Positions 1-64,000 of a stretch of 64,000 nt of DNA are shown piece by piece. The position numbers and the translations under genes were made by a program. The stretch comes from Bdellovibrio bacteriovorus W (GTDB lineage: Bacteria; Bdellovibrionota; Bdellovibrionia; Bdellovibrionales; Bdellovibrionaceae), in the NCBI GenBank assembly GCA_000525675.1, contig CP002190.1:62001-126000 (forward strand). The letters run 5' to 3'. Below the pieces are notes generated by a model that saw nothing but the letters and a program-made list of their open reading frames with translations, was not told the origin of the DNA and did not search any database. Position 1 is the stretch's first letter, and each line of letters begins with the position of its first letter.

Positions 1-85
1 TCCATTTTAGACCTAGGTACAGAGTGAGCGGCCTGTTCCTGCTCATGGTACTCCTTTGTTAAATTCCAAGTATAATCAAGTATCT

Positions 86-2998
86 ATGTCTTCACGTATA
101 CAGGTCACTTGGGTTGTAAAAACACGCATGGGTCAGGTCAAAGGACCTTACTCCACAGATGCTATCTTGCGAATGATTGGCGAGGGGATTTTTTCTGGCC
201 AAGAGATGATTTCCAAGTTGCCTGATGGTCAGTGGACTCAGATCAGCCGAGAGCCTGCGTTCTACGATAAACTTTTAGAAGCGCTTGAGGGCGTTGTTGA
301 GGTAGATCCTAAGAAAGCGCAGAAGATGGAGGCGGAGACGGTGATCTCGTCAATGCCTCGGCCCAACTCGCAGGCAAAGCCTTCGGCTTCGCAAGAAAAT
401 ACGGGGCCGATAACTCCGAATCAATTAGCGAATCTAAAAATTGAAAAACCAAAACACCAAGTGGATGTCTTTGATCGCCCTCAGGAAATTGCGGCTCCGA
501 CTTTGCCAAAGAGGCAGAGTCCTCAAGGGGGTGGCAATGATGGGGTGATTGAACTATCGAACTTAAAAGAAACTGAGAGTGATGATTTAAAAAAGCGTCT
601 TCGCCTTCCGCTAGTATTCATCGCATTGGCGATGATATTGGTCGTGGCATTTTTCTGGGACTCATCCCCGTCTTCCGGAGACAAGCAGCATTTATTGGCT
701 CCAGGTCCCTCTTCAGGAACTTTATCCGATACGCAAGTTAAACAAAAACTCAATGAAGCCCTTCTAGCGATGGAGCAAGACACCTATGAATCTTATGTGT
801 CGGCTCAGAATAAGTTGGTTTCAATTATCGAAGGCGCACCTATGAATATTGAGGTGCGAGGGTTGTTGTGCGTTGTCTACAAACAGCTTTGGCCCTTCGC
901 GGTTCAAGATGCGCAAGACATTCGAACCATCGCACAAGTGACTCAAGGAGCCCGCGCTATCAACGTGGTGAGTCCTTTCGGACAAGTTTGTGAATCCGTG
1001 AAGTTGCTAACAGCGGGGCGCTATAAAGAAGCAAAGGGCGTCGTTGAGGCGACCTTAGAAAGCAACGAGTCCTTTTCATTACTGCCAGTCATGTATGCCT
1101 TTAAAGCAGAGCTTTTAGAGGGTGAAAGAGATTTTCTAAACGCAGTCCCCTACTTTGAAAAGTCGATTCAGTTTTGGGATAAATGGTTAAGGCCGCAGGT
1201 CCTCTTGGGGCGTCTTCTTTTAGATAGAGGCGAATATCTTGAGTCTTCGAAATATTTAAAGAATGTGCTGCAAAAGAATTCCAAACATCGCGAAGCTAAA
1301 GTTCTTCTGGGAATTTTAGAATATAGAGGCTTTAAGAAGTCTGACACGGCTTACACATATCTCAGCTCTGCAATGACGGAAAAAGCAAAGATCAATCAAT
1401 TAACAGAAGCAGATGGTCTTTACGTTCTTTCAGAAATTTTACTTTTAAGAAGTGAAAAGGCAAAAGCACTTGAGGCTGCGCAAAGAGGTTATCAATTAAA
1501 TCCTAATAACTCCGAACTTCGCCAGATGGTGATTCGCTTAGGTGGATCTGACAAAGTGAAGGGAGAGGCTGGAAAGAATAACGAGCTTCTTTATCTTGGG
1601 GATCAGTATGTTAGGCAGGGGGATTGTCTAGCGGCTCAAGCAGAATTTAAAGCAGCCTTTGAGGTGGATCCTAAAAATGGAACTGCCGCGATGAAAGCCG
1701 CGAAATGTCTGTGGCAACTTAATCAGAGCTTCGAGGCCATTGAATGGCTGAATAAGGCAATGAAAGCAGAGCCTAAATTAGTTTCCGCCTATGTCCTGCA
1801 GGCAGATTATATGTCGAAGCGATTTGATTTTGTTGGAGCTACAAAAGTTTTAACGAATGCGATGCGCGTATCTCCGAATAACTATGAGATCTTAAGAGGC
1901 CTTGCACTGTTAGAGTTTAGAAAAAACAATATGGTGGGAGCGATCAACTACGCTTCTCGTTCAGTGAAGTCCTATGATGGTGACATTGAAACTTACATCC
2001 TTCTTTCAAAAGCCAATGGCATTTTAGCTCGTTCGATTTTACCGGTGAATAAGAAAGAGATTGATCGCAAAGAGGCAGCTATGAAAGACGCAATTCGTTT
2101 TGCGACCAAAGCTGTAGAGATTGATGCGACAAATCCAGAAGCCCAAGTGAACTACGCCAAGATGCTTGCGCAAACCAACGGGGCGGAATCGGGAATCAAC
2201 TATTTGAATGAGCTGATTAAGCGCTTCTCGTACACACTAGATTATAAAATTGCCTTAGCAGAAATTTATAAGCTTGAAGATCGCTATAATCAGTCCCGTG
2301 ATGTTTATGAAAAAGTCGTAGAGCTTGATCCACGCAGTAAAGTAGCCTGGTTAGGTCTTGGTGAGAGTGAGAAAGCCTTGGGATTAAATGATAAGGCTCT
2401 AAAAGCTTTCTTAAGCGCAGCGGTGATTGATCCATCGGATGCGGAAGCGCTTTTTCAAGCAGGCTTGCTCTACCTTGAAACCAGTCGCTTTGATGAAGCC
2501 ATTCAGCAGTTCAAGCGTGTGCAGCGCTTAAATCCTAATTACCCGCGAACTTATTACTATATCGGTAAGGCGGCTTTTTCATCCGGAGACTTTACGACAG
2601 CATTAGAGGCTTCTAAGGCGGAAAAGAAAATAAATCCAAACGTGGCCGATTCATATATTCTTGCGGCCGAAGTGTTTACTGCCCGCAGGCAGTATGCAGA
2701 GTGCGCTGGGGAGTATTCTCATGCGATGAAGCTTCGCCCTCAAGGAGCAGATATCTATGTGAAGTCGGCAACATGCTATCGCCTTTCGGGTTCGCTGGAT
2801 GTGGCTGAGGATATGTTAACCTTGGCAGCTGCGCGCGAAAGTGGTTATGCTGAAATCTATAGAGAGCAAGGGGCGATCTACGAGGCGAAGGGTGATCTTC
2901 GCTCTGCAGGAACCGCCTATAGTAAGTATTTAGGACTTTCACCGAACGCTCCGGATCGAGCTGAGGTCGAGAGTAAACTTTCGCGTTTAGGTATGTAA
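86..2998 (+). CDS. GYF_2-domain, membrane-anchored TPR-repeat protein
   Basis: From the ATG at 86 the protein has 970 residues. The first ~60 residues resemble a GYF_2 domain (VTWVVKTRMGQVKGPYST, then a GxW-type ending), which usually binds proline-rich partners. A low-complexity linker follows, then one hydrophobic segment (about 174-191, VFIALAMILVVAFFW), then about 770 residues of tandem TPR units with typical A/G/Y/P spacing (for example LDPRSKVAWLGLGESEKALG). The likely topology is a cytoplasmic GYF domain and an extracytoplasmic TPR solenoid. A TTG at 56 is in frame, but the ATG begins right at the conserved domain; neither has a strong Shine-Dalgarno site. Partner and exact role are unknown; scaffolding of an envelope complex is an inference. 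Confidence 0.8.
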   Translation: MSSRIQVTWVVKTRMGQVKGPYSTDAILRMIGEGIFSGQEMISKLPDGQWTQISREPAFYDKLLEALEGVVEVDPKKAQKMEAETVISSMPRPNSQAKPSASQENTGPITPNQLANLKIEKPKHQVDVFDRPQEIAAPTLPKRQSPQGGGNDGVIELSNLKETESDDLKKRLRLPLVFIALAMILVVAFFWDSSPSSGDKQHLLAPGPSSGTLSDTQVKQKLNEALLAMEQDTYESYVSAQNKLVSIIEGAPMNIEVRGLLCVVYKQLWPFAVQDAQDIRTIAQVTQGARAINVVSPFGQVCESVKLLTAGRYKEAKGVVEATLESNESFSLLPVMYAFKAELLEGERDFLNAVPYFEKSIQFWDKWLRPQVLLGRLLLDRGEYLESSKYLKNVLQKNSKHREAKVLLGILEYRGFKKSDTAYTYLSSAMTEKAKINQLTEADGLYVLSEILLLRSEKAKALEAAQRGYQLNPNNSELRQMVIRLGGSDKVKGEAGKNNELLYLGDQYVRQGDCLAAQAEFKAAFEVDPKNGTAAMKAAKCLWQLNQSFEAIEWLNKAMKAEPKLVSAYVLQADYMSKRFDFVGATKVLTNAMRVSPNNYEILRGLALLEFRKNNMVGAINYASRSVKSYDGDIETYILLSKANGILARSILPVNKKEIDRKEAAMKDAIRFATKAVEIDATNPEAQVNYAKMLAQTNGAESGINYLNELIKRFSYTLDYKIALAEIYKLEDRYNQSRDVYEKVVELDPRSKVAWLGLGESEKALGLNDKALKAFLSAAVIDPSDAEALFQAGLLYLETSRFDEAIQQFKRVQRLNPNYPRTYYYIGKAAFSSGDFTTALEASKAEKKINPNVADSYILAAEVFTARRQYAECAGEYSHAMKLRPQGADIYVKSATCYRLSGSLDVAEDMLTLAAARESGYAEIYREQGAIYEAKGDLRSAGTAYSKYLGLSPNAPDRAEVESKLSRLGM

Positions 2999-3019
2999 TA
3001 CAAAAATAAAGAGGCATCT

Positions 3020-3328
3020 GTGGCAATTGGCGACAAAATGAGAGACTACGCAAGTCAGGCACAGGAAGGGGTTAAAACCTCATCCTTATCTTTTTTCCAT
3101 TTCTTCATTCGATTCCTGACAGGGTTGATGTTGGGGCTTGTGCTATCGCTCATAGGGCAAGAGTTGATGGACTATGGCACCTTTGCGTTAATGTTTGGAA
3201 CGGTGGTCATTATGGTCGCTATGATCCGCATATTAAGCACTTGGAGTCTGAGTAAGATTTTAATTTTCGATCTCATTTGTGTTCTTGTGGCAATGCTCTT
3301 AAGAATGTATATTTTGGTCGCACCCTAG
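3020..3328 (+). CDS. Small three-helix membrane protein, unknown function
   Basis: This 102-residue protein starts at GTG 3020, with AGAGG about six bases upstream. Residues 1-22 are polar, and three hydrophobic stretches follow at roughly 25-46, 52-71 and 79-99. That makes it an integral inner-membrane protein. I recognise no family. It sits 21 bases after the TPR gene and 16 bases before serS in the same direction, so co-transcription with both is likely. No functional residues stand out. Confidence 0.6.
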   Translation: MAIGDKMRDYASQAQEGVKTSSLSFFHFFIRFLTGLMLGLVLSLIGQELMDYGTFALMFGTVVIMVAMIRILSTWSLSKILIFDLICVLVAMLLRMYILVAP

Positions 3329-3344
3329 ATAGAGGACATTTGAG

Positions 3345-4637
3345 ATGATCGATATTAAAGCTCTTGAGCGCAAATCTGAAACCGGCACTTCTTATTATGA
3401 TGAGTATAGACAGAGTCTTATCAATCGGGGCTCATCGATTGATATTTTAGATCAGATTGTAGAACTCAATAAAAAAAGAAAAGAAATTATCACGCAAGCT
3501 GAGACGGCAAAAGCTCAGCAGAATAAACTTAGTGGTGAAATTGGAAAACTAAAGCGTGAAGGTAAAGATGCTTCTGCCATTCTTTCAGAGGTTGAAACTT
3601 TAAAGGGCCAAGTAAAAGATTTAGAGAACAAAGCGGCTGAAGCTGATACTGAAGTTTTAAACTTAGCCTTGGTTCTACCGAACAAGCCTCATAGCTCTGT
3701 CACTGTGGGCTCATCTGAAGCAGACAATACTCTTGTTAAAACCGTAGGTGAACCAACGAAGTTTTCTTTTAAAGCAAAAGAACACTGGGAACTTGGTGAA
3801 GCATTAAATATTATTGATTTCGAAAGAGCTGGTAAAACCACCGGCGCGCGTTTTGCCTTTCTAAAAGGTGGAGCTGCACGTTTGGAGAGAGCTCTTATTC
3901 AGTTCATGATGGACTCTCATTCAAATCACCATGGATACACGGAGATGATTCCGCCATTTATGGTGAACAGTAATAGCTTATTGGGAACTGGAAACTTTCC
4001 AAAATTTAAAGAAGATGTCTTTCATTTAGAAGGATCTGATTTATACCTTATCCCTACGGCAGAAGTTCCTGTTACGAATTATTATAATGGCGAGATCTTG
4101 GACGAAAAAGATTTGCCGCAAAAGTTTTGTGCCTACTCCCCTTGTTTTAGATCAGAAGCAGGCAGTGCGGGGCGCGATACAAAGGGTCTTATTCGTCAGC
4201 ATCAATTTGATAAAGTTGAATTGATGGTTTTCTGTCGTCCTGAGGAATCTTACGAGTTGCATGAGCAGCTTACTTCCCATGCTGAAAAGATCTTAATGGA
4301 TCTTGAGCTTCCTTTCCGCCGTATGCTTTTGTGCACGGGGGATATGGGTTTTGGATCAGCAAAAACCTTTGATCTTGAGGTTTGGTTGCCAGGGCAAGGT
4401 GTGTATAGAGAGATTAGCTCTTGCTCAAACTTTGAGGACTTCCAAGCTCGCAGAGCAAATATTCGCTATCGCAATGCTGGGGGAAAACCTCAATTCGTTC
4501 ATACATTGAACGGATCGGGTCTTGCTGTAGGAAGAACTCTTGTGGCCATCCTTGAGAACTACCAGAGAGAAGATGGTTCTGTGGCGATTCCTAAGGCTTT
4601 ACAAAGCTATATGGGCGGAATGACAGAAATCAGATAA
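3345..4637 (+). CDS. serS: Seryl-tRNA synthetase
   Basis: The enzyme charges tRNA-Ser (and tRNA-Sec) with serine in the cytoplasm. The 430-residue length is normal for bacterial SerRS. The N-terminal ~110 residues form the long charged coiled-coil arm that grips the long variable arm of tRNA-Ser. The class II catalytic core follows, with motif 2 around [20 protein letters not shown] and motif 3 at [17 protein letters not shown]. The TAEVP serine-binding loop is present. The ATG at 3345 is preceded by AGAGGACATTTGAG. A tRNA-Ser(UGA) gene lies 90 bases downstream, so enzyme and substrate are neighbours. Confidence 0.97.
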
Positions 4638-4726
4638 AAACTCGGTAATATAAATTTCAATGACCGGTGTGCGTCAACGCCAACAACTGCTTGAATAGTG
4701 GCCCCAAAACCAATAAAACGGTCGAC

Positions 4727-4816
4727 GGAGAGTTGGTAGAGCGGTTGAATACACCAGTCTTGAAAACTGGCAGCCCTTCGCGGGGCTCGAGGGTTCGAAT
4801 CCCTCACTCTCCGCCA
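4727..4816 (+). tRNA. tRNA-Ser(UGA), CCA encoded
   Basis: The acceptor stem GGAGAGT pairs with ACTCTCC, followed by discriminator G and an encoded CCA. The anticodon stem CCAGT/ACTGG encloses loop CTTGAAA, giving anticodon UGA. A long class II variable arm (CAGCCCTTCGCGGGGCTCGA) confirms serine identity. The T arm reads GAGGGTTCGAATCCCTC. Confidence 0.97.
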
Positions 4817-4913
4817 TTTTAGGCCTCATTTCTTTTTCTATCCCAAAAAAATAAGTAAATTACCCGTATCGAAGTTTTGCTATGAAGTTCTTTTATCGTT
4901 TGCGAGGGACAAT

Positions 4914-5018
4914 GTGGTGCTTTGCATTCCAGATAGAGACATTCCGTTGGGAACAAAGCTTCTCTTGCCTTTTCGATCACCACAGAGCTTTTTAGAAAAA
5001 CTCTGTGGCAATAGTTAT
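4914..5018 (+). pseudogene. Possible small ORF cut by the IS insertion
   Basis: A GTG at 4914 with GAGGG just upstream opens a frame that reads MVLCIPDRDIPLGTK and runs straight into the left end of the insertion sequence at 5019. If the IS and one copy of the target duplication are removed in silico, the frame continues for only two codons (TTT ATC) and then TAA at 6388. The ancestral product would thus be about 37 residues. I recognise no family. It may equally be non-coding spacer between tRNA-Ser and the convergent gene ending at 6387. Confidence 0.15.
5011..5018. repeat. Target site duplication, left copy
   Basis: ATAGTTAT lies directly outside the left terminal inverted repeat of the ISL3 element and is matched exactly at 6374-6381. 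Confidence 0.9.
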
Positions 5019-6373
5019 GGTTCTACTCACTTCATGGTGGAACTTTATCCAAAACACACAAAAATCATAAACTTAGCAAGCGAAGCCTGTAGTTTTTAAA
5101 GCTTCTAAATCCGAAAGCTCGCTTCTGCAACAGTTTTGCGAGATTATTAAAGCCTTCTGTTCTTCCGTTAGTTAAACCCGTTATAAAGTAATTTAAGATC
5201 TCTGTTTTCCATTTCATTAGCGTTTTTCGAAGTTTTTTGATCTCAGGCAACGAAGACAAAGCCATGCGATCAAGGATACCGATCAGCGCCCTGCGGGCGC
5301 GATCGACCCCGCGACAGCGGTAGAGCCCATGCAAGGCTTCTTTAAAGTGATAGAGTTCTTTGAGCTTCGGATGATGATCGAGCCATTCATGTAAAGCGCG
5401 ACGCTCAAAATATTCTAATTTTTTCTTCCCGTTCATCAGCAATAGTTTTCGAACAGGATTACTGCGCTTGTCGCCCGTGATTTCTGTGCGGGCTTTGTTA
5501 ATCATGGGATTTAGCAAACGAATCACATGAAAATGATCCGCAACTAAACGCGCTTGTGGGAAAAACTCTTTGGCAAACTTCTTAAACGGGTCGCTCATAT
5601 CTAGAACTACGTTTTTCACGCGATCCCGCCCAGGAACATCAGCAAATGTGTATGCCAATCCATCAGCAGTTTTACCAAGAGCTATTTCAAAGATTTTCTT
5701 CTTAGGATAATCAATTAAGATCGTAGCAAACTCGCGATTCCTAAAACCTCGTTTAAAGGAATGCTCATCAATTCCTATGGTCGTGGGCCAAGGGTTCTCC
5801 TTGCGTTCGCGCAGCTTTAACTCCAGTTGTTCGTAAAATATTTTATAAACAGTTCCTGCCGAACATCCAAAAGCCTGCTGCACACGCTTTAAATCTTGGA
5901 AGTTCTCACAAGCCCACTTAATCCCCCGACGATAACGATGAGTTGTTCTAAAGCCTTTACGTACGCCACTAACGGGCTCTGTGAAGACTTTCTTGCATCC
6001 TGGACACCGAAACCGACGTTTTAATATGTTTAAATAAATGCCCGATCCACGAATCGGTTGGTCCTTAACCTTAACCCACCTCCGATCGTGGACAGAGTAG
6101 GACTTCGTTGCGCACTTGGGGCAGACTTCGAATTCTGACTCTTTGGCACACTTATATTGTGTTCGGAATTTATCACTTTGCCAGTGAGTTATGATTTTTA
6201 ATTCTGGCAAGAGGATGAATTTAGACGTAGATTTCCATTTGGGATCCATTAGTGACACCTGCTTTCTTAGATTTTGCTTCGTAACCAAATCTTAAGAAAT
6301 TTGTGTAATTAACTGGATCCCTTTTTATTTCAGGTCCTAACGCCTAGCATTCCACCATGAAGGGGGAAGAACC
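5019..6373 (-). mobile_element. Complete ISL3-family insertion sequence (1355 bp)
   Basis: The ends are 24-bp inverted repeats at 5019-5042 and 6350-6373, identical at 21 positions; both begin GGTTCT and end CTTCATGGTGGAA. They are flanked by a perfect 8-bp direct repeat ATAGTTAT (5011-5018 and 6374-6381). Eight-base target duplications are characteristic of the ISL3 family. The single transposase gene fills the element on the minus strand. Intact repeats, an intact gene and an undamaged target duplication indicate a recent insertion. It lies between tRNA-Ser and the 3' end of the homospermidine-synthase-like gene. Confidence 0.93.
5065..6249 (-). CDS. ISL3-family transposase
   Basis: This is a DDE transposase that moves the surrounding IS. 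From the ATG at 6249 (AGGTG eight bases upstream) it has 394 residues; a TTG at 6288 is a weaker upstream alternative. The N-terminus carries an ISL3-type zinc-binding region (CPKCATKS, later CPGCKKVF), followed by a helix-turn-helix-like segment (LKRVQQAFGCSAGTVYKIF). The DDE core shows TIGIDEHSFKRGF, VVLDMSDPF and the glutamate in NGRTEGFNNLAK. The reading frame is intact, so the enzyme is probably active. It differs clearly from the second transposase at 61587. Confidence 0.93.
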   Translation of the reverse strand: MDPKWKSTSKFILLPELKIITHWQSDKFRTQYKCAKESEFEVCPKCATKSYSVHDRRWVKVKDQPIRGSGIYLNILKRRFRCPGCKKVFTEPVSGVRKGFRTTHRYRRGIKWACENFQDLKRVQQAFGCSAGTVYKIFYEQLELKLRERKENPWPTTIGIDEHSFKRGFRNREFATILIDYPKKKIFEIALGKTADGLAYTFADVPGRDRVKNVVLDMSDPFKKFAKEFFPQARLVADHFHVIRLLNPMINKARTEITGDKRSNPVRKLLLMNGKKKLEYFERRALHEWLDHHPKLKELYHFKEALHGLYRCRGVDRARRALIGILDRMALSSLPEIKKLRKTLMKWKTEILNYFITGLTNGRTEGFNNLAKLLQKRAFGFRSFKNYRLRLLSL

Positions 6374-6381
6374 ATAGTTAT
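6374..6381. repeat. Target site duplication, right copy
   Basis: ATAGTTAT lies directly outside the right terminal inverted repeat and is identical to 5011-5018. Confidence 0.9.
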
Positions 6382-6386
6382 TTTAT

Positions 6387-7652
6387 CTAAGCTTCTAGGA
6401 GAGCTTCTGCTTCCTGCGCCACTGTACGATCTTCTAACGAAAGAGCTTTTGCCTTTTCATCAAAGACAATCAAGCAGGGTCCTAAAACTTCTTCAGATAC
6501 TTTTAGAAACTCTTCAGTATCTAAATCTTCTACGAAGTGAATTCCCTTTTTCTTTCCTAATTGTTTCCAGCCAGCTAAAACACCCGCAGCAACTTGAAGT
6601 TGAGTTGCATTGGAGCCTAAGGGAAGGGCTTTATTCACACTTGTTTCAAAGCCGATCCACATCTCTCCGTATATTTCGCTTGTTAACAAAACACCAACAC
6701 GGTCATAACCAGAGATTTCGGCAGTCGTTGGTGGAAAGAGGCGTCGCATATTCCAATCAGAAATTTCTAACTTGTTTGGGCGCGATGCTAATGCTTGACG
6801 GGCTGCCAGTGGAATTTCATAGAGAAAGGCAATCTCTACATTGGAATACTTGCGTGCCAGTGTTTTTGTTTCCTCATGGGGGACAGCCATGCCTTCGATC
6901 ATTTCGTTGCCACAGCGAGCTCTGTAGGTTTGTTGGGTGGGGATATGGTTTAAGTCATAAATTTTACCACTCTTGGCAAAGAAGGCGCGAGGCTCGAAGA
7001 GTTCTTCAAGGCAGTGCTCTGGACTCCAAGTCATCGGGAAAACCGTATTATTATAGTCGGCATTCTTTTCTGCAGTGGTATCTTTTTCAGTAATTAAAAT
7101 AGAGCGTAGCTTCAGGGCTTCAACGCTAGGGTCAGTATTTTTGCGCCTTGCAAACTCTGTGATGGCTCTATCGACAAGTGCGTTCACAATTCCGGGATTT
7201 GCTCCCGAGCCGACGAGGTGGCTACTATTGGGAAGTTCATCACGATGCGGGGGAAGAAGTCTTGCGATGGCCTGATCTGTGGGAATGGAGCCTTTCTCGG
7301 GCCACTCTTCAACACTGGTGCAGAGGAAGTTGACGCCAAGTTCGTCGCAGACGCGCGTGCAATCAACAGTGTCAGTTGAAGACAGATCAATAATATCTGT
7401 GAGTCGGTGCGTTTGAATGAGGTTCGCTAAGTCTTCGCCAGAAGTAATTTTTTGTGGCTCTAAAATCGTGAGGCGATCGATCGTGGGATGGTAATCAGAG
7501 TCCATTTGATCGAGTAAGAAAAGTCGATCGTTTGTTTTCAATAAGTCTTTACCAGTGGGAGTTGTTGTAAGAAGGGCTAAGAAGGCGCGAGCCACTCCAC
7601 CATTGTATCCAATAATCAGAGTTCTTTTGTTTTGTACGTTTGACTGAATCAA
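6387..7652 (-). CDS. Saccharopine dehydrogenase/homospermidine synthase-like protein
   Basis: This 421-residue protein starts at TTG 7652, supported by GAGGT eight bases upstream. The N-terminus is a Rossmann nucleotide-binding fold (LIIGYNGGVARAFLALL). A motif GSGANPGIVNALVDRAI near residue 165 is typical of homospermidine synthases and related saccharopine-dehydrogenase-fold enzymes. Homospermidine synthase joins two putrescine-derived aminobutyl groups using NAD. At about 421 residues it is somewhat shorter than the usual ~470-residue enzyme, so a different substrate is possible. Its 3' end abuts the IS; the coding region is not interrupted. Confidence 0.6.
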   Translation of the reverse strand: MIQSNVQNKRTLIIGYNGGVARAFLALLTTTPTGKDLLKTNDRLFLLDQMDSDYHPTIDRLTILEPQKITSGEDLANLIQTHRLTDIIDLSSTDTVDCTRVCDELGVNFLCTSVEEWPEKGSIPTDQAIARLLPPHRDELPNSSHLVGSGANPGIVNALVDRAITEFARRKNTDPSVEALKLRSILITEKDTTAEKNADYNNTVFPMTWSPEHCLEELFEPRAFFAKSGKIYDLNHIPTQQTYRARCGNEMIEGMAVPHEETKTLARKYSNVEIAFLYEIPLAARQALASRPNKLEISDWNMRRLFPPTTAEISGYDRVGVLLTSEIYGEMWIGFETSVNKALPLGSNATQLQVAAGVLAGWKQLGKKKGIHFVEDLDTEEFLKVSEEVLGPCLIVFDEKAKALSLEDRTVAQEAEALLEA

Positions 7653-7842
7653 CGCAAGTCACCTCATTTGGTTGTAGCCGGCCCGATCTGAGAGGGAGCC
7701 TCACAGACATAGGTTTATAAGATGTATGTATTTGAATAGATTGCGTATTTTTCGAATCCGACGGGCCGTCTTATGTCATGTCGAAAAATTTAGATCCGCA
7801 AGTATGCAGTATAGCAGAGAACGCCAAATTGGGCAACCTGCG

Positions 7843-7862
7843 CCAAATTCTCGAGAATTGGG
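7843..7862. promoter_or_regulatory. Palindrome in the dedA leader
   Basis: A perfect 14-bp palindrome AATTCTCGAGAATT (7846-7859) is flanked by CC and GG that extend it with one mismatch. A related half sequence, GCCAAATTGGGCAA, occurs 18 bases upstream. It lies about 48 bases before the dedA start and has no T-run, so an operator or leader RNA element is more likely than a terminator. The function is inferred only. Confidence 0.3.
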
Positions 7863-7909
7863 GCAATTCACTTGCGCTGCTAGAGTAAATATCGGAACAA
7901 TCAAACGCT

Positions 7910-8548
7910 ATGATGGAATTTATCGATATTATACTTCACTTGGATCAACACATTCCGCAGTGGATCGCTTTCTTCGGTCCATGGCTTTATGTGATTTTAT
8001 TTTTAATCATCTTTGCTGAAACTGGATTGGTAGTGACTCCCTTTCTGCCTGGGGACTCATTGCTCTTTGCTCTTGGTGCCTTCACGGTGGTTGATGGGGG
8101 CTTGAATCTTTGGGTCGTTCTCATTTCTTTAACGATCGCTGGGATCTTGGGTGATACCGTCAATTATCATATTGGAAAATATGTTGGCCCGAAGGTATTT
8201 GATTCGAACTCTCGCTTTTTGAAAAAGGAATATCTAGAACAAACTCATGCTTTTTATGATCGCTGGGGAGCCTTTACAATTGTGGCAGCTCGTTTTGCTC
8301 CGATTGTAAGAACTTTTGCGCCATTTGTCGCGGGAGTGGGAACTATGCACTATCGCAAGTTTCTATTTTTCAATGTCATCGGTGCTATCGTTTGGGTTTT
8401 TACATTTGTCTTAGCGGGGCATTTCTTTGGAAACCTTCCGATCGTCAAAAAGAATTTCCATATTGTGATCTTTGGCGTGATTGGCGTCTCTTTGATTCCA
8501 ATTATTTGGCCATGGATTTCAAGTAAGCTTTCTAATAATAAGGCTTAA
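7910..8548 (+). CDS. DedA-family membrane protein
   Basis: DedA (SNARE-associated/VTT domain) proteins are inner-membrane proteins linked to lipid scrambling, undecaprenyl-phosphate recycling and proton-dependent envelope homeostasis. This 212-residue protein has the family signatures: an N-terminal re-entrant region with ETGLVVTPFLPGDSLLFALG, the GDTVNYHIGKYVG motif and the conserved RFAPIVRTFAPFVAGVGTM segment. Several hydrophobic helices follow. The start is ATG 7910 (or the second ATG at 7913). It is transcribed alone and ends at a clear terminator. Confidence 0.92.
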   Translation: MMEFIDIILHLDQHIPQWIAFFGPWLYVILFLIIFAETGLVVTPFLPGDSLLFALGAFTVVDGGLNLWVVLISLTIAGILGDTVNYHIGKYVGPKVFDSNSRFLKKEYLEQTHAFYDRWGAFTIVAARFAPIVRTFAPFVAGVGTMHYRKFLFFNVIGAIVWVFTFVLAGHFFGNLPIVKKNFHIVIFGVIGVSLIPIIWPWISSKLSNNKA

Positions 8549-8557
8549 AGTATAGAA

Positions 8558-8584
8558 GCGAACCAGATGGTTCGCTTTTTTTAT
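8558..8584 (+). terminator. Rho-independent terminator after dedA
   Basis: Stem GCGAACC/GGTTCGC with loop AGAT is followed by a run of T residues from 8576, ten bases after the dedA stop. Confidence 0.9.
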
Positions 8585-8650
8585 TTCTTTCTCCGGTAAA
8601 TCAGCGACCATAATAGAGCTAAGTTCTAATTAGAAAGTGAGCTTTCAATA

Positions 8651-9055
8651 ATGGCGGTTGTTAGAGTCCTAATTCTTTTGCCTGTAAATCTTTTGATGTC
8701 TCTTTCAGCATCCGGTGCGGAGAAGCTTACGCTTACCGAAGCTTCAGGAAAACAGATTCATCTTGTTAAGTATCAAGACGTCGTGGTTTCAGATTTTTGC
8801 ATCAAAAAACCAAATGCAAAGTGCGAGGCCTTGGAAATGACGAAGGCGAAATACAAGCAAGAATTTCCATCCACAAAATCCCATGGGGCGTCGATGGCTA
8901 ACCCCGCATCGGTTTATTGTGAATTGCTAAAGGGAAAGTCATTGAGCTTAAAGGATGCAAAAGGCAATGAATATGCTTATTGCCAATTTAAAGACTCCTC
9001 ACTTATCGATGCTTGGTCGCTTTATCGTCAACACTTTGCTTCGGACTCGAAATAA
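8651..9055 (+). CDS. Secreted DUF333-domain protein
   Basis: The 134-residue protein begins with a hydrophobic signal sequence ending near SASGA (residues 1-23), so it is exported. The C-terminal half matches the DUF333 pattern: NPASVYCELLKGKSL, then NEYAYCQFKDSSLIDAWSLY, with the paired cysteines and DxW motif. DUF333 occurs in small periplasmic or lipoprotein 'putative hemolysin' proteins whose real function is unknown. There is no lipobox cysteine here. The start at 8651 has no strong ribosome binding site. It stands alone between the dedA terminator and the deaminase gene. Confidence 0.7.
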   Translation: MAVVRVLILLPVNLLMSLSASGAEKLTLTEASGKQIHLVKYQDVVVSDFCIKKPNAKCEALEMTKAKYKQEFPSTKSHGASMANPASVYCELLKGKSLSLKDAKGNEYAYCQFKDSSLIDAWSLYRQHFASDSK

Positions 9056-9137
9056 AGTAATTGCACTAGACTTGCGATGGAGTCGACAGGAAGCCCCTCT
9101 TGACTAGGGTGGGGAATGCTCCTAAGTTTGTTCGTCT

Positions 9138-9605
9138 ATGAAAAAAGAATTTATGCTGAGAGCGATTGAGCTTTCTAGAAAAAATATGCAAGCCGGTGCC
9201 GGTGGACCTTTTGGCGCAGTGGTTGTTAAAGATGGTCAAATCATTGGTGAGGGCTGGAACAAAGTCACTTCTGCTAATGACCCTACGGCTCATGCTGAAG
9301 TGGTGGCAATTCGTAATGCTTGCGAAAATACAAAAAACTTTAGTCTTGATGGTGCAGAAATCTACACGTCATGCGAGCCATGCCCTATGTGTTTATCTGC
9401 AATTTATTGGGCGCGTATCGGGAAGATTTATTACGGCAACACTCGCCAAGATGCTGCTGAAATTAATTTCGACGATGAATTCCTTTATCTTGAAATCCCT
9501 AAAGACATTAAAGATCGCAAAGTTCCGATGCATCAGTGTGAACACTCAGAAGCATTGGCTGTATTTAATGAGTGGAAAGAAAAGGAAGATCGAGTCCAGT
9601 ACTAA
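9138..9605 (+). CDS. guaD: Guanine deaminase (nucleoside/CMP deaminase fold)
   Basis: The enzyme hydrolyses guanine to xanthine and ammonia using zinc. The 155-residue length matches bacterial GuaD of the cytidine-deaminase superfamily. The catalytic HAE (H52, E54) and PCPMC zinc ligands (C82, C85) are intact. NDPTAHAEV and CLSAIYWAR, plus the C-terminal tail ending in an aromatic residue, resemble Bacillus GuaD rather than tRNA-specific TadA. For a predator that degrades prey nucleic acids, purine salvage and catabolism make sense, but this link is inferred. The related purine gene hpt is at 38508. Confidence 0.88.
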   Translation: MKKEFMLRAIELSRKNMQAGAGGPFGAVVVKDGQIIGEGWNKVTSANDPTAHAEVVAIRNACENTKNFSLDGAEIYTSCEPCPMCLSAIYWARIGKIYYGNTRQDAAEINFDDEFLYLEIPKDIKDRKVPMHQCEHSEALAVFNEWKEKEDRVQY

Positions 9606-9664
9606 GGGCTTGGATCTGGCTTTCAGGACTGCAGGTTAAGTCCAATTAAAGAGAGAATAAAAGG

Positions 9665-11689
9665 ATGCGTTTGCTCACTTTTATCTCTCTTTTTTTTATT
9701 CTTTTTGGGCTCAGCTCCTGCTCGCATAAGCAGCGGGTGGTTCCGCGTGATATTGCCTCTCTTAAGCAGACCGACACCGTCGAAGGCATTTGGTTTTTGC
9801 AAGGAACATCGAGTATTCGTGGGCCCTACAATGGCGAACTTGAATTTAGAAAGTCCAACGATGGGACCTTCGATGTCGTTCGTATTATCACATACATCAA
9901 TTACTTCTATGAAGGCCTCAAGGTTCAAGAGGTTTGGACTGGTAAGGCCGTAGCTGCTGACGACTCTATTGTAATTTCGTATGAATTGATTCAAGCAGAC
10001 TTTATTTCTAAGCTTAATGATATTCGTAGAGATGCCTCTCAGTTCACCAATAAGGCACGCGTCGATTTGGCATTTAAGCCAGCCAAGTCTGGGCTTGCAA
10101 CTTCATTCTCAGATCGTAAGGGGTCTCAATACTCAGAGTGGATGACTACTCGTCGCGATATCGAAAAAAGTATTTCATGGAAAGATAAGCGAGTGTTGCA
10201 AGAGGTGCAGCTTGCAAAGATGCCGACAGAGCTTGCTAAAAGCTCAGAGTTCATGAAAAAGAAAATAGGATTCTATAGTTCTGACTTAGCAAAGAAAAAT
10301 ATTTCTAAGCCTGAGTTTAAGAATTCAAAACTCTATCTAGTTTCAGACCCCACTGATTTTGAATTTTACAGATCCAATAAAGACGCGATTCGCATCGTGA
10401 ATAAAGTGACTGATGATATAAGTATTGCAGAGTCCGTTGTTAAGAGGAATGCCTACGCTCCGACTTTGAACGAGAAAGCGCAAGGCTATGACAAGAACAC
10501 TCCGAACTCTCATCTCAATGAAGCAGGCGTGATTGCGCCCGCTTATATTTCTTTAAATGGTGATTTAAAACTTTTTGAAGCGGATCGCGATTCTGCTCTT
10601 CGCACGGGACTGTATTTGGCAACTCAGAGTATGCGCTATTCAGTGCAACCTGATAAAGAGGCTCTTGAAAATATAAAAAAGGCCCTGCGCGGAGTACAGG
10701 CTCTGCTTGAGATATCGGACTCTTCGAATAATTTTGCGCGAACCTTGGCAGTATTTGATCTTACCAATCCCCTGCCAGAAGGTTGGCGTCGAGGCTCTGG
10801 GCGATATGCTAACTACATCTGGCTTCCTGGGGGGCAATCTGAGCATCTTAACGGAATTATCCATGGCCTCTCCTGGGTGGCGATCAGTGTTCCGGCATCG
10901 CAAGCGGCGATCCATGACCAGCTAAGGTATGTGATCCATCTTTTGGAAAAAATGAACTTTGTACAGGCAAATGAGATCCATAAGTCCATTGTACTGGGGC
11001 TTACGCTCATGAGTGGAAATAGTTCCGTGAGCAATGAAAGTGCGCTTCAGTTCTTGCGCACGATGAGGCTTCCAGAAGTGACTAAAAGCCCGAGCTCTTC
11101 ACCATGGTTTGTAAATTGGCGAAAAGTGAATTTAGAGTTAATGAATTATTCTTCAATGGTTTTAATCTCAAATGCACTTCAAGAAAAACGTTTAGAGAAA
11201 TACTATCGAAATCTCATCTACAGAACATGGCTAAATCTAGAGCCTTATAAAAGACCCCTCATTGATTTAGCTCTGCTTTCCTATGTCTTGAAATCTCCTC
11301 TGGGAGAAGGAGGGATTGTGGATTTACCTGTGGAAAAAGTTTCACATGCACAATCACGAGTGATTTGGAGTTTGCGCGAAATACCTTATCCTAGGCCAAG
11401 TTTCGATGTGACAGTCGATCATTCAAAAAATGAAAACTGGAGCCTTTCATCGCTTCCGCGAGAGCTACTTTCTGCAGATGCTTTGGTAAATCGCAGTCCT
11501 CAGTCTTTGTACCAAGGCGTTTATGCATATCCAGTTTTTGAAATGCAGGCCTATTCGAGTTCTTTTTTATGGAGTGAAAATCCTTTTGATTACACCACGA
11601 AGCAGGCCGCGGGGCTTGAGATGTCGGGCGTGGATTATTTATATGCATATTGGTTAGCGCGTTTAGTAGGAATTAAGAATGTTCAATAG
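9665..11689 (+). CDS. Large lipoprotein of unknown function
   Basis: The protein has 674 residues. Residues 1-19 form a lipoprotein signal with lipobox LSSC (C19), so the mature protein is membrane-anchored by lipid. I recognise no domain. Residues 40-130 look beta-rich, while the C-terminal half is predicted helical, with many aromatic residues. The stop overlaps the start of the next gene by 11 bases, and two further genes follow tightly. This lipoprotein is therefore probably expressed with the caspase-fold protein downstream. It may act as its envelope partner, but nothing in the sequence proves this. Confidence 0.65.
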   Translation: MRLLTFISLFFILFGLSSCSHKQRVVPRDIASLKQTDTVEGIWFLQGTSSIRGPYNGELEFRKSNDGTFDVVRIITYINYFYEGLKVQEVWTGKAVAADDSIVISYELIQADFISKLNDIRRDASQFTNKARVDLAFKPAKSGLATSFSDRKGSQYSEWMTTRRDIEKSISWKDKRVLQEVQLAKMPTELAKSSEFMKKKIGFYSSDLAKKNISKPEFKNSKLYLVSDPTDFEFYRSNKDAIRIVNKVTDDISIAESVVKRNAYAPTLNEKAQGYDKNTPNSHLNEAGVIAPAYISLNGDLKLFEADRDSALRTGLYLATQSMRYSVQPDKEALENIKKALRGVQALLEISDSSNNFARTLAVFDLTNPLPEGWRRGSGRYANYIWLPGGQSEHLNGIIHGLSWVAISVPASQAAIHDQLRYVIHLLEKMNFVQANEIHKSIVLGLTLMSGNSSVSNESALQFLRTMRLPEVTKSPSSSPWFVNWRKVNLELMNYSSMVLISNALQEKRLEKYYRNLIYRTWLNLEPYKRPLIDLALLSYVLKSPLGEGGIVDLPVEKVSHAQSRVIWSLREIPYPRPSFDVTVDHSKNENWSLSSLPRELLSADALVNRSPQSLYQGVYAYPVFEMQAYSSSFLWSENPFDYTTKQAAGLEMSGVDYLYAYWLARLVGIKNVQ

Positions 11690-12992
11690 GCTTTTTTTAG
11701 TTATTTTAATCTTTGCGGTTACAAGCGTGACCTACGCGAATAAGAAAGAGGTTATCTTCTTTGGCGGGGGAGGAGAACCTGCTGGTGACTCGACAATTTT
11801 TGATCGAGGCGTATCGACCTTTATGCCTTTTATGCCAGGCAGTGGCTGGACAGTGCGTCCTTACTTCAATGGCGGTCATAAGAGATCTGAAAATATCGCG
11901 CGCATGAAGTTTGGGAATAATAATAAACCCATGACCTCTCAGAACGTAAGAGCTGAAATTTTAAGTTTAAGAAAGAGAATTGAATCTGGTGACTTAAAAC
12001 AAGGTGATCAGTTGATGCTGACTATCTACACGCACGGAGCCACGCCAAAGAGTGGGCAACAAAGTCACAGTGTTTCAACAACAGATGGAACATTTGACCT
12101 TGATGAAGTGATTGCTCTGCGCGATCTGGCAGAAAGAAAGGGCGTGAAATTGGCCATTGTGGATATGTCTTGTCATTCCGGCAATACGCTCAAGCTTGCC
12201 TCAGACAAAACTTGTGTTGTCTCTGCCACTGGAGAAGGGCTTGGATACAATACGTCCAGCGAAAGCATGGGAATGAATCTTATTCGGGGTTCGAATCTAG
12301 AAATGGCCTTTATTAGAGCCCGTCGAACTCCGGTTGGGGCCAGTCCACAAATCTCTTCGCCTGCTGGGAAAAAAACTTACGCAGCGACAAAGTTTTTACA
12401 TGAATCAATGGAAGAGAACTCAAGGCTGAGTGCGCGAAAAGACCCTAATTTTTGTTATGGTTCTGAGAACGGAGAATTTAAAAAGCTAGCTAGGAATATC
12501 TCAGATATTCGTAAGAACTCCATTTACGATCAAGTTAGTAATTACTTTGGAATCACCGCGGGCACAGCACAAGGAATGACGGACAAGATGCAAACGGCCT
12601 TAGATAATTATGCCAATGGTAGAAAGAAGCTTCAGGATAGTTTTGATGCTATGGAGGCCCTCAATCCACGGAGTTGTCGAGCTCTAGGTAATAATAGTTT
12701 GTGTGGAAAGAACGAAAACTTTGAATATGGATACTCCTTGCTTGCAAAGATGAAAGCAGAGGGGAAGCTAGAAAAGGCTCGCGAGGCAGAGCTTGAAGTT
12801 TATAAGCAGCATATAGAGTCACCAGAGTTTAAAAAATGGAAACAAGCGCAAGACGACTATAAAACTCAGCCTAGCATCTATCCCCTTGCAAAAGATGTGG
12901 GTCGTGCCGAGCGAGATATCTACGAGCAAGTCTATTTAGAAAACGCCAAGGACAACAGGGAGCCTAATCCTTGTAAGGATTTTGTTTTATGA
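11679..12992 (+). CDS. Secreted caspase-fold (clan CD) cysteine peptidase-like protein
   Basis: The 437-residue protein has a signal peptide (about 1-20, ending TYA). It carries a His-Cys pair in caspase-fold context: H119 in LMLTIYTHGATP and C165 in LAIVDMSCHSGNT. Both follow hydrophobic beta-strands, as in clan CD peptidases (caspases, gingipains, CHAT). The 46-residue spacing is normal for that fold. The C-terminal ~200 residues are charged and helical, with several cysteines. It overlaps the upstream lipoprotein gene by 11 bases and the next gene by 4. Export suggests an extracellular or periplasmic substrate. Proteolytic activity is inferred from fold motifs only. Confidence 0.65.
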   Translation: MFNRLFLVILIFAVTSVTYANKKEVIFFGGGGEPAGDSTIFDRGVSTFMPFMPGSGWTVRPYFNGGHKRSENIARMKFGNNNKPMTSQNVRAEILSLRKRIESGDLKQGDQLMLTIYTHGATPKSGQQSHSVSTTDGTFDLDEVIALRDLAERKGVKLAIVDMSCHSGNTLKLASDKTCVVSATGEGLGYNTSSESMGMNLIRGSNLEMAFIRARRTPVGASPQISSPAGKKTYAATKFLHESMEENSRLSARKDPNFCYGSENGEFKKLARNISDIRKNSIYDQVSNYFGITAGTAQGMTDKMQTALDNYANGRKKLQDSFDAMEALNPRSCRALGNNSLCGKNENFEYGYSLLAKMKAEGKLEKAREAELEVYKQHIESPEFKKWKQAQDDYKTQPSIYPLAKDVGRAERDIYEQVYLENAKDNREPNPCKDFVL

Positions 12993-13438
12993 AATATCTA
13001 ATTCTGATTCTTACGTTTTGGTTAAACCAAGCTTCTGCTCAAGAAAACTCTTTTGTGTGCGGAGAATACCAAATCCAAGGCGTGATTCGCCAACACCAGA
13101 AGCAGTATATTTTAAAAATGTATGAGGGCTCACTCAGTGAGGTGACGTTTACTTTGGCGAAGGATTTAGAGGTCCTCTCAGAAGTCTATAAAGATGAGCC
13201 CGTCACTCTGAAAGGGAAAATCCTCAGTCCTATACTGGGCTACAGAGGTCATGTGGATTCTCTTTTAACCAAGAAGCAGGTCGAGAGTCTATTTTCGGCA
13301 GATGCTCCCCTTACAGCACGCTATATGAGAGATGATATTCAGAAAAGGGTGCCAGACCCATTAGTTCCCGAAACTGATTCTGGGTTAAGATTGATAAAAA
13401 AGATTTCATGCAGTACAACAGGTGCGCATTCAAACTGA
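12989..13438 (+). CDS. Small secreted protein, unknown function
   Basis: This 149-residue protein starts at ATG 12989, overlapping the previous stop in an ATGA arrangement. Residues 1-18 form a signal peptide (ending ASA). The mature part is beta-rich with two cysteines (C24 near the N-terminus and C142 near the C-terminus) that could form a disulfide. No family is recognised. Tight coupling makes it part of the same operon as the lipoprotein and caspase-fold protein. Confidence 0.6.
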   Translation: MKYLILILTFWLNQASAQENSFVCGEYQIQGVIRQHQKQYILKMYEGSLSEVTFTLAKDLEVLSEVYKDEPVTLKGKILSPILGYRGHVDSLLTKKQVESLFSADAPLTARYMRDDIQKRVPDPLVPETDSGLRLIKKISCSTTGAHSN

Positions 13439-13448
13439 GGAATAGAAA

Positions 13449-13964
13449 ATGGCAAAAAAAAGAATGGGCCGTAGTGATAAAGAATTAAAAAATTTTATAC
13501 TTGGAGAAAATGAAACCAAGTATCCTGATACGTACTCTCCAGAGGTTCTCGAAGCTTTTGACAATAAGAATCCTGGAAAAGTTGCGTGGACTACTTTCGT
13601 TTGTACAGAGTTCACAAGCCTATGCCCTAAGACAAAACAGCCGGATTTTGCTAAAATTTTTATTAACTATATTGCTGATAAAAAAATGGTCGAATCAAAA
13701 AGTCTTAAGTTATATTTATTCAGCTTTAGAAACCACGGTGATTTTCACGAAGACTGTGTGCAGACGATCTGTGATGACTTAGTAAAATTGATGAAACCTC
13801 TTTATATTGAGGTTGTTGGAGAATTCACGCCACGTGGGGGCATTGCCATTTATCCATTTGCTTCGCATTCAGTGAAGGATAAGTTCTTCAAAGATTTATA
13901 TGCGAAAAGATTGAGCGAATACGCACCTGGAAAGTATTCAATGGAGCTTTCAAAGCTTTATTAA
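13449..13964 (+). CDS. queF: NADPH-dependent preQ0 reductase (QueF)
   Basis: QueF reduces 7-cyano-7-deazaguanine (preQ0) to 7-aminomethyl-7-deazaguanine (preQ1) in queuosine synthesis. The 171-residue, single-domain form matches the YkvM-type subfamily. The active-site cysteine (C59, in [12 protein letters not shown]), the aspartate D66 and the E(S)K(S)LKLY motif (E82) with [11 protein letters not shown] are all present. The gene begins 10 bases after the preceding secreted-protein gene; other queuosine genes are not in this window. Length and motifs leave little doubt. Confidence 0.96.
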
Positions 13965-13978
13965 AGGATTAGGTAGAG

Positions 13979-15220
13979 ATGGTTTTTTTTGATGAAGCAT
14001 GGTTAGACATCCCTTGGGTGCAAACCATGGTTTCAATATTTTTCGTAGTTTGTTCTTTGTATTTAACAGATCGCTTGGTGAAATTTTTTATCAATCGCTT
14101 CAATGCTTACATTATCCGTGAGCGCTATGAGTGGATTGGTGCTTTCTTTAGTAACCATCGCCTGATTACCTTGGTGTGTTTCTGTTTTTATAGTGTTGTC
14201 ATTTATGCTGCCTTGGAATGGGTTCCAAATCTTCCGGTTTTGCTGATTGAAATTTCAAGACGCTTTGTTGTGGCGATAGGGATCGTATTTGCGCTTTTAG
14301 CCCTTTCTCGCGTCGCAGACATTATTAATGATCTCTATAATCGCCACGAGATCTCTCGCTCTCGTCCTATTAAGGGGTACTTGCAAACGGTACAAATCAT
14401 TGCCTACTTTATGGGTATCATTTGCATAATGGCCTCTCTTTTAAATAAGTCGCCGGTGATTTTCTTAAGTGGTCTTGGCGCTATCACGGCGATTTTACTT
14501 TTGATTTTCCGAGACTCGATTTTGTCTTTGGTCGCGGGAATACAACTGACGATGAACGGTCTTATTCGCGTTGGTGATTGGATTGAAATGCCACAGTTTA
14601 ACGCCGATGGAGATGTGCAGGAAATTGCTCTACATTCGGTGAAGGTGAGAAACTGGGATCGCACCCTCACCGTGATTCCAGCACATAAGTTTTTAGAACA
14701 CTCATTTAAAAACTGGCGAGGCATGCAAGAAGCTGGTGGCCGTCGTATTAAAAGGTCACTTAATATTGATGTAGCTTCCATTCGTTTCCTGAATGAGAAT
14801 GATATTGAAAAGTTTATGAAGTTTAGACTTCTTCAAGATTATTTAAAAGGGAAAGTGGATGAGGTTAAATCACACAATAGTCTTATTCATCCAGATCATT
14901 GTGATATTGCGATCAATACGCGCCGACTTACAAACATAGGGACTTTTAGAGCTTATCTTTTAGAGTATCTTAAAGAGCATCCACTGATTCATAAAGACAT
15001 GACTTTTAACGTAAGGCAGTTGGCGCCTAGCTCAGAAGGCTTGCCAATAGAGATCTACGTTTTTACAAATGACACTCGATGGGTAGTTTATGAAGCTGTT
15101 CAGGCAGATCTTTTTGATCATCTCTTAGCGATACTGCCTGAGTTTGGTTTAAAGTTCTATCAGAAGCCATCGGGGCAAGACCTGCGCGATCGTATGTCCA
15201 TGGGTGGGCCGACGCTTTAG
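13979..15220 (+). CDS. MscS-family mechanosensitive channel (YbdG-like)
   Basis: The 413-residue membrane protein has about five hydrophobic helices in residues 10-180. They are followed by the MscS pore/beta-domain signature (GLGAITAILLLIFRDSILSL, then GLIRVGDWIEMP) and VRNWDRTLTVIPAHKFL. Length and layout resemble E. coli YbdG, a miniconductance channel that protects against mild osmotic downshock. The start ATG 13979 lies 14 bases after queF. Its last 4 bases overlap the convergent gene on the minus strand. A bacterium that leaves a lysing prey cell meets osmotic shifts, but that link is inference. Confidence 0.9.
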   Translation: MVFFDEAWLDIPWVQTMVSIFFVVCSLYLTDRLVKFFINRFNAYIIRERYEWIGAFFSNHRLITLVCFCFYSVVIYAALEWVPNLPVLLIEISRRFVVAIGIVFALLALSRVADIINDLYNRHEISRSRPIKGYLQTVQIIAYFMGIICIMASLLNKSPVIFLSGLGAITAILLLIFRDSILSLVAGIQLTMNGLIRVGDWIEMPQFNADGDVQEIALHSVKVRNWDRTLTVIPAHKFLEHSFKNWRGMQEAGGRRIKRSLNIDVASIRFLNENDIEKFMKFRLLQDYLKGKVDEVKSHNSLIHPDHCDIAINTRRLTNIGTFRAYLLEYLKEHPLIHKDMTFNVRQLAPSSEGLPIEIYVFTNDTRWVVYEAVQADLFDHLLAILPEFGLKFYQKPSGQDLRDRMSMGGPTL

Positions 15221-17034
15221 TAGCGCACCCTATTCATGCAGTTCCAGTTAGCTTTGAATTGATTGCCTTGAACTCTCATCGAAGATGCGAGAGCAAGGCA
15301 TTCAGAGCGACTCAGGCTCTTTCTTTCGTGCAGTTTTGACCAACAATACCAACGGACATCATCTGAGTTTTCAGCATCTGCAATCATATTTGCGGATTCA
15401 AGGCAGCTTCCTAAGTGTATGTTGTCGTTGAATCTTGTGAGGCAACTCCAAGCAAGTCCAGATCCACTTTCCGTTTCAAACTCTCGAGCGACCTGATGAC
15501 ATTTTAAGGGTGTATCTATTTCTGCTTCTAAAGAGTTATAACAGTGCCAGCGATATCCATCTCTTGAGGGCGCAGAGTCTCCGCGGCGCGCAGTTGCAAG
15601 GCAGCTATGCATACGAGAGTTCAGCGACTGCAGAGGAGGAATAGCATTTATGGTGTAGGCAAGATCCATTTGATCTCTCAAATTCCAATCATCCGAAACT
15701 AACTGAAAAAAATCTTTATCATCTTTAGATAGTTTCGGAGCCAGTGCACGCAGGGCCTCTCGGCGTACGGTTGGATCATGGTTAGTGCCTAAGCGGTAGA
15801 GAGTAAGGAAGACCTCATCGTCGTAACGACCAAAGCAACTCGCCATACGAGGCAAGAAGTGGGCAAGCTCGCCGTTTTGGTTAGAAAGCCATGCGTGTCG
15901 AAGCTCGACGTCGGCAATTTCATTTTTCATTGAACAGATTTGATCCGTGACGATAAAGTCTACCTTCTTGGAGAGTCGAGATCGGAGTGATTTTATCTTT
16001 AGATCCATCAAATCTTGGGATGAGATAAGTCCCATTTTTTCTTTAAATTGATAAACTTGAATTTGCATTTTTAAAGGCAGAGATTTGGCTTTTTCAATCG
16101 AAGAAAAAAACTCAAGGAAATGCATTCTTGTCGATTGGCTCTTTGTAACTGCACTTTTGAGAAGACCCATAAACTGAGAATTCCCCATGGAGTTGAGAAT
16201 AGGTTCGTAGTACTTCTCCAAATTTTCTTTCTTGGATAAAATCAAAACGGCGTTTTCCAATTCTTTGGACTCTTGAGAGAGGCTTCCGCAAGAAAGTTGT
16301 CGGTAAGTGGGGTCTATTTCTTTTCGTGGCTCAACGATTCTAAATCCCAACCCTGTAAAAACTTGAGAAAGGGCTTTGGTGTCGGGGCCTGTCTGGAAGA
16401 ACTGTGTTGCAGAGGTTTTGCTGAGTGCTCTCTTGAGCTGAGGGCCAGCAACCTTTCCTAATGGGCTTGTACTTGTAAACCCATGAAGGCGTTCGGCATT
16501 TGGAAATGCTGAGGCAAAGAGTTGTCCAATACTCATTCCATAATTTGAATATCTCGCAAAGGCCACTCGTTCAGCAAGATCGCGCGGGAAACCATTTTGC
16601 AAAAGAACTTCGACGTACTCTTCCGTTGAGCGCTTATCTGGCGTTTTTGTTGAAAGGGTATTACATCCCATAAGAAAGACGTCTTTAGGTTTAGAAAATA
16701 TCCCAGGACAAGAGTTATCACAGCTTCTCTTTTCGATCTCGCGAAGATCAAGAGTAGTGCTATGTCCTTCACCAAAAAAGACTCCGCCAAAGTGACCGGA
16801 GATCAGTAATGAGTCGCACTGAACTTGTGACTGACAGGCCTTTTGTAGCCAATGGGGGTCGCGATTTCCCTCGGGCACCAACTCATGAATATTGGCAGAG
16901 TTTCCATAGAGTTCTTTTAGGACTTCTCTTTCTTCAGCCGAGTTGATTGTAATAGTGCATATCGTTGGCTGGGCCGACAAAACGAGGGGGCTAAAAAAGA
17001 GCACCAAGGCAAAGAAAAGAAATTTCATATTCAT
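15217..17034 (-). CDS. Secreted caspase/CHAT-fold protein with HEAT-like region
   Basis: The 605-residue protein has a signal peptide (about 1-21). A clan CD-type dyad is visible: H81 in LLISGHFGG and C124 in VFLMGCNTLSTK, each at the end of a hydrophobic strand and 43 residues apart. This resembles CHAT/caspase-fold domains. A central helical region and a HEAT-like stretch (NHDPTVRREALRALAPKL) follow, then a cysteine-rich C-terminus with about ten cysteines in regular WxC/YxC settings. It shares no obvious sequence with the other caspase-like protein at 11679. Substrate and activity are unknown. Confidence 0.62.
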   Translation of the reverse strand: MNMKFLFFALVLFFSPLVLSAQPTICTITINSAEEREVLKELYGNSANIHELVPEGNRDPHWLQKACQSQVQCDSLLISGHFGGVFFGEGHSTTLDLREIEKRSCDNSCPGIFSKPKDVFLMGCNTLSTKTPDKRSTEEYVEVLLQNGFPRDLAERVAFARYSNYGMSIGQLFASAFPNAERLHGFTSTSPLGKVAGPQLKRALSKTSATQFFQTGPDTKALSQVFTGLGFRIVEPRKEIDPTYRQLSCGSLSQESKELENAVLILSKKENLEKYYEPILNSMGNSQFMGLLKSAVTKSQSTRMHFLEFFSSIEKAKSLPLKMQIQVYQFKEKMGLISSQDLMDLKIKSLRSRLSKKVDFIVTDQICSMKNEIADVELRHAWLSNQNGELAHFLPRMASCFGRYDDEVFLTLYRLGTNHDPTVRREALRALAPKLSKDDKDFFQLVSDDWNLRDQMDLAYTINAIPPLQSLNSRMHSCLATARRGDSAPSRDGYRWHCYNSLEAEIDTPLKCHQVAREFETESGSGLAWSCLTRFNDNIHLGSCLESANMIADAENSDDVRWYCWSKLHERKSLSRSECLALASSMRVQGNQFKANWNCMNRVRY

Positions 17035-17151
17035 ATATATAGGGTATGCAAAAATTCATCCTGAGAAATATCTCTGCTCTGCGAATCTGAGAGGGTTGGA
17101 GTACTTCTGTGAGTCAAAAAGGTGTTCGGTGACAAAATGTGATCAAGCCCC

Positions 17152-17178
17152 GTCTCAGCATGAGACAGTGTCTTCTTT
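17152..17178 (+). other. Small hairpin in a 280-bp intergenic gap
   Basis: The 17035-17314 gap separates two divergent genes. GTCTCA/TGAGAC around loop GCA is followed, ten bases on, by a T-rich stretch. It could be a weak terminator or an operator. I see no gene or other convincing feature in the rest of the gap. Confidence 0.25.
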
Positions 17179-17314
17179 TTAATAGTAAAGATGCCCTTTA
17201 TCAATTCTCGAAGGGATTCGTCTGGAAGTTAGAGTTTATAAGATAAAATCTACTTCATCTATGTCTTCATATTTTTTGCGAATCATAGAAAGTCATTTCT
17301 AAAAGGAGTTATAA

Positions 17315-18214
17315 ATGAGCCACATAAAAACAAAAGATCAAACGAAGATATTTTATCGCGATCGAGGCGAAGGTGTTCCGGTAATCTTTATTCATGGTTG
17401 GCCGTTGAATGGCGATATGTTTGAGTATCAAGCTCTCGAGTTTCTACGCAATGGTTTTCGCGTGATTACCTATGACCGTCGAGGATTTGGCAGATCCGAA
17501 CAGCCTGCCATCGGCTATGATTACAATACGTTGGCTGATGATCTCCATGCTCTCATCGACCACTTGGGCTTAGAAAAAGTGAGTCTTGTGGGCTTTTCTA
17601 TGGGGGGTGGTGAGATTGCTAGGTATCTCACTCGTCACGGCTCGCAAAAAATCGCCAGTGTTGCGCTAGTCTCTGCGGTAACTCCTTATCTTCTTAAGCA
17701 AGGAGATAATCCTGATGGCTTGGAGGAAAAAGACTTCCGCGAAATGATTGCTGGCTTAGAGAAAGACTATCCGGCATTTATCGAAAAATTTACGAAACAT
17801 TTCTTCGGTGTGAATTTTATTAAAAGATCAGTTTCACCAGAGACTCAACACTGGTGCTTTAATATGGCGACGATGGCTTCAATTTTTGCAGCGAGCGAAT
17901 GTGTGAAAGCTTTTGGGTTCACTGACTTCCGAGAGGATATGAAGTCGTTTGATGTTCCAACTTTAATAATTCACGGAGATGAAGATAAAATTGTTCCCGA
18001 AGATGCTACAGGCAAAGCCGCTGCCGGAATGATTCCAGGTGCGACTTATATTTCTTATGAAGATGGCCCCCATGGACTTTTCATTACGCATCGTGAAGAG
18101 TTGAATAATGATTTGATCAAGTTCTTCTCTGCTCATCGAGGCTTAGAAACTCCGCGCTTAATTTCCCGAGAGGTAGATTCGGCTCGTACGGGGTCAAGTC
18201 CCTATCGTCAGTAG
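17315..18214 (+). CDS. Alpha/beta hydrolase, chloroperoxidase-like
   Basis: This 299-residue protein belongs to the alpha/beta hydrolase fold, close to cofactor-free haloperoxidases and esterases. The oxyanion region HGWPLNG, nucleophile S95 in LVGFSMGGGE, the acid in IIHGDEDKIVP and the histidine in DGPHGLF form a complete catalytic triad. The C-terminus carries about 25 extra polar residues. ATG 17315 has AAAAGGAG upstream at good spacing. A strong hairpin terminator follows, so the gene is monocistronic. Perhydrolase or esterase activity is expected, but the natural substrate cannot be told. Confidence 0.88.
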   Translation: MSHIKTKDQTKIFYRDRGEGVPVIFIHGWPLNGDMFEYQALEFLRNGFRVITYDRRGFGRSEQPAIGYDYNTLADDLHALIDHLGLEKVSLVGFSMGGGEIARYLTRHGSQKIASVALVSAVTPYLLKQGDNPDGLEEKDFREMIAGLEKDYPAFIEKFTKHFFGVNFIKRSVSPETQHWCFNMATMASIFAASECVKAFGFTDFREDMKSFDVPTLIIHGDEDKIVPEDATGKAAAGMIPGATYISYEDGPHGLFITHREELNNDLIKFFSAHRGLETPRLISREVDSARTGSSPYRQ

Positions 18215-18222
18215 TTTTCTGA

Positions 18223-18256
18223 AAAGAGGAGAGAGATCTCCTCTTTCTTTATTTGA
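18223..18256 (+). terminator. Rho-independent terminator after the hydrolase gene
   Basis: A perfect 10-bp stem AAAGAGGAGA/TCTCCTCTTT with loop GAGA is followed by a T-rich tail. Confidence 0.85.
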
Positions 18257-18303
18257 TTTATGCAAACTCACTTTATAGTCTTTTTAAAAACAGGGAGTGC
18301 TTC

Positions 18304-18696
18304 TTGGTTTATAAGACAAAACATCTCAGTATCTCGATAAACTGTGATTTGCCGAAGGCCTATCAATTTATTTCAAATCCCCTAAACTTACCAAAGTGGG
18401 CTTTGGGTTTAAGTCAGAGTCAGGTAAAGCAAGAGGGTGTGCATTGGGTGGCAGATTCTCCAATGGGAAAAGTGCATTTTCGCTTTGTGGAAGAAAATCC
18501 TTATGGGGTTTTAGATCACAATGTGACTCTAGAAAGTGGTGAGGTCTTTTATAATCCTCTAAGAGTGATTCGCAATGGTTCGGGTGTCGAGGTGCTTTTT
18601 TCGCTTTTTCAACTAGGCGACGAAGATGCATTTTTGAGTGATGCCAAAATGGTAGAAGAGGATCTTCAGAGACTGAAGGCGCTTCTCGAGAGTTAA
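18304..18696 (+). CDS. SRPBCC/START-like domain protein
   Basis: I place the start at TTG 18304, since GGGAG lies about nine bases upstream and the protein fold begins there; an ATG at 18253 would add 17 unlikely residues that overlap the terminator tail. The 130-residue product shows a polyketide-cyclase/START-like pattern: ISINCDLPKAYQFISNPLNLPKWA at the N-terminus, then alternating beta-strands and a long C-terminal helix. This fold binds hydrophobic ligands. There is no signal peptide. The ligand is unknown. Confidence 0.6.
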   Translation: MVYKTKHLSISINCDLPKAYQFISNPLNLPKWALGLSQSQVKQEGVHWVADSPMGKVHFRFVEENPYGVLDHNVTLESGEVFYNPLRVIRNGSGVEVLFSLFQLGDEDAFLSDAKMVEEDLQRLKALLES

Positions 18697-18702
18697 ATGA
18701 TA

Positions 18703-19002
18703 TCAGGGTCTTTCTTCGAAGATGCCCATTTTCGTACTTCCTATATTTCCCCTAGGAGATCGACCTGTGATAGAGCCAGGAACGGCAAGTAGTAAGCGTG
18801 GCACTTGGCCAAAAAACTCAGTCCAATTTTTGAATTTATAGGCCAGAGCGAACATTTTCCAGTGAACATAGAAATGAGGCCATGCTTGAGGCTGTGAAAG
18901 AAGGTGGGCTTCTTCTAGAAGACTCATTGAATCTTCATATCCTTTGAGTTTTGCGGTTTCTGCTTTTTCAATGAGACTTAAAATTTCACTTTTCATTTTC
19001 AA
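18703..19002 (-). CDS. DUF3703-family protein
   Basis: This 99-residue protein has the DUF3703 pattern: SLLEEAHLLSQPQAWPHFYV, HWKMFALAYKFKNW, and a C-terminal GNIGSTKMGIFE. The family is small, cytoplasmic and functionally undefined; members often sit near metal-resistance or unrelated metabolic genes. The start overlaps the end of the upstream phosphodiesterase gene by 17 bases, so the two are translated as a pair. Confidence 0.65.
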   Translation of the reverse strand: MKMKSEILSLIEKAETAKLKGYEDSMSLLEEAHLLSQPQAWPHFYVHWKMFALAYKFKNWTEFFGQVPRLLLAVPGSITGRSPRGNIGSTKMGIFEERP

Positions 19003-19684
19003 TCACCGACTCCCACTCTTGGGCACTAAATGGGACATCGGTTCCTAAGATATCCACACCGAGAGTTTTCATTCGTTCATAGGTTTCAAGATCGTTGGCA
19101 TTCCACGCAGTCACCGTGATGTTTTGCTCATGGCATGTTTTTACAAGCTCATCGTCAATCCAATGAACGCTCATGGAGACACCTTCAGCTTTTGCGCTTC
19201 GGGCAATCTCTACAGGGTTGAGAGGCAAGCCAAAGAGTAAGCACGCTGTTTTAAAGCGCGGATGGTGGTTTTTAAACTCATGCAACCATCTATGATTAAA
19301 CGAGATCACAGTCACTTGCGAAGGGTCGATATTCTTTTCGATCGTACGACCCAGTCTTGCAAAGTCTCCGTTTGATTTGATTTCGATTTGCAATTCCATT
19401 TTCGTATCAACATAAAGATCGAGGACATCTTCAAGTTGGGGCAAAGGATCACCCTCTTTCGTGCGAACATTTGAAAGCTCTGACCAAGTTTTTTGACGAA
19501 GAGGGCCACTAGATGTGGTGGTGCGATCTAAGGTATCATCATGGTGAACGACCCAAACACCGTCGGCGGATTCGTGAATATCAAACTCCACGACGGGGGT
19601 ATTTGACTCCAGCAAGGCTTCGAAGGAACGCATTGTATTTTCAGGAGCTCTGTCTCGAGCTCCGCGATGACCCATTAATTTCAT
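18986..19684 (-). CDS. Glycerophosphodiester phosphodiesterase
   Basis: The enzyme hydrolyses glycerophosphodiesters to glycerol-3-phosphate and an alcohol. The 232-residue protein has no signal peptide, so it is the cytosolic UgpQ type. Family signatures are intact: GHRGARDRAPENT at residues 5-17 with the catalytic histidine, EFDIHESADGVWVVHHD with the second histidine and metal ligands, DRTT, LEDVLD and EIKS. It would let the cell use glycerophosphodiesters released from prey or from its own phospholipids. The downstream DUF3703 gene overlaps it. Confidence 0.93.
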   Translation of the reverse strand: MKLMGHRGARDRAPENTMRSFEALLESNTPVVEFDIHESADGVWVVHHDDTLDRTTTSSGPLRQKTWSELSNVRTKEGDPLPQLEDVLDLYVDTKMELQIEIKSNGDFARLGRTIEKNIDPSQVTVISFNHRWLHEFKNHHPRFKTACLLFGLPLNPVEIARSAKAEGVSMSVHWIDDELVKTCHEQNITVTAWNANDLETYERMKTLGVDILGTDVPFSAQEWESVIENEK

Positions 19685-19810
19685 AAAGAAATGGTAGCCA
19701 AGGGCATTTATATTGCCAAGAAGTCTGCGGATTCATGTTTAAATATAAAAGGGAAAGTTTTTAGAGGTCCTAGGGCCGCAAGAGACGCTTGTGAGGCAAG
19801 TACTGACAAA

Positions 19811-19903
19811 TGGCGGAGAGACCGGGATTTGAACCCGGGGTAGACCTTTTGAGTCTACGAGCGTTTAGCAAACGCTTGGTTTCAGCCACTCACCCACCTC
19901 TCC
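19811..19903 (-). tRNA. tRNA-Ser(GCU), CCA encoded
   Basis: Read on the minus strand, GGAGAGG pairs with TCTCTCC (discriminator G, encoded CCA). Anticodon stem AGCGT/ACGCT encloses TTGCTAA, giving anticodon GCU. The long variable arm CGTAGACTCAAAAGGTCTAC is class II, and the T arm is CCGGGTTCAAATCCCGG. Confidence 0.97.
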
Positions 19904-20046
19904 GCGGTCGATTTAAGCGACATGAGGAATAAAGCTGCCATATCGTGCGCTCAGAAGCAAGCTGTTGCCTCTTTTCTTTTTATAATTTTTGTAAGAATGC
20001 TTGATTTTTTCTTGGCCCCAGCTTATCAATATCACCTCTTTGCAGT

Positions 20047-20123
20047 GCACTCGTAGCTCAGCTGGATAGAGTACTTGACTACGAATCAAGTGGTCAGAGG
20101 TTCGAATCCTCTCGAGTGCACCA
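20047..20123 (+). tRNA. tRNA-Arg(ACG), CCA encoded
   Basis: GCACTCG pairs with CGAGTGC, followed by discriminator A and CCA. Anticodon stem CTTGA/TCAAG encloses CTACGAA, giving anticodon ACG (read as ICG after A-to-I editing). A T-run directly after the CCA may end transcription. Confidence 0.97.
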
Positions 20124-20188
20124 TTTTTTCTCTTTAAATCCTACAAAAAATACTGTCTTTCGAAAAATTCTTGGCTTAGCCTAAGTCC

Positions 20189-20647
20189 ATGAAAAACAAT
20201 ATGATTTTAAAAACTTCCATGCTTCTCTTGGCTCTTGTTGGAGTCATCTATGGGATTCGCGCTTTGAATTCTGGAACTCTTCAGACAGAGGCTGGCGATC
20301 CAAATAGTTTTATTGGATCTCTTTTGGGGGCGGATCAAAAACTCTTTAATTGGTGTCCGTTGAAGACTGAAAAGGTCGAGGTTTTTACGAGGAGCGGCGA
20401 AGTTGAATCTGTAAAAACAGAGGCCGTGGATATTTCCTCACTTTGTGAAATAGCAATCGGTAACTTCGCGACGACGGACTTGGACAAGGCAGAGTTTGTA
20501 CTGAAATTGCGTGCGCACGGCTCGCGCGGGGAAGTGACAGAGCTTTTCGCCTCTGAAAACGGTCTTTTCAAGGTTCAGGATATGCCCTTTTCATCAGCAG
20601 TTTTAACGAAGGTCTTGGGGCGTTTGAGTGCTCCCGAATCCCATTAA
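20189..20647 (+). CDS. Small exported or membrane-anchored protein, unknown function
   Basis: The 152-residue protein has one N-terminal hydrophobic segment (about 8-24), either a signal anchor or an uncleaved signal peptide. The remainder is soluble and mixed alpha/beta, with a cysteine pair (WCPLK near 55 and SLCEIA near 86). No family is recognised. It sits alone between tRNA-Arg and tRNA-Asn. Confidence 0.5.
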   Translation: MKNNMILKTSMLLLALVGVIYGIRALNSGTLQTEAGDPNSFIGSLLGADQKLFNWCPLKTEKVEVFTRSGEVESVKTEAVDISSLCEIAIGNFATTDLDKAEFVLKLRAHGSRGEVTELFASENGLFKVQDMPFSSAVLTKVLGRLSAPESH

Positions 20648-20703
20648 AGATTTCTGTTTGACAAAAGGGTGCAAGAAGCAATAATTTAGTTCTTCACCGA
20701 TGT

Positions 20704-20779
20704 TCAGGAGTAGCTCAGTCGGTAGAGCAAGCGGCTGTTAACCGCTGGGTCGGGGGTTCGAGTCCCTCCTCCTGAGCCA
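20704..20779 (+). tRNA. tRNA-Asn(GUU), CCA encoded
   Basis: TCAGGAG pairs with CTCCTGA, then discriminator G and CCA. Anticodon stem AGCGG/CCGCT encloses CTGTTAA, giving anticodon GUU. D arm TAGCTCAGTCGGTAGAGCA and T arm GGGGGTTCGAGTCCCTC are normal. Confidence 0.97.
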
Positions 20780-20786
20780 TTTAATT

Positions 20787-20813
20787 AAACCTGCCTTAGA
20801 GCAGGTTTTTTTA
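20787..20813 (+). terminator. Rho-independent terminator after tRNA-Asn
   Basis: Stem AAACCTGC/GCAGGTTT with loop CTTAGA is followed by a T-run. Confidence 0.9.
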
Positions 20814-20830
20814 TTTCTAAATCATCCCTT

Positions 20831-21991
20831 TTAAAATCTTAAGTTCAACTGACTTGCACACATCGTTTTGGCGCGAATGGAATTTAGTTTTGAATCACAG
20901 TAGATTCCGCGGCCCGTGACTTGATCAGCTTTTAGAATCAGGCTGGCGTTGCCAATTTCAGATTGTCCCAGTTGATTGAGGCCATAAATGCGTTCAGTGG
21001 CCTTAGATGCTTCCATCGGGCGAGCTTGTGAGTGAGTATTCGTTAACGGAATCACTTCAATTGCGTCCACCTTAACTTTACCCGTTTGTGGGTCGCGCTC
21101 TACGTAAAGTCTGGAGAACATTCCCCAGTCTTTGCGTGTATCAATTTTTTTTGTGATGTCGGCAGAGCCCACCATCATATAGTTGCCAAGGCTATAGTAA
21201 ATGTATTTATCGCCTTGCTTTTGAATGGGTCGAACCACGTGGGGATGATGGCCTATAATAAGATCGACGCCACCGTAAGTCAGCGCGTATTCAAAGCGTG
21301 ATTTTTGTCCACCATCTAATTCTACTTTTCCTTCCGTTCCGAAGTGGATCGAAAGCATTTTAAAATCCGCCTTAGTTTGAGAGAAGGCTTTGATGAGATC
21401 TTTATAGTCTCTATCGTCTCTAACAAATAGAATTCCTGGTTGCGATTGGCTGGCTTTAAAGCGCGGATCTCCAATGGTCGCAGTAGCAAACGCAAATGTG
21501 ATTCCATTTTTAGTAATGATTTTCGGTTTCAACAAATTAGATCGATAGTCGATTCCATCATAGACAATGTGCGGATATTCCTGCTGAATCTTCTGCATTT
21601 CGCCCATGGTGTGGCGCATGCCTTCGTGCCCATAGTCGTAGGTGTGATTGTTGGCAAGATTGAAGAGATTAAAACCGAGATCAATTAAGTGTCTAACGGC
21701 ATTGGGATGACTGCGAAAAGCAAACTGTTTGTCTTCGTTGCTGATCTCATTGGATGAAGAAACGACTGTTTCAATGTTAGCAAAGTTAATGTCTCCATTA
21801 ATAAGGGGTCTAATGCCGGCAGTGAAGTTGCGCCAAGGTGTTGGAGAGGAACTATAGAGAACTCCTGCTGAGTTTACATTGATGCGGTTGCGATTGAAGT
21901 TAACGTCTCCACCCATGGTGATAACAACATCGGCTGATGCTGCTATAGAAGAAGACGCCGCTAACATTAAAAGTGCTTTTGCTATTTTCAT
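20831..21991 (-). CDS. CapA/PGA_cap-type metallophosphatase-like exported protein
   Basis: From ATG 21991 the 386-residue protein begins with a proper signal peptide (MKIAKALLMLAASSS, ending SADVV). An upstream in-frame ATG at 22033 would only add basic residues. CapA-family metallophosphatase motifs are all visible: ITMGGDVNF, FANIETVV, NLANNHTYDYG, SIHFGTE and IGHHPHVVRP. CapA/PgsA members take part in poly-gamma-glutamate capsule export or related envelope polymer handling. No pgsBC partners are here, so a capsule role is doubtful. The enzyme fold is clear, the substrate is not. Confidence 0.82.
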   Translation of the reverse strand: MKIAKALLMLAASSSIAASADVVITMGGDVNFNRNRINVNSAGVLYSSSPTPWRNFTAGIRPLINGDINFANIETVVSSSNEISNEDKQFAFRSHPNAVRHLIDLGFNLFNLANNHTYDYGHEGMRHTMGEMQKIQQEYPHIVYDGIDYRSNLLKPKIITKNGITFAFATATIGDPRFKASQSQPGILFVRDDRDYKDLIKAFSQTKADFKMLSIHFGTEGKVELDGGQKSRFEYALTYGGVDLIIGHHPHVVRPIQKQGDKYIYYSLGNYMMVGSADITKKIDTRKDWGMFSRLYVERDPQTGKVKVDAIEVIPLTNTHSQARPMEASKATERIYGLNQLGQSEIGNASLILKADQVTGRGIYCDSKLNSIRAKTMCASQLNLRF

Positions 21992-22270
21992 AAGAAGAAA
22001 ATATTTCAAACATCGTGCCCTTTTTAGGCGCATTTAAAAGGGCTTAGAACATTATAAAGTGTCTCAAGATTAATCACTCGCCCTAAATTGATATTCGAAT
22101 AAGAAGCTCGGGAAGCAAATTCTTCGGAACCAAAAATGTCTCAAAGAGACACAAATGGTCCACTAATATTGCTCAAATCTCATAAAAGCCATCGGCATGA
22201 ACGAAATTTCTCGGCACAGCCTTTGTAATAAGGCAGAGAGATACCGTTGGACGTGCGTTGGAGGACACTT

Positions 22271-22780
22271 ATGCGTCTTATTAAAATACTTCCCCTATTA
22301 GCTTTTTGGGCAATGACCGCTGTTTCAATGCGTGCGGGTGCCGATGTGAAAAGCTATAGAGAATGGAAATCAGACCGTGTCACTCATGCCGAAACAAAAG
22401 TGAACTTTCTGAAGGCGCAGTTGACTGTAAAAAAAGCGCAACGAGGAGTAGCTAATGGAACAGATCCTAATCTAGCAATGCGTAGTACAGTGGAGGCGGT
22501 TTCAACTCATAATATGAGCGTAGAGAGAATGGAAAGACAGCTCCGAGAAGAGATATACGCTTTAGAAATCGCCAAGGATCTTTCCGTTACGGACTACTTT
22601 GTTGGATATCTGACTAAGGTTCAAGATCAACAGGCTGCATTTAGTGAGGTGGCTGGAAAGTTAAGCTCTGAGGAAATTGCCGAACTCATGATGGCCTACG
22701 CAAACTCTGTCTTTGGTGGAAGCTCTACGAATGAAATTCCAGCCAGCGCAGCGAACATTTCAAAGGATGGCGCCAAATAA
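22271..22780 (+). CDS. Exported coiled-coil protein, unknown function
   Basis: ATG 22271 follows GGAGG at good spacing; the in-frame codon at 22247 lies before that site and is rejected. The 169-residue product has a signal peptide (about 1-23, ending RAGA). A charged helical region (residues 30-110) with coiled-coil character follows, then a conserved-looking segment with AKDLSVTDYFVGYL and KLSSEEIAELMMAY. No family is recognised. It lies upstream of groES in the same direction but is separated by 118 bases that include a promoter-like sequence. Confidence 0.55.
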   Translation: MRLIKILPLLAFWAMTAVSMRAGADVKSYREWKSDRVTHAETKVNFLKAQLTVKKAQRGVANGTDPNLAMRSTVEAVSTHNMSVERMERQLREEIYALEIAKDLSVTDYFVGYLTKVQDQQAAFSEVAGKLSSEEIAELMMAYANSVFGGSSTNEIPASAANISKDGAK

Positions 22781-22834
22781 TGCAGCGCATACGGACCCAG
22801 ACGTAATTATTGAAGAAATTTAAATCACTCGACC

Positions 22835-22864
22835 TTGACTCTGCCGATAGGCGATTCATATTAG
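22835..22864 (+). promoter_or_regulatory. Candidate sigma-70-type promoter for groESL
   Basis: TTGACT (22835-22840) is followed after 18 bases by TATTAG (22859-22864), about 35 bases before the groES start. The -10 match is only four of six. No CIRCE operator (TTAGCACTC-N9-GAGTGCTAA) is present. Confidence 0.35.
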
Positions 22865-22898
22865 CTTCGTTAATTGTAAAATCAAACGGAGGTAAAAT

Positions 22899-23201
22899 AT
22901 GGCTAAAAGTGAAATCGGCGTACGTCCCCTTCACGATAGAATTCTAGTTCGCAGAATGGCGGAAGAAGAAAAAACCGCTGGCGGATTATTCATCCCCGAC
23001 ACTGCTAAAGAAAAACCACAAAAAGGTGAAATCATTGCTACTGGCAATGGCCGTATTACTGAAGACGGTAAGGTACTTCCATTGGAAGTTAAGGTTGGCG
23101 ATAAAGTTCTTTTCAGCAAATACGCTGGGACTGAATTAAAACTTGAAGGCCACGAATACCTAATGATGCGCGAAGAAGATATTTTAGGCGTTTTTAACTA
23201 A
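22899..23201 (+). CDS. groS: Co-chaperonin GroES
   Basis: GroES forms the heptameric lid of the GroEL folding chamber. The 100-residue protein has the family pattern [12 protein letters not shown], the mobile loop [18 protein letters not shown], and [13 protein letters not shown] near the C-terminus. ATG 22899 has GGAGG upstream. It is followed by groEL 36 bases later, so the two form the usual operon. Confidence 0.97.
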
Positions 23202-23219
23202 GATCTAATCTCTAAATAA

Positions 23220-24881
<1,662 letters not shown>

Positions 24882-24912
24882 TTCTCGCTCTAGCCTCTTA
24901 TGAGCTAGAAAT

Positions 24913-24947
24913 AAAAAACCCAAGCTTTTAAAGGCTTGGGTTTTTTT
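24913..24947. terminator. Bidirectional terminator between groEL and the convergent gene
   Basis: ACCCAAGC pairs with GCTTGGGT around a short loop. A-run and T-run flank the stem on opposite sides, so it can stop groEL transcription and the convergent minus-strand gene. Confidence 0.9.
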
Positions 24948-24951
24948 GTAC

Positions 24952-26550
24952 CTAAAATAAGTATTGCACGCCTAGAAGTAAGCTTGAAACCCCGTGGCTG
25001 GCGCCATCAGGCTGTGGATTTCTTGAAGTTGTGCCTGAGAAATCACTGCTATAATTTTCAAACATCAGCTCACCACGAATTTTAAATCGCGTCTGCATTC
25101 GATAATCCATAAAAAAGCTAAAAGTATTCATTTGATTCGATGAACTGCCACTACTGACATTTTCACTCAAGCTCGGGTTGATATAGAAATCAAGTTTACC
25201 ACCGATATCAATTGGCATCTCCGGAGAAAGTGGAAACTGCCCAGAAATCGAAAGATGCAACCCTGAATACTCCATAGATGAAAATGCCAATGGCTGACTC
25301 TTATCCACGGTAAATTTCGTCGTGGAGTAGCCGCCGGCAATTTGCATCTTCGGGCCGAAGTAGTCGTCTGTGAGTAGTAAATTATAGCCAAGGCTGACGC
25401 CATAGCTACTCATCGCTAAGTTGAGGCTACTCGGGGAAGAACCCGCAAGGTCGTTATCAAGGTTCGTAATTCCTTGACGCGTAAATAGACCTACATACCA
25501 ATTAGGATTGAGCCAAAGCTCTCCACGCAGAAGAATTGTCGGCATATAAGAATTGGCACTGGCTGAGTCACCTGACTTGAAGTTTGCTTTCTGATTATAA
25601 GAAGCAAGGCCCGCAAGAACTTCTAACTTTCCAAATTGCGGAGGTGAAGATGGTAGCCACTCAGAGGGGCTCTCGCCAAAAGCCAGTTCCGCATCTGGGC
25701 GAGAGCTGATGTCTTGAAGGACTTTACCACCAGCCACTGTGACAGGTGTTGCGTACTTATAGAACTCATCGGGAACAAGCTTAGAACCTGCTTGTAATAA
25801 CCCAGGCTCTCGCTCCATTTCCACGTATCCAAAACTCAGGTAAGGCTCTACTTTAAAGAGCTTGATGCGTCCCAGAACTTCTCTTTCTGTGCCGACCATG
25901 ACGTGCAGCTTTGGATGTCTGTTGATACGAATCACCTGCACCGCTGTGAGCTTGCTATCTACTTTTAAACCATAGGCGCTTCCTAAGTTTAAAGTCACTT
26001 GCTGACCTCGACGACTGAGTATGGTTCCACGATAAGGCATTCGAGCCTTGAGTGATTCGAAAAGTTTTGCAGCTTCGATTTTAATATCCGCGGTTTCAAA
26101 TCCTTTGATGTCACTGGTCGTTTCAGAAAGAAGTGGAAGCCCCGTTTTTTCAGTAAATAAATTGAAAGTTAAGCTGATGCCTTTTGGACCCTTAATAATA
26201 TGAGACTCTAATGCTGCTTGAGCGTCGGTTGCTCGCATAATGCGAATGGCCTCTGCGGGGCTATCGAGCAACGATTTACTCTGAGGAGTGTCAGCAAGTT
26301 TTAGATTCCACTGTTTATCATTATTGATGATTTTTTTTAGTTCATCAAAAATAGGTTTTGCATAAATGCCACCGACATTGTCCGTTGTGGGCGTCAGGAC
26401 AATGGTTTTAATGGAAAGCTCATCGTCAGCAGTCGAGATGTATACGTTCTGGGCGTTGGTCTGAGCATGAGACCATGGTGAAGACATTGAAAGAAGAAGA
26501 AAACAGCTCATTAAAAAAATAAATCTTTTATGCATAATATATTTTTGCAT
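24952..26550 (-). CDS. Outer-membrane beta-barrel protein with periplasmic N-terminal domain
   Basis: The 532-residue protein has a signal peptide (about 1-29, ending SHA). Residues 40-250 form a soluble domain with a segment like the C-terminal domain of flagellar FlgT (YRGTILSRRGQQVTLNLGSA, then YGLKVDSKL). From about residue 300 on, alternating amphipathic strands end in phenylalanine (LLGVQYLF), the classical C-terminal signature for BAM-dependent insertion. The divergent neighbour at 26611 has a similar barrel half. Function is unknown; a transport or surface role is inferred. Confidence 0.65.
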   Translation of the reverse strand: MQKYIMHKRFIFLMSCFLLLSMSSPWSHAQTNAQNVYISTADDELSIKTIVLTPTTDNVGGIYAKPIFDELKKIINNDKQWNLKLADTPQSKSLLDSPAEAIRIMRATDAQAALESHIIKGPKGISLTFNLFTEKTGLPLLSETTSDIKGFETADIKIEAAKLFESLKARMPYRGTILSRRGQQVTLNLGSAYGLKVDSKLTAVQVIRINRHPKLHVMVGTEREVLGRIKLFKVEPYLSFGYVEMEREPGLLQAGSKLVPDEFYKYATPVTVAGGKVLQDISSRPDAELAFGESPSEWLPSSPPQFGKLEVLAGLASYNQKANFKSGDSASANSYMPTILLRGELWLNPNWYVGLFTRQGITNLDNDLAGSSPSSLNLAMSSYGVSLGYNLLLTDDYFGPKMQIAGGYSTTKFTVDKSQPLAFSSMEYSGLHLSISGQFPLSPEMPIDIGGKLDFYINPSLSENVSSGSSSNQMNTFSFFMDYRMQTRFKIRGELMFENYSSDFSGTTSRNPQPDGASHGVSSLLLGVQYLF

Positions 26551-26610
26551 TGCCTTAATTAGTCGTCAATTGGCGTCAAGTAATTCGGACCGTTTACCGA
26601 TGCTGAAACC

Positions 26611-27651
26611 ATGATGAACTTTGTCCGATTGAACGTCTTTGTCTTTTTCTTTTTTGTCTCTGTCACGGTGAGAGCGCAAGTCTTCTTAGAAGGCTTGGCG
26701 TCGGGCCGTTATGAGAAAAAGGCCGTGGCAACTCAGTCATCGACTAAGGTCCAAAAAAGAAATGTCTCTTCTGAGCTTCCAGTGAAGTCTATTGCCGATG
26801 AAGCGGTTCCAGAGGTTGTATCCTCTGTACCTGAAAAAAGTGTACAGACAGAGCCGACCCTTGTGGAGCAAGCGGAATCCTTGATCAAAGGTAAGCCGGA
26901 ACAAGTACTTGAGTTTTATGAAAAGAACCTACCATCAGATGATCAGAGAAAAAATAAATTCGAATTATCTCTAGCTGCGGGAATCTTCAACGAGTCCGCA
27001 AAAAGCGATTATTCATTTCGTGACCATACTCTTAAAGCTAATTCATTAAATGTGAAAGGGCAGCTTTGGTTGACTCCGGCCTTAGGGGGCTCGGCAAGTT
27101 TTCTCACGACGCTCCCAACGGACTTGAAAGAGGCCTCGAGTGCAGACTCTGTGAGTGTTCAGAAAGAAGAGCTAGAAATTGCCATGCAGTTTAGAAAGTT
27201 TTTTCTTTCTGAGAACAACCCTGCGAGTTTAGTTTTTGCCCTTTCTTACCTTGATGATCAGCTAACGGTGCCATCGAGTTCTGTGACAAGAGCGAAGTTA
27301 AATCATTCAGGTTTAGGGGTCTTGGTAAACTCTAAAATTCCTATGACCGAGCATCTGGCAATGAACATTGGAGCCAAGCTCTATCCTTCTCTAAGCGTTA
27401 AGGAGACTTCTCAGCAGGCTATTTCCTCAGGCAGCTTCGACACGGGCTCTATGGTCGCTTTGAGCCTTGGAAATGAATATCGATTCAGTCGTCATGATGT
27501 TATTTTTTGGGAAGTTCAGTATCAAAACCAAAAGTCTTTATATAGCGGAAGCTCTGAAGCAGTGGAACCGAGCGAAGGGCGAGCACTAGAGAATGTCGCG
27601 ATAGAGAATCAGGTTTATCTGTTTTCTTTAGGTTATCGCTGGGGAAAATAG
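26611..27651 (+). CDS. Outer-membrane beta-barrel protein, likely related to its divergent neighbour
   Basis: The 346-residue protein has a signal peptide (about 1-22, ending VRAQ), then a low-complexity linker, and a C-terminal ~220-residue amphipathic strand region. KFELSLAAGIFNES and VKGQLWLTPALGG align with LEVLAGLASYNQK and LRGELWLNPNWYVG of the protein at 24952, which suggests paralogy of the barrel. The end, YLFSLGYRWGK, lacks a terminal aromatic but has the usual strand pattern. No substrate can be inferred. Confidence 0.6.
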   Translation: MMNFVRLNVFVFFFFVSVTVRAQVFLEGLASGRYEKKAVATQSSTKVQKRNVSSELPVKSIADEAVPEVVSSVPEKSVQTEPTLVEQAESLIKGKPEQVLEFYEKNLPSDDQRKNKFELSLAAGIFNESAKSDYSFRDHTLKANSLNVKGQLWLTPALGGSASFLTTLPTDLKEASSADSVSVQKEELEIAMQFRKFFLSENNPASLVFALSYLDDQLTVPSSSVTRAKLNHSGLGVLVNSKIPMTEHLAMNIGAKLYPSLSVKETSQQAISSGSFDTGSMVALSLGNEYRFSRHDVIFWEVQYQNQKSLYSGSSEAVEPSEGRALENVAIENQVYLFSLGYRWGK

Positions 27652-27733
27652 ACAGGTCTTATTTTAGTCTAGTCCCTGATTTTAAAATCAAAATCCCCTC
27701 ACCTAAAAAGATATTTAATTCTATGATGGGTCT

Positions 27734-28123
27734 ATGAATAAGGGATTTATTGTCATAGACGACGCTGCGTTTTTAAGAGAAGTGATCAAAAACATTCTTC
27801 TTGAAAAAGGGATGCGATTTTTAGGAGAAGCTGGGGATGGAGAAGCTGGGGTACAGTTGGTTCTTACAACTCTTCCCGATCTAGTCGTGATTGATATGGT
27901 GATGCCCAAGAAAAATGGCATTCAGGCCATACAAGAAATTAAGTCTCAGAACTCAGATATAAAAATTCTTGTCTGCTCCACTCTGGATGACGAGTTACTT
28001 ATTCAGCAAGCTAAAGAAGCTGGCGCGGATGAGTATTTAATGAAACCGTTTAGCAAAAATCAAATTTATGAATCTCTAAGTAGGATGTTTTTAGATTTAG
28101 GGGATCTCAATGAGCGAATTTAA
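27734..28123 (+). CDS. Stand-alone CheY-like response-regulator receiver protein
   Basis: The 129-residue protein is a single receiver domain. The acidic pair D9/D10, the phosphorylated D54 in VVIDMVMPKKNG, S82 or T83 at the conserved hydroxyl position and K104 in MKPF are all present. It has no output domain, so it signals by protein contact, as CheY does. No sensor kinase or chemotaxis gene is adjacent. The next gene overlaps it by 14 bases, suggesting co-expression with a small membrane protein. Confidence 0.9.
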   Translation: MNKGFIVIDDAAFLREVIKNILLEKGMRFLGEAGDGEAGVQLVLTTLPDLVVIDMVMPKKNGIQAIQEIKSQNSDIKILVCSTLDDELLIQQAKEAGADEYLMKPFSKNQIYESLSRMFLDLGDLNERI

Positions 28124-28370
28124 ATTCGTTTTGAAATGTATGGTATTTACAATGCTTTTGGTGATGTTGATGCAGGTTAAAATTGGCCGGCACTCTATCG
28201 AGAATCATACTTATAGGTGGCTTCGCACATCTAAAGCTTCTGAGTATGTTCAGAGCGTAGCTGCTGGTGGAGCGATGGCGATTCGTAACTTAGCCTTTTC
28301 TGTAAAGACGGGAGTCTCGAGCACAGTTGAAGGCTTTCAAGAAGGAGCGCACGACAAGGCCGTGCGCTAG
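28110..28370 (+). CDS. Small single-helix membrane protein
   Basis: This 86-residue protein has one N-terminal hydrophobic segment (about 6-24, VLKCMVFTMLLVMLMQV) and a polar C-terminal part that is probably outside the cytoplasm. The start overlaps the receiver-protein gene by 14 bases, so translation is coupled. No family is recognised; a link to receiver signalling is suggested only by the overlap. Confidence 0.5.
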   Translation: MSEFKFVLKCMVFTMLLVMLMQVKIGRHSIENHTYRWLRTSKASEYVQSVAAGGAMAIRNLAFSVKTGVSSTVEGFQEGAHDKAVR

Positions 28371-28380
28371 TTTCCAAAAT

Positions 28381-28587
28381 TTAGTTAACACCTGTTTTCG
28401 TATTAGTACTTGTACGAACAGTATTTGTTTTCGTGTTCTTAGCTACGCGTTCGCGTACAGGATTTGTATTTTTAAAGAGATCATTGGTATTGGATGCAAT
28501 CCTGTGTGAGCATTTTGGGTTTGCCATTGCAATAGACGCGAAAGAAACAATAACAATCCCGGTCATAAATTTAATAGTCTTTTTCAT
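28381..28587 (-). CDS. Tiny secreted Asn/Thr-rich protein next to the hit locus
   Basis: The 68-residue product starts at ATG 28587 with AAGGAG seven bases upstream. It has a clear signal peptide (about 1-22, ending AMA) and two possible cysteine or histidine ligands (CSH). The C-terminal ~35 residues are rich in Asn, Thr and Lys (NTKTNTVRTSTNTKTG). It is separated from the bd0108-like gene by a terminator. No family is recognised. Confidence 0.6.
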   Translation of the reverse strand: MKKTIKFMTGIVIVSFASIAMANPKCSHRIASNTNDLFKNTNPVRERVAKNTKTNTVRTSTNTKTGVN

Positions 28588-28701
28588 CGACGACTCCTTA
28601 TCAAGAGTGTTTTACACCTGCCTTATAGAGGACTTAGGTTGCAGTCGTCGTGCCACTTGGTTTTGATCTCAAATGAAAATGAGGGGAGTTAGAGGGGAAA
28701 T

Positions 28702-28735
28702 AAAAAAGGCTCTGTCGAACAGAGCCTTTTTAGGT
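28702..28735 (-). terminator. Terminator of the hit/Tad transcript
   Basis: Perfect stem AAAAAGGCTCTGT/ACAGAGCCTTTTT around loop CGA, with T-run on the minus strand, lies about 35 bases after the bd0108-like stop. Confidence 0.9.
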
Positions 28736-28766
28736 AAACGTGTGTAAAAGATTTGGACAGTTAGGA

Positions 28767-29065
28767 CTAGCGAGTCCCCGTTTTTGTGCTTCCAGCTCCT
28801 TCAGAGCTACCAGAACCCGAGGAACCAGCAGGGCGATACGTTGTATCGTCTCCAAGGCGTGTGTGCTTCATGCGTGCGATACACTCAGGACAAACTCCAG
28901 GAGCTGCAACATCTGCCTCAGAGGGCTTCCTGTGCGAGCCTCGTTAGGGTCTTCCCCTGGGTTTACAGTTCTTTTTGAGTCATCTGCGGCTTGAGAAAAT
29001 CCCACGGAGGGGGCCATGAGAGCTGCTGAGAAGGCGAAAGCTAGAATAAGAAATAGATTTTTCAC
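28767..29065 (-). pseudogene. bd0108-like host-interaction (hit) protein gene with one-base frameshift
   Basis: A GTG start at 29065 (AGGAG eight bases upstream) encodes a signal peptide (KNLFLILAFAFSAALMAPSV, then GFSQA) and the mature start ADDSKRTVNPGEDPNEARTG. At about 28922-28930 the frame changes. The continued frame gives a hydrophobic, unlikely tail and stops at 28868. The frame reached by adding one base reads KPSEADVAAPGVCPECIARM, then KHTRLGDDTTYRPAGSSG, a Gly/Ser-rich tail and TAG at 28767-28769. The gene length of 299 bases becomes 300 if one base is restored, giving 99 residues, close to Bd0108 of B. bacteriovorus. Position directly after a YD-repeat gene and the Tad cluster matches bd0109/bd0108. 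Identity to Bd0108 is by size, signal and synteny, not alignment. Confidence 0.75.
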
Positions 29066-29079
29066 TTAAAGCTTCTCCT

Positions 29080-30735
29080 TTATAAATACATCTCTGCCGT
29101 TGCCGGAGCGATGATATCTAAGAGGTTATTAAAAGTACTCGCAACTTGCATAGCCACAGAAGGGCCTTCTTTACTATCGACTTTATTGATCTCGCCGTTG
29201 GCTTTATAGCTTACGACGATCGTTCCCAATCCAGGACGTGTCACAATGGAAGGTTTTCCATAGCGTTCCTCGTATTGAATGCGAACCACTTTCTTAGCTT
29301 GATCCGTAATCGTCGCGATACGCCCTCTATTATCGTAAGTCATGTTTATTTTTTGGCCATCACTATTTTGAGCAAATGTAAGATTTCCCTTGCCGTCATA
29401 CTTGAAGGCTGTGTTTTTAACGGAAACCTTAGCTCCTTTCTCATTAAAATAGGTGCTGGAGACCGACGTTACTTTTTTGATTTGTGGATCATATTGATAC
29501 GCCATACGCACGTTAGGTGCTGCTTTAACTTTTACGAGACCATCAGGGTAATACTCGTAGGCAATACGATCTGAATTGCGGCGAATAGAAGTCGGCTTGC
29601 CAAAGACCGGATGATAAGTGATGTCCGTGACATTTCCATTAACGCTCGTCATCACGCGGTGAAGGTAGTATTGACCATCTGCGCGTTGTTGATGCCAAAA
29701 CTCATACTTATTTTCAGCGACTACCTCAGCGCCACAAGTCTTTTTCACTGTAGACCAGTAGTGATTGCGTGGATCATTTTGCGAAAACTCATAACCGTAG
29801 TTTTCCACACACTTGTCCCGATCCGTAAACGCAATGACCCAGTCATTCTTTTTATCGTACTTGATAGCTACAAAAGTTTTATCTGGCCATGTCGCCTTTG
29901 TCAGATTGTGAAGCTCGTCATATTCGTAGGTATAAGTCTTTAACCATGCGTTCTTTACCGAGGATAGGTCGTCTAGGTTTGCGAACTTATACTCTGCCAT
30001 AAGGCCATTAGGACCTGTGATTGAACGAATTTTCTTATTTTGGTAGTACTTAAATCCAAGGCGACGGCCATTATTATCCTGGATACTCGCGATGGAATCC
30101 TTATCGTATTCGAACTTCAGATAGTTATTATTCTTATCATAGATATGAGTCATCTTGCCCTGAAGGTTAAAGCGCTGCGCACTGCCGTCGGGAAGATTTC
30201 TCGTATAATAAGTTTTATTAAAGACAAAGTGTTCAACTTCTTTGCCGTTGGCAAAAAAGCGAGTGCCTTCTTTAACAGGCACAGTGATTCCATATTGAGA
30301 GGCCATCTCAGAGCGAACGTTATCGTCTTCTAATAATTGCGAGCGCAAATTTTTAATATAAGCTTCTGTAATGCCAACTTTTTTCTCGGCACGAAGTTTA
30401 CCAATGATTTGGCTGATGGTGTTGTCGATATCTTTGCGTGTAACTTCACGTGGAGAGAAAGTCACCTCTAGACCGCCACCACATTCTTTAACTTTGATAT
30501 TACCTTCGGCATTTACTTCCATCGAAGTTTCAAAGTCAGAACACCAGCCAAAGCCGAACATACCGTTAAATAGAGAACGACTATTATATGTTCTTACAAT
30601 TTTAAGATCGTACCCAGTTCCGGGTACATCCATATCAATCCAAGTATTTGAATAATTGGCATTTTTCATATCCACAAGAGCATGGGCTTGTGTTGAAAGA
30701 AGGAGAGCAAATGCCACAAACGCTTTTTTCATCAT
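29080..30735 (-). CDS. Secreted YD-repeat (RHS-like) protein, Bd0109-like
   Basis: The 551-residue protein has a signal peptide (about 1-20, ending HALV). An RHS-type N-terminal element follows (TYNSRSLFNGMFGFGWCSDFE), then about ten YD repeats (for example NNNYLKFEYDKD, LKTYTYEYDELHNLTKATWP, VRMAYQYDPQ). It lacks the C-terminal toxin of large RHS effectors. In B. bacteriovorus the corresponding gene bd0109 encodes a secreted YD-repeat protein that binds Bd0108 and is linked to pilus control and prey-independent growth. The gene lies 29 bases after the TadB-like gene and 14 bases before the hit gene, in one operon. Confidence 0.85.
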   Translation of the reverse strand: MMKKAFVAFALLLSTQAHALVDMKNANYSNTWIDMDVPGTGYDLKIVRTYNSRSLFNGMFGFGWCSDFETSMEVNAEGNIKVKECGGGLEVTFSPREVTRKDIDNTISQIIGKLRAEKKVGITEAYIKNLRSQLLEDDNVRSEMASQYGITVPVKEGTRFFANGKEVEHFVFNKTYYTRNLPDGSAQRFNLQGKMTHIYDKNNNYLKFEYDKDSIASIQDNNGRRLGFKYYQNKKIRSITGPNGLMAEYKFANLDDLSSVKNAWLKTYTYEYDELHNLTKATWPDKTFVAIKYDKKNDWVIAFTDRDKCVENYGYEFSQNDPRNHYWSTVKKTCGAEVVAENKYEFWHQQRADGQYYLHRVMTSVNGNVTDITYHPVFGKPTSIRRNSDRIAYEYYPDGLVKVKAAPNVRMAYQYDPQIKKVTSVSSTYFNEKGAKVSVKNTAFKYDGKGNLTFAQNSDGQKINMTYDNRGRIATITDQAKKVVRIQYEERYGKPSIVTRPGLGTIVVSYKANGEINKVDSKEGPSVAMQVASTFNNLLDIIAPATAEMYL

Positions 30736-30764
30736 TGTTTAAATCCTCTTCCTGTATCTACAAA

Positions 30765-31640
30765 CTACACTTTAATGGTAACAACTTTTTTAATAACTAC
30801 GCCACCGATAACTTGTAAGCCGATCATTCCCATCATTAACACTAGACCAAGGGTTGTGCTAAACATTGGCTTAATGTAAGCGGGGTCGATTAAAAAGAAA
30901 ACACCGAGCAAGACGAAAGGAATAAGCGTCACGATTATCCCTTGCATCATCCCCTGTGCGGTCAAAGCTTGAATCTTTTTTTCAACTTTTTGTCTTTCGC
31001 GAATAACGATTACGATGGTTTGAAATGTTTCAGCTAAGTTTCCACCGGTCTCTTTTAGAATATTGATAGAGCTAACAAACATCTGAACATCAGGACGTGG
31101 AATGCGTTCGCTCAAGTCATTAAGAGCACTCTCAAAACTATCACCGACTTGCATTTGGTAAAGCACTTGAGAAAATTCCTGACGAATCGGATTGTTCATA
31201 ATCTCCACGACACGTTTCATGGACTCTTGTGGATTAGAACCGGCTTTAATTCCGTTCGCCATGATTGTCAGTCCGTCGACCATCTGATCGACAAACTTCG
31301 TGCAGCGATTGTTATAGAGAGTTTTTACTAAGAGTAGTGGCAAGTGCCAACCGGCAACAGTGATGCTGGCTCCGATAACTATTCCAGGAAGAACGTTCGG
31401 CCATAAAGCTAGGAACATCAAAGCTCCCAAGCCAAAGCTCATGAGTAGCATTAAGATGGTGATCTTTTTTTCTTCAACCTCAACACCCATGATGCGCAGA
31501 ATTTTTAGAACTTCATCGCGCTTACCAAGGCTTTTTTTGTGTAACCATGTGATAGACTTTTCAGCCCATAACATGACAATTATGAAAACACAGAGACCAA
31601 ATAGTGGGACTAGTACCCATTCATTCATTAAAAAGTTCAT
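30765..31640 (-). CDS. tadB: TadB-like inner-membrane protein of the Flp pilus (T2SSF domain)
   Basis: This polytopic protein forms the inner-membrane platform with the TadA/CpaF ATPase. The 291-residue protein has an N-terminal helix (10-27), two helices at about 63-103 and two near the C-terminus. The T2SSF domain lies between them (VDQMVDGLTIMANGIKAG, GDSFESALNDLSERIP, ETGGNLAETFQTIV). Tad systems normally have TadB and TadC; only this one is found here. The gene starts 3 bases after the CpaE-CpaF fusion gene. Confidence 0.88.
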   Translation of the reverse strand: MNFLMNEWVLVPLFGLCVFIIVMLWAEKSITWLHKKSLGKRDEVLKILRIMGVEVEEKKITILMLLMSFGLGALMFLALWPNVLPGIVIGASITVAGWHLPLLLVKTLYNNRCTKFVDQMVDGLTIMANGIKAGSNPQESMKRVVEIMNNPIRQEFSQVLYQMQVGDSFESALNDLSERIPRPDVQMFVSSINILKETGGNLAETFQTIVIVIRERQKVEKKIQALTAQGMMQGIIVTLIPFVLLGVFFLIDPAYIKPMFSTTLGLVLMMGMIGLQVIGGVVIKKVVTIKV

Positions 31641-31643
31641 AGA

Positions 31644-33869
31644 TTACCCTGACTTCTTAACGCCGCCGATACCTGGCATTTTTGGAATACCCGCCATCGG
31701 TTGTTTAGCTGCTGGATTTGCTCCTGGTGCGGCCGGTGCGCCTGCAGTCGGATCATTGGCAAAAATTTCGCGAGGAATAACAACGCCCTTATCGCTGAGT
31801 TTCTGAATGAAACTAGGAATTGTACCAGTGGCTTGGAAGACGCCTTGAATTTTTCGATTCTTATCGTATCCCGTTTCTTTAAATCTAAAGACTTCAGCGA
31901 GAGTGACAACGTCACCCTGCATACCTGCAACTTCAGTGATGCTTAGGATTTTACGTGTTCCATCAGACAGACGAGAAATCTGAACAATCAAGTTTACAGC
32001 GCCAGCGATCTGCTCACGAATAGCGCGCACAGGGAGATCCATTCCTGCCATCATACAAAGAGTCTCTAGACGCGCAATACACTCTCTTGGAGAGTTGGCG
32101 TGAGTGGTTGTCATAGAGCCATCATGGCCCGTATTCATGGCCTGAAGCATATCAAGGGCGGCGCCATCACGACACTCACCGACGATAATTCTATCGGGAC
32201 GCATACGCAGGGCATTTTTAATCAGATCACGAATAGAGACAGCATTATTTCCCTCCATCGAAGGAGGGCGTGTTTCAAGGCGTACGACGTGCTCCTGCTG
32301 TAGTTGTAGCTCGGCCGCATCCTCGACGGTGATAACACGTTCGTTGGTAGGGATATAAGAAGATAGCATATTTAAGAGTGATGTTTTACCTGAACCAGTA
32401 CCACCCGAGATGACGACGTTAAGGCCGTTCTCTACACAGATGCGCAAGAAGTCGATCATATTTTTAGTTACACTGCCAAATGCGATATACTTATCTGCAG
32501 TGATACCGCCTTTTTTAAACTTACGTATAGTAAGGGCAGGACCATCAATTGCGAGAGGCTCAATCACGGCATTCACACGCGATCCATCTTTAAGGCGGGC
32601 ATCGACGTACGGAGTGGAGTCATTGATCTGGCGACCTAGAGGAGTCACAATCCGTTCGATAATCCGACGAAGATGATCGTTAGATGTGAAGGTCACTGGA
32701 CTTAGTTGGACTTTTCCACTTTTCTCGACAAAGATTTTTCTAAATCCATTAACCATGATCTCTGAGACATCGTTATCTGCTAAGAGATCTTCAAGAGGGC
32801 CCAAACCAAGAGCCTCTTCTAAAACTTCTTTGATAAGTTTAGAACGCTCTTCTCTTGGGGTGTCGGGAGATTCCCGATCCACGATTTGTGTAATTTCTCG
32901 TTTGGTTTTTTCGCGAACTTCTTTCTCTTTGTTCTCGTCTTGTTTCGTATCAACTAAAAGCTTTTTTAAATCCACCGTGCGAATCAATTCGTTATGAATG
33001 CGAATCTTTAAAAGAGTTCTAGAGTCCATACCACTTGTGGCAAGAGTGGCGCCATCTCCAGATCCCGTTGCGGCTGCCTCAGCAACCACTGGTTTAGGGC
33101 GAGCGATTGTTTTTAGACGCTGAAGAATGCCGCCAGTAAGCTTTCTAGCGGTGTCGTAATAGGCGGCAGTCACAGGCGCTTTGGGGGCTGCTAAAACAAA
33201 AGGTGTGTACTTTTGTAAGGCCATCATTGATGTTGGCTCATCCTGTGGAATGAGTCCTAATATAGGAAGTTGTAACTGATTCGAAATTGTCTGCGGAGAA
33301 AGACCTGTTGGTGAAGCTTTATTAATAACTAGCTGGAACATATCGCGTGGAAATGTTGCTGAAAGCAGCTCGTTGATCAGACGCTGTGTTTGAGTCACAA
33401 CTAAAACTTCCGGGCTAGTCACAATCACAATAGCAGTGGCTTCTTGAAGAACTGCCATTTGCGCCGGGCCTAAATCAGTTCCAATATCTACAACCATGAA
33501 CTTAAACGCACGACTGAAAAACTCTAAGAGCTTTCCTAGAAGATCGGGAGAGATATTGAGTGATTCTTCAGGTCCACGCACAGCTCCTAAATAGGCAAGC
33601 CCCGAGGTGTGCATAGTGACTAGTGAATTCATTGGTTGAGAATTTAAAGAACCTTGAAATCCTGCAAGTTCTTTAAGAGTTTTCTGTGGCTTAAGTCCCA
33701 TGATGACGTTTTGATCGCCAACGCTTTTGGAGTCAGCATCAATTAGCAGAACTTGAGAGCGAAGTTCATTCATTAGGGTGCAGGCGAAGTTTGCGGCAAA
33801 AACACTTTTACCAACTCCACCCTTACCACCGACGACTGCGATAAGATTACAATTAGGATTAATAGCCAA
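31644..33869 (-). CDS. Fused CpaE (TadZ) - CpaF (TadA) ATPase of the Flp pilus
   Basis: The 741-residue protein starts at TTG 33869, with GGAGG six bases upstream. Residues 1-245 are a ParA/MinD-type ATPase (deviant Walker A GGKGGVGKS, Walker B-like VLLIDAD and FMVVDIG), as in CpaE/TadZ localisation factors. A linker rich in Ala follows, then from about 285 a full CpaF/TadA secretion ATPase: an N-terminal helical domain, SGGTGSGKTSLLN (Walker A), RMRPDRIIVGECRD (Walker B) and TGHDGSMTTTHANSP (His box). The end is a Pro/Ala/Gly-rich tail. The two are normally separate proteins. The frame is continuous and both Walker A motifs are intact. Confidence 0.93.
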   Translation of the reverse strand: MAINPNCNLIAVVGGKGGVGKSVFAANFACTLMNELRSQVLLIDADSKSVGDQNVIMGLKPQKTLKELAGFQGSLNSQPMNSLVTMHTSGLAYLGAVRGPEESLNISPDLLGKLLEFFSRAFKFMVVDIGTDLGPAQMAVLQEATAIVIVTSPEVLVVTQTQRLINELLSATFPRDMFQLVINKASPTGLSPQTISNQLQLPILGLIPQDEPTSMMALQKYTPFVLAAPKAPVTAAYYDTARKLTGGILQRLKTIARPKPVVAEAAATGSGDGATLATSGMDSRTLLKIRIHNELIRTVDLKKLLVDTKQDENKEKEVREKTKREITQIVDRESPDTPREERSKLIKEVLEEALGLGPLEDLLADNDVSEIMVNGFRKIFVEKSGKVQLSPVTFTSNDHLRRIIERIVTPLGRQINDSTPYVDARLKDGSRVNAVIEPLAIDGPALTIRKFKKGGITADKYIAFGSVTKNMIDFLRICVENGLNVVISGGTGSGKTSLLNMLSSYIPTNERVITVEDAAELQLQQEHVVRLETRPPSMEGNNAVSIRDLIKNALRMRPDRIIVGECRDGAALDMLQAMNTGHDGSMTTTHANSPRECIARLETLCMMAGMDLPVRAIREQIAGAVNLIVQISRLSDGTRKILSITEVAGMQGDVVTLAEVFRFKETGYDKNRKIQGVFQATGTIPSFIQKLSDKGVVIPREIFANDPTAGAPAAPGANPAAKQPMAGIPKMPGIGGVKKSG

Positions 33870-33922
33870 TGAAGACCTCCAATCCCCTTATCGGTTGATT
33901 AGAGAGGTCCCATTACGAGGCG

Positions 33923-35452
33923 TTAGTCTCGTAAACGGAACTTCTTCTTAATTTGCTCAGCCCCTGAGCTTGCTGAAGTCTTAACAATCGGTGTGACAAA
34001 GACGACGAACTGACTTTGTTGTTTATTGAAGTTCTTAGAGGCATAAAGGGAAATAATCGGATTTACAACCCCTTTAGGGAGGCGGTTGTAGCCTGTAGAA
34101 GTCGAGTTACGAATCAAGCCACCCACAGCAGCACTTTGGCGGTCGCGGACGGTGATTGTACTCGTCATCTGATTCTTGCTGACAATCGGCTGGCCGGTGT
34201 CTGTATTACCAACCATACTGCTGATCTCAAAGGACATTTCCATGTGAACGCTTCCGGACTTTTCACCTAAAAGAGCAGGTGTAATTCCAGTGACAATGCC
34301 CACTGGAACGAAAGCTGTTCCTTGGCCATCTTTTGTAATCACGGAGTAAGGCTGATCAGTCACTTGGCGGATTTCTCCACGCTTACCATCTTCAACAATC
34401 AATGAAGTGCTCTCAAGAACACGGGCATGACCATGGGTTTTTGCCCAATTCAATTTAGGAAGAAGGTTAGAGACTGTTCCCGTTAGTGAGGAAACTAAAC
34501 CCCCGGCTCCACTGCCGCCAGTCTGGAATGACATCTGGGAGTTATCACCCAGCTCAGGAGTGAACTGGAAACGGAATGTCTTAGAGTAGTCTTTATTAAG
34601 TTCCACATAGTGAACGACGAGTTGGATCATCTTAGCTGGTGGCTTAGGAGCCGCTGCTTTGATTTGAATCAAGTTGATGACACCATCATTTTGTGGACGA
34701 CGTTTTTTAATAGGTCCACCATCTTCAGCCGCATCGACGACGATATCTGGCAAATAGGTTTTAGCGATGATTTCAGCTCTTGCAGATTCGTCTTCGCTAT
34801 TGGCCCATCCTTGTAGAATGATTTTTTCATTCACCGCCCGAACTTCGATTTCAGGATTGTTGATATCTCTAGCAATAAACTCTGCAATCTTCTTTTGGGC
34901 TAAAGGTGATAGTGTCACAAGCGAAGAGGCTTGATCCCCAAATTGTTTAACGACGTTAAAGATACGCGCTAAATCTTTTGGCAAAAGAATTTGACCATCT
35001 ACGACAACTTTGTTGTTTACGATTTTAATATTAATGCCTTCAATGTCACCCAGTAGAGCGCGCATTTCGCGAACCACTTTATCGAGTTTGCTTTTTTTGA
35101 CGTCGATACGGAACTCAGCGACGACTTTGCCATTGCGTTTATCGTGGATTGTGAGGGTGGCGAAACCTTCGGATTTTGGATTGAAACGAATGATATTTAA
35201 GTCTTTTGCATAAGAGGCTGTAACGATCTTTCTAAAGTCGCCTTTAAACTCAATGCTATCAGGTAAAGGCGGAAGTTTTTCATCGTGCTCAATACCAAGA
35301 GTTAAATTAATAAATTTACGGGAGCGATAAACACCCGTCATCTCATCTGCTACGGCAGAAGATGGCTCTGCGACCAACTCTTCTTGTGCAAGAGCTGGAG
35401 CTGATAGGACAAAGCAGCTAGCAAGTGCTAATCCTAAAATCGTGTTTTTCAT
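33923..35452 (-). CDS. cpaC: CpaC/RcpA secretin of the Flp pilus
   Basis: It forms the outer-membrane channel for the pilus. From ATG 35452 (GGGGGAT upstream) the protein has 509 residues and a signal peptide (MKNTILGLALASCFVLSAPA). The N-terminal region has the pilus secretin domain and a BON-like segment (about 100-240). The C-terminal half carries the secretin core (VVHYVELNKDYSKTF, then VPVGIVTGITPALLGEKSG and VGGLIRNSTSTGYNRLP). CpaC is normal in length. The gene lies between cpaB and the fused ATPase gene. Confidence 0.93.
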   Translation of the reverse strand: MKNTILGLALASCFVLSAPALAQEELVAEPSSAVADEMTGVYRSRKFINLTLGIEHDEKLPPLPDSIEFKGDFRKIVTASYAKDLNIIRFNPKSEGFATLTIHDKRNGKVVAEFRIDVKKSKLDKVVREMRALLGDIEGINIKIVNNKVVVDGQILLPKDLARIFNVVKQFGDQASSLVTLSPLAQKKIAEFIARDINNPEIEVRAVNEKIILQGWANSEDESARAEIIAKTYLPDIVVDAAEDGGPIKKRRPQNDGVINLIQIKAAAPKPPAKMIQLVVHYVELNKDYSKTFRFQFTPELGDNSQMSFQTGGSGAGGLVSSLTGTVSNLLPKLNWAKTHGHARVLESTSLIVEDGKRGEIRQVTDQPYSVITKDGQGTAFVPVGIVTGITPALLGEKSGSVHMEMSFEISSMVGNTDTGQPIVSKNQMTSTITVRDRQSAAVGGLIRNSTSTGYNRLPKGVVNPIISLYASKNFNKQQSQFVVFVTPIVKTSASSGAEQIKKKFRLRD

Positions 35453-35482
35453 GCGATCCCCCTTATCTCCCCACATAGCGAC

Positions 35483-36400
35483 CTACAGAGTTTGAAATCC
35501 ATTACCAGCTGGACGCGAAGGTGGAGGTGCAGTTCTTTGTGGTTGTGGTGGCGGCGCCATAGGGCGCGGAGGCATCACTGGTGGTGCCATTGCGGGCGGA
35601 CCACCTCCATCTAAAGAAACTACAGGTTTTCCAACAATTGAATCAGATGTTGAGCTTGGCATTCTGGGCGGTACGGTTCTGTCATTTGGATTACGTAGCG
35701 CAAAGAATAAGTTTCCTGGTGCTGTTGAGAGAATATAGAATAAATCTTGCGCCTCTTTAGGAGTCGCCTCAACTGTGATAGTTGTATATTTCGTATCTCC
35801 CGTTAGGGCGATTTGTGTAAGATTTTTTCCCGTTGAATCCAGTTCAAACATACGTGGAATATTATTCACAACACTCACGCCTGTAGCTAAGACTACGACG
35901 TCAGACATCATGGTGAAAACTTCACGTCGTTGATTCATTCCGCGGCCCGCATCGACAGCTGCGAAGATATCCACGCGATCGCCAGGGCGAATCAGCTTTG
36001 CAACACCACGTACTTCATCAACAGGGATCGTGATAGCCCGCTTGCTTGGAGCAACCTGTAAAGCGATCCCCGTATCAGGGCCTGGAGTAAGGAGATTATT
36101 TTTTAGAACCATCTGTCCTTTACGAATAGGCACCGCTGCAACGTTCCCGATGATTTCATCCGGAATAGTGATAGCATCGGGTTGAATAAAGTCTGCAGGC
36201 AATTCGCGAGTTTCAACCATAGTGTCATAGATGGTTTGCATCTCAGCGATATCTTCTTTGGCAACGACGACACGTTTAGTGGAACCAAAGCGTTTATCGT
36301 ACTCTGCCTTTTTTTCTTGGGAATAGCTGTATAGAAGGAAGGTCGCAAAGATACCTGCTGCAATCGAGAGCCATAAATTTCTAGTTTCATTCGATCCCAT
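35483..36400 (-). CDS. cpaB: CpaB/RcpC SAF-domain pilus assembly protein
   Basis: The 305-residue protein has an N-terminal membrane helix (about 9-25), then an SAF domain (residues 43-110, VVVAKEDIAEMQTIYDTMV, PIRKGQMVLKNNLL) and the RcpC/CpaB domain (VRGVAKLIRPGDRVDIFA, then YTTITVEATPKEAQDLFYIL). The last 60 residues are proline-rich. CpaB sits in the periplasm and helps the secretin. The stop is 30 bases before the cpaC start, in the same operon. Confidence 0.9.
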   Translation of the reverse strand: MGSNETRNLWLSIAAGIFATFLLYSYSQEKKAEYDKRFGSTKRVVVAKEDIAEMQTIYDTMVETRELPADFIQPDAITIPDEIIGNVAAVPIRKGQMVLKNNLLTPGPDTGIALQVAPSKRAITIPVDEVRGVAKLIRPGDRVDIFAAVDAGRGMNQRREVFTMMSDVVVLATGVSVVNNIPRMFELDSTGKNLTQIALTGDTKYTTITVEATPKEAQDLFYILSTAPGNLFFALRNPNDRTVPPRMPSSTSDSIVGKPVVSLDGGGPPAMAPPVMPPRPMAPPPQPQRTAPPPSRPAGNGFQTL

Positions 36401-36412
36401 ACGTCCTGCTTT

Positions 36413-36913
36413 CTAGCGACCGCACTTAGTGTTTAAACAAATGCCATACGTTGTGCGAACCCAAATAGGGTTAACTCCAACAGTTTGATTTTTTTTATCT
36501 GACGCCACTGCATCACTAAAAACTTTATTATGTGTTCCTTTGTCGTTACCGACGACGTCGGCCGCACGTTTTTCAAAATTTGCAAAGTCGATGGTGCGCG
36601 ATGAGGCAAGCCACTCGTCTTTGCCAATTCCGTTTTCAGAGATAATACCGTGAACACGTACGGGAATTTCTTGAAAGTGAATATCAGCCTGAGAGCCCGG
36701 TGTGCTGCGGAAATAGGTAAGATCCGAGCGATTTCTAAAAGTTTCAAATGCATAATTACGCGCAGCGATTGAGTTCAAAATTCCAGTATGAATTGCGCCA
36801 AAGAATCCTAATGAGAAGTTTACGAAAAGAACGATGACAACCAGAATTGGAATCATCTCAAAAACGGCCATTCCCTTTTCGTTATCTAGTGGTGAATAAC
36901 GTCTCTTTAGCAT
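36413..36913 (-). CDS. TadE/TadF-like pseudopilin
   Basis: The 166-residue protein has a basic leader ending in G14 (NEKG) followed by MAVFEMIPILVVIVLF, so E5 of the mature protein and the hydrophobic helix fit a class III prepilin peptidase substrate. The rest is periplasmic, with two cysteines at the C-terminus (GICLNTKCGR). ATG 36913 has GGAGG at good spacing and overlaps the preceding pseudopilin gene by 7 bases. Confidence 0.8.
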   Translation of the reverse strand: MLKRRYSPLDNEKGMAVFEMIPILVVIVLFVNFSLGFFGAIHTGILNSIAARNYAFETFRNRSDLTYFRSTPGSQADIHFQEIPVRVHGIISENGIGKDEWLASSRTIDFANFEKRAADVVGNDKGTHNKVFSDAVASDKKNQTVGVNPIWVRTTYGICLNTKCGR

Positions 36914-37536
36914 CCGTTATCCTCCATCGGGACGTATTCGTTAACCTTTGCTTGCGCGAGTTTATTGAGGTTCCCTTGTTTAATGATATTTTCATATCGC
37001 GGTTTTATTTGCTCCCAGCACTCTTTGTGAGTTGGCTCGCGCATAAGAAAGCCGGTGATATAAGTAGAAAATCCTTTATCAGGATCTTCCGCCGTAGAGC
37101 CTAAGAAGGCGATACGCATATTTAGAACCTTAGGTTCAAACTTTAAGCGCACACCTACCGCAGAGACGCGATTCTCTTCAGTCGGGTAGTTTTGAAATCC
37201 TTTGGAGTTGATTTCAAGTTGTTCGGGCGTGCTTAAAACAAACCAAGAAGCTTCGCCCTTATTAAATATGGACTTCAGAGCTTTGTTATTTAGAAGCTCT
37301 TTATACTTAGTTCGAGCCAAATCTGTTTGTTTGGCTTCGTCGAGGTGAGCAGCAGCATAGGCACGTGCGCTTGAGAACGCCATGTACTGAGCAACTTCAG
37401 CCATCGAGAGAGTGAAGTTGAGTGCAAAAAGAACGGCACACATACCTGCGCAAAGAACAAATGCAAAAAGGAACTCTGCTGTTAGCATGCCCCTGTTGTT
37501 CTTTACTGGTTTTAATGCGCTCTTTAAAAACTTCAT
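36907..37536 (-). CDS. TadE/TadG-like pseudopilin
   Basis: The 209-residue protein has leader KPVKNNRG, then MLTAEFLFAFVLCAGMCAVL: a glycine cleavage site, glutamate at mature position 5 and a hydrophobic helix. The periplasmic part is about 170 residues and ends in a cysteine. Minor pseudopilins of this kind initiate or cap Flp pili. It overlaps the next gene by 7 bases and follows the previous pseudopilin by 3 bases. Confidence 0.8.
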   Translation of the reverse strand: MKFLKSALKPVKNNRGMLTAEFLFAFVLCAGMCAVLFALNFTLSMAEVAQYMAFSSARAYAAAHLDEAKQTDLARTKYKELLNNKALKSIFNKGEASWFVLSTPEQLEINSKGFQNYPTEENRVSAVGVRLKFEPKVLNMRIAFLGSTAEDPDKGFSTYITGFLMREPTHKECWEQIKPRYENIIKQGNLNKLAQAKVNEYVPMEDNGC

Positions 37537-37539
37537 AAC

Positions 37540-37794
37540 CTACCGTCTTGGGTCCGCCGTATTGGACCTTGGGTTTTGATTTGGGTGTAAAGGACGAGCT
37601 TTGTCGGGCTCGGCCCAAACTCCTGACTCAATCATTCCGGCCACTTTTGACCAAGGATTGCCAATGAACTTTGCTAAGATTTTTCTGTTTCTTAGTTCGT
37701 TTGTAGCCAGTGATAGAAATCCAATGGTTGCAACCAGCAGAAGTACATTCTCGATAACAAGTTGACCTTTGCGGTTGTGAATTGGATTTCTCAT
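37540..37794 (-). CDS. Short pseudopilin-like protein
   Basis: The 84-residue protein shows a leader MRNPIHNRKG, then QLVIENVLLLVATIGFLSLA. Glycine at the cleavage site and glutamate at mature position 5 fit a Flp-type prepilin, but the tail is polar and basic. The start overlaps the stop of the gene before it by 4 bases. It is probably a minor pilin. Confidence 0.65.
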   Translation of the reverse strand: MRNPIHNRKGQLVIENVLLLVATIGFLSLATNELRNRKILAKFIGNPWSKVAGMIESGVWAEPDKARPLHPNQNPRSNTADPRR

Positions 37795-37982
37795 TTATCA
37801 CCGATCCAACCGATTTCTCCGTTGCTTTGGGGTTTAAAGCCAGTTCCTGTTGAAATTTGTCTTTCAATACGAGCGCCCAAGCGGGGACCCGAGTCTCTAA
37901 ACGCATCCGCAGGAGCAGACATGAAAGCCTTCATGCCAAAGCCTAGGAGAGCAATTAGTAGCAAAACATATTCAACCGTCAT
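37791..37982 (-). CDS. Leaderless Flp-like pilin protein
   Basis: The 63-residue product begins MTVEYVLLLIALLGFGMKAF, which looks like the mature end of a Flp pilin (EY followed by a hydrophobic helix) without the basic leader and glycine. A TAG lies two codons upstream in frame, so no longer start exists; AAAGGA is at good spacing before the ATG at 37982. It lies 31 bases after the main flp gene. It may insert without peptidase processing or be a decayed copy. Confidence 0.5.
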   Translation of the reverse strand: MTVEYVLLLIALLGFGMKAFMSAPADAFRDSGPRLGARIERQISTGTGFKPQSNGEIGWIGDK

Positions 37983-38013
37983 GACCTATGATCCTTTTGC
38001 CGAAGCTTAGGGG

Positions 38014-38196
38014 TTATTCAAAGCTCATGATATCAGAACTAAGCTTTGAGATTTTGTCCGTTACAGTGGATTTGATTTGCTCTTTGAAAATCATCACCAA
38101 GGCAACTACAACAACGAGTAGCAAAATGTACTCAGTCGCACCCTGACCAGATTCGTTTTTAAGCATTCTTTTTGTGAATTTTTTGAACTTCTTCAT
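38014..38196 (-). CDS. flp: Flp-family major pilin
   Basis: The 60-residue prepilin has a basic leader of 17 residues (MKKFKKFTKRMLKNESG), then QGATEYILLLVVVVALVMIF. Cleavage after G17 gives glutamate at position 5 and tyrosine at 6, the Flp hallmark. It is the first gene of the minus-strand Tad operon and has AAAGGGGG before its ATG. The mature pilin of about 43 residues would polymerise into type IVb fibres. Confidence 0.9.
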   Translation of the reverse strand: MKKFKKFTKRMLKNESGQGATEYILLLVVVVALVMIFKEQIKSTVTDKISKLSSDIMSFE

Positions 38197-38221
38197 AACA
38201 GATGTTCCCCCTTTAGCTGAA

Positions 38222-38249
38222 ATATCGGCTAATTTTGGGATTCTCTTGA
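38222..38249 (-). promoter_or_regulatory. Candidate sigma-28 (FliA-type) promoter for the flp/Tad operon
   Basis: On the minus strand GCCGATAT (38222-38229) matches seven of eight bases of the FliA -10 consensus GCCGATAA. TCAAGAGA lies 12 bases upstream and matches the -35 TAAAGTTT in four of eight. Predicted transcription would begin about 19 bases before the flp start codon. Confidence 0.4.
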
Positions 38250-38341
38250 GGGTTCAAATTGTGAAAATGTATCCAGATCTCAGTCGAGTCTGGTTAAGAG
38301 TTAGACAGTTCGGTGGAAAAAGATTGGATAGTGTTTTAGTT

Positions 38342-38375
38342 GTCAATACAGACTTTTGTTTGAGTCTGTATTGAC
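38342..38375. repeat. Perfect 13-bp inverted repeat between flp and hpt
   Basis: GTCAATACAGACT (38342-38354) is matched by AGTCTGTATTGAC (38363-38375) around an 8-base loop. Neither side has a T-run typical of a terminator. It lies about 150 bases upstream of the flp start, in the 311-bp gap between the divergently upstream region of flp and the hpt 3' end. An operator or small RNA hairpin is possible. Confidence 0.55.
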
Positions 38376-38422
38376 GAAGGTCCTACTTTTCTTTTAGATT
38401 GAGTTCTGGGAGACTCTTCAGC

Positions 38423-38497
38423 ATGCCAAAGCAACTTGTACTTCTTTATGTTTTTTGTGTCGTCGTTCTATTTCTAGTGAACGTCGTTGTCTCATAA
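38423..38497 (+). CDS. Possible 24-residue membrane peptide
   Basis: ATG 38423 to TAA encodes MPKQLVLLYVFCVVVLFL and a short tail, a single hydrophobic helix. GGGAGA lies about ten bases upstream. It is too short to judge by coding statistics and may be chance. It ends 10 bases before the convergent hpt stop. Confidence 0.25.
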   Translation: MPKQLVLLYVFCVVVLFLVNVVVS

Positions 38498-38507
38498 TGG
38501 GAAAAGA

Positions 38508-39026
38508 CTAATTTTTCATTGTGTAGATATCAGGGTAATTTCTACCAACTTCCTCTGAGTCCATTCCATATCCAACAACGTAGCGATCGTCGATGGTTTT
38601 GCCAATATAGTCAGCTCTGATCGGGAGTTCGCGACGAGCGGGCTTATCCAAAAGAGTCACGATTTTCAAAGATGCTGGGTTGGAAGCAAAGAGGCGGCTT
38701 CTTAAGAAGCTTAAAGTGCGGCCTGTGTCGATAATCTCTTCTACGATGATCACATGTTTATTTGTAATATCTGTTGAAATATCTTTTACAATTTTAATAG
38801 CGCCACCTCTTTGAGAGGCTTGTACGTGTACAAAATCAACTTGTTGAGGAAGATCAATCTTGCGCATCAAGTCCGCAGTGAAGTGAACGGATCCACGCAG
38901 TGGACAGATAAAAACAAGCTCTTTCCCCTCATAGTCATTTTCAATTTGTGAAGCGAGCTGTTCGACAAGTTCAGCAATTTCAGCGCTCGGAAGAAAGGGA
39001 ACCATTTGTTCTTTTAACTGTGCCAT
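38508..39026 (-). CDS. hpt: Hypoxanthine phosphoribosyltransferase
   Basis: The enzyme salvages hypoxanthine and guanine to IMP and GMP with PRPP. The 172-residue length is normal. The PRPP loop is VIIVEEIIDTGRTLSFL, a substrate-contact loop is FICPLRGSVHF, and the metal-binding region ends in KTIDDRYVVGYGMD. For a predator that recycles prey purines it is a core enzyme. It is 9 bases downstream of the TPR gene start side, in one minus-strand operon with bamD. Confidence 0.96.
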   Translation of the reverse strand: MAQLKEQMVPFLPSAEIAELVEQLASQIENDYEGKELVFICPLRGSVHFTADLMRKIDLPQQVDFVHVQASQRGGAIKIVKDISTDITNKHVIIVEEIIDTGRTLSFLRSRLFASNPASLKIVTLLDKPARRELPIRADYIGKTIDDRYVVGYGMDSEEVGRNYPDIYTMKN

Positions 39027-39035
39027 ATTAAATCC

Positions 39036-39761
39036 TCAAAGATCGATTGATGTAATGCCAGCTGCTTGAGCCATTTTTAAATGGCGTAAAGCTTCGGGAT
39101 GTTGTGGATCGCGAATGAGAATATTCTCCCACTGTTCTGTCGCTTCAGCAATATTGTTTGAATTATAATAGATAGCCCCAAGCTTTAGGCGAGCTGGAAT
39201 CAAGTGTGGGTATTCACGAATGAGGGCTTTAAGATCGCGGATAGCTCTATCGGATTCGCCGATCTGAACGTAGACCTCAGCAATACGCATTGTTATTTCA
39301 GCTTTTCTACTAGAAAGTTTTTGCGCCTTTAGAAGTTGCTCCAAAGCTTCTTTGTAGCGTTTGTACTGATAATACAAGTCCGCTAATTCCTCGTGTTTGG
39401 AAGCAAGTTTTTCGTCTACGAACGGATCCTGTTTTCCTGACTTTTTCTCAAGTTGAACTTGAGCATCTAGGAAGACCTGTTTACCTTCATCATACTTACC
39501 CAGATCGTTGAGAATAATCGAAAGCCCCACGCTGGCATCGGTATAAGTGGGGTCGATTTCTAGGGCTCTTTTAAAGGTCTTAATAGCCTTGCTGAATTGC
39601 CCTTTGTCATAAAAGATCGTTGCTAACATCTGATAAACTTCAGGGTTGCGAGTGTTTTGCAAAAGCATTTGATTTAAAATGGGTTCTGCCATTTTATAAT
39701 TGCCATTGATGAAATAGCCGCGTGCTTCCGAAAGCATATCGTCAGTGAGAGAATTCATCAT
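39036..39761 (-). CDS. TPR-repeat protein
   Basis: The 241-residue protein is almost wholly TPR repeats (for example EPILNQMLLQNTRNPEVYQM, KAIKTFKRALEIDPTYTDAS, and three more), with no signal peptide, so it is cytoplasmic or membrane-associated. ATG 39761 overlaps the bamD stop by one base (TAATG) and has AAGGAG upstream. It probably acts as a scaffold; the partner is unknown. Confidence 0.8.
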   Translation of the reverse strand: MMNSLTDDMLSEARGYFINGNYKMAEPILNQMLLQNTRNPEVYQMLATIFYDKGQFSKAIKTFKRALEIDPTYTDASVGLSIILNDLGKYDEGKQVFLDAQVQLEKKSGKQDPFVDEKLASKHEELADLYYQYKRYKEALEQLLKAQKLSSRKAEITMRIAEVYVQIGESDRAIRDLKALIREYPHLIPARLKLGAIYYNSNNIAEATEQWENILIRDPQHPEALRHLKMAQAAGITSIDL

Positions 39762-40495
39762 TATTCAATCTCCTTACGAAGACCTTTGAGTTCTTTGCTT
39801 TCAGGAAAGTCTTTCGCTAAAAGTTCTGAATATTTTTTGGCCTTTGTAGAATCCCCAATCTTTTGTGCACAGAGAGCGGCTCTTGAAAGAGCCTTCTGAT
39901 CAAAACCAAGACCGGAATAATTAGCGTAAAGATTTTCGTAACGAGTGAGAGCACTTGTGTAAATCTTACGCTTAAAATAGAAATCAGCAATATACTCTTC
40001 TTTTTCTGCCAGCATCTTTATTGTCTGACTGCGCTTTTCTTTCGCATCCGCTATGTACTCAGAGTTTGGAAATCTTCTAATAAAATCAGATAGATTGAGT
40101 ATTGTATCGTGGGCTAGAGATAAATCTCTGTCGATCGTGGCTGGAAGTTGATTGAAATAGCTGAGACCGATTTTGTACTGAACATAATCAGAGTTTGGCA
40201 CCGTTGGGTGAAGCTCTTTAAACATCTGATAAGAGACTTGAGCTTCGGCATAGGACTCTTGTTTGAAATAGACATCTGCGATAGCAAGCTCTGATTTCGT
40301 CGCGAAGTTGCTATAGGGATATTTGTTTTTCACTTCCGTATAGCGGCGAATCGCCTCTTCATAGCGTTCACTTTGATCGTACTCTTCGGCAATAGCAAAA
40401 GCGCCTTCAGGAGTTTCACTATTTCTCTCCGTAGAAGCGCAGCCGATTAATAGAACTAGACTTAAGACTGTGATGACTCGTAGCGTTTTTAACAT
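39761..40495 (-). CDS. bamD: Outer-membrane assembly lipoprotein BamD
   Basis: BamD joins BamA in folding outer-membrane proteins. The 244-residue lipoprotein has lipobox LIGC (C19) and five TPR-like units characteristic of the YfiO family (ERYEEAIRRYTEVKNKYPYS, SYAEAQVSYQMFKELHPTVP, then DFIRRFPNSEYI). Length and the pattern YPYSNFA...HPT..YV match BamD well. The abundance of barrel proteins in this window fits. Confidence 0.93.
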   Translation of the reverse strand: MLKTLRVITVLSLVLLIGCASTERNSETPEGAFAIAEEYDQSERYEEAIRRYTEVKNKYPYSNFATKSELAIADVYFKQESYAEAQVSYQMFKELHPTVPNSDYVQYKIGLSYFNQLPATIDRDLSLAHDTILNLSDFIRRFPNSEYIADAKEKRSQTIKMLAEKEEYIADFYFKRKIYTSALTRYENLYANYSGLGFDQKALSRAALCAQKIGDSTKAKKYSELLAKDFPESKELKGLRKEIE

Positions 40496-40527
40496 GCGTA
40501 AATCATATTTTGGTCTAGGTCAGACTG

Positions 40528-41319
40528 TCAACGCGTCATCACGAGCTGAGAGGTTTTAATCCACCCCGTAACAGATCCCGGTAGGGTGACTTGGGCCCAC
40601 TCCCCTTGAGTTTGCTGAATAATGACTTCGTTTCCACCGTAAACGTCTAAAATTGTTACTTGATTGTCTCCGGGGGCAGTTTGCAGGGAAACACTCTCGG
40701 AAATTACTGTGCCTCTAAGGAGGGAGAGGTCATAGAGTTTAAGGCCTGTCATAAGTGTAAATAAGACAAAAAATGCGCCAGAAATCACCACACGCCAAGG
40801 CAGGGTTGGTAAGGACGCTTGCTGGCGGAATGCGTTCCGGCGCTGAGCTAAAAAGGAGATCAGGCCCCAAGCAAAGGCCATAAGACAGAGGAAACCAATT
40901 AGGAAAACAGCTGGCAGAGGAAACTTTGCTAAAAGGGAATGATGAATGTTTTCAAAAAACGGGATCTGTCGAGGAACTTCGCGCACCTGAATTTGTGAAG
41001 TGACAAAGTTTAACCCCTGTTGCGCCTGACTATGACTTGGGTCTAGGTAAAGCGCACGACGAAGCCATCCTAGAGAAGCGAATTTATTTCCCAAATGAAA
41101 TTCGGAAAGCGCCAAGTTGGTGGTGACGTCGGCGTTGTCTGGACTGCTTTGCAAGAGTTCAGTGTAGGCCTGTTTAGCTTCTTCATATTTCTTCGCAAAG
41201 TAGAGTTCATTCGCCTTTTGGAAATGGACTTCTGATGACTCCGACTTGTCAGCGGCAAGGCTGAGAGAGGAGAAAACCACACACATTAGAACGGCTAGCG
41301 TTAATTTCAATCTTAACAT
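40528..41319 (-). CDS. TPR and SH3-domain protein, BatE-like
   Basis: From ATG 41319 the 263-residue protein has a signal peptide (about 1-22). Two or three TPR units follow (ANELYFAKKYEEAKQAYTEL, GWLRRALYLDPSHSQAQQGL), then two membrane helices (about 128-150 and 170-190) and a C-terminal SH3b domain (VSLQTAPGDNQVTILDVYGG, then GEWAQVTLPGSVTGWIKTSQ). This is the order in BatE of the aerotolerance operon, but batABD is not here. An in-frame start at 41427 is upstream of the natural signal peptide. Confidence 0.7.
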   Translation of the reverse strand: MLRLKLTLAVLMCVVFSSLSLAADKSESSEVHFQKANELYFAKKYEEAKQAYTELLQSSPDNADVTTNLALSEFHLGNKFASLGWLRRALYLDPSHSQAQQGLNFVTSQIQVREVPRQIPFFENIHHSLLAKFPLPAVFLIGFLCLMAFAWGLISFLAQRRNAFRQQASLPTLPWRVVISGAFFVLFTLMTGLKLYDLSLLRGTVISESVSLQTAPGDNQVTILDVYGGNEVIIQQTQGEWAQVTLPGSVTGWIKTSQLVMTR

Positions 41320-41458
41320 ACTCAAGCATTTTATAAAGAAAAGTAAATCCCTGTCTACCTCGTGTCTTGTCTTAGTCGAGGGTGGGGAGTAAACTAGACG
41401 CCAATTCGGTAACGAAGAATTATCCAATGGATTTATTTATGAATCCGCGAAAGGTGTT

Positions 41459-42835
41459 ATGAGTTCTCTGGTTGGTCATCAAATTAAACAATCCGAAAAA
41501 ATTCAATCTTTGATTCAAGACCTCGTTCAAGAAGTGACGAAACTGAATGGACAAGTTTCAGGTATTCGCCCGGCTCCAGAAGAGTTGAAAGATTCTTCAA
41601 AGCAGCTCTTAGATTCTGTTGCGGCTTTGCGCGGCCGTCCATTGCACTATCCCTATATCGGCACTGGTTCTGGCCGTGGTCCTTATGTGGAGTTGGAAGA
41701 TGGAAGTGTTAAACTTGATTTGATCAATGGTATTGGTATTCATTTGATGGGCCATGCTCATCCACGTGTGATGGCAGCAGCTGTTCGTGGATCGCTTGCA
41801 GATATTATGACTCAAGGGAATCTACAGCCCAACAATGAGTATCGTCTTTTTACGCAAAAATTAGTTGAGATTGCGAGTAAGAAAAGTCGTCTAAAGCATG
41901 CTTGGATTGCGACTTGCGGAACGATGGCCAATGAGAATGCTTTAAAATTATCTCGTCAGAAAAATTCTCCAGCTCGTTACGTAATGGGCTTTAAAGATGC
42001 TTTTGCTGGTCGCTCAACAATGATGGCGGAAGTGACTGATAACCCCGCTTATAGACAGGGTTTGCCAGAGTATAATGAAGTCTTGAGAATTCCTTTTTAT
42101 GATAAGCATGATCCAAAATCTGCAGAAAAATCATTAAATGCAATGAAAGAACACGTAGCTAAGCATGAGGGGAATATCTCTGTGTTTGGTTTTGAACCAA
42201 TGTTAGGTGAGGGTGGGTATCAAGCAGCTCCACGTGAGTTCTTTGTACCAATGCTTGAGTTCTGTAAATCAAAAGGCATCGCCATCTGGATGGATGAGGT
42301 CCAAACATTTACACGCACGGGTGAGTACTTTGCATTTGAAACACTTGATCTTGGTCAGTACGTAGACATTTGCACGATTGCAAAAACGGCTCAAGTCGGT
42401 GCGACACTTTATACAGAGGAGTACAATCCAAAACCAGGTCTGATTGCAGGAACATTCTCAGGCTCAACTCCTTCTTTAATGGCGGGTATTGAGATGATGA
42501 ATATGTTGGGAGAAGGATATCTGGGTAAAGATGGTCGTATTTCAAAAATTCACCAGCGTTTTATCGGAGGCTTGAATAATCTTAATGAAACTTCATGTAA
42601 GGGCATTGCTCAAGATGCTGGTGGTATGGGTTTAATGCTTGCGTTCACCCCTCATGATGGAAAAAAAGAGAGCGTAAATAGCTTCCTTAATAAACTTTAT
42701 CAAAATGGTGTTATCGCATTCCCTTGCGGCAAAGACCCAGTGAGAGCTCGTTTCTTGATTCCTGCTATTATTCAGGATGAAGATATTGATATCGCTCTTC
42801 AGGTTATCGAAAAAACTCTTTTAGAGGGTGTATAG
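41459..42835 (+). CDS. Class III PLP aminotransferase, AstC/acetylornithine-like
   Basis: It probably transaminates N-succinylornithine (or a related omega-amino acid). The 458-residue protein has a ~60-residue helical N-terminal extension, then the class III fold: DLINGIGIHLMGHAHP, GTMANENALKLSRQ, WMDEVQTFTRTGEY (D279) and the PLP lysine K309 in DICTIAKTAQVGAT. The PLP region differs from typical AKGLGGG enzymes, so substrate assignment rests on its neighbours: AstA and AstD. The following gene starts immediately after its stop. Confidence 0.72.
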   Translation: MSSLVGHQIKQSEKIQSLIQDLVQEVTKLNGQVSGIRPAPEELKDSSKQLLDSVAALRGRPLHYPYIGTGSGRGPYVELEDGSVKLDLINGIGIHLMGHAHPRVMAAAVRGSLADIMTQGNLQPNNEYRLFTQKLVEIASKKSRLKHAWIATCGTMANENALKLSRQKNSPARYVMGFKDAFAGRSTMMAEVTDNPAYRQGLPEYNEVLRIPFYDKHDPKSAEKSLNAMKEHVAKHEGNISVFGFEPMLGEGGYQAAPREFFVPMLEFCKSKGIAIWMDEVQTFTRTGEYFAFETLDLGQYVDICTIAKTAQVGATLYTEEYNPKPGLIAGTFSGSTPSLMAGIEMMNMLGEGYLGKDGRISKIHQRFIGGLNNLNETSCKGIAQDAGGMGLMLAFTPHDGKKESVNSFLNKLYQNGVIAFPCGKDPVRARFLIPAIIQDEDIDIALQVIEKTLLEGV

Positions 42836-44182
42836 TTGGATTTTATTGAGGCTTGCCGACAACTAATCTCTATAGACAGCACTCCTGCCCACGGCAACAG
42901 AGACTTGGCCCGTTGGGCAGCGGCTTTTTGTCGCCAAAAAGGTTTGATCGTTGAGGAGCAAGAAGAAGTCGTCGGCGATCTTCAGCAGGCCAATATTATT
43001 GCACGACATTCAGAGTTTCGTCCCAACTCAGAGTTTTTGTTGCAGACGCATTTAGATACCGTAGATCCAGGGCCTTACTCTTTGTGGACTGAGACGGGAT
43101 GCAATCCTTTTGATGCGCACATTATCGATGGTAAGATCTATGGACTTGGTGCTGCGGACGTGAAGCTTGATTTTCTGTGTAAGCTTGAGGCCATGGCGGC
43201 CTTTCGCGATCGCACTGATTGGAAGTTAGCACCGGTTCTTGTTGGAACATTTGGAGAAGAGTCGGGGATGCAGGGAGCTTTGCGTTTGATTCGCAAGAAT
43301 AAGATCTCTGCAAAGATGGCTCTGATTGGTGAACCCAGCGATTTACAGTTAATCACAGCGGCAAAGGGATTTGCATCCGTCGAGATTGTAATACCTTTCT
43401 CCGAGCAAGAGTTGGCTTATCGAGCTGAACACAACTTGCGCGAGAGCACTTCGACGCAGTCTAAATTGTTCCGCGGCAAATCAGCCCACTCGTCTGTTCC
43501 TCACTTGGGCGAGAGCGCCATCGCTAAGATGTTAGACTATCTCTTGATGTTGCCCGATGCGGTCAATGTCATGGAAATTGAGGGTGGAATTAACGCCAAC
43601 ACTGTTCCAAGTCATGCCTTCTTAGAGATTGATATGATCTCCATGGTTGAAAAGCCAATTGCTAAAAAGATCGCCAATATATATCGCGCGGTGAAGATGC
43701 TTGAGAATGAATTTTTGGATTATAAAGACGATGACTTTATTCCAAGCTCTCCGACGCTAAACATTGGAATTATTCGTACAAATGAAGATGGCATTCAGAT
43801 CAATGGGTCTTGTCGTATTCCACCTGTTATCACACATGATATCTATGAAAAGTGGATGGATAAGTTAAGACAGATTTGTGAAGCTAACGAGGCGGTCTTT
43901 CGTATTAATGATTATAAAAAGCCTTTTCGAACAGAGGGAAATTCCATTCTCGTAAAAGGTTGCCTTGATGAGCTGCGTGCCATGGGGATGTCAGACAGAC
44001 CCATTACACAGGCATCTACGAATGAGTCTTCGATCTTCTCTCGCATTGGAATTGAGTGCGTTTGCTTTGGCGCAGGAAAGCGAGAAGGCAATGTACATAC
44101 TCCTCTTGAGAATGTAGCCATTGAGGATCTTAAGAAAGCTATTGAATTTTATAAACGGATTATTGAAAGGTTCTGTATATGA
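42836..44182 (+). CDS. M20-family amidohydrolase (ArgE/DapE-like deacylase)
   Basis: This 448-residue metallopeptidase starts at TTG 42836, directly after the aminotransferase stop, with GAGGGT six bases upstream. Metal ligands and catalytic residues are visible: LLQTHLDTVDPG, GLGAADVKLDF, GTFGEESGMQ and GEPSDLQ. ArgE-type members remove N-acyl groups from amino acids; in this operon the plausible substrate is N-succinylglutamate, replacing AstE. The length is normal. The start of AstA overlaps its stop by 4 bases. Confidence 0.78.
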   Translation: MDFIEACRQLISIDSTPAHGNRDLARWAAAFCRQKGLIVEEQEEVVGDLQQANIIARHSEFRPNSEFLLQTHLDTVDPGPYSLWTETGCNPFDAHIIDGKIYGLGAADVKLDFLCKLEAMAAFRDRTDWKLAPVLVGTFGEESGMQGALRLIRKNKISAKMALIGEPSDLQLITAAKGFASVEIVIPFSEQELAYRAEHNLRESTSTQSKLFRGKSAHSSVPHLGESAIAKMLDYLLMLPDAVNVMEIEGGINANTVPSHAFLEIDMISMVEKPIAKKIANIYRAVKMLENEFLDYKDDDFIPSSPTLNIGIIRTNEDGIQINGSCRIPPVITHDIYEKWMDKLRQICEANEAVFRINDYKKPFRTEGNSILVKGCLDELRAMGMSDRPITQASTNESSIFSRIGIECVCFGAGKREGNVHTPLENVAIEDLKKAIEFYKRIIERFCI

Positions 44183-45198
44183 GTTTTATAGTCAGGCCGG
44201 TTGCACATGATGATTTGGGGCAATTGGTGGATCTGGCAAAGCAGTTTAATCTGTTGAATTTGCCGGGAGATAAGAAAGTTATCAGCGAAAAAATTGATCG
44301 TAGTACAGCGTCGTTTGCTGGAGATCTACAAAAAGATAAGGCTGAATATCTTTTTGTACTTGAAGACCTTGAAGAACAGCAAGTCGTAGGCAGCTCTCTT
44401 GTCTTAGCAAAACATGGTAACGAAGAAGTTCCTCATAGTTTCTTTAAAATTTTTAAACGCGATCATTTTTCTGAAGATTTAGGTATTGGATTTATTCACC
44501 AGGTTTTGCGATTTCAGCTGGATACAGATGGGCCGACTGAAATCGGAGGACTTCTGGTGGACAAGTCTTACCGTCGTCGCCCTGAAAAACTTGGAAAGCA
44601 AATCAGTCTTTCACGTTTTTTGTACATGGGTCTATACCCTGAAAGATTTGAAAATCGTGTTCTTTGTGAACTCACTCCTCCTTTAACAGAAGAAGGGCGC
44701 AGTGAGTTCTGGGAAGCTCTCGGCAGAAGATTCACTGGTCTTCCTTATCAAGAAGCAGATCTTTTAAGCCAATCACACAAAGAGTTCATCGAGAGCCTCT
44801 TTCCGCAAGATGATATTTACCTTTGCTTGCTGGATGCCAAGGCGCGCTTAGTTTTAGGTCGCGTCGGGGAGGCGACAAAGCCAGCACAACATCTTTTAGA
44901 GAGCATCGGATTTAGTTATTTGGATGAAGTGGACCCTTTTGATGGCGGCCCTCACTATGGTGCTAATATGGATGAAATCTTGCCGGTGAAGTACGGGCGG
45001 CGCTTGAAAGTTGCTGAGTTTGCCGGAGCCTCCTATAAAGAGCAGTTTTTAGCCGCCACAACCGGCGAAGATTTTAAGGTGAGCTTGGTATCGGCGGATG
45101 TGCGTGGTGATGAAATTGCATTGCCTAACAAGTATAGAAAAATTTTAGAATTAGAACTGGGAGAGGAAATCTATGTCTCTCCGTTTAACTATAAGTAA
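44179..45198 (+). CDS. astA: Arginine/ornithine N-succinyltransferase
   Basis: AstA transfers succinyl from succinyl-CoA to the alpha-amino group of arginine or ornithine. The 339-residue protein has the family profile: FIVRPVAHDDLGQLVDLAKQ, EIGGLLVDKSYRRRPEKLGK, FWEALGRRFTGLPYQEADLL, and AKPAQHLLESIGFSYLDEVD-like region (TKPAQHLLESIG), with DPFDGGPHYGA. The stop is 9 bases before astD. It is the key marker of the ast pathway here. Confidence 0.95.
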   Translation: MSFIVRPVAHDDLGQLVDLAKQFNLLNLPGDKKVISEKIDRSTASFAGDLQKDKAEYLFVLEDLEEQQVVGSSLVLAKHGNEEVPHSFFKIFKRDHFSEDLGIGFIHQVLRFQLDTDGPTEIGGLLVDKSYRRRPEKLGKQISLSRFLYMGLYPERFENRVLCELTPPLTEEGRSEFWEALGRRFTGLPYQEADLLSQSHKEFIESLFPQDDIYLCLLDAKARLVLGRVGEATKPAQHLLESIGFSYLDEVDPFDGGPHYGANMDEILPVKYGRRLKVAEFAGASYKEQFLAATTGEDFKVSLVSADVRGDEIALPNKYRKILELELGEEIYVSPFNYK

Positions 45199-45207
45199 GG
45201 ATATGAA

Positions 45208-46725
45208 ATGGCGAACTTCAATTTTGAAATGAAGTATAAAGGTGACTTTATTGCGGGAAAATTTGTTCCCGTTACCAAGCCAGATGGTGAATTTAGAGAT
45301 ATTAGCCCCTCAGATATTTTAGATCATGTGATGACGGTGCCGTTTAAGCATGAGCACATTGATGAAGCTTGTGTGGCGGCGAAGAAAGCCTATCCAGCGT
45401 GGGCGCGTTTATCCATGGATGAAAGAAAGAAATATCTTTTTAAGTTGAAAGAAGTTTACAATGCCAATGCCGATCAGATGGCAGAAGTGATTGCGCGAGA
45501 TACAGGGAAGCCTCTTTGGGAAGCAATGACCGAAGCAAAGGCATTAGCTGCAAAGATTGATATTACTTTGAATCACTCGCTGAAGTTGATCGCCGAAGAA
45601 AGAGTTGAAAACGCTCTTCCTGAAGTTGAGGGAGTGATTCGCTATCGCTCTCGTGGCGTGATGGCAGTCGTGGGACCATTTAATTTTCCGGCGCACTTAC
45701 CAAACGGTCATATTATCCCTGCATTGATTGCCGGGAATACGGTTGTCTTTAAACCCTCTGAGCAAACACCAGCTGTAGGTCAGTTCATGGCAGAGCTTTT
45801 TGAAAAAGCGGAGTTTCCAGAAGGTGTCTTTAACTTAGTTCAAGGTGATGGAGCAGCTGGTGGGAGATTGGTTGCCCATGAGTTGGTAGATGGAATTCTC
45901 TTTACTGGATCCTATGAAGTCGGCTTAAAAATCAAACAAGAGACAATGACTCATTACTGGAAGCTTCTAGCTCTAGAAATGGGTGGAAAAAACGCAACGA
46001 TTGTTTGGGAAGATGCAGATTTAGACAAAGCAGTTTACGAGAGTCTTGTGGGTTCTTATATGACTGCTGGTCAGAGATGTTCGTGCACAAGCCGTATTAT
46101 CTTACATCCAAAAATCGCAGATCAGTTTATGGATCGCTTTTATAAGGCCGCTAAACAACTGACGATCGGTCATTGGACGGAAAACACTTTTATGGGGCCT
46201 CTTATTAACGAAGCGGCTGTTGAAAAGTACATTCGCTTCCAAGAGATTGCCAATCGCGAGAACTGTGAAAGTTTGATGCGTGGAAAGCTTTTAGATTTAA
46301 AACATAAAGGTTTCTATGTAACTCCAAGTATCCACTTGGTGAATAAATTTGATCCAAAGTCTGTCTATCAGAAGAGCGAAATCTTCGGTCCTAACGTTGC
46401 GGTTTACACAACAGATGACTGGAATCACGCAATGGAGATTGTGAACTCTGCGGGTTATGGCTTAGTGATGGCATTGTTTTCTAAAAATGAAGAGCTTTAT
46501 AAGGACGCTCTTTTCCAGGCAAGAGTGGGTCTTTTGAACTGGAATAGAACGACGAATGGATCTAGCTCTAAGCTTCCATTTGGTGGCTTTGGAAAGTCTG
46601 GAAACGATCGCCCTTCGGCTCACTTTGCTATTCAGTATTGTACAATGCCTGTTGCAAGTCTTGAGGACTTTACGGGATTTGATGCTTCCAAGGTATTGCC
46701 TGGAATGAATTTGGGTAAAGCATAA
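45208..46725 (+). CDS. astD: Succinylglutamate semialdehyde dehydrogenase
   Basis: AstD oxidises N-succinylglutamate semialdehyde to N-succinylglutamate with NAD. The 505-residue protein is an aldehyde dehydrogenase: the NAD-binding GSYEVGLKI (GxxxxG type), the general base region LALEMGGKNATIVWEDADLD, and the catalytic cysteine in TAGQRCSCTSRI. FNFPAHLPNGH is typical of AstD. The start of mltG overlaps the stop by one base. Confidence 0.93.
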   Translation: MANFNFEMKYKGDFIAGKFVPVTKPDGEFRDISPSDILDHVMTVPFKHEHIDEACVAAKKAYPAWARLSMDERKKYLFKLKEVYNANADQMAEVIARDTGKPLWEAMTEAKALAAKIDITLNHSLKLIAEERVENALPEVEGVIRYRSRGVMAVVGPFNFPAHLPNGHIIPALIAGNTVVFKPSEQTPAVGQFMAELFEKAEFPEGVFNLVQGDGAAGGRLVAHELVDGILFTGSYEVGLKIKQETMTHYWKLLALEMGGKNATIVWEDADLDKAVYESLVGSYMTAGQRCSCTSRIILHPKIADQFMDRFYKAAKQLTIGHWTENTFMGPLINEAAVEKYIRFQEIANRENCESLMRGKLLDLKHKGFYVTPSIHLVNKFDPKSVYQKSEIFGPNVAVYTTDDWNHAMEIVNSAGYGLVMALFSKNEELYKDALFQARVGLLNWNRTTNGSSSKLPFGGFGKSGNDRPSAHFAIQYCTMPVASLEDFTGFDASKVLPGMNLGKA

Positions 46726-47816
46726 TGAAAAAAGTTGCTCTGGTGACTTCGTTAGCAGTGGTCTTTTTGATCGCTGTTATCGGGGGAACGATTTCTTTTG
46801 TTGGTTGGGATTTTTTAAGCAAACCTGCGAGCACTCTAGCTCCGCAGGAAATTGTCTATGAGGTTTCTCTAGGCAAAGGATTTAATTCCATTGCTAGTGA
46901 TCTTGAAGACAAGGGGATCATTCGCAGTAGCCAGTTGTTTTCTCTTTATGCCCGCATTATCGGAGAAAGATCTAAGATCAAGGTGGGAGAATATTTATTC
47001 CGCTCTGATATGAAGCCGCGCGATGTTTTGGATGTTTTAACTTCAGGAAAGAGCATCGCAAGAAGCTTTACGGTGAGTGAGGGGTTGAGTATCTATGAGA
47101 TCTCAGATCTCTATGAGAGACAGGGCTTCGGCCGCGCATCCGAATTTATGCGTTTAGTGAAAGACAAAGAATTTATTCAGAGTTTACTAAAGGAAAGTCA
47201 TGACAGTCTTGAGGGATATTTGTTTCCTGAGACTTATATGCTTACTAAATATACGGACACAAAAGCGCTTATCACGAATATGGTGAAGCGATTTTTACAC
47301 GTGTATGAAAGTAATATCCCATCCAATGCACTTCCTGGGTGGACTCGTCATCAGATCGTGACACTAGCTAGTATTATTGAAAAAGAAACAGGTGCTCCCG
47401 AAGAGCGTCCAATTATCTCTTCGGTTTTTCATAATAGATTGCAAAAGAAGATGCGCTTACAGACAGATCCTACTGTTATCTACGGAAAGGCTGATCTAAC
47501 TGGCAAGATTGTTATTAGCATCAGTCGTAAGGACCTTACGACACCGACGCGCTATAATACTTATACGAACTTTGGATTGCCTCCGGGACCGATTGCAAAT
47601 CCTGGTAAAGAAGCTCTTTTGGCAGTGATTAAGCCTGACACAACTCCGTATCTATTTTTTGTTAGTCAGAATGACGGAACTCATATCTTTTCTGAAACCT
47701 ATAAGGCCCATCACGAAGCCGTTAAGAAGTTTCAATTAGATGCAAAAGCGCGAGAGGGAAAGTCTTGGCGTGATTTGCAAAAACGCAATCAGCCAGCAGT
47801 GGGTCAGGGAACGTAG
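46725..47816 (+). CDS. mltG: Endolytic peptidoglycan transglycosylase MltG (YceG)
   Basis: MltG cuts nascent glycan strands and sets their length, at the inner membrane. The 363-residue protein has one N-terminal membrane helix (about 7-28) and the YceG domain: PTVIYGKADL, NTYTNFGLPPGPIANPG and the catalytic glutamate region SIIEKETGAPEERP. It is the last gene of the ast operon, overlapping astD by one base. The last 13 bases overlap the convergent gene. Confidence 0.94.
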   Translation: MKKVALVTSLAVVFLIAVIGGTISFVGWDFLSKPASTLAPQEIVYEVSLGKGFNSIASDLEDKGIIRSSQLFSLYARIIGERSKIKVGEYLFRSDMKPRDVLDVLTSGKSIARSFTVSEGLSIYEISDLYERQGFGRASEFMRLVKDKEFIQSLLKESHDSLEGYLFPETYMLTKYTDTKALITNMVKRFLHVYESNIPSNALPGWTRHQIVTLASIIEKETGAPEERPIISSVFHNRLQKKMRLQTDPTVIYGKADLTGKIVISISRKDLTTPTRYNTYTNFGLPPGPIANPGKEALLAVIKPDTTPYLFFVSQNDGTHIFSETYKAHHEAVKKFQLDAKAREGKSWRDLQKRNQPAVGQGT

Positions 47817-48295
47817 TTATCAGGCGCATTCATTCTATCGAAAGAATTTGAATTGGCATTGTATTCAAAAATATTCAAACGTGGCACCATTTGATCATCA
47901 TAGGTGGGGGCCACGATCTCCATCACACCATTTTTATCAATATCTGTGAGTGAAAGATTCGTTGCATTCCCTTGGACCTCTAAATAGGCATCCTTCGAGT
48001 TGAAGAGCGGGATTTTTGCGAAGGGCTCTAGGGTATCATCTTCACTGTGTTTGAAAATTTCTAAAGTAATTTCGTCACCAGATTTAATTTTTAAAATAGT
48101 GAGTTTGGGGCCATCAGCGGAAAGAGTGCCCGTGATTTTCGCAAGAACCTGCCTATGAGAACTCGAAAAAGCATCTTTTACAGAGTTGCGTAGCTGTGGG
48201 ATTGCAGCGATCACAATAAAGGCTAGCGCCATTAAAAATAGCGTCGCTATTAATAAAATTTCTTTAGATTTCATCTTGTCAGCATTTGAACTCAT
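47804..48295 (-). CDS. Membrane-anchored protein with an FG-GAP-like segment
   Basis: The 163-residue protein has one N-terminal hydrophobic segment (about 12-31). The C-terminal half contains LTDIDKNGVMEIVAPTYDDQ, a DxDxNG-type calcium-binding beta-repeat motif as in FG-GAP/VCBS proteins. The rest is beta-rich. Function is unknown. Confidence 0.5.
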   Translation of the reverse strand: MSSNADKMKSKEILLIATLFLMALAFIVIAAIPQLRNSVKDAFSSSHRQVLAKITGTLSADGPKLTILKIKSGDEITLEIFKHSEDDTLEPFAKIPLFNSKDAYLEVQGNATNLSLTDIDKNGVMEIVAPTYDDQMVPRLNIFEYNANSNSFDRMNAPDNYVP

Positions 48296-48403
48296 AGTAA
48301 GGCATAGTCTGCCATAAAAGGTTTGAATGCAAAACAGGAAAAGTCTTATGATTGCCTCAAGGCGAAGTCTAGTCAGGGAAGAAATTTTTAGAGAGGACTA
48401 AGA

Positions 48404-49012
48404 ATGGACAAAGAAGGTTTTTATAAACTTTTAGAAGCTCGTAAATCAATTCGTAAATACAAAAAAGATCCAGTTCCTCGCGATGTTATTGAGCGAATTT
48501 TGATGGCGGGGATGCAAGCACCCTCAGGTAAGAATCGTCAAAATTGGCGTTTCTTTGTTGTGACTGGAGAAAAACGCGATGAGTACCTTTCTTATTCACA
48601 AAAATCTTGGTTGGGCATTAAGGACATTCTGTCACAAAAACTAAAGCCTTCGCTTTATGAATTTACGGAGAGATTCTTTTACACCCTTGGCGATGCGCCC
48701 GTGATTATCTTTGCCTATTCCCACAATGACAGTGAGGAGCGCTATCACACGAGTATTGGCTCTGTGTATATGGCTGTGGAAAACATGAATCTTGCGTGTT
48801 TAGTGGAAGGATTAGGCTCTTGCACTATGGGAGCTCCACTAGAGATCAAAGGCGAAGTCGATGCGTTCTTGGGAGTGGATAAACTGCCTGAGTACCAAAG
48901 GGGAGAACTGGAGCTTTTGTGTGCCATGGTTTGCGGATATCCTGACCATGAACCCCCAAAAGCGCCTCGCCAGCTAGAAGGTCGAGTGCACTGGTTAAGT
49001 CAGATCGAATAG
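48404..49012 (+). CDS. Nitroreductase-family flavoprotein
   Basis: FMN-dependent NAD(P)H oxidoreductase of 202 residues. The N-terminal RKSIRKYKKDPVPRDVIERI with APSGKNRQNWRFFVV is the FMN-binding region; GSCTMGAPLEIK follows in the C-terminal half. Members reduce nitroaromatics, quinones or flavins; the substrate here is unknown. A 10-residue insertion-like segment (ILSQKLKPSLYEFTERFFYT) sits in the middle. No operon partner is evident. Confidence 0.88.
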   Translation: MDKEGFYKLLEARKSIRKYKKDPVPRDVIERILMAGMQAPSGKNRQNWRFFVVTGEKRDEYLSYSQKSWLGIKDILSQKLKPSLYEFTERFFYTLGDAPVIIFAYSHNDSEERYHTSIGSVYMAVENMNLACLVEGLGSCTMGAPLEIKGEVDAFLGVDKLPEYQRGELELLCAMVCGYPDHEPPKAPRQLEGRVHWLSQIE

Positions 49013-49104
49013 GTTCGTTTTTAGCCAGGTAACCCCATGAAATAACGTCAGATTTTTAAAGAATTATACCTTTTTAAGGCTTCTTTTGTTATATCCCTCG
49101 GAGT

Positions 49105-50118
49105 ATGACGCCAACTGAAGCCTTAAAAAAGAATCCTTTCGTTCTAGCCCCTATGGCTGCCATCACGGATCACGCATTTAGAACTTTCATGAAAAGATTA
49201 GATGCGAGTGTGGTGATCACTGAACTCGTCAGTGCTACCGGAATCGACTACAAGTCTGAAAAGACATTGAAATTGATGGGCTTTGATGAAGTTCAAAGAC
49301 CTATTGGTATTCAGTTATTTGGTGAAGATCCAGAGACGATCGCAAGGGCTGCCGTGTTTGCGCAAGAAAGTGGCTGTGACTTTGTAGATTTGAACTTTGG
49401 TTGTCCAGTTCCAAAGGTCGTCAAAAAGGGAGCGGGCTCAGCGATGATGAAGGACCCAGCGGGAATGCGCAAGGTCTTATCGACTGTAAAATCAGCACTC
49501 AAAATTCCTCTCACGATCAAGATTCGTACGGGCTGGGATGCTACTTCTCGCAATGCCATTGAAATCTGCAATATCGCTCACGACGAGGGAATCGAATGGG
49601 TAGCTATCCACGGGCGCACTCGAGCACAGGGTTACTCGGGTTTGGCAGACTGGGAATTTATCGCTGATGTAAAGGCAAAGACGAAAATTCCTATTATCGG
49701 AAATGGTGATATTTTATCTCCGCGACAAGCCAACTTACGACTTCAACAGTCTGGTTGTGACGGGGTTATGATTGGTAGAGGTTGCCTAAAGAATCCATAC
49801 ATTTTTATGGACGCCCTTTCTATGTGGAAAGGGGAGCCTCGTAAAGAAATGCGACGTGACTTTGTAAAGCTCTTTGGAGATCTTAAAACAGAAGTTGAAT
49901 TGCATAATGAAGAGCGTATTGTGGGTATCCAGCTGAGAAAGTTTGCAGCATGGTTCTCAACAGGTTATCCTGGGGCAGCTCAATTCAGAAAAGACCTTTT
50001 TCAATCAAAAACGAACGAAGAAGTTATGGCCTTGGCCCTAGAATTCTTTACGAGTATCGGTGAAATTGAACAGGCTGATACAAGCCATGAAGACTTCCTT
50101 ATGGGTGGTCATGGTTAG
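49105..50118 (+). CDS. dusB: tRNA-dihydrouridine synthase (DusB-type)
   Basis: The FMN enzyme reduces uridine in the tRNA D arm. The 337-residue protein has APMAAITDHAFRTF at the N-terminus, the catalytic cysteine in VDLNFGCPVPKVVKKGAGSA, the IKIRTGWD segment, and VAIHGRTRAQGYSG and GNGDILSPRQA of the FMN-phosphate region. The C-terminal helical domain is normal. A 60-base gap precedes typA. Confidence 0.95.
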   Translation: MTPTEALKKNPFVLAPMAAITDHAFRTFMKRLDASVVITELVSATGIDYKSEKTLKLMGFDEVQRPIGIQLFGEDPETIARAAVFAQESGCDFVDLNFGCPVPKVVKKGAGSAMMKDPAGMRKVLSTVKSALKIPLTIKIRTGWDATSRNAIEICNIAHDEGIEWVAIHGRTRAQGYSGLADWEFIADVKAKTKIPIIGNGDILSPRQANLRLQQSGCDGVMIGRGCLKNPYIFMDALSMWKGEPRKEMRRDFVKLFGDLKTEVELHNEERIVGIQLRKFAAWFSTGYPGAAQFRKDLFQSKTNEEVMALALEFFTSIGEIEQADTSHEDFLMGGHG

Positions 50119-50200
50119 TAATTTTGTTTGTTAGAAATAACGAGCAGTTGATTTTTTATTTTTATAATTTAAGCGAAGAGCGCAACACAAAAGGGAATAT

Positions 50201-52018
50201 ATGATCCACGATCCAAAGAAAATTAGAAACATTGCTATCATAGCTCACGTTGACCACGGTAAGACCACTCTTGTCGACCAACTGATCAAAAAAGCGGGAA
50301 GCTTCCGCGACAATGAACAAGTTGAAGACAGAATGATGGACTCTATGGATCTGGAAAGAGAGCGCGGTATTACAATCGCGGCAAAGAACGCTTCTTTCAT
50401 GTACAAAGATATTAAAGTAAATATCGTAGATACTCCGGGCCATAGTGACTTCGGTGGCGAAGTTGAGCGTGTATTGAACATGGTTGATGGTTGTATTCTT
50501 CTATGTGACTCTTCTGAGGGTCCACTTCCGCAAACTCGCTTCGTTCTTAAAAAGGCACTTGAAAACAATAAGAAAGTTATTGTTTGTATCAATAAAATTG
50601 ACCGTCCAGACGCGCGTATTCAAGAAGTTCATAACGAACTTTTCGATCTGTTCATCGATTTAGATGCAAGTGAAGAGCAATGTGACTTCACGACAATCTA
50701 CACTGTTGCGCGTGACGGTATGGCAACATTAGATCCGGCAGTAAATACTGGTTCTTTAGAAGTTCTTTATGAAACAATTGTGAATCAGTTTCCAGCTCCA
50801 GAAATTGAAGAAAACCATCCTCTTCAAGTTATGGTTTCAAATATTTCCTACAATGATTACGTAGGTCGTTTGGCAATCGGTAGAATCAAAGCTGGTTCTA
50901 TTAAAGTGGGTGATGACGTTCTTTGTGTTCAAGCTAATGGACAGAAGAAGGTAAAAGTATCAGCTCTTTTCCAATACAAAGTGAACTCTCAAGTTCCGGC
51001 AGATATTGTTGGGGCGGGTGACATCGTAGTTATCGCAGGTATGGAAGACTTCACGATCGGCGACACTATCACGTCAGCAACAGATCCACGTCCTCTAGCA
51101 AGACTTGCTATCGAAGAGCCGACAGTAGGGATGTTGTTCTCTGTGAACAACGGTCCATTCGCTGGCTTAGATGGAAAGAACGTTACTTCTCGTAAGATTT
51201 TCGAAAGACTTGAGAGAGAACTTTTATACAACGTTGCTATTCGCGTAGAAAAAACAAACAGCACGGATTCTTTCAAAGTTATCGGTCGTGGAGAGCTTCA
51301 ATTGGGTGTTCTTATTGAGCAAATGCGCCGTGAAAACTTTGAGCTTTTAGTTTCTAAGCCGTCGGTTGTTTTCAAAGAAGAAAATGGCAAGAAGCTTGAG
51401 CCTATGGAAATGGCAGTTATCGACATCGAAGATCAGTACGTTGGCGCAGTGACCGAGAAGTTAGGCCGTCGTAAAGGTGTGATGATGAATATGGTTCAGA
51501 AAGGTTCTGGCCGTACTCGTTTAGAGTTCCGTATTCCTTCACGTGGTTTGATCGGTTACAGATCTGACTTCATGACTGACACTCGCGGTACAGGTCTTTT
51601 GAATACGCAATTTGACGGTTGGGATGATTACCGTGGTGAGATCGAACATCGTCTAAATGGTGCGATGATTTCTGATCGTAAAGGTATGGCAACAGCTTAC
51701 GCGATCTGGAATCTTCAAGAGCGTGGTATCATGATGGTTGAACACGGTGATGACGTTTACGAAGGTATGATCGTGGGCGAGCATGCTAAAGAAAACGATC
51801 TTGAAGTGAACATTACGCGTGAGAAGAAATTATCAAACGTTCGTGCATCTGGTTCTGACGAAGCTATTCGTTTAGTTCCGGTTAAAAAGATGACTCTTGA
51901 GAAGGCTATGGAGTGGATTAAAGACTCTGAGCTTATCGAGGTGACTCCTAAGCATATTCGTTTGCGTGTTAAAGAACTTGATCCACACAAACGTGCAAGA
52001 GCAGCTAAAGAATCATGA
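50201..52018 (+). CDS. typA: Ribosome-associated GTPase TypA/BipA
   Basis: TypA is a translational GTPase with roles in ribosome assembly and stress. The 605-residue length is standard. G1 AHVDHGKTTL, switch I with RGITIAAKNASF, G3 VDTPGHSDFGGE and G4 NKIDRPDAR are intact. The C-terminal TypA-specific domain has RGTGLLNTQFDG and the KKMTLEKAMEWI segment. The stop overlaps the following ABC ATPase start by 4 bases (ATGA). Confidence 0.97.
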   Translation: MIHDPKKIRNIAIIAHVDHGKTTLVDQLIKKAGSFRDNEQVEDRMMDSMDLERERGITIAAKNASFMYKDIKVNIVDTPGHSDFGGEVERVLNMVDGCILLCDSSEGPLPQTRFVLKKALENNKKVIVCINKIDRPDARIQEVHNELFDLFIDLDASEEQCDFTTIYTVARDGMATLDPAVNTGSLEVLYETIVNQFPAPEIEENHPLQVMVSNISYNDYVGRLAIGRIKAGSIKVGDDVLCVQANGQKKVKVSALFQYKVNSQVPADIVGAGDIVVIAGMEDFTIGDTITSATDPRPLARLAIEEPTVGMLFSVNNGPFAGLDGKNVTSRKIFERLERELLYNVAIRVEKTNSTDSFKVIGRGELQLGVLIEQMRRENFELLVSKPSVVFKEENGKKLEPMEMAVIDIEDQYVGAVTEKLGRRKGVMMNMVQKGSGRTRLEFRIPSRGLIGYRSDFMTDTRGTGLLNTQFDGWDDYRGEIEHRLNGAMISDRKGMATAYAIWNLQERGIMMVEHGDDVYEGMIVGEHAKENDLEVNITREKKLSNVRASGSDEAIRLVPVKKMTLEKAMEWIKDSELIEVTPKHIRLRVKELDPHKRARAAKES

Positions 52019-52941
52019 GTCAGACTGTTGCCATCGCTGCTAAGGATTTAACTAAGAAGTATGACGATAAGACAGTTGTCGATCGTCTTGGATTAGAGAT
52101 CTATAAAGGTGAGTGCTTCGGGATCTTGGGTCCCAATGGAGCTGGCAAATCGACGATCATGAAAATGATGTATTGCTCGGCGCTGATTTCCAGCGGCGAG
52201 CTCTACGTCCTCGGTCTCAACGCTAAAAAGAATTATCGCGAAATCAAATCTCGGATCGGCGTTGTGCCTCAAGAAGATGGGCTTGACCCAGACTTCACGG
52301 TTCTTGAGAACCTCCTTGTTTATTCAAAATTTCATCGTCTAGAAAAAGCAGAAGCTCGTTTAAAGTCCCAGGGGCTATTGCGCCTTATGAAATTAGAAGA
52401 GTATCAGGATCGCTCTGTTGAAACTTTGAGCGGCGGTATGAAACGCCGACTAGCGATTGCGCGCGGTCTTTTAAACTCTCCAGAGATTGTTTTTCTCGAT
52501 GAACCAACGACAGGTTTAGATCCGCAAGCGCGCATTTGGATCTGGGATTTCTTTAAAGAATTAAAAGCCTCTAAGAGCACAATTATTCTTACGACTCACT
52601 ATATGGAAGAAGCGGAGCAGATGTGTGACCGCGTTGCCATTATGGATCATGGTAAGATTCTTACAGTGGGAAAACCTAAAGATCTGATTCGCGAGCTGAT
52701 TGGAAAAGAAGTCGTTGAGTTTGATACGACGGCGGCAGATATGAATTATTATCTAGGGCGTCTTCGTTCCGAAGGTTTTTCTTATCAAGTTATAAATCAA
52801 ACTGTGAATGTGATGGTGAAAGAGCGACAGGAAAGTCGCCTAGTGATGGATCTTATTGCTAGTGATAAGATTTATATCCGTAAGCCAACACTAAACGACG
52901 TGTTCTTGAAGCTTGCTGGCTATCACTTGAGGGATGAATAG
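52015..52941 (+). CDS. ABC transporter ATP-binding protein (NodI/drug-exporter type)
   Basis: The 308-residue ATPase shows Walker A GPNGAGKST, the Q-loop PQEDGLDPDFTVLENL, signature LSGGMKRRLAIARGL, Walker B EIVFLDEPTTGLDPQ and the His switch ILTTHYMEEAEQ. The C-terminal ~80-residue domain is typical of DrrA/NodI exporters. It is directly followed by its permease. Substrate unknown, possibly a polyketide- or lipid-like molecule. Confidence 0.94.
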   Translation: MSQTVAIAAKDLTKKYDDKTVVDRLGLEIYKGECFGILGPNGAGKSTIMKMMYCSALISSGELYVLGLNAKKNYREIKSRIGVVPQEDGLDPDFTVLENLLVYSKFHRLEKAEARLKSQGLLRLMKLEEYQDRSVETLSGGMKRRLAIARGLLNSPEIVFLDEPTTGLDPQARIWIWDFFKELKASKSTIILTTHYMEEAEQMCDRVAIMDHGKILTVGKPKDLIRELIGKEVVEFDTTAADMNYYLGRLRSEGFSYQVINQTVNVMVKERQESRLVMDLIASDKIYIRKPTLNDVFLKLAGYHLRDE

Positions 52942-53730
52942 ATGAGACTTAAAAACTTCTTTTATATTCCTCGTGTAGACTCTGGGGCGTTTCAAGTTTG
53001 GTCACGCAACTATCTTTATTTTAAAAAAACTTGGATGGTATCTCTATTCTGGATCGTTCTAGAGCCAGTTTTTTATTTAGGAGCTATTGGTTTTGGCCTT
53101 GGCGCTTTTGTAAATAACATGGGATCTGTTTCTTACATCGAGTTTTTCTTCCCAGCGCTTTTAGCCACGACAGCAATGATGGTGGCTTTCTTCGAGGGAA
53201 CTTACGGCAACTATACAAAGTTAACCCATCAAAAAACCTACTCGACGATCATGCTTACACGCGTGGGTCCTGAGGAAATCATCGGTGGAGAACTTTTATG
53301 GGCAGCAAGTAAAGCTTTCTTTGGAGTTATCGGCGTCGTTATAGTCGCTTTCTTTTTTGGTTTAGTAGAGTCATATAAAATACTTCTGACCCTACCCATT
53401 TTGTTTCTCTTGTCTTTTTTGTTTTCGTGCATCGGAATGATTTTTACTTCTTATGCGAAAAACTACGACTCGTTCATCTATTCAACTTCAGGTTTGATTG
53501 TGCCTATGAGTCTTTTGTCGGGAACTTATTTCCCTCTTGAACAATTGCCAACGGGCTTGCAGTATTTGGCAATGCTTTTTCCTCTCACTCATGGAGTGGC
53601 GGCAGTGCGTGGCATTTTGCAAGATGGTAACCTTACAAATATTGGAATACATGTTGTAGTCTTAATGGCGATGACTTGGATTGCAGCGAGCGTTTCTTTT
53701 GCGCGTATTACGCGAAAACTTTTAAAATAA
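52942..53730 (+). CDS. ABC-2 type permease (NodJ-like)
   Basis: The 262-residue inner-membrane protein starts at ATG 52942, directly after the ATPase stop. It has six hydrophobic segments and the ABC-2 motif GLIVPMSLLSGTYFPLEQLP before helix 5. This is the permease half of the exporter. The spacing indicates coupled expression with the ATPase gene. Confidence 0.9.
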   Translation: MRLKNFFYIPRVDSGAFQVWSRNYLYFKKTWMVSLFWIVLEPVFYLGAIGFGLGAFVNNMGSVSYIEFFFPALLATTAMMVAFFEGTYGNYTKLTHQKTYSTIMLTRVGPEEIIGGELLWAASKAFFGVIGVVIVAFFFGLVESYKILLTLPILFLLSFLFSCIGMIFTSYAKNYDSFIYSTSGLIVPMSLLSGTYFPLEQLPTGLQYLAMLFPLTHGVAAVRGILQDGNLTNIGIHVVVLMAMTWIAASVSFARITRKLLK

Positions 53731-53751
53731 GTAATAAGGCGTCTCTTAAAT

Positions 53752-54579
53752 CTAGAGACGCAAATCCTCCTCTTCATCTTCAAACGAAGCAGGGGCGGAA
53801 TCATCTTGTCGAGAGGTCTCTTCAAGCCTCAAGAAATCATCAAAGCTAGGTTCAGGCCTGAAGAAATAAGACGCTTCATAAACGGCTTGCTCGTATTCGG
53901 CAGCGTTGATGCGATGATAGCGATACATATTATTAACAATGGTATTGAGTCGTTTGCGTGCAAAAGGAGTGAGTTCTTTTTGATAAAAAGAACTAGAATA
54001 CTTAACTGGGTTTGGAAGTACCAAAGTTAAGAAAGCACTTTCCACCACCGAAAGCTCCGAAGCACTCTTTTGGAAATAGTACTTTGCCGCGGCCTTTACT
54101 CCGAAAACATCTTTACCGAATTCAACCACGTTGAGGTAGCGCTCAAGAATTTCATCTTTACTCAAGGTGTTCTCGATTCGATAGGTAATTATCGCCTCAA
54201 GGGCTTTGCGAATAAAAGTTCGATCCTTGGTTAGGAACATATTCTTTGCAAGTTGTTGGGTGATCGTAGAGCCCCCGCGGCGGAACTTGCCATGCTTCCA
54301 ACCTTCGCGAGCGTTCTTTTCAATGGCTCCCCAGTCGAAGCCATGATGATCATAAAAGGAAGAGTCTTCTGTGAGGACGACGGATTTTTTAAGATGCTTT
54401 GAAATTTTATTCAGAGGCACATAGTTTTTAGAACCAGGGCAGAGCTCTACTTTATACATGCGGGTCGTTAAACATCCCTTGATCTTCTCGGAGCTTGGTA
54501 GCCAAGCCATAATCGAGACCACTGCGATTAGAAACACAGAGGCCACGCCAAGAAAGAAAAAAGCGATGTATTTTTTCAT
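53752..54579 (-). CDS. mtgA: Monofunctional peptidoglycan glycosyltransferase (MtgA-like, GT51)
   Basis: The enzyme polymerises lipid II into glycan strands. The 275-residue protein has an N-terminal membrane helix (about 4-27) and the GT51 motifs: EDSSFYDHHGFDWGAI (catalytic glutamate), RRGGSTITQQLAKNMFL, and RKALEAIITYRIENTLSKDE with ERYLNVVEFG. There is no transpeptidase domain. The C-terminal ~30 residues are acidic, an unusual tail. It lies close to the epimerase gene, 5 bases away. Confidence 0.92.
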   Translation of the reverse strand: MKKYIAFFFLGVASVFLIAVVSIMAWLPSSEKIKGCLTTRMYKVELCPGSKNYVPLNKISKHLKKSVVLTEDSSFYDHHGFDWGAIEKNAREGWKHGKFRRGGSTITQQLAKNMFLTKDRTFIRKALEAIITYRIENTLSKDEILERYLNVVEFGKDVFGVKAAAKYYFQKSASELSVVESAFLTLVLPNPVKYSSSFYQKELTPFARKRLNTIVNNMYRYHRINAAEYEQAVYEASYFFRPEPSFDDFLRLEETSRQDDSAPASFEDEEEDLRL

Positions 54580-54584
54580 AATAA

Positions 54585-55568
54585 CTAAATAAGTCCCTGC
54601 TCTTTAATCCACTGGATGCTGTTGTGAATCGCATCTTTAGCAGGGCGCGGATTAAACGCCAAATCTTTTTTTGCTTTGGAATTGTCGAACCAATGGTACA
54701 TGGTAGCGGTATAGGCATTTTCTCGACTTAAAGGGCCTTTGAGACCCATCTTTTCTAAGCCATCTCCGATAATGCCGATGACATGCAGAAGGCTATCTGG
54801 AAGTTTTACAAAAGGAGGTTCTTTGCCGGCTTCTTTTGCGATCAATTCAAAGAGTTCATGAATTGTGATGTTTTCTCCGGAAAGAATATATCTCTCTCCG
54901 GTTTTACCAACTTTCCAGGCAGAGATAATTCCAGCGACCACATCCTCAACGGCAACCACATTGACGCCACCAGAAGTGTAAAATTTTAACTTTCCTTGTG
55001 CGACTTTGAGCTGCATTTTGCGACTACCTTTTTTTGCATCTCCCGCTCCATAAATCGTAGAGGGATTTAGCATGACGGCATCGACTTTTCCACTTTGACA
55101 GGCTTGGCGAACAAGAACTTCTGCTTGGTGTTTGGTTTCAAAATACCCAAGGTTTAAATCCGTGACATTGTAGGCGGATTCTTCATTGAGGATTTGTGTT
55201 TTATTAAATCCAGCTCCAATAGCGACAACAGAAGAAAGATAAACGAGACGGCGAACTTTACGTTCTTCGCAGGCTTCTAAAACATTGCGTGTTCCGGTGA
55301 CGTTTACTTTATCCATCTGCGGGCGTTGAGATTTTTTGTAAGCGATAAGCCCTGCTAAGTGAAAGACAGTATCCATTCCTTCAAAGGCGTTTAGCAAAGA
55401 AGCTTTGTCCGTGACGTCTCCGTGTAGGTATTTACAGGCAACACCGTCTAGCTCCGAAATGTCGCTTGTGGGGCGAACCAGGGCATAAACGTCATGCCCC
55501 TCGCGTACAAGTTCGCGGGTGAGCCAGCTTCCTAAAAATCCATTTGCACCAGTGACAAGAACTTTCAT
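54585..55568 (-). CDS. NAD(P)-dependent epimerase/reductase, SDR extended family
   Basis: The 327-residue protein has the Rossmann motif TGANGFLGSWLTREL, and the catalytic pattern LSSVVAIGAG with YFETKHQAEVLV (Tyr/Lys). It resembles dihydroflavonol-4-reductase or hopanoid-associated sugar epimerases. The substrate is not evident. It overlaps the PAP2 gene by 4 bases, suggesting a membrane-lipid or sugar-linked pathway. Confidence 0.88.
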   Translation of the reverse strand: MKVLVTGANGFLGSWLTRELVREGHDVYALVRPTSDISELDGVACKYLHGDVTDKASLLNAFEGMDTVFHLAGLIAYKKSQRPQMDKVNVTGTRNVLEACEERKVRRLVYLSSVVAIGAGFNKTQILNEESAYNVTDLNLGYFETKHQAEVLVRQACQSGKVDAVMLNPSTIYGAGDAKKGSRKMQLKVAQGKLKFYTSGGVNVVAVEDVVAGIISAWKVGKTGERYILSGENITIHELFELIAKEAGKEPPFVKLPDSLLHVIGIIGDGLEKMGLKGPLSRENAYTATMYHWFDNSKAKKDLAFNPRPAKDAIHNSIQWIKEQGLI

Positions 55569-56146
55569 GATCTTTTCCTTTTAGCCGGTAAACGAGGTTC
55601 AATCTTTTGATAAAGTCTCGCAAAAAGAAATCCAATAAGTGCCCCTAAGAGACCTCCGACAATGACATCTGTGGGGAAGTGAACTCCGTTGTAAATTCGA
55701 CTGTATCCAATCACGGTTGCTAAAGTCAGCATTGGAACGGTCATAGGTGGAAATACAACACTGGTAAAGGTGGCAAAGCTATACATATTGGTCGAGTGGT
55801 TAGAGACAAAGCTATAGCCTCCAAATGGCGCCCTGACTTCAACATGTAGATTCTCGGTATGTGCGGGGCGAGGACGCTGCACTGTTTTTTTGAAGGCATA
55901 GTTGCCAATGCCGTCTGAAATTAGGACTGATAAAATCGCAAACAAAAAGACAATCGAACCTCGCTTGATTCCTTTATTTAAAGAATACAGAAGAAAAACG
56001 AGGGGGACGAAGAACCATTTGAAATAAACACTCTTATGGAGATCAGTCACCATAGGAAAAAATGTATTGGCCCATTCTGCGGTCCAATGAGAGTTAATGA
56101 GTTCAAAGAGTTGTTTATCGAGGTTCAAAATATAATCTAACATCAT
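55565..56146 (-). CDS. PAP2-family phosphatase
   Basis: The 193-residue protein has several membrane helices and the PAP2 signatures: KKTVQRPRP, SFVSNHSTNMYS (in place of PSGH) and SRIYNGVHFPTDV. Members dephosphorylate undecaprenyl pyrophosphate, phosphatidate or lipid A. The start is ATG 56146, or the next ATG at 56143. A minimal 90 bases separate it from motA on the other strand. Confidence 0.9.
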   Translation of the reverse strand: MMLDYILNLDKQLFELINSHWTAEWANTFFPMVTDLHKSVYFKWFFVPLVFLLYSLNKGIKRGSIVFLFAILSVLISDGIGNYAFKKTVQRPRPAHTENLHVEVRAPFGGYSFVSNHSTNMYSFATFTSVVFPPMTVPMLTLATVIGYSRIYNGVHFPTDVIVGGLLGALIGFLFARLYQKIEPRLPAKRKRS

Positions 56147-56238
56147 GCAGATCGTAGCCTAAAAATACTCTCGCAGAAAGTCTAGGTCTTTCGATGGGGA
56201 TCGTGTCTTGGCAGAGGGGATGTGGCATTCTTGCTGAT

Positions 56239-56991
56239 ATGAATAAGGCAACACTCTTTGGTCTACTTCTTGGTTTTGGCGGCATTCTTTTAGGAAATAT
56301 TCTAGAAGGGGGTCATACAAGTTCTCTTATGCAGTTAACGGCATTTATTATCGTCATGACGGGAACATTTGGTGCTGTGATGGTATCTAGCTCTGAAAAA
56401 GATCTTTCTGTCGGAATGAGTTTGGTGAAAGTCGCTTTCAGAAAAGAAGAAAGAGCCTCTCAAGAGTTGATCGCTGAAATCGTAGAGTGTTCGCGAATCG
56501 CAAAAAAGGAAACTCTTCTATCTTTAGAGCCTCGTATTGCCCGTATTAAAAATCCATTTCTCAAAGACATTCTTAAAAACGTGGTCGACGGAGTAGAGGT
56601 TAATGAGATCCGCGATATCTTTGAAACACGAATTGATAGTGAGGAAGCTGAATTGTTAGGCGGGGCTAAGATTTGGCAAGATGCCGGCGGATTTGCGCCG
56701 ACCATTGGTATTATTGGCGCCGTCTTAGGTTTGATTCACGTTATGGGAAACCTCACTGATACAAGTAAATTGGGTTCGGGTATCGCCGTCGCCTTTGTCG
56801 CGACTGTATATGGTGTTGCGTCGGCCAATCTTCTCTTTCTTCCTTTGGGCAATAAACTGAAAGCTTATGCCAAGCAAGTTGCCAAAGATAGGCAGATGGT
56901 ATTAGAGGGCGGTCTGATGATTGCTCAGGGAATAAATCCATTGGTTATTGAGCAAAAACTAAAAGCTTTTGAGCACGTTTCGAATAGCTAG
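56239..56991 (+). CDS. motA: Flagellar stator protein MotA
   Basis: MotA forms the proton-driven stator ring. From ATG 56239 the protein has 250 residues; upstream codons at 56194 would add an unusual leader. Four membrane helices are seen, with the typical PTIGIIGAVLGLIHVMGNL (A-P-T-x-G) in helix 3 and VAFVATVYGVASANLLFLP in helix 4. The cytoplasmic loop between helices 2 and 3 is of normal length. MotB follows 5 bases later. Confidence 0.95.
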   Translation: MNKATLFGLLLGFGGILLGNILEGGHTSSLMQLTAFIIVMTGTFGAVMVSSSEKDLSVGMSLVKVAFRKEERASQELIAEIVECSRIAKKETLLSLEPRIARIKNPFLKDILKNVVDGVEVNEIRDIFETRIDSEEAELLGGAKIWQDAGGFAPTIGIIGAVLGLIHVMGNLTDTSKLGSGIAVAFVATVYGVASANLLFLPLGNKLKAYAKQVAKDRQMVLEGGLMIAQGINPLVIEQKLKAFEHVSNS

Positions 56992-56996
56992 GTAGC

Positions 56997-57746
56997 ATGA
57001 GAAAAAATAGAAAAATCGAAGAACACGAAAATAACGAGAGATGGTTGGTTTCTTACGCTGACTTCATCACTCTATTGTTTGCGTTCTTCGTGGTCATGTA
57101 TGCGACATCTACTTCGAATGAAGAAAAACAAAAAGAGTTTGAAGAATCCATTAAAGTGAATCTTCACCTTGTTGGAAAAGTAGGCGACGGGGGAAGTGCT
57201 AATAAGTCGATCTTGGATGAAGCATTCTCAGACGTTGGTGTTCAGTTGGGATCTTACCCTCAAAAAGGCGGTCCCAAAGAGGTGGAAGACTATGTTCAAC
57301 GCTATCTTGATAAGAACTTAGCTGAAGAAGATAAAAAAGATATTCAGTCAGTTCATCATGATGCTGTGGGCGTGAAAATTTCTTTAGCGGCATCGACTAT
57401 GTTTCAAGAGGGTTCTTCCAAAATACTACCTCAAGCTAGAGGAGCGTTAGATAAGCTCGCAGATCTTTTAAAAACAAATAATAAGAAAGTTATTATTGAG
57501 GGGCACACGGATAATACACCTATGCAGAGTGCGCAGTTTGCAAGTAATTGGGAGCTTGCCGGTAGTAGAGCATCTACGGTGATTCGCTATTTCACTAAAG
57601 TCCATCAAATAGACGCGGCAAGATTTATTTCAATTTCTTATGGTGATCAAAAGCCGATAGTTCCGAATAGTACTGATGAGAACCGCCGTATAAATAGGCG
57701 CATTGAGATTTATCTTATAACGGATGAGGCGAAGAGCACTCTTTAA
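56997..57746 (+). CDS. motB: Flagellar stator protein MotB
   Basis: MotB anchors the stator to peptidoglycan. The 249-residue protein has one N-terminal membrane helix with the proton-carrying D22 in VSYADFITLLFAFFVVMYA. A plug region follows, then an OmpA-like domain: VIIEGHTDNTPMQSAQFASN with WELAGSRASTVIRYF and DENRRINRRIEI. With motA it makes a complete stator; further flagellar genes are not in this window. Confidence 0.95.
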   Translation: MRKNRKIEEHENNERWLVSYADFITLLFAFFVVMYATSTSNEEKQKEFEESIKVNLHLVGKVGDGGSANKSILDEAFSDVGVQLGSYPQKGGPKEVEDYVQRYLDKNLAEEDKKDIQSVHHDAVGVKISLAASTMFQEGSSKILPQARGALDKLADLLKTNNKKVIIEGHTDNTPMQSAQFASNWELAGSRASTVIRYFTKVHQIDAARFISISYGDQKPIVPNSTDENRRINRRIEIYLITDEAKSTL

Positions 57747-57754
57747 GAGTGCTC
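57734..57754. other. Hairpin overlapping the motB stop
   Basis: GAGCACTC/GAGTGCTC encloses TTTAA, which contains the stop TAA. It lacks a T-run and lies between convergent genes, so it may weakly terminate or protect both transcripts. Confidence 0.4.
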
Positions 57755-57771
57755 AAGGTGTCCTTATTTCT

Positions 57772-58455
57772 CTAGACGCATTCTTTAAGTTTTTTAACGA
57801 TTTCTAAAGCCTTGGCTTTATCAACTTTGCGCACTTCCATAATCGCGTCGACGAAAGATTCTTCATAACTCTTTCTACCTGTTTCCGCCAATTCGGAAAG
57901 TCTCTCTAGAACAAGGGTATAAGAATCTCTTTCTCCTTTAGAGAAATTAACGATGATTTCGCTAGAAACTGTTTCGATCTTCATTAAAGAGTCTCTCACC
58001 AAAGTCAGCTCTTCTCGAGACAGAGACTTGATACTGGTTTCTTTGACGGCGCCAACAAGAGTTCCATTCGTGATGAGTTTCGTAGCAGCGTCGGCAGCCT
58101 TTTCGATGGAAGTGGCTTCTAGAGGGTCCACTTTTGCAAGCTCCACACTCATTCTTTTTGCCGCAATGATCGTAACAAAGTTATCCATTCTCAGAGTTCC
58201 AGCCTCACCGCTAAGGGCACTCAATACTTGGCGTTGTTGAGTGCGAGGAATTTTAAGCTCTTCGATTATAATTTTTTTTGCTTCATTTAAAGAAGTTTCG
58301 TTAAGGCGTTTGGCGCTGGCGGCTTTACCATAAACGGCTTCTTTTGCCATTTTTGTATAGTTTAAAAGTGCTTCGCGCGGGGAGCGAGCCGCCGGACCAG
58401 CCGCACTTGTCGCGCAGGCAAAAAATATTGATGCAATGATCAGTGTATTTTTCAT
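57772..58455 (-). CDS. Exported helical protein, unknown function
   Basis: The 227-residue protein has a signal peptide (about 1-18), with a cysteine near its end (FACATSA), possibly a lipobox of weak form. The remainder is helical and charged, with two long helices and a C-terminal cysteine. No family is recognised. It is 125 bases downstream of the large membrane-protein gene and may belong to the same operon. Confidence 0.55.
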   Translation of the reverse strand: MKNTLIIASIFFACATSAAGPAARSPREALLNYTKMAKEAVYGKAASAKRLNETSLNEAKKIIIEELKIPRTQQRQVLSALSGEAGTLRMDNFVTIIAAKRMSVELAKVDPLEATSIEKAADAATKLITNGTLVGAVKETSIKSLSREELTLVRDSLMKIETVSSEIIVNFSKGERDSYTLVLERLSELAETGRKSYEESFVDAIMEVRKVDKAKALEIVKKLKECV

Positions 58456-58580
58456 ATTAAAGCTCCTTCAGCTTCTTTAAGTCACTTTCTAACTGTGCAA
58501 TTCGCCGTCCACTCTAAAACAAATTTATGCTGTCCTTGAGAGTGAACGCTGTTTAACTTTTAAACTTCGAACCAAAAGAG

Positions 58581-61412
58581 TTACTTCGCTCCAGGCAGAG
58601 TCACTCCACGGATAATCGCTAACTTGGCTTGAATTTCGTTATTAAACTTTTGTTGTTCCATATTGATACGCTTCGTATCTTGTATTTTGTCCCAGTTAAC
58701 GGCATTGGCAATCACTCCATACATCATGATTTCCGAAGCCAAGCTCTGTAGGTTCTCCAAAACCAAGACCGCAACTTCATGTTGGTTTTTATTTAGCTTT
58801 ACCTGAGCCAGAGAGGGCTCGTCTCCGACGCCAAGATGATCAGCGATTTTTTTAAGAGCCGCTTGAATATTTCCAACCTGTTCGTCGATTTGATAGTTTT
58901 CTAAATCTGAGGCGATAACGCTGCGACCCTGTTTTTGTACAACTTGAATGCGCTTAAGTAGATCTCTGAGTTTAATAAACTCTGCTTCTACTGAGAGGGA
59001 CAATTCGTTTGTAGGAGAGTTTTCAAGAGTTCTTATAAACTCTGAGTTGAATTGCTTCTGAGGCTTCGCAAGATCTTCTAAAATAGACAGATAGTATCTC
59101 TCTTCCTGAAGAGCTGATTTAAGGGCGCCGTTATGAATAGGTCCACCTTCAACGTAACGTTTTCTCTCTTCAGAGGAGAAATAGAATTTAATACTCTTTA
59201 AAGGATTCTGCAAAATAGGGCGACCGTTAACGATACTTTTTTCTTCGTTAAAAATCTTGGCCACTAGTTTAGTGACGATTTTATCATAGTGCTTTCCGTA
59301 CTCTTCAAAAGCTTTAAGAATCTGCCCCTCAGTTTTTTGTTTCCACCACTGAGAGAATGCCTCGTCATTTTCTTGAGAGCCGATGGCTGAAAGACGAGCT
59401 TCGTGGATCAGGTAATCCGCATACCCTTTATAGGTTTTTCCTGAAGAAGCAACTGGAACAGCATAGATGTTTTCAGCTCTCAGTTGTGGAGTTCCGAAGT
59501 TGGTGCAATGTCTAAACGCATCTTGTGACTTCTTAATTTGTGGTGGCATAAACACTGAAGGAAATCCCGTCGAGTTGCGAATGACAGTGCCACCATTTTC
59601 AAGGTCAGGTCCACAGACCATTTGCATGAGGAAGTAGTCGGAAATCTGTGGTGTAAAAAAAGCTCCTACCTGGCGGTAGTAGTTCGCATTTTTTAAAATA
59701 TCCGCCTGAAGGGGAGAAGAAGTGTAAGTCGCGCCAAAGCCATGGCCAATCCCCATCTTCGGAGATGGATTGCCAAGTTTATTCTTAAAATCCGAAAGAA
59801 AGCGTTTATAAGGGTGAGAAGTGCCAGCATTCACGAGGCCTGCTTGAAAGTCCACATTGAAGGACACAAGGGCATTGCCTTTTTCAATTCTGGAATTTGC
59901 TTTAAGGCTATTGATAATTGATTGAGCCTTTTCTCTTTCATTTTTATACAAATACTTTCCGTCTTTGGATTGCAAATAGCTCTCTGCCCAAGCGATAGCT
60001 TGAGAGATGGTGTCTTCTTGAAGAGGTTCTACGAAGTCAGGCTTTAGAAAGTATAAATCTTCACGGCCCTCATTGAGGTCATGAGCTTTAACACCATAGT
60101 AAGGATAGCTGCGCTCTAAGAGGCGGATAGGGCTTTCTTGATAGCGAGAGTTGCGGGCTTCCACTAAGAAACTATCGTAAAAGTGGTAGCTCGCATTAAA
60201 CATGGATGTCATCTGCAAAAGGGCTTGGGACCAATTCTGATGGGCCTCATAAACTTCAGACATATTCATCATGCGCCAGTTGACCATTTTCTCACGAAAT
60301 TCTTTAAGCTGTTTTTGCAAAGAGACGCTGGATGTACTCCAAGATTTTGATTTAAGATCGTTGATTTCTGCATTGAGTTGATCATTCACTTCATAGAACT
60401 CTGCTCCATCGTACATGTTTTTCCAAACATAGGTTACGTGGCGATTGAGCCAAGCATCGATGGCAACAAAGGCTGTGATTTGTAGCCCTTTGACTAATAA
60501 AAGGCGAATCCCTTTAAGATGCATAGACCCTGGTGCTAACCACAGGGCGATGTCGACGCCTGTGACGCGAATGATAGCTTTTGTTGCTAATGATTGAGCG
60601 GCTCCCGCAAGGCCAGACGAAATCAGCATGGAGACAATTCCAGGGGCAAACTCCCAGATTTTCTTTTTTAGAACAAGATACTCGTAAGCTTTTGCGCAAG
60701 GATCTTTCTCAACTCCAGATTCATAGTCTTTTTGAGTCAGTGCAGTTCCCATCATTGTTTTAGCGCATGCTTTGACGTTAGGGTCTGAGGCTACTTGAGA
60801 AAGATAAGTTTGTAAGAAGGCTCCAACGGTCATGCCTAAGTATGGAATCATGTGATGAAATTTTGGATTTTTCATGTACATAGCTAGCACGTTGGCGGTG
60901 ACTCCTTGAGAGTACATAAAAGTGAAAAAGCCAAAAACGCCTAATGGAGAAAGCGAATGCTCAACGTGTTGCTGAAGGGCTACCGGGTTCTGAGAATAAT
61001 TGGTGATAAGCTGACTTGCGACAACAGCTCCCATAGCAACGAAGAAAATAGCTGATTCCGCAGGAAGATTTCTAACTGAGTGAGACCAAGCGGCTTTATT
61101 AGAAGCCTTAATGCGACTCATCTCTTCAAGCATCATCTGATTTAAATTCTTTGGAGAATATTTTTTAAGCTCACCCTCAGCCGCAAATGGAATTTCCATA
61201 GCAAGTTTTTGGGAGGCCTTATCAAAGACCAATGCTTTTTCGCCACTAACATCTAAGCGCAGCTCATAGCCCATAGGCTCAAGAAAGTTTTTATACTGAG
61301 CAATCTTCGCCTGATCAGCCTCGCTTAGAGGAGCTGCCAAGGCAACGGGAGATAGAACCATATTGATGGCTGCAAAAAAAATGAGAATGTTTTGAACGAT
61401 ATTTCGTAACAC
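58581..61412 (-). CDS. Large exported/membrane protein, unknown function
   Basis: From GTG 61412 (GGGAGAG six bases upstream) the protein has 943 residues. It has a signal-like N-terminus (ending VALA), and about five hydrophobic segments between residues 110 and 330 (such as AIFFVAMGAVVASQLI, APGIVSMLISSGLAGAAQSL, LLLVKGLQITAFVAIDAWL). The long C-terminal half is soluble, helical and without recognised domains. Two cysteine pairs are spaced like disulfides (KACAK and DPCAK; MVCGP and RHCTN). Its function is unknown. Confidence 0.6.
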   Translation of the reverse strand: MLRNIVQNILIFFAAINMVLSPVALAAPLSEADQAKIAQYKNFLEPMGYELRLDVSGEKALVFDKASQKLAMEIPFAAEGELKKYSPKNLNQMMLEEMSRIKASNKAAWSHSVRNLPAESAIFFVAMGAVVASQLITNYSQNPVALQQHVEHSLSPLGVFGFFTFMYSQGVTANVLAMYMKNPKFHHMIPYLGMTVGAFLQTYLSQVASDPNVKACAKTMMGTALTQKDYESGVEKDPCAKAYEYLVLKKKIWEFAPGIVSMLISSGLAGAAQSLATKAIIRVTGVDIALWLAPGSMHLKGIRLLLVKGLQITAFVAIDAWLNRHVTYVWKNMYDGAEFYEVNDQLNAEINDLKSKSWSTSSVSLQKQLKEFREKMVNWRMMNMSEVYEAHQNWSQALLQMTSMFNASYHFYDSFLVEARNSRYQESPIRLLERSYPYYGVKAHDLNEGREDLYFLKPDFVEPLQEDTISQAIAWAESYLQSKDGKYLYKNEREKAQSIINSLKANSRIEKGNALVSFNVDFQAGLVNAGTSHPYKRFLSDFKNKLGNPSPKMGIGHGFGATYTSSPLQADILKNANYYRQVGAFFTPQISDYFLMQMVCGPDLENGGTVIRNSTGFPSVFMPPQIKKSQDAFRHCTNFGTPQLRAENIYAVPVASSGKTYKGYADYLIHEARLSAIGSQENDEAFSQWWKQKTEGQILKAFEEYGKHYDKIVTKLVAKIFNEEKSIVNGRPILQNPLKSIKFYFSSEERKRYVEGGPIHNGALKSALQEERYYLSILEDLAKPQKQFNSEFIRTLENSPTNELSLSVEAEFIKLRDLLKRIQVVQKQGRSVIASDLENYQIDEQVGNIQAALKKIADHLGVGDEPSLAQVKLNKNQHEVAVLVLENLQSLASEIMMYGVIANAVNWDKIQDTKRINMEQQKFNNEIQAKLAIIRGVTLPGAK

Positions 61413-61586
61413 AATCTCTCCCACTTCAAGAGTTCATATCTATGAAGAAGCAAGAGCAGTGCCTTTAGAGAAGAGTTTAAATGCTTTAGGGCTGTCTCAA
61501 TTTGAGAAGGGACAAATCAGGTCGCTCGGGTGTTATCTTTTTTGACAGAAAAAAGTCTCATTCTGAGATTTATGGGTTATCCACAA

Positions 61587-62882
61587 TTAAGTATTTTCTG
61601 AGTAGAGCCAATTTAGCGCATATTTATGATTTAAATAGCCAAACTTCTGCATGATTTTTAGAGAAAAGTAGGCCATGTCCTTATAACCGTAAGCGACCCA
61701 CTTTAGGGTTTTGATACCTCGATTGATTCCTTCCACAACACTTGTCGTATAGCGATATGTAAAGTAGTTCCAGAAATCGCGAGCCTCTGCAAGGCTACTA
61801 ATGTATTTTGCTAATTCCCATGCGTTGATATTCATAGACCACTCATAAATCTCATACATCTTCAGCCTAGCTTCATCTTCTGTCTGAGAATCAAACATCT
61901 GATAGAAGCGTTCTTTTATGATTTCTATTTTTGCGAGCCTTGAATTAATACTTAGTACTTCGTTAATATGCTGTATTTCCTTCTCTGTCCTATGCGTAGC
62001 CCTTTTTAAAAAGATCCATTTATTCTTACCCATCAAAAGACTTCCGTAATGCTCTCTCCCTTTCACTCTTTCGGCTTCATTCTTACGTTCGTCATTGATA
62101 AGTTCTGTGAATCTTTGAACGAGATGGAAGCGATCCCACACAAGAGAGGCTTTCTTGCAATGCTCTTTTACGCTTGCCCCATAGCCCTCGTGTTGGTCTG
62201 TTGCGACAACTTGTATCTGCTCGCAAGCCTCGGGCCCTATCATTGAGAAGAATGTATCTAGCGCTTCTTTACGTCGTGACTTAGAAATCCAGATGACCTT
62301 ATGAGTTCTTAGATCCACAATGACAGTGAAAAAAAGATCGTCTCTTGTTTCATTGCTCTTTTGTTGTTTGGGACCTCTAGCATAAACTTCATCGACACCA
62401 ATATGGGTAACCTTGGGGATTTTGTAACCTTGCAACAGTCTACCTAGAATATATTTATCAATTTTATAGCAGGTCATTTTATCAACTGATTTCAAAATCC
62501 CAACCTGCCTTACAGTTGCAATTTCACTAAGTCGGTTAATATACCAAGCAAGATCCATTGTTATATGGGGAGATGTAGGGCAAAGCCATGGTATCCACTC
62601 GGCGCGTACTTTCTTACAATGAGCGCAGTGACGTTGCTCAGTGAAGAAATGGACTTCAACTTGAAAATTAAAGATTTTTAAGTGTTTTACTTTACGATGG
62701 TAGCGATCATGGTAGTTTCCCAAAGGCTCCAAGCATTTGGAGCAAATCCTTTTTTCCGAGGCTCTATGTTCCAAATGAATTTCAATGCGCTGATCCGCGA
62801 TGAATTCTTTAATGTCTTTCACTGAAAAACCTTGAAAAGAATCTAAAAACCGAGGAATTAAAAGGGTGGGCTCTGTAAACAT
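61587..62882 (-). CDS. ISL3-family transposase, second type
   Basis: The 431-residue transposase starts at ATG 62882 with AAAGGA eight bases upstream. It has a zinc-binding N-terminus (CSKCLEPL and CAHCKKVR) and the DDE core: HIGVDEVYAR, VVATDQHEGYGASV and TSVVEGINRGIKTLKW (catalytic Asp, Asp, Glu). Sequence differs from the first ISL3 transposase at 5065, so two lineages of this family coexist. The frame is intact. Confidence 0.92.
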   Translation of the reverse strand: MFTEPTLLIPRFLDSFQGFSVKDIKEFIADQRIEIHLEHRASEKRICSKCLEPLGNYHDRYHRKVKHLKIFNFQVEVHFFTEQRHCAHCKKVRAEWIPWLCPTSPHITMDLAWYINRLSEIATVRQVGILKSVDKMTCYKIDKYILGRLLQGYKIPKVTHIGVDEVYARGPKQQKSNETRDDLFFTVIVDLRTHKVIWISKSRRKEALDTFFSMIGPEACEQIQVVATDQHEGYGASVKEHCKKASLVWDRFHLVQRFTELINDERKNEAERVKGREHYGSLLMGKNKWIFLKRATHRTEKEIQHINEVLSINSRLAKIEIIKERFYQMFDSQTEDEARLKMYEIYEWSMNINAWELAKYISSLAEARDFWNYFTYRYTTSVVEGINRGIKTLKWVAYGYKDMAYFSLKIMQKFGYLNHKYALNWLYSENT

Positions 62883-62884
62883 GT

Positions 62885-62936
62885 TGCAATCCTTTGATGA
62901 GTTTTTGGTGGTACAAAAATCTAATCAAAGATTGCA
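62885..62936. repeat. Imperfect inverted repeat upstream of the transposase
   Basis: TGCAATCCTTTGAT (62885-62898) is mirrored by ATCAAAGATTGCA (62924-62936) with one extra base. It spans the ribosome binding site region of the transposase and could limit its expression. Confidence 0.4.
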
Positions 62937-62970
62937 TGGTTTATGGAGCTTTTTTATTTGATGCGCAGGA

Positions 62971-63090
62971 TGTGGGTAAGTCCCTTTAAAAAGGGATCTC
63001 CGGCAGGCATGGATGCCTGCGACCGCCAAAGGCGGTCAAGAAGCCGGCTGAGCCTGGATGGCGTATCCCGTTTAAAGGGACTTATCCACA
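62971..63090. repeat. Structured 120-bp inverted-repeat element (MITE/REP-like)
   Basis: The ends form a 20-bp inverted repeat, 62971-62990 (TGTGGGTAAGTCCCTTTAAA) and 63071-63090 (TTTAAAGGGACTTATCCACA), with one mismatch. Inside are nested pairs: GGGAT (62993)/ATCCC (63065), CCGGC (63000)/GCCGG (63043), AGGCAT/ATGCCT near 63005-63018 and GACCGCC (63021)/GGCGGTC (63031). The inner part is more GC-rich than its surroundings. It looks like a cloverleaf-like repeated element or RNA. Confidence 0.7.
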
Positions 63091-63120
63091 GCCGACCCAC
63101 TTAAATTAGAAAGATCCCAG

Positions 63121-63152
63121 AAAAAAAGCTCTCTTTTTACAGAGAGCTTTTT
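63121..63152 (-). terminator. Terminator after the gene entering from the right edge
   Basis: AGCTCTCT/AGAGAGCT with loop TTTTAC and flanking A and T runs lies just beyond the minus-strand stop at 63163. Confidence 0.85.
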
Positions 63153-63162
63153 GAGAAAAATC

Positions 63163-64000
63163 CTAAGGATTTGGTGGGGTAGGTTCTTCAGGATTTGTCG
63201 GTGGAGCAGGGGTCTCTTCTGGTGGAGTCGGTTGCTCTGGAGGAGCTTGCTCTTTGGGTTGAATATCATCGAATGTGAGATCTGCACTTACTTGCGCAAG
63301 ATAGGAGTTGTTGACGAACCACTGATAAGAGTTTGTGTAGTTGCCACCTTGAAAGAAAAAGGCCATATCACTGGCATTTGTAGGTTTTAAACCATCATTA
63401 CCTTCACACGTAGCAGTTGTTGGTCCGTAGCAAATTCCTTTGACGTCATTACTCCATTGGCCATTTGTTTGTTTATCACTCAGGAGTAAGCGCCCGTTGA
63501 CGGAATCCCCTTTAAGGGAGATGTATTCAGCCATTCTTGCATCCTGCGCATTTGAACCGTTAGCGGCAATGACTGAGCCGGATCCAACTTCGACCATGCG
63601 TGAAGTTTGCGAGCTGAGGTTCCCATTAAGAATCATGCGCCAATGTTTGGAGAAGTCCTCTTGAGAAGGAGTTGTTCTTGCTTCATAGAAGGCTTTGCCA
63701 TCAGCACCTGTGCGCGTATAGGCCGCAAATGTTTCGCTCCCCATATCGCCACCAGGATTGAGGGCAAGGTCCTTATATCCCGCAACAGCCATCTCAGAAT
63801 CTTGAGACTTTGTTAGAACGGTAAAGCCATTTCCTTTGATAGCTGTTTTCAGTTCGTCGGGAACTTTTATTTGAACAAGCTCAGTCCAACCAGCGTCTGT
63901 TGGTAAACCGATTTCATCCAAGGTTTTCAAATCCACAGCGCGCACTTGCACATCAAACTGATTGTTCGGCGCAGGTGTTGGTTCTGTTGGATTCTCTGGA
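63163..64000 (-). CDS. C-terminal part of a secreted or surface protein with proline-rich linkers
   Basis: The frame is open to the window edge, so only the C-terminal ~278 residues are seen (PENPTEPTPAPNNQFDVQVR is the leading part). A beta-rich, aromatic-rich segment (QWFVNNSYLAQVSADLTF) and a proline/glutamate-rich tail follow. The linkers on both sides are typical of surface-exposed modular proteins. The N-terminus, any signal peptide and domain identity lie outside the window. Confidence 0.7.
   Translation of the reverse strand, partial: PENPTEPTPAPNNQFDVQVRAVDLKTLDEIGLPTDAGWTELVQIKVPDELKTAIKGNGFTVLTKSQDSEMAVAGYKDLALNPGGDMGSETFAAYTRTGADGKAFYEARTTPSQEDFSKHWRMILNGNLSSQTSRMVEVGSGSVIAANGSNAQDARMAEYISLKGDSVNGRLLLSDKQTNGQWSNDVKGICYGPTTATCEGNDGLKPTNASDMAFFFQGGNYTNSYQWFVNNSYLAQVSADLTFDDIQPKEQAPPEQPTPPEETPAPPTNPEEPTPPNP

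Follow-up and report, generated by a model that had tools for sequence, protein, structure and literature searches.

The hit (host-interaction) gene of Bdellovibrio bacteriovorus W, the homologue of bd0108, carries a very recent frameshift in the deposited genome sequence, and the culture of W that was sequenced probably consisted of, or included, a host-independent derivative. Since spontaneous frameshifts in bd0108 are the classic host-independent mutation, such a derivative of W is the likeliest source of this sequence. The window analysed here comprises 64,000 nucleotides of contig CP002190.1, with a GC content of 42.5-43.5%. The W genome is a single contig of 3,006,992 bp, the size also listed, with a GC content of 43.3%, in Table 2 of PMC7137782. 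At 3.0 Mb it is the smallest of the genus save for one fragmented 2.9-Mb assembly, and it is rated 99.96% complete. This small size reflects either a real reduction or missing accessory regions.

The hit gene is read on the minus strand from a GTG codon at 29065-29063, and this frame (frame A) closes after 65 codons (Table 1). Following the conserved SKRTVNPGEDPNEAR, the product ends with about 17-20 residues that have no counterpart in the relatives. The conserved second half, KPSEADVAAPGVCPECIARMKHTRLGDDTTYRP to the terminal GTR and its stop at 28767, is encoded in the other frame, which is interrupted by a TAA at 28946-28944 and open from there to the TAG ending at 28767. Frame A fits the relatives up to VNPGEDPNEAR (28957-28934), while the other frame fits them from KPSEADVAA, with SEA beginning at 28922. 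As the TAA closes the other frame upstream, the frame change must lie beyond it, and the matches to NEAR in one frame and from SEAD in the other place it at about 28938-28922. The original prediction had put it near 28915-28935, close to this interval, and its coordinates and both frames, including the in-frame TAA and the stop, were recovered when the sequence was read again. A shift of -1 rejoins the two frames; the restored length of 99 residues that had been predicted is consistent with that of the relatives (78-119 residues, mostly 90-108). In the notation used for host-independent alleles, the lesion is roughly "46+19", with ~46 native residues followed by 19 foreign ones. Of the family features, the segment that follows the signal peptide (NPGEDPNEA) is present, and the CXXC motif and low-complexity C-terminal tail are absent from the translated product. 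Since both are encoded out of frame, the W hit gene is a broken member of the family, and the deposited sequence thus contains a loss-of-function lesion in the bd0108 homologue. The interval holding the change has no homopolymer of at least four bases, no repeat unit and no -1 slippery heptamer, and a phase-variable repeat at the shift site was therefore dropped. No start codon with a ribosome site of its own was seen for the second half, and separate initiation was likewise dropped. The start codon itself is GTG in W versus ATG in all 30 relatives. In strain HD100, known host-independent lesions include a change of the start codon alone (HID13, ATG to ATA), so the GTG start of W might lower the expression of hit.

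Table 1. Features at and around the hit locus of strain W (positions in the window)
Feature	Position	Strand	Description
hit ORF as deposited	28868..29065	-	GTG start, signal-peptide-like N-terminus, conserved SKRTVNPGEDPNEA, then foreign residues; 65 aa
Out-of-frame second half of hit	28767..28943	-	KPSEADVAAPGVCPECIARMKHTRLGDDTTYRPAGSSGSGSSEGAGSTKTGTR followed by a stop; CXXC and Gly/Ser-rich tail
Interval holding the frame change	28922..28938	-	Between NEAR (frame A) and SEAD (other frame)
bd0109 homologue	29080..30735	-	551 aa, DUF6531 and RHS/YD repeats, intact; partner gene of hit
Tad/Flp (type IVb) pilus operon genes, upstream	30765..36400	-	Frames intact; identity by synteny with bd0110-bd0114 (PMC4267844)
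Intrinsic terminator-like hairpin after hit	28701..28730	-	AAAAGGCTCTGTTCGACAGAGCCTTTTTT; read directly from the sequence

The assignment to bd0108, proposed in the original prediction, is borne out by the comparison with 30 relatives and by conserved synteny, with Bd0109 and the Tad/Flp operon as neighbours. The hit gene stands directly downstream of the bd0109 homologue, on the same strand and at the end of the operon, and the W Bd0109 protein is 79-87% identical to its counterparts in the genus. For the comparison, Bd0109-encoding loci were taken from GTDB species contigs and from 24 genomes of the genus, the sequence that follows Bd0109 was translated in each, and six records common to both sets were removed, leaving 30 distinct relatives. 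All of them possess a single continuous ORF at this place, starting with ATG, and the 65-residue form, whose presence in close relatives would have counted against the original prediction, occurs in 0 of the 30. The closest relative at the shift site (L020) reads NEAQGGKPSEADVAAPGVCPECIARMKHGRLGDNTTYRP, and the out-of-frame half of the W gene is nearly identical to that of another relative (G021) across 28 codons. Judged from this near-identity and from the continuous ORF of all the relatives, the two-frame structure is far beyond chance.

NPG.D.NEA-like residues are found in most of the relatives, and CXXC is kept in 29 of the 30. The exception (L033, genome G010) is the most divergent member of the genus and has a small, secreted, Gly/Ser-rich ORF directly after Bd0109, in which GCPGGGC replaces CXXC. 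Strain SKB1291214 reportedly lacks Bd0108, and this reported absence may reflect divergence instead. As for W itself, Prehna et al. (2014; PMC4267844) described its Bd0108 homologue as devoid of the C-terminal region and of conservation around CXXC, in remarks that name no frameshift. The frameshift accounts for these remarks, as the missing half, including CPEC, is present out of frame, and W therefore ceases to be an exception to the conservation of CXXC among Bd0108 proteins. The loss of the sole stated exception strengthens the case that a redox-type CXXC matters to the predation switch.

The second half still bears the mark of selection in its old frame. Over the 28 codons past the break, the nonsynonymous/synonymous ratio against seven relatives is 0.07-0.22, with synonymous sites near saturation in these comparisons, and is no higher than the 0.15-0.31 of pairs of intact relatives. 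The low ratio points to normal purifying selection until very recently, and thus to a very recent frameshift. Such a pattern is what should be expected of a mutation of laboratory age or of a sequence error, whereas a long-lived truncation should have decayed.

An error of sequencing or assembly in a draft-like genome, with an intact hit gene in strain W, is the main rival explanation. It gains from the selection on the second half, which looks as in intact relatives, as if nothing had happened, and from the history of the assembly: W (CP002190 / GCF_000525675.1, 3.007 Mb) was left out of RefSeq for being too small, preliminary reports described an unclosed assembly, and its sequencing details could not be found (PMC11656739). 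This undocumented, unclosed state was counted against the derivative reading. The frameshift background was sampled in stretches of the W assembly by tblastn with the ORFs of two related genomes, both in about 164 kb surrounding the window, where the best set comprised 76 genes (66 kb), and in a further 200 kb drawn from seven places, with 120 genes (113 kb). These add up to about 196 conserved genes with 179 kb of coding sequence, in which no other frameshift was found and hit was the only gene split; the other genes flagged proved on inspection to be paralogues, over-extended start assignments or the programmed frameshift of prfB. The latter gene, encoding release factor 2 (L087, 15250-15900; about 1,056.3-1,056.9 kb in the W genome), apparently has the usual in-frame stop and programmed frameshift site, as in G021. 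Zero events in about 179 kb give a rough 95% upper bound of ~0.005 chance events per 300-bp gene. General assembly decay was accordingly dropped, and random sequencing error is unlikely. An error would moreover have arisen at a site without a homopolymer of at least four bases and by chance in exactly the gene most noted for mutating during axenic growth, and we consider this explanation rather improbable.

Alternatively, the short form might be a stable and real trait, with predatory, cyst-forming W living with a truncated Bd0108 and being naturally facultative or using the short form. Prehna et al. (PMC4267844) remarked on both the short W homologue and the special resting-cell development of W, the N-terminal Bd0109-binding segment is retained, and naturally dual-mode strains exist (Tiberius, PMC3539863), though with intact bd0108. 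However, the out-of-frame half exhibits no relaxed selection, and the form is absent from 30 of 30 relatives, which makes a stable trait unlikely in our view. There is only a slim chance that, more specifically, a naturally facultative W lost its switch gene outside the laboratory, in connection with resting-cyst development, its short Bd0108 still binding Bd0109. Programmed ribosomal frameshifting could in principle yield the full protein, the needed shift being -1 and one X XXY YYZ heptamer (AAACCCA) standing upstream in the right register. From this heptamer, however, the new frame first reaches the TAA at 28946-28944, the needed interval holds no slippery site, and no relative frameshifts here. 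With the only in-register heptamer upstream of the intervening stop, this mechanism is very unlikely, with next to no probability in our estimate, and was dropped.

The derivative reading relies on the known biology of hit and on the low background of errors. In HD100, Bd0108 is secreted, small and disordered, and its residues 24-66 bind Bd0109. The pair adjusts the extrusion and retraction of pili, and cells that have lost Bd0108 can grow without prey (PMC3818213, PMC4267844). Spontaneous host-independent isolates carry frameshifts, point mutations and deletions all along bd0108, and frameshifts throughout the gene are the standard lesion (PMC3818213, PMC11323537, PMC4267844), as in isolates HID6 and HID18 (PMC3818213) and in the alleles "fs 33+4", "35+2" and "73+35" (PMC11323537); the "46+19" of W falls within their range. 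Complementation of a bd0108 frameshift strain restored prey dependence, bd0108 loss alone results in Type I growth, and other routes to host independence exist (PMC11323537). In W, a recent single-base change would have knocked out the C-terminal half of hit, leaving at most a 65-residue secreted remnant. This remnant is predicted to keep a segment matching part of the Bd0109-binding N-terminal region and to lose the CXXC helix and the C-terminal tail. By analogy with HD100, loss of Bd0108 would unbalance the Bd0108-Bd0109 control of pilus extrusion and retraction and generate a growth signal without prey. As axenic growth of Bdellovibrio always selects such mutants, the sequenced culture probably was, or contained, a host-independent derivative. 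Both the presence of the base change in the DNA, and not just in the assembly, and the host independence of the culture are inferred. The original prediction had gone as far as suggesting a host-independent derivative: its gene identity and frameshift are supported, and its interpretation is plausible.

Companion lesions in rhlB, pcnB, fliL and motA were looked for and dropped, the four homologues being full length with open frames of normal length. The rhlB and pcnB frames are similar in length to those of an HD100-like genome and of close relatives, with no length-altering second-site lesion. MotA/ExbB genes number seven in W versus nine in the HD100-like genome. For robust (Type II) growth without prey, a second lesion is usually required. 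Host independence, if present in W, would thus act via hit alone or via other loci; the four intact genes were counted against a derivative, although Type I growth does not require a second lesion. That the literature treats W as a periplasmic predator was counted in the same way. W has served as one of the main diversity references for Bdellovibrio and has been taken as wild-type. If this reference is indeed a prey-independent derivative, neither its predation gene content nor its Bd0108 should be read as wild-type.

The W frameshift adds another example to a known class of mutations and serves as a useful caution on a reference genome. The W gene shares with HD100 Bd0108, a lifestyle-switch protein of 101 residues that is intrinsically disordered, the signal peptide, the NPGEDPNEA segment, CXXC, the low-complexity tail and the synteny, and differs from it in being broken and in its GTG start. 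The truncated W homologue noted by Prehna et al. 2014 (PMC4267844) is this very gene, its missing half now found out of frame. Lastly, the host-independent HD100 alleles HID6, HID18, MHI39, MHI179 and MHI353 affect the same gene, beside bd0109 and the Tad/Flp operon, by small indels that result in a premature or altered C-terminus. The W allele and its site differ from these, and it belongs to another species-level lineage, with about 66% average amino-acid identity to HD100 (PMC7137782), where it is found in a deposited reference genome that carries no phenotype record.
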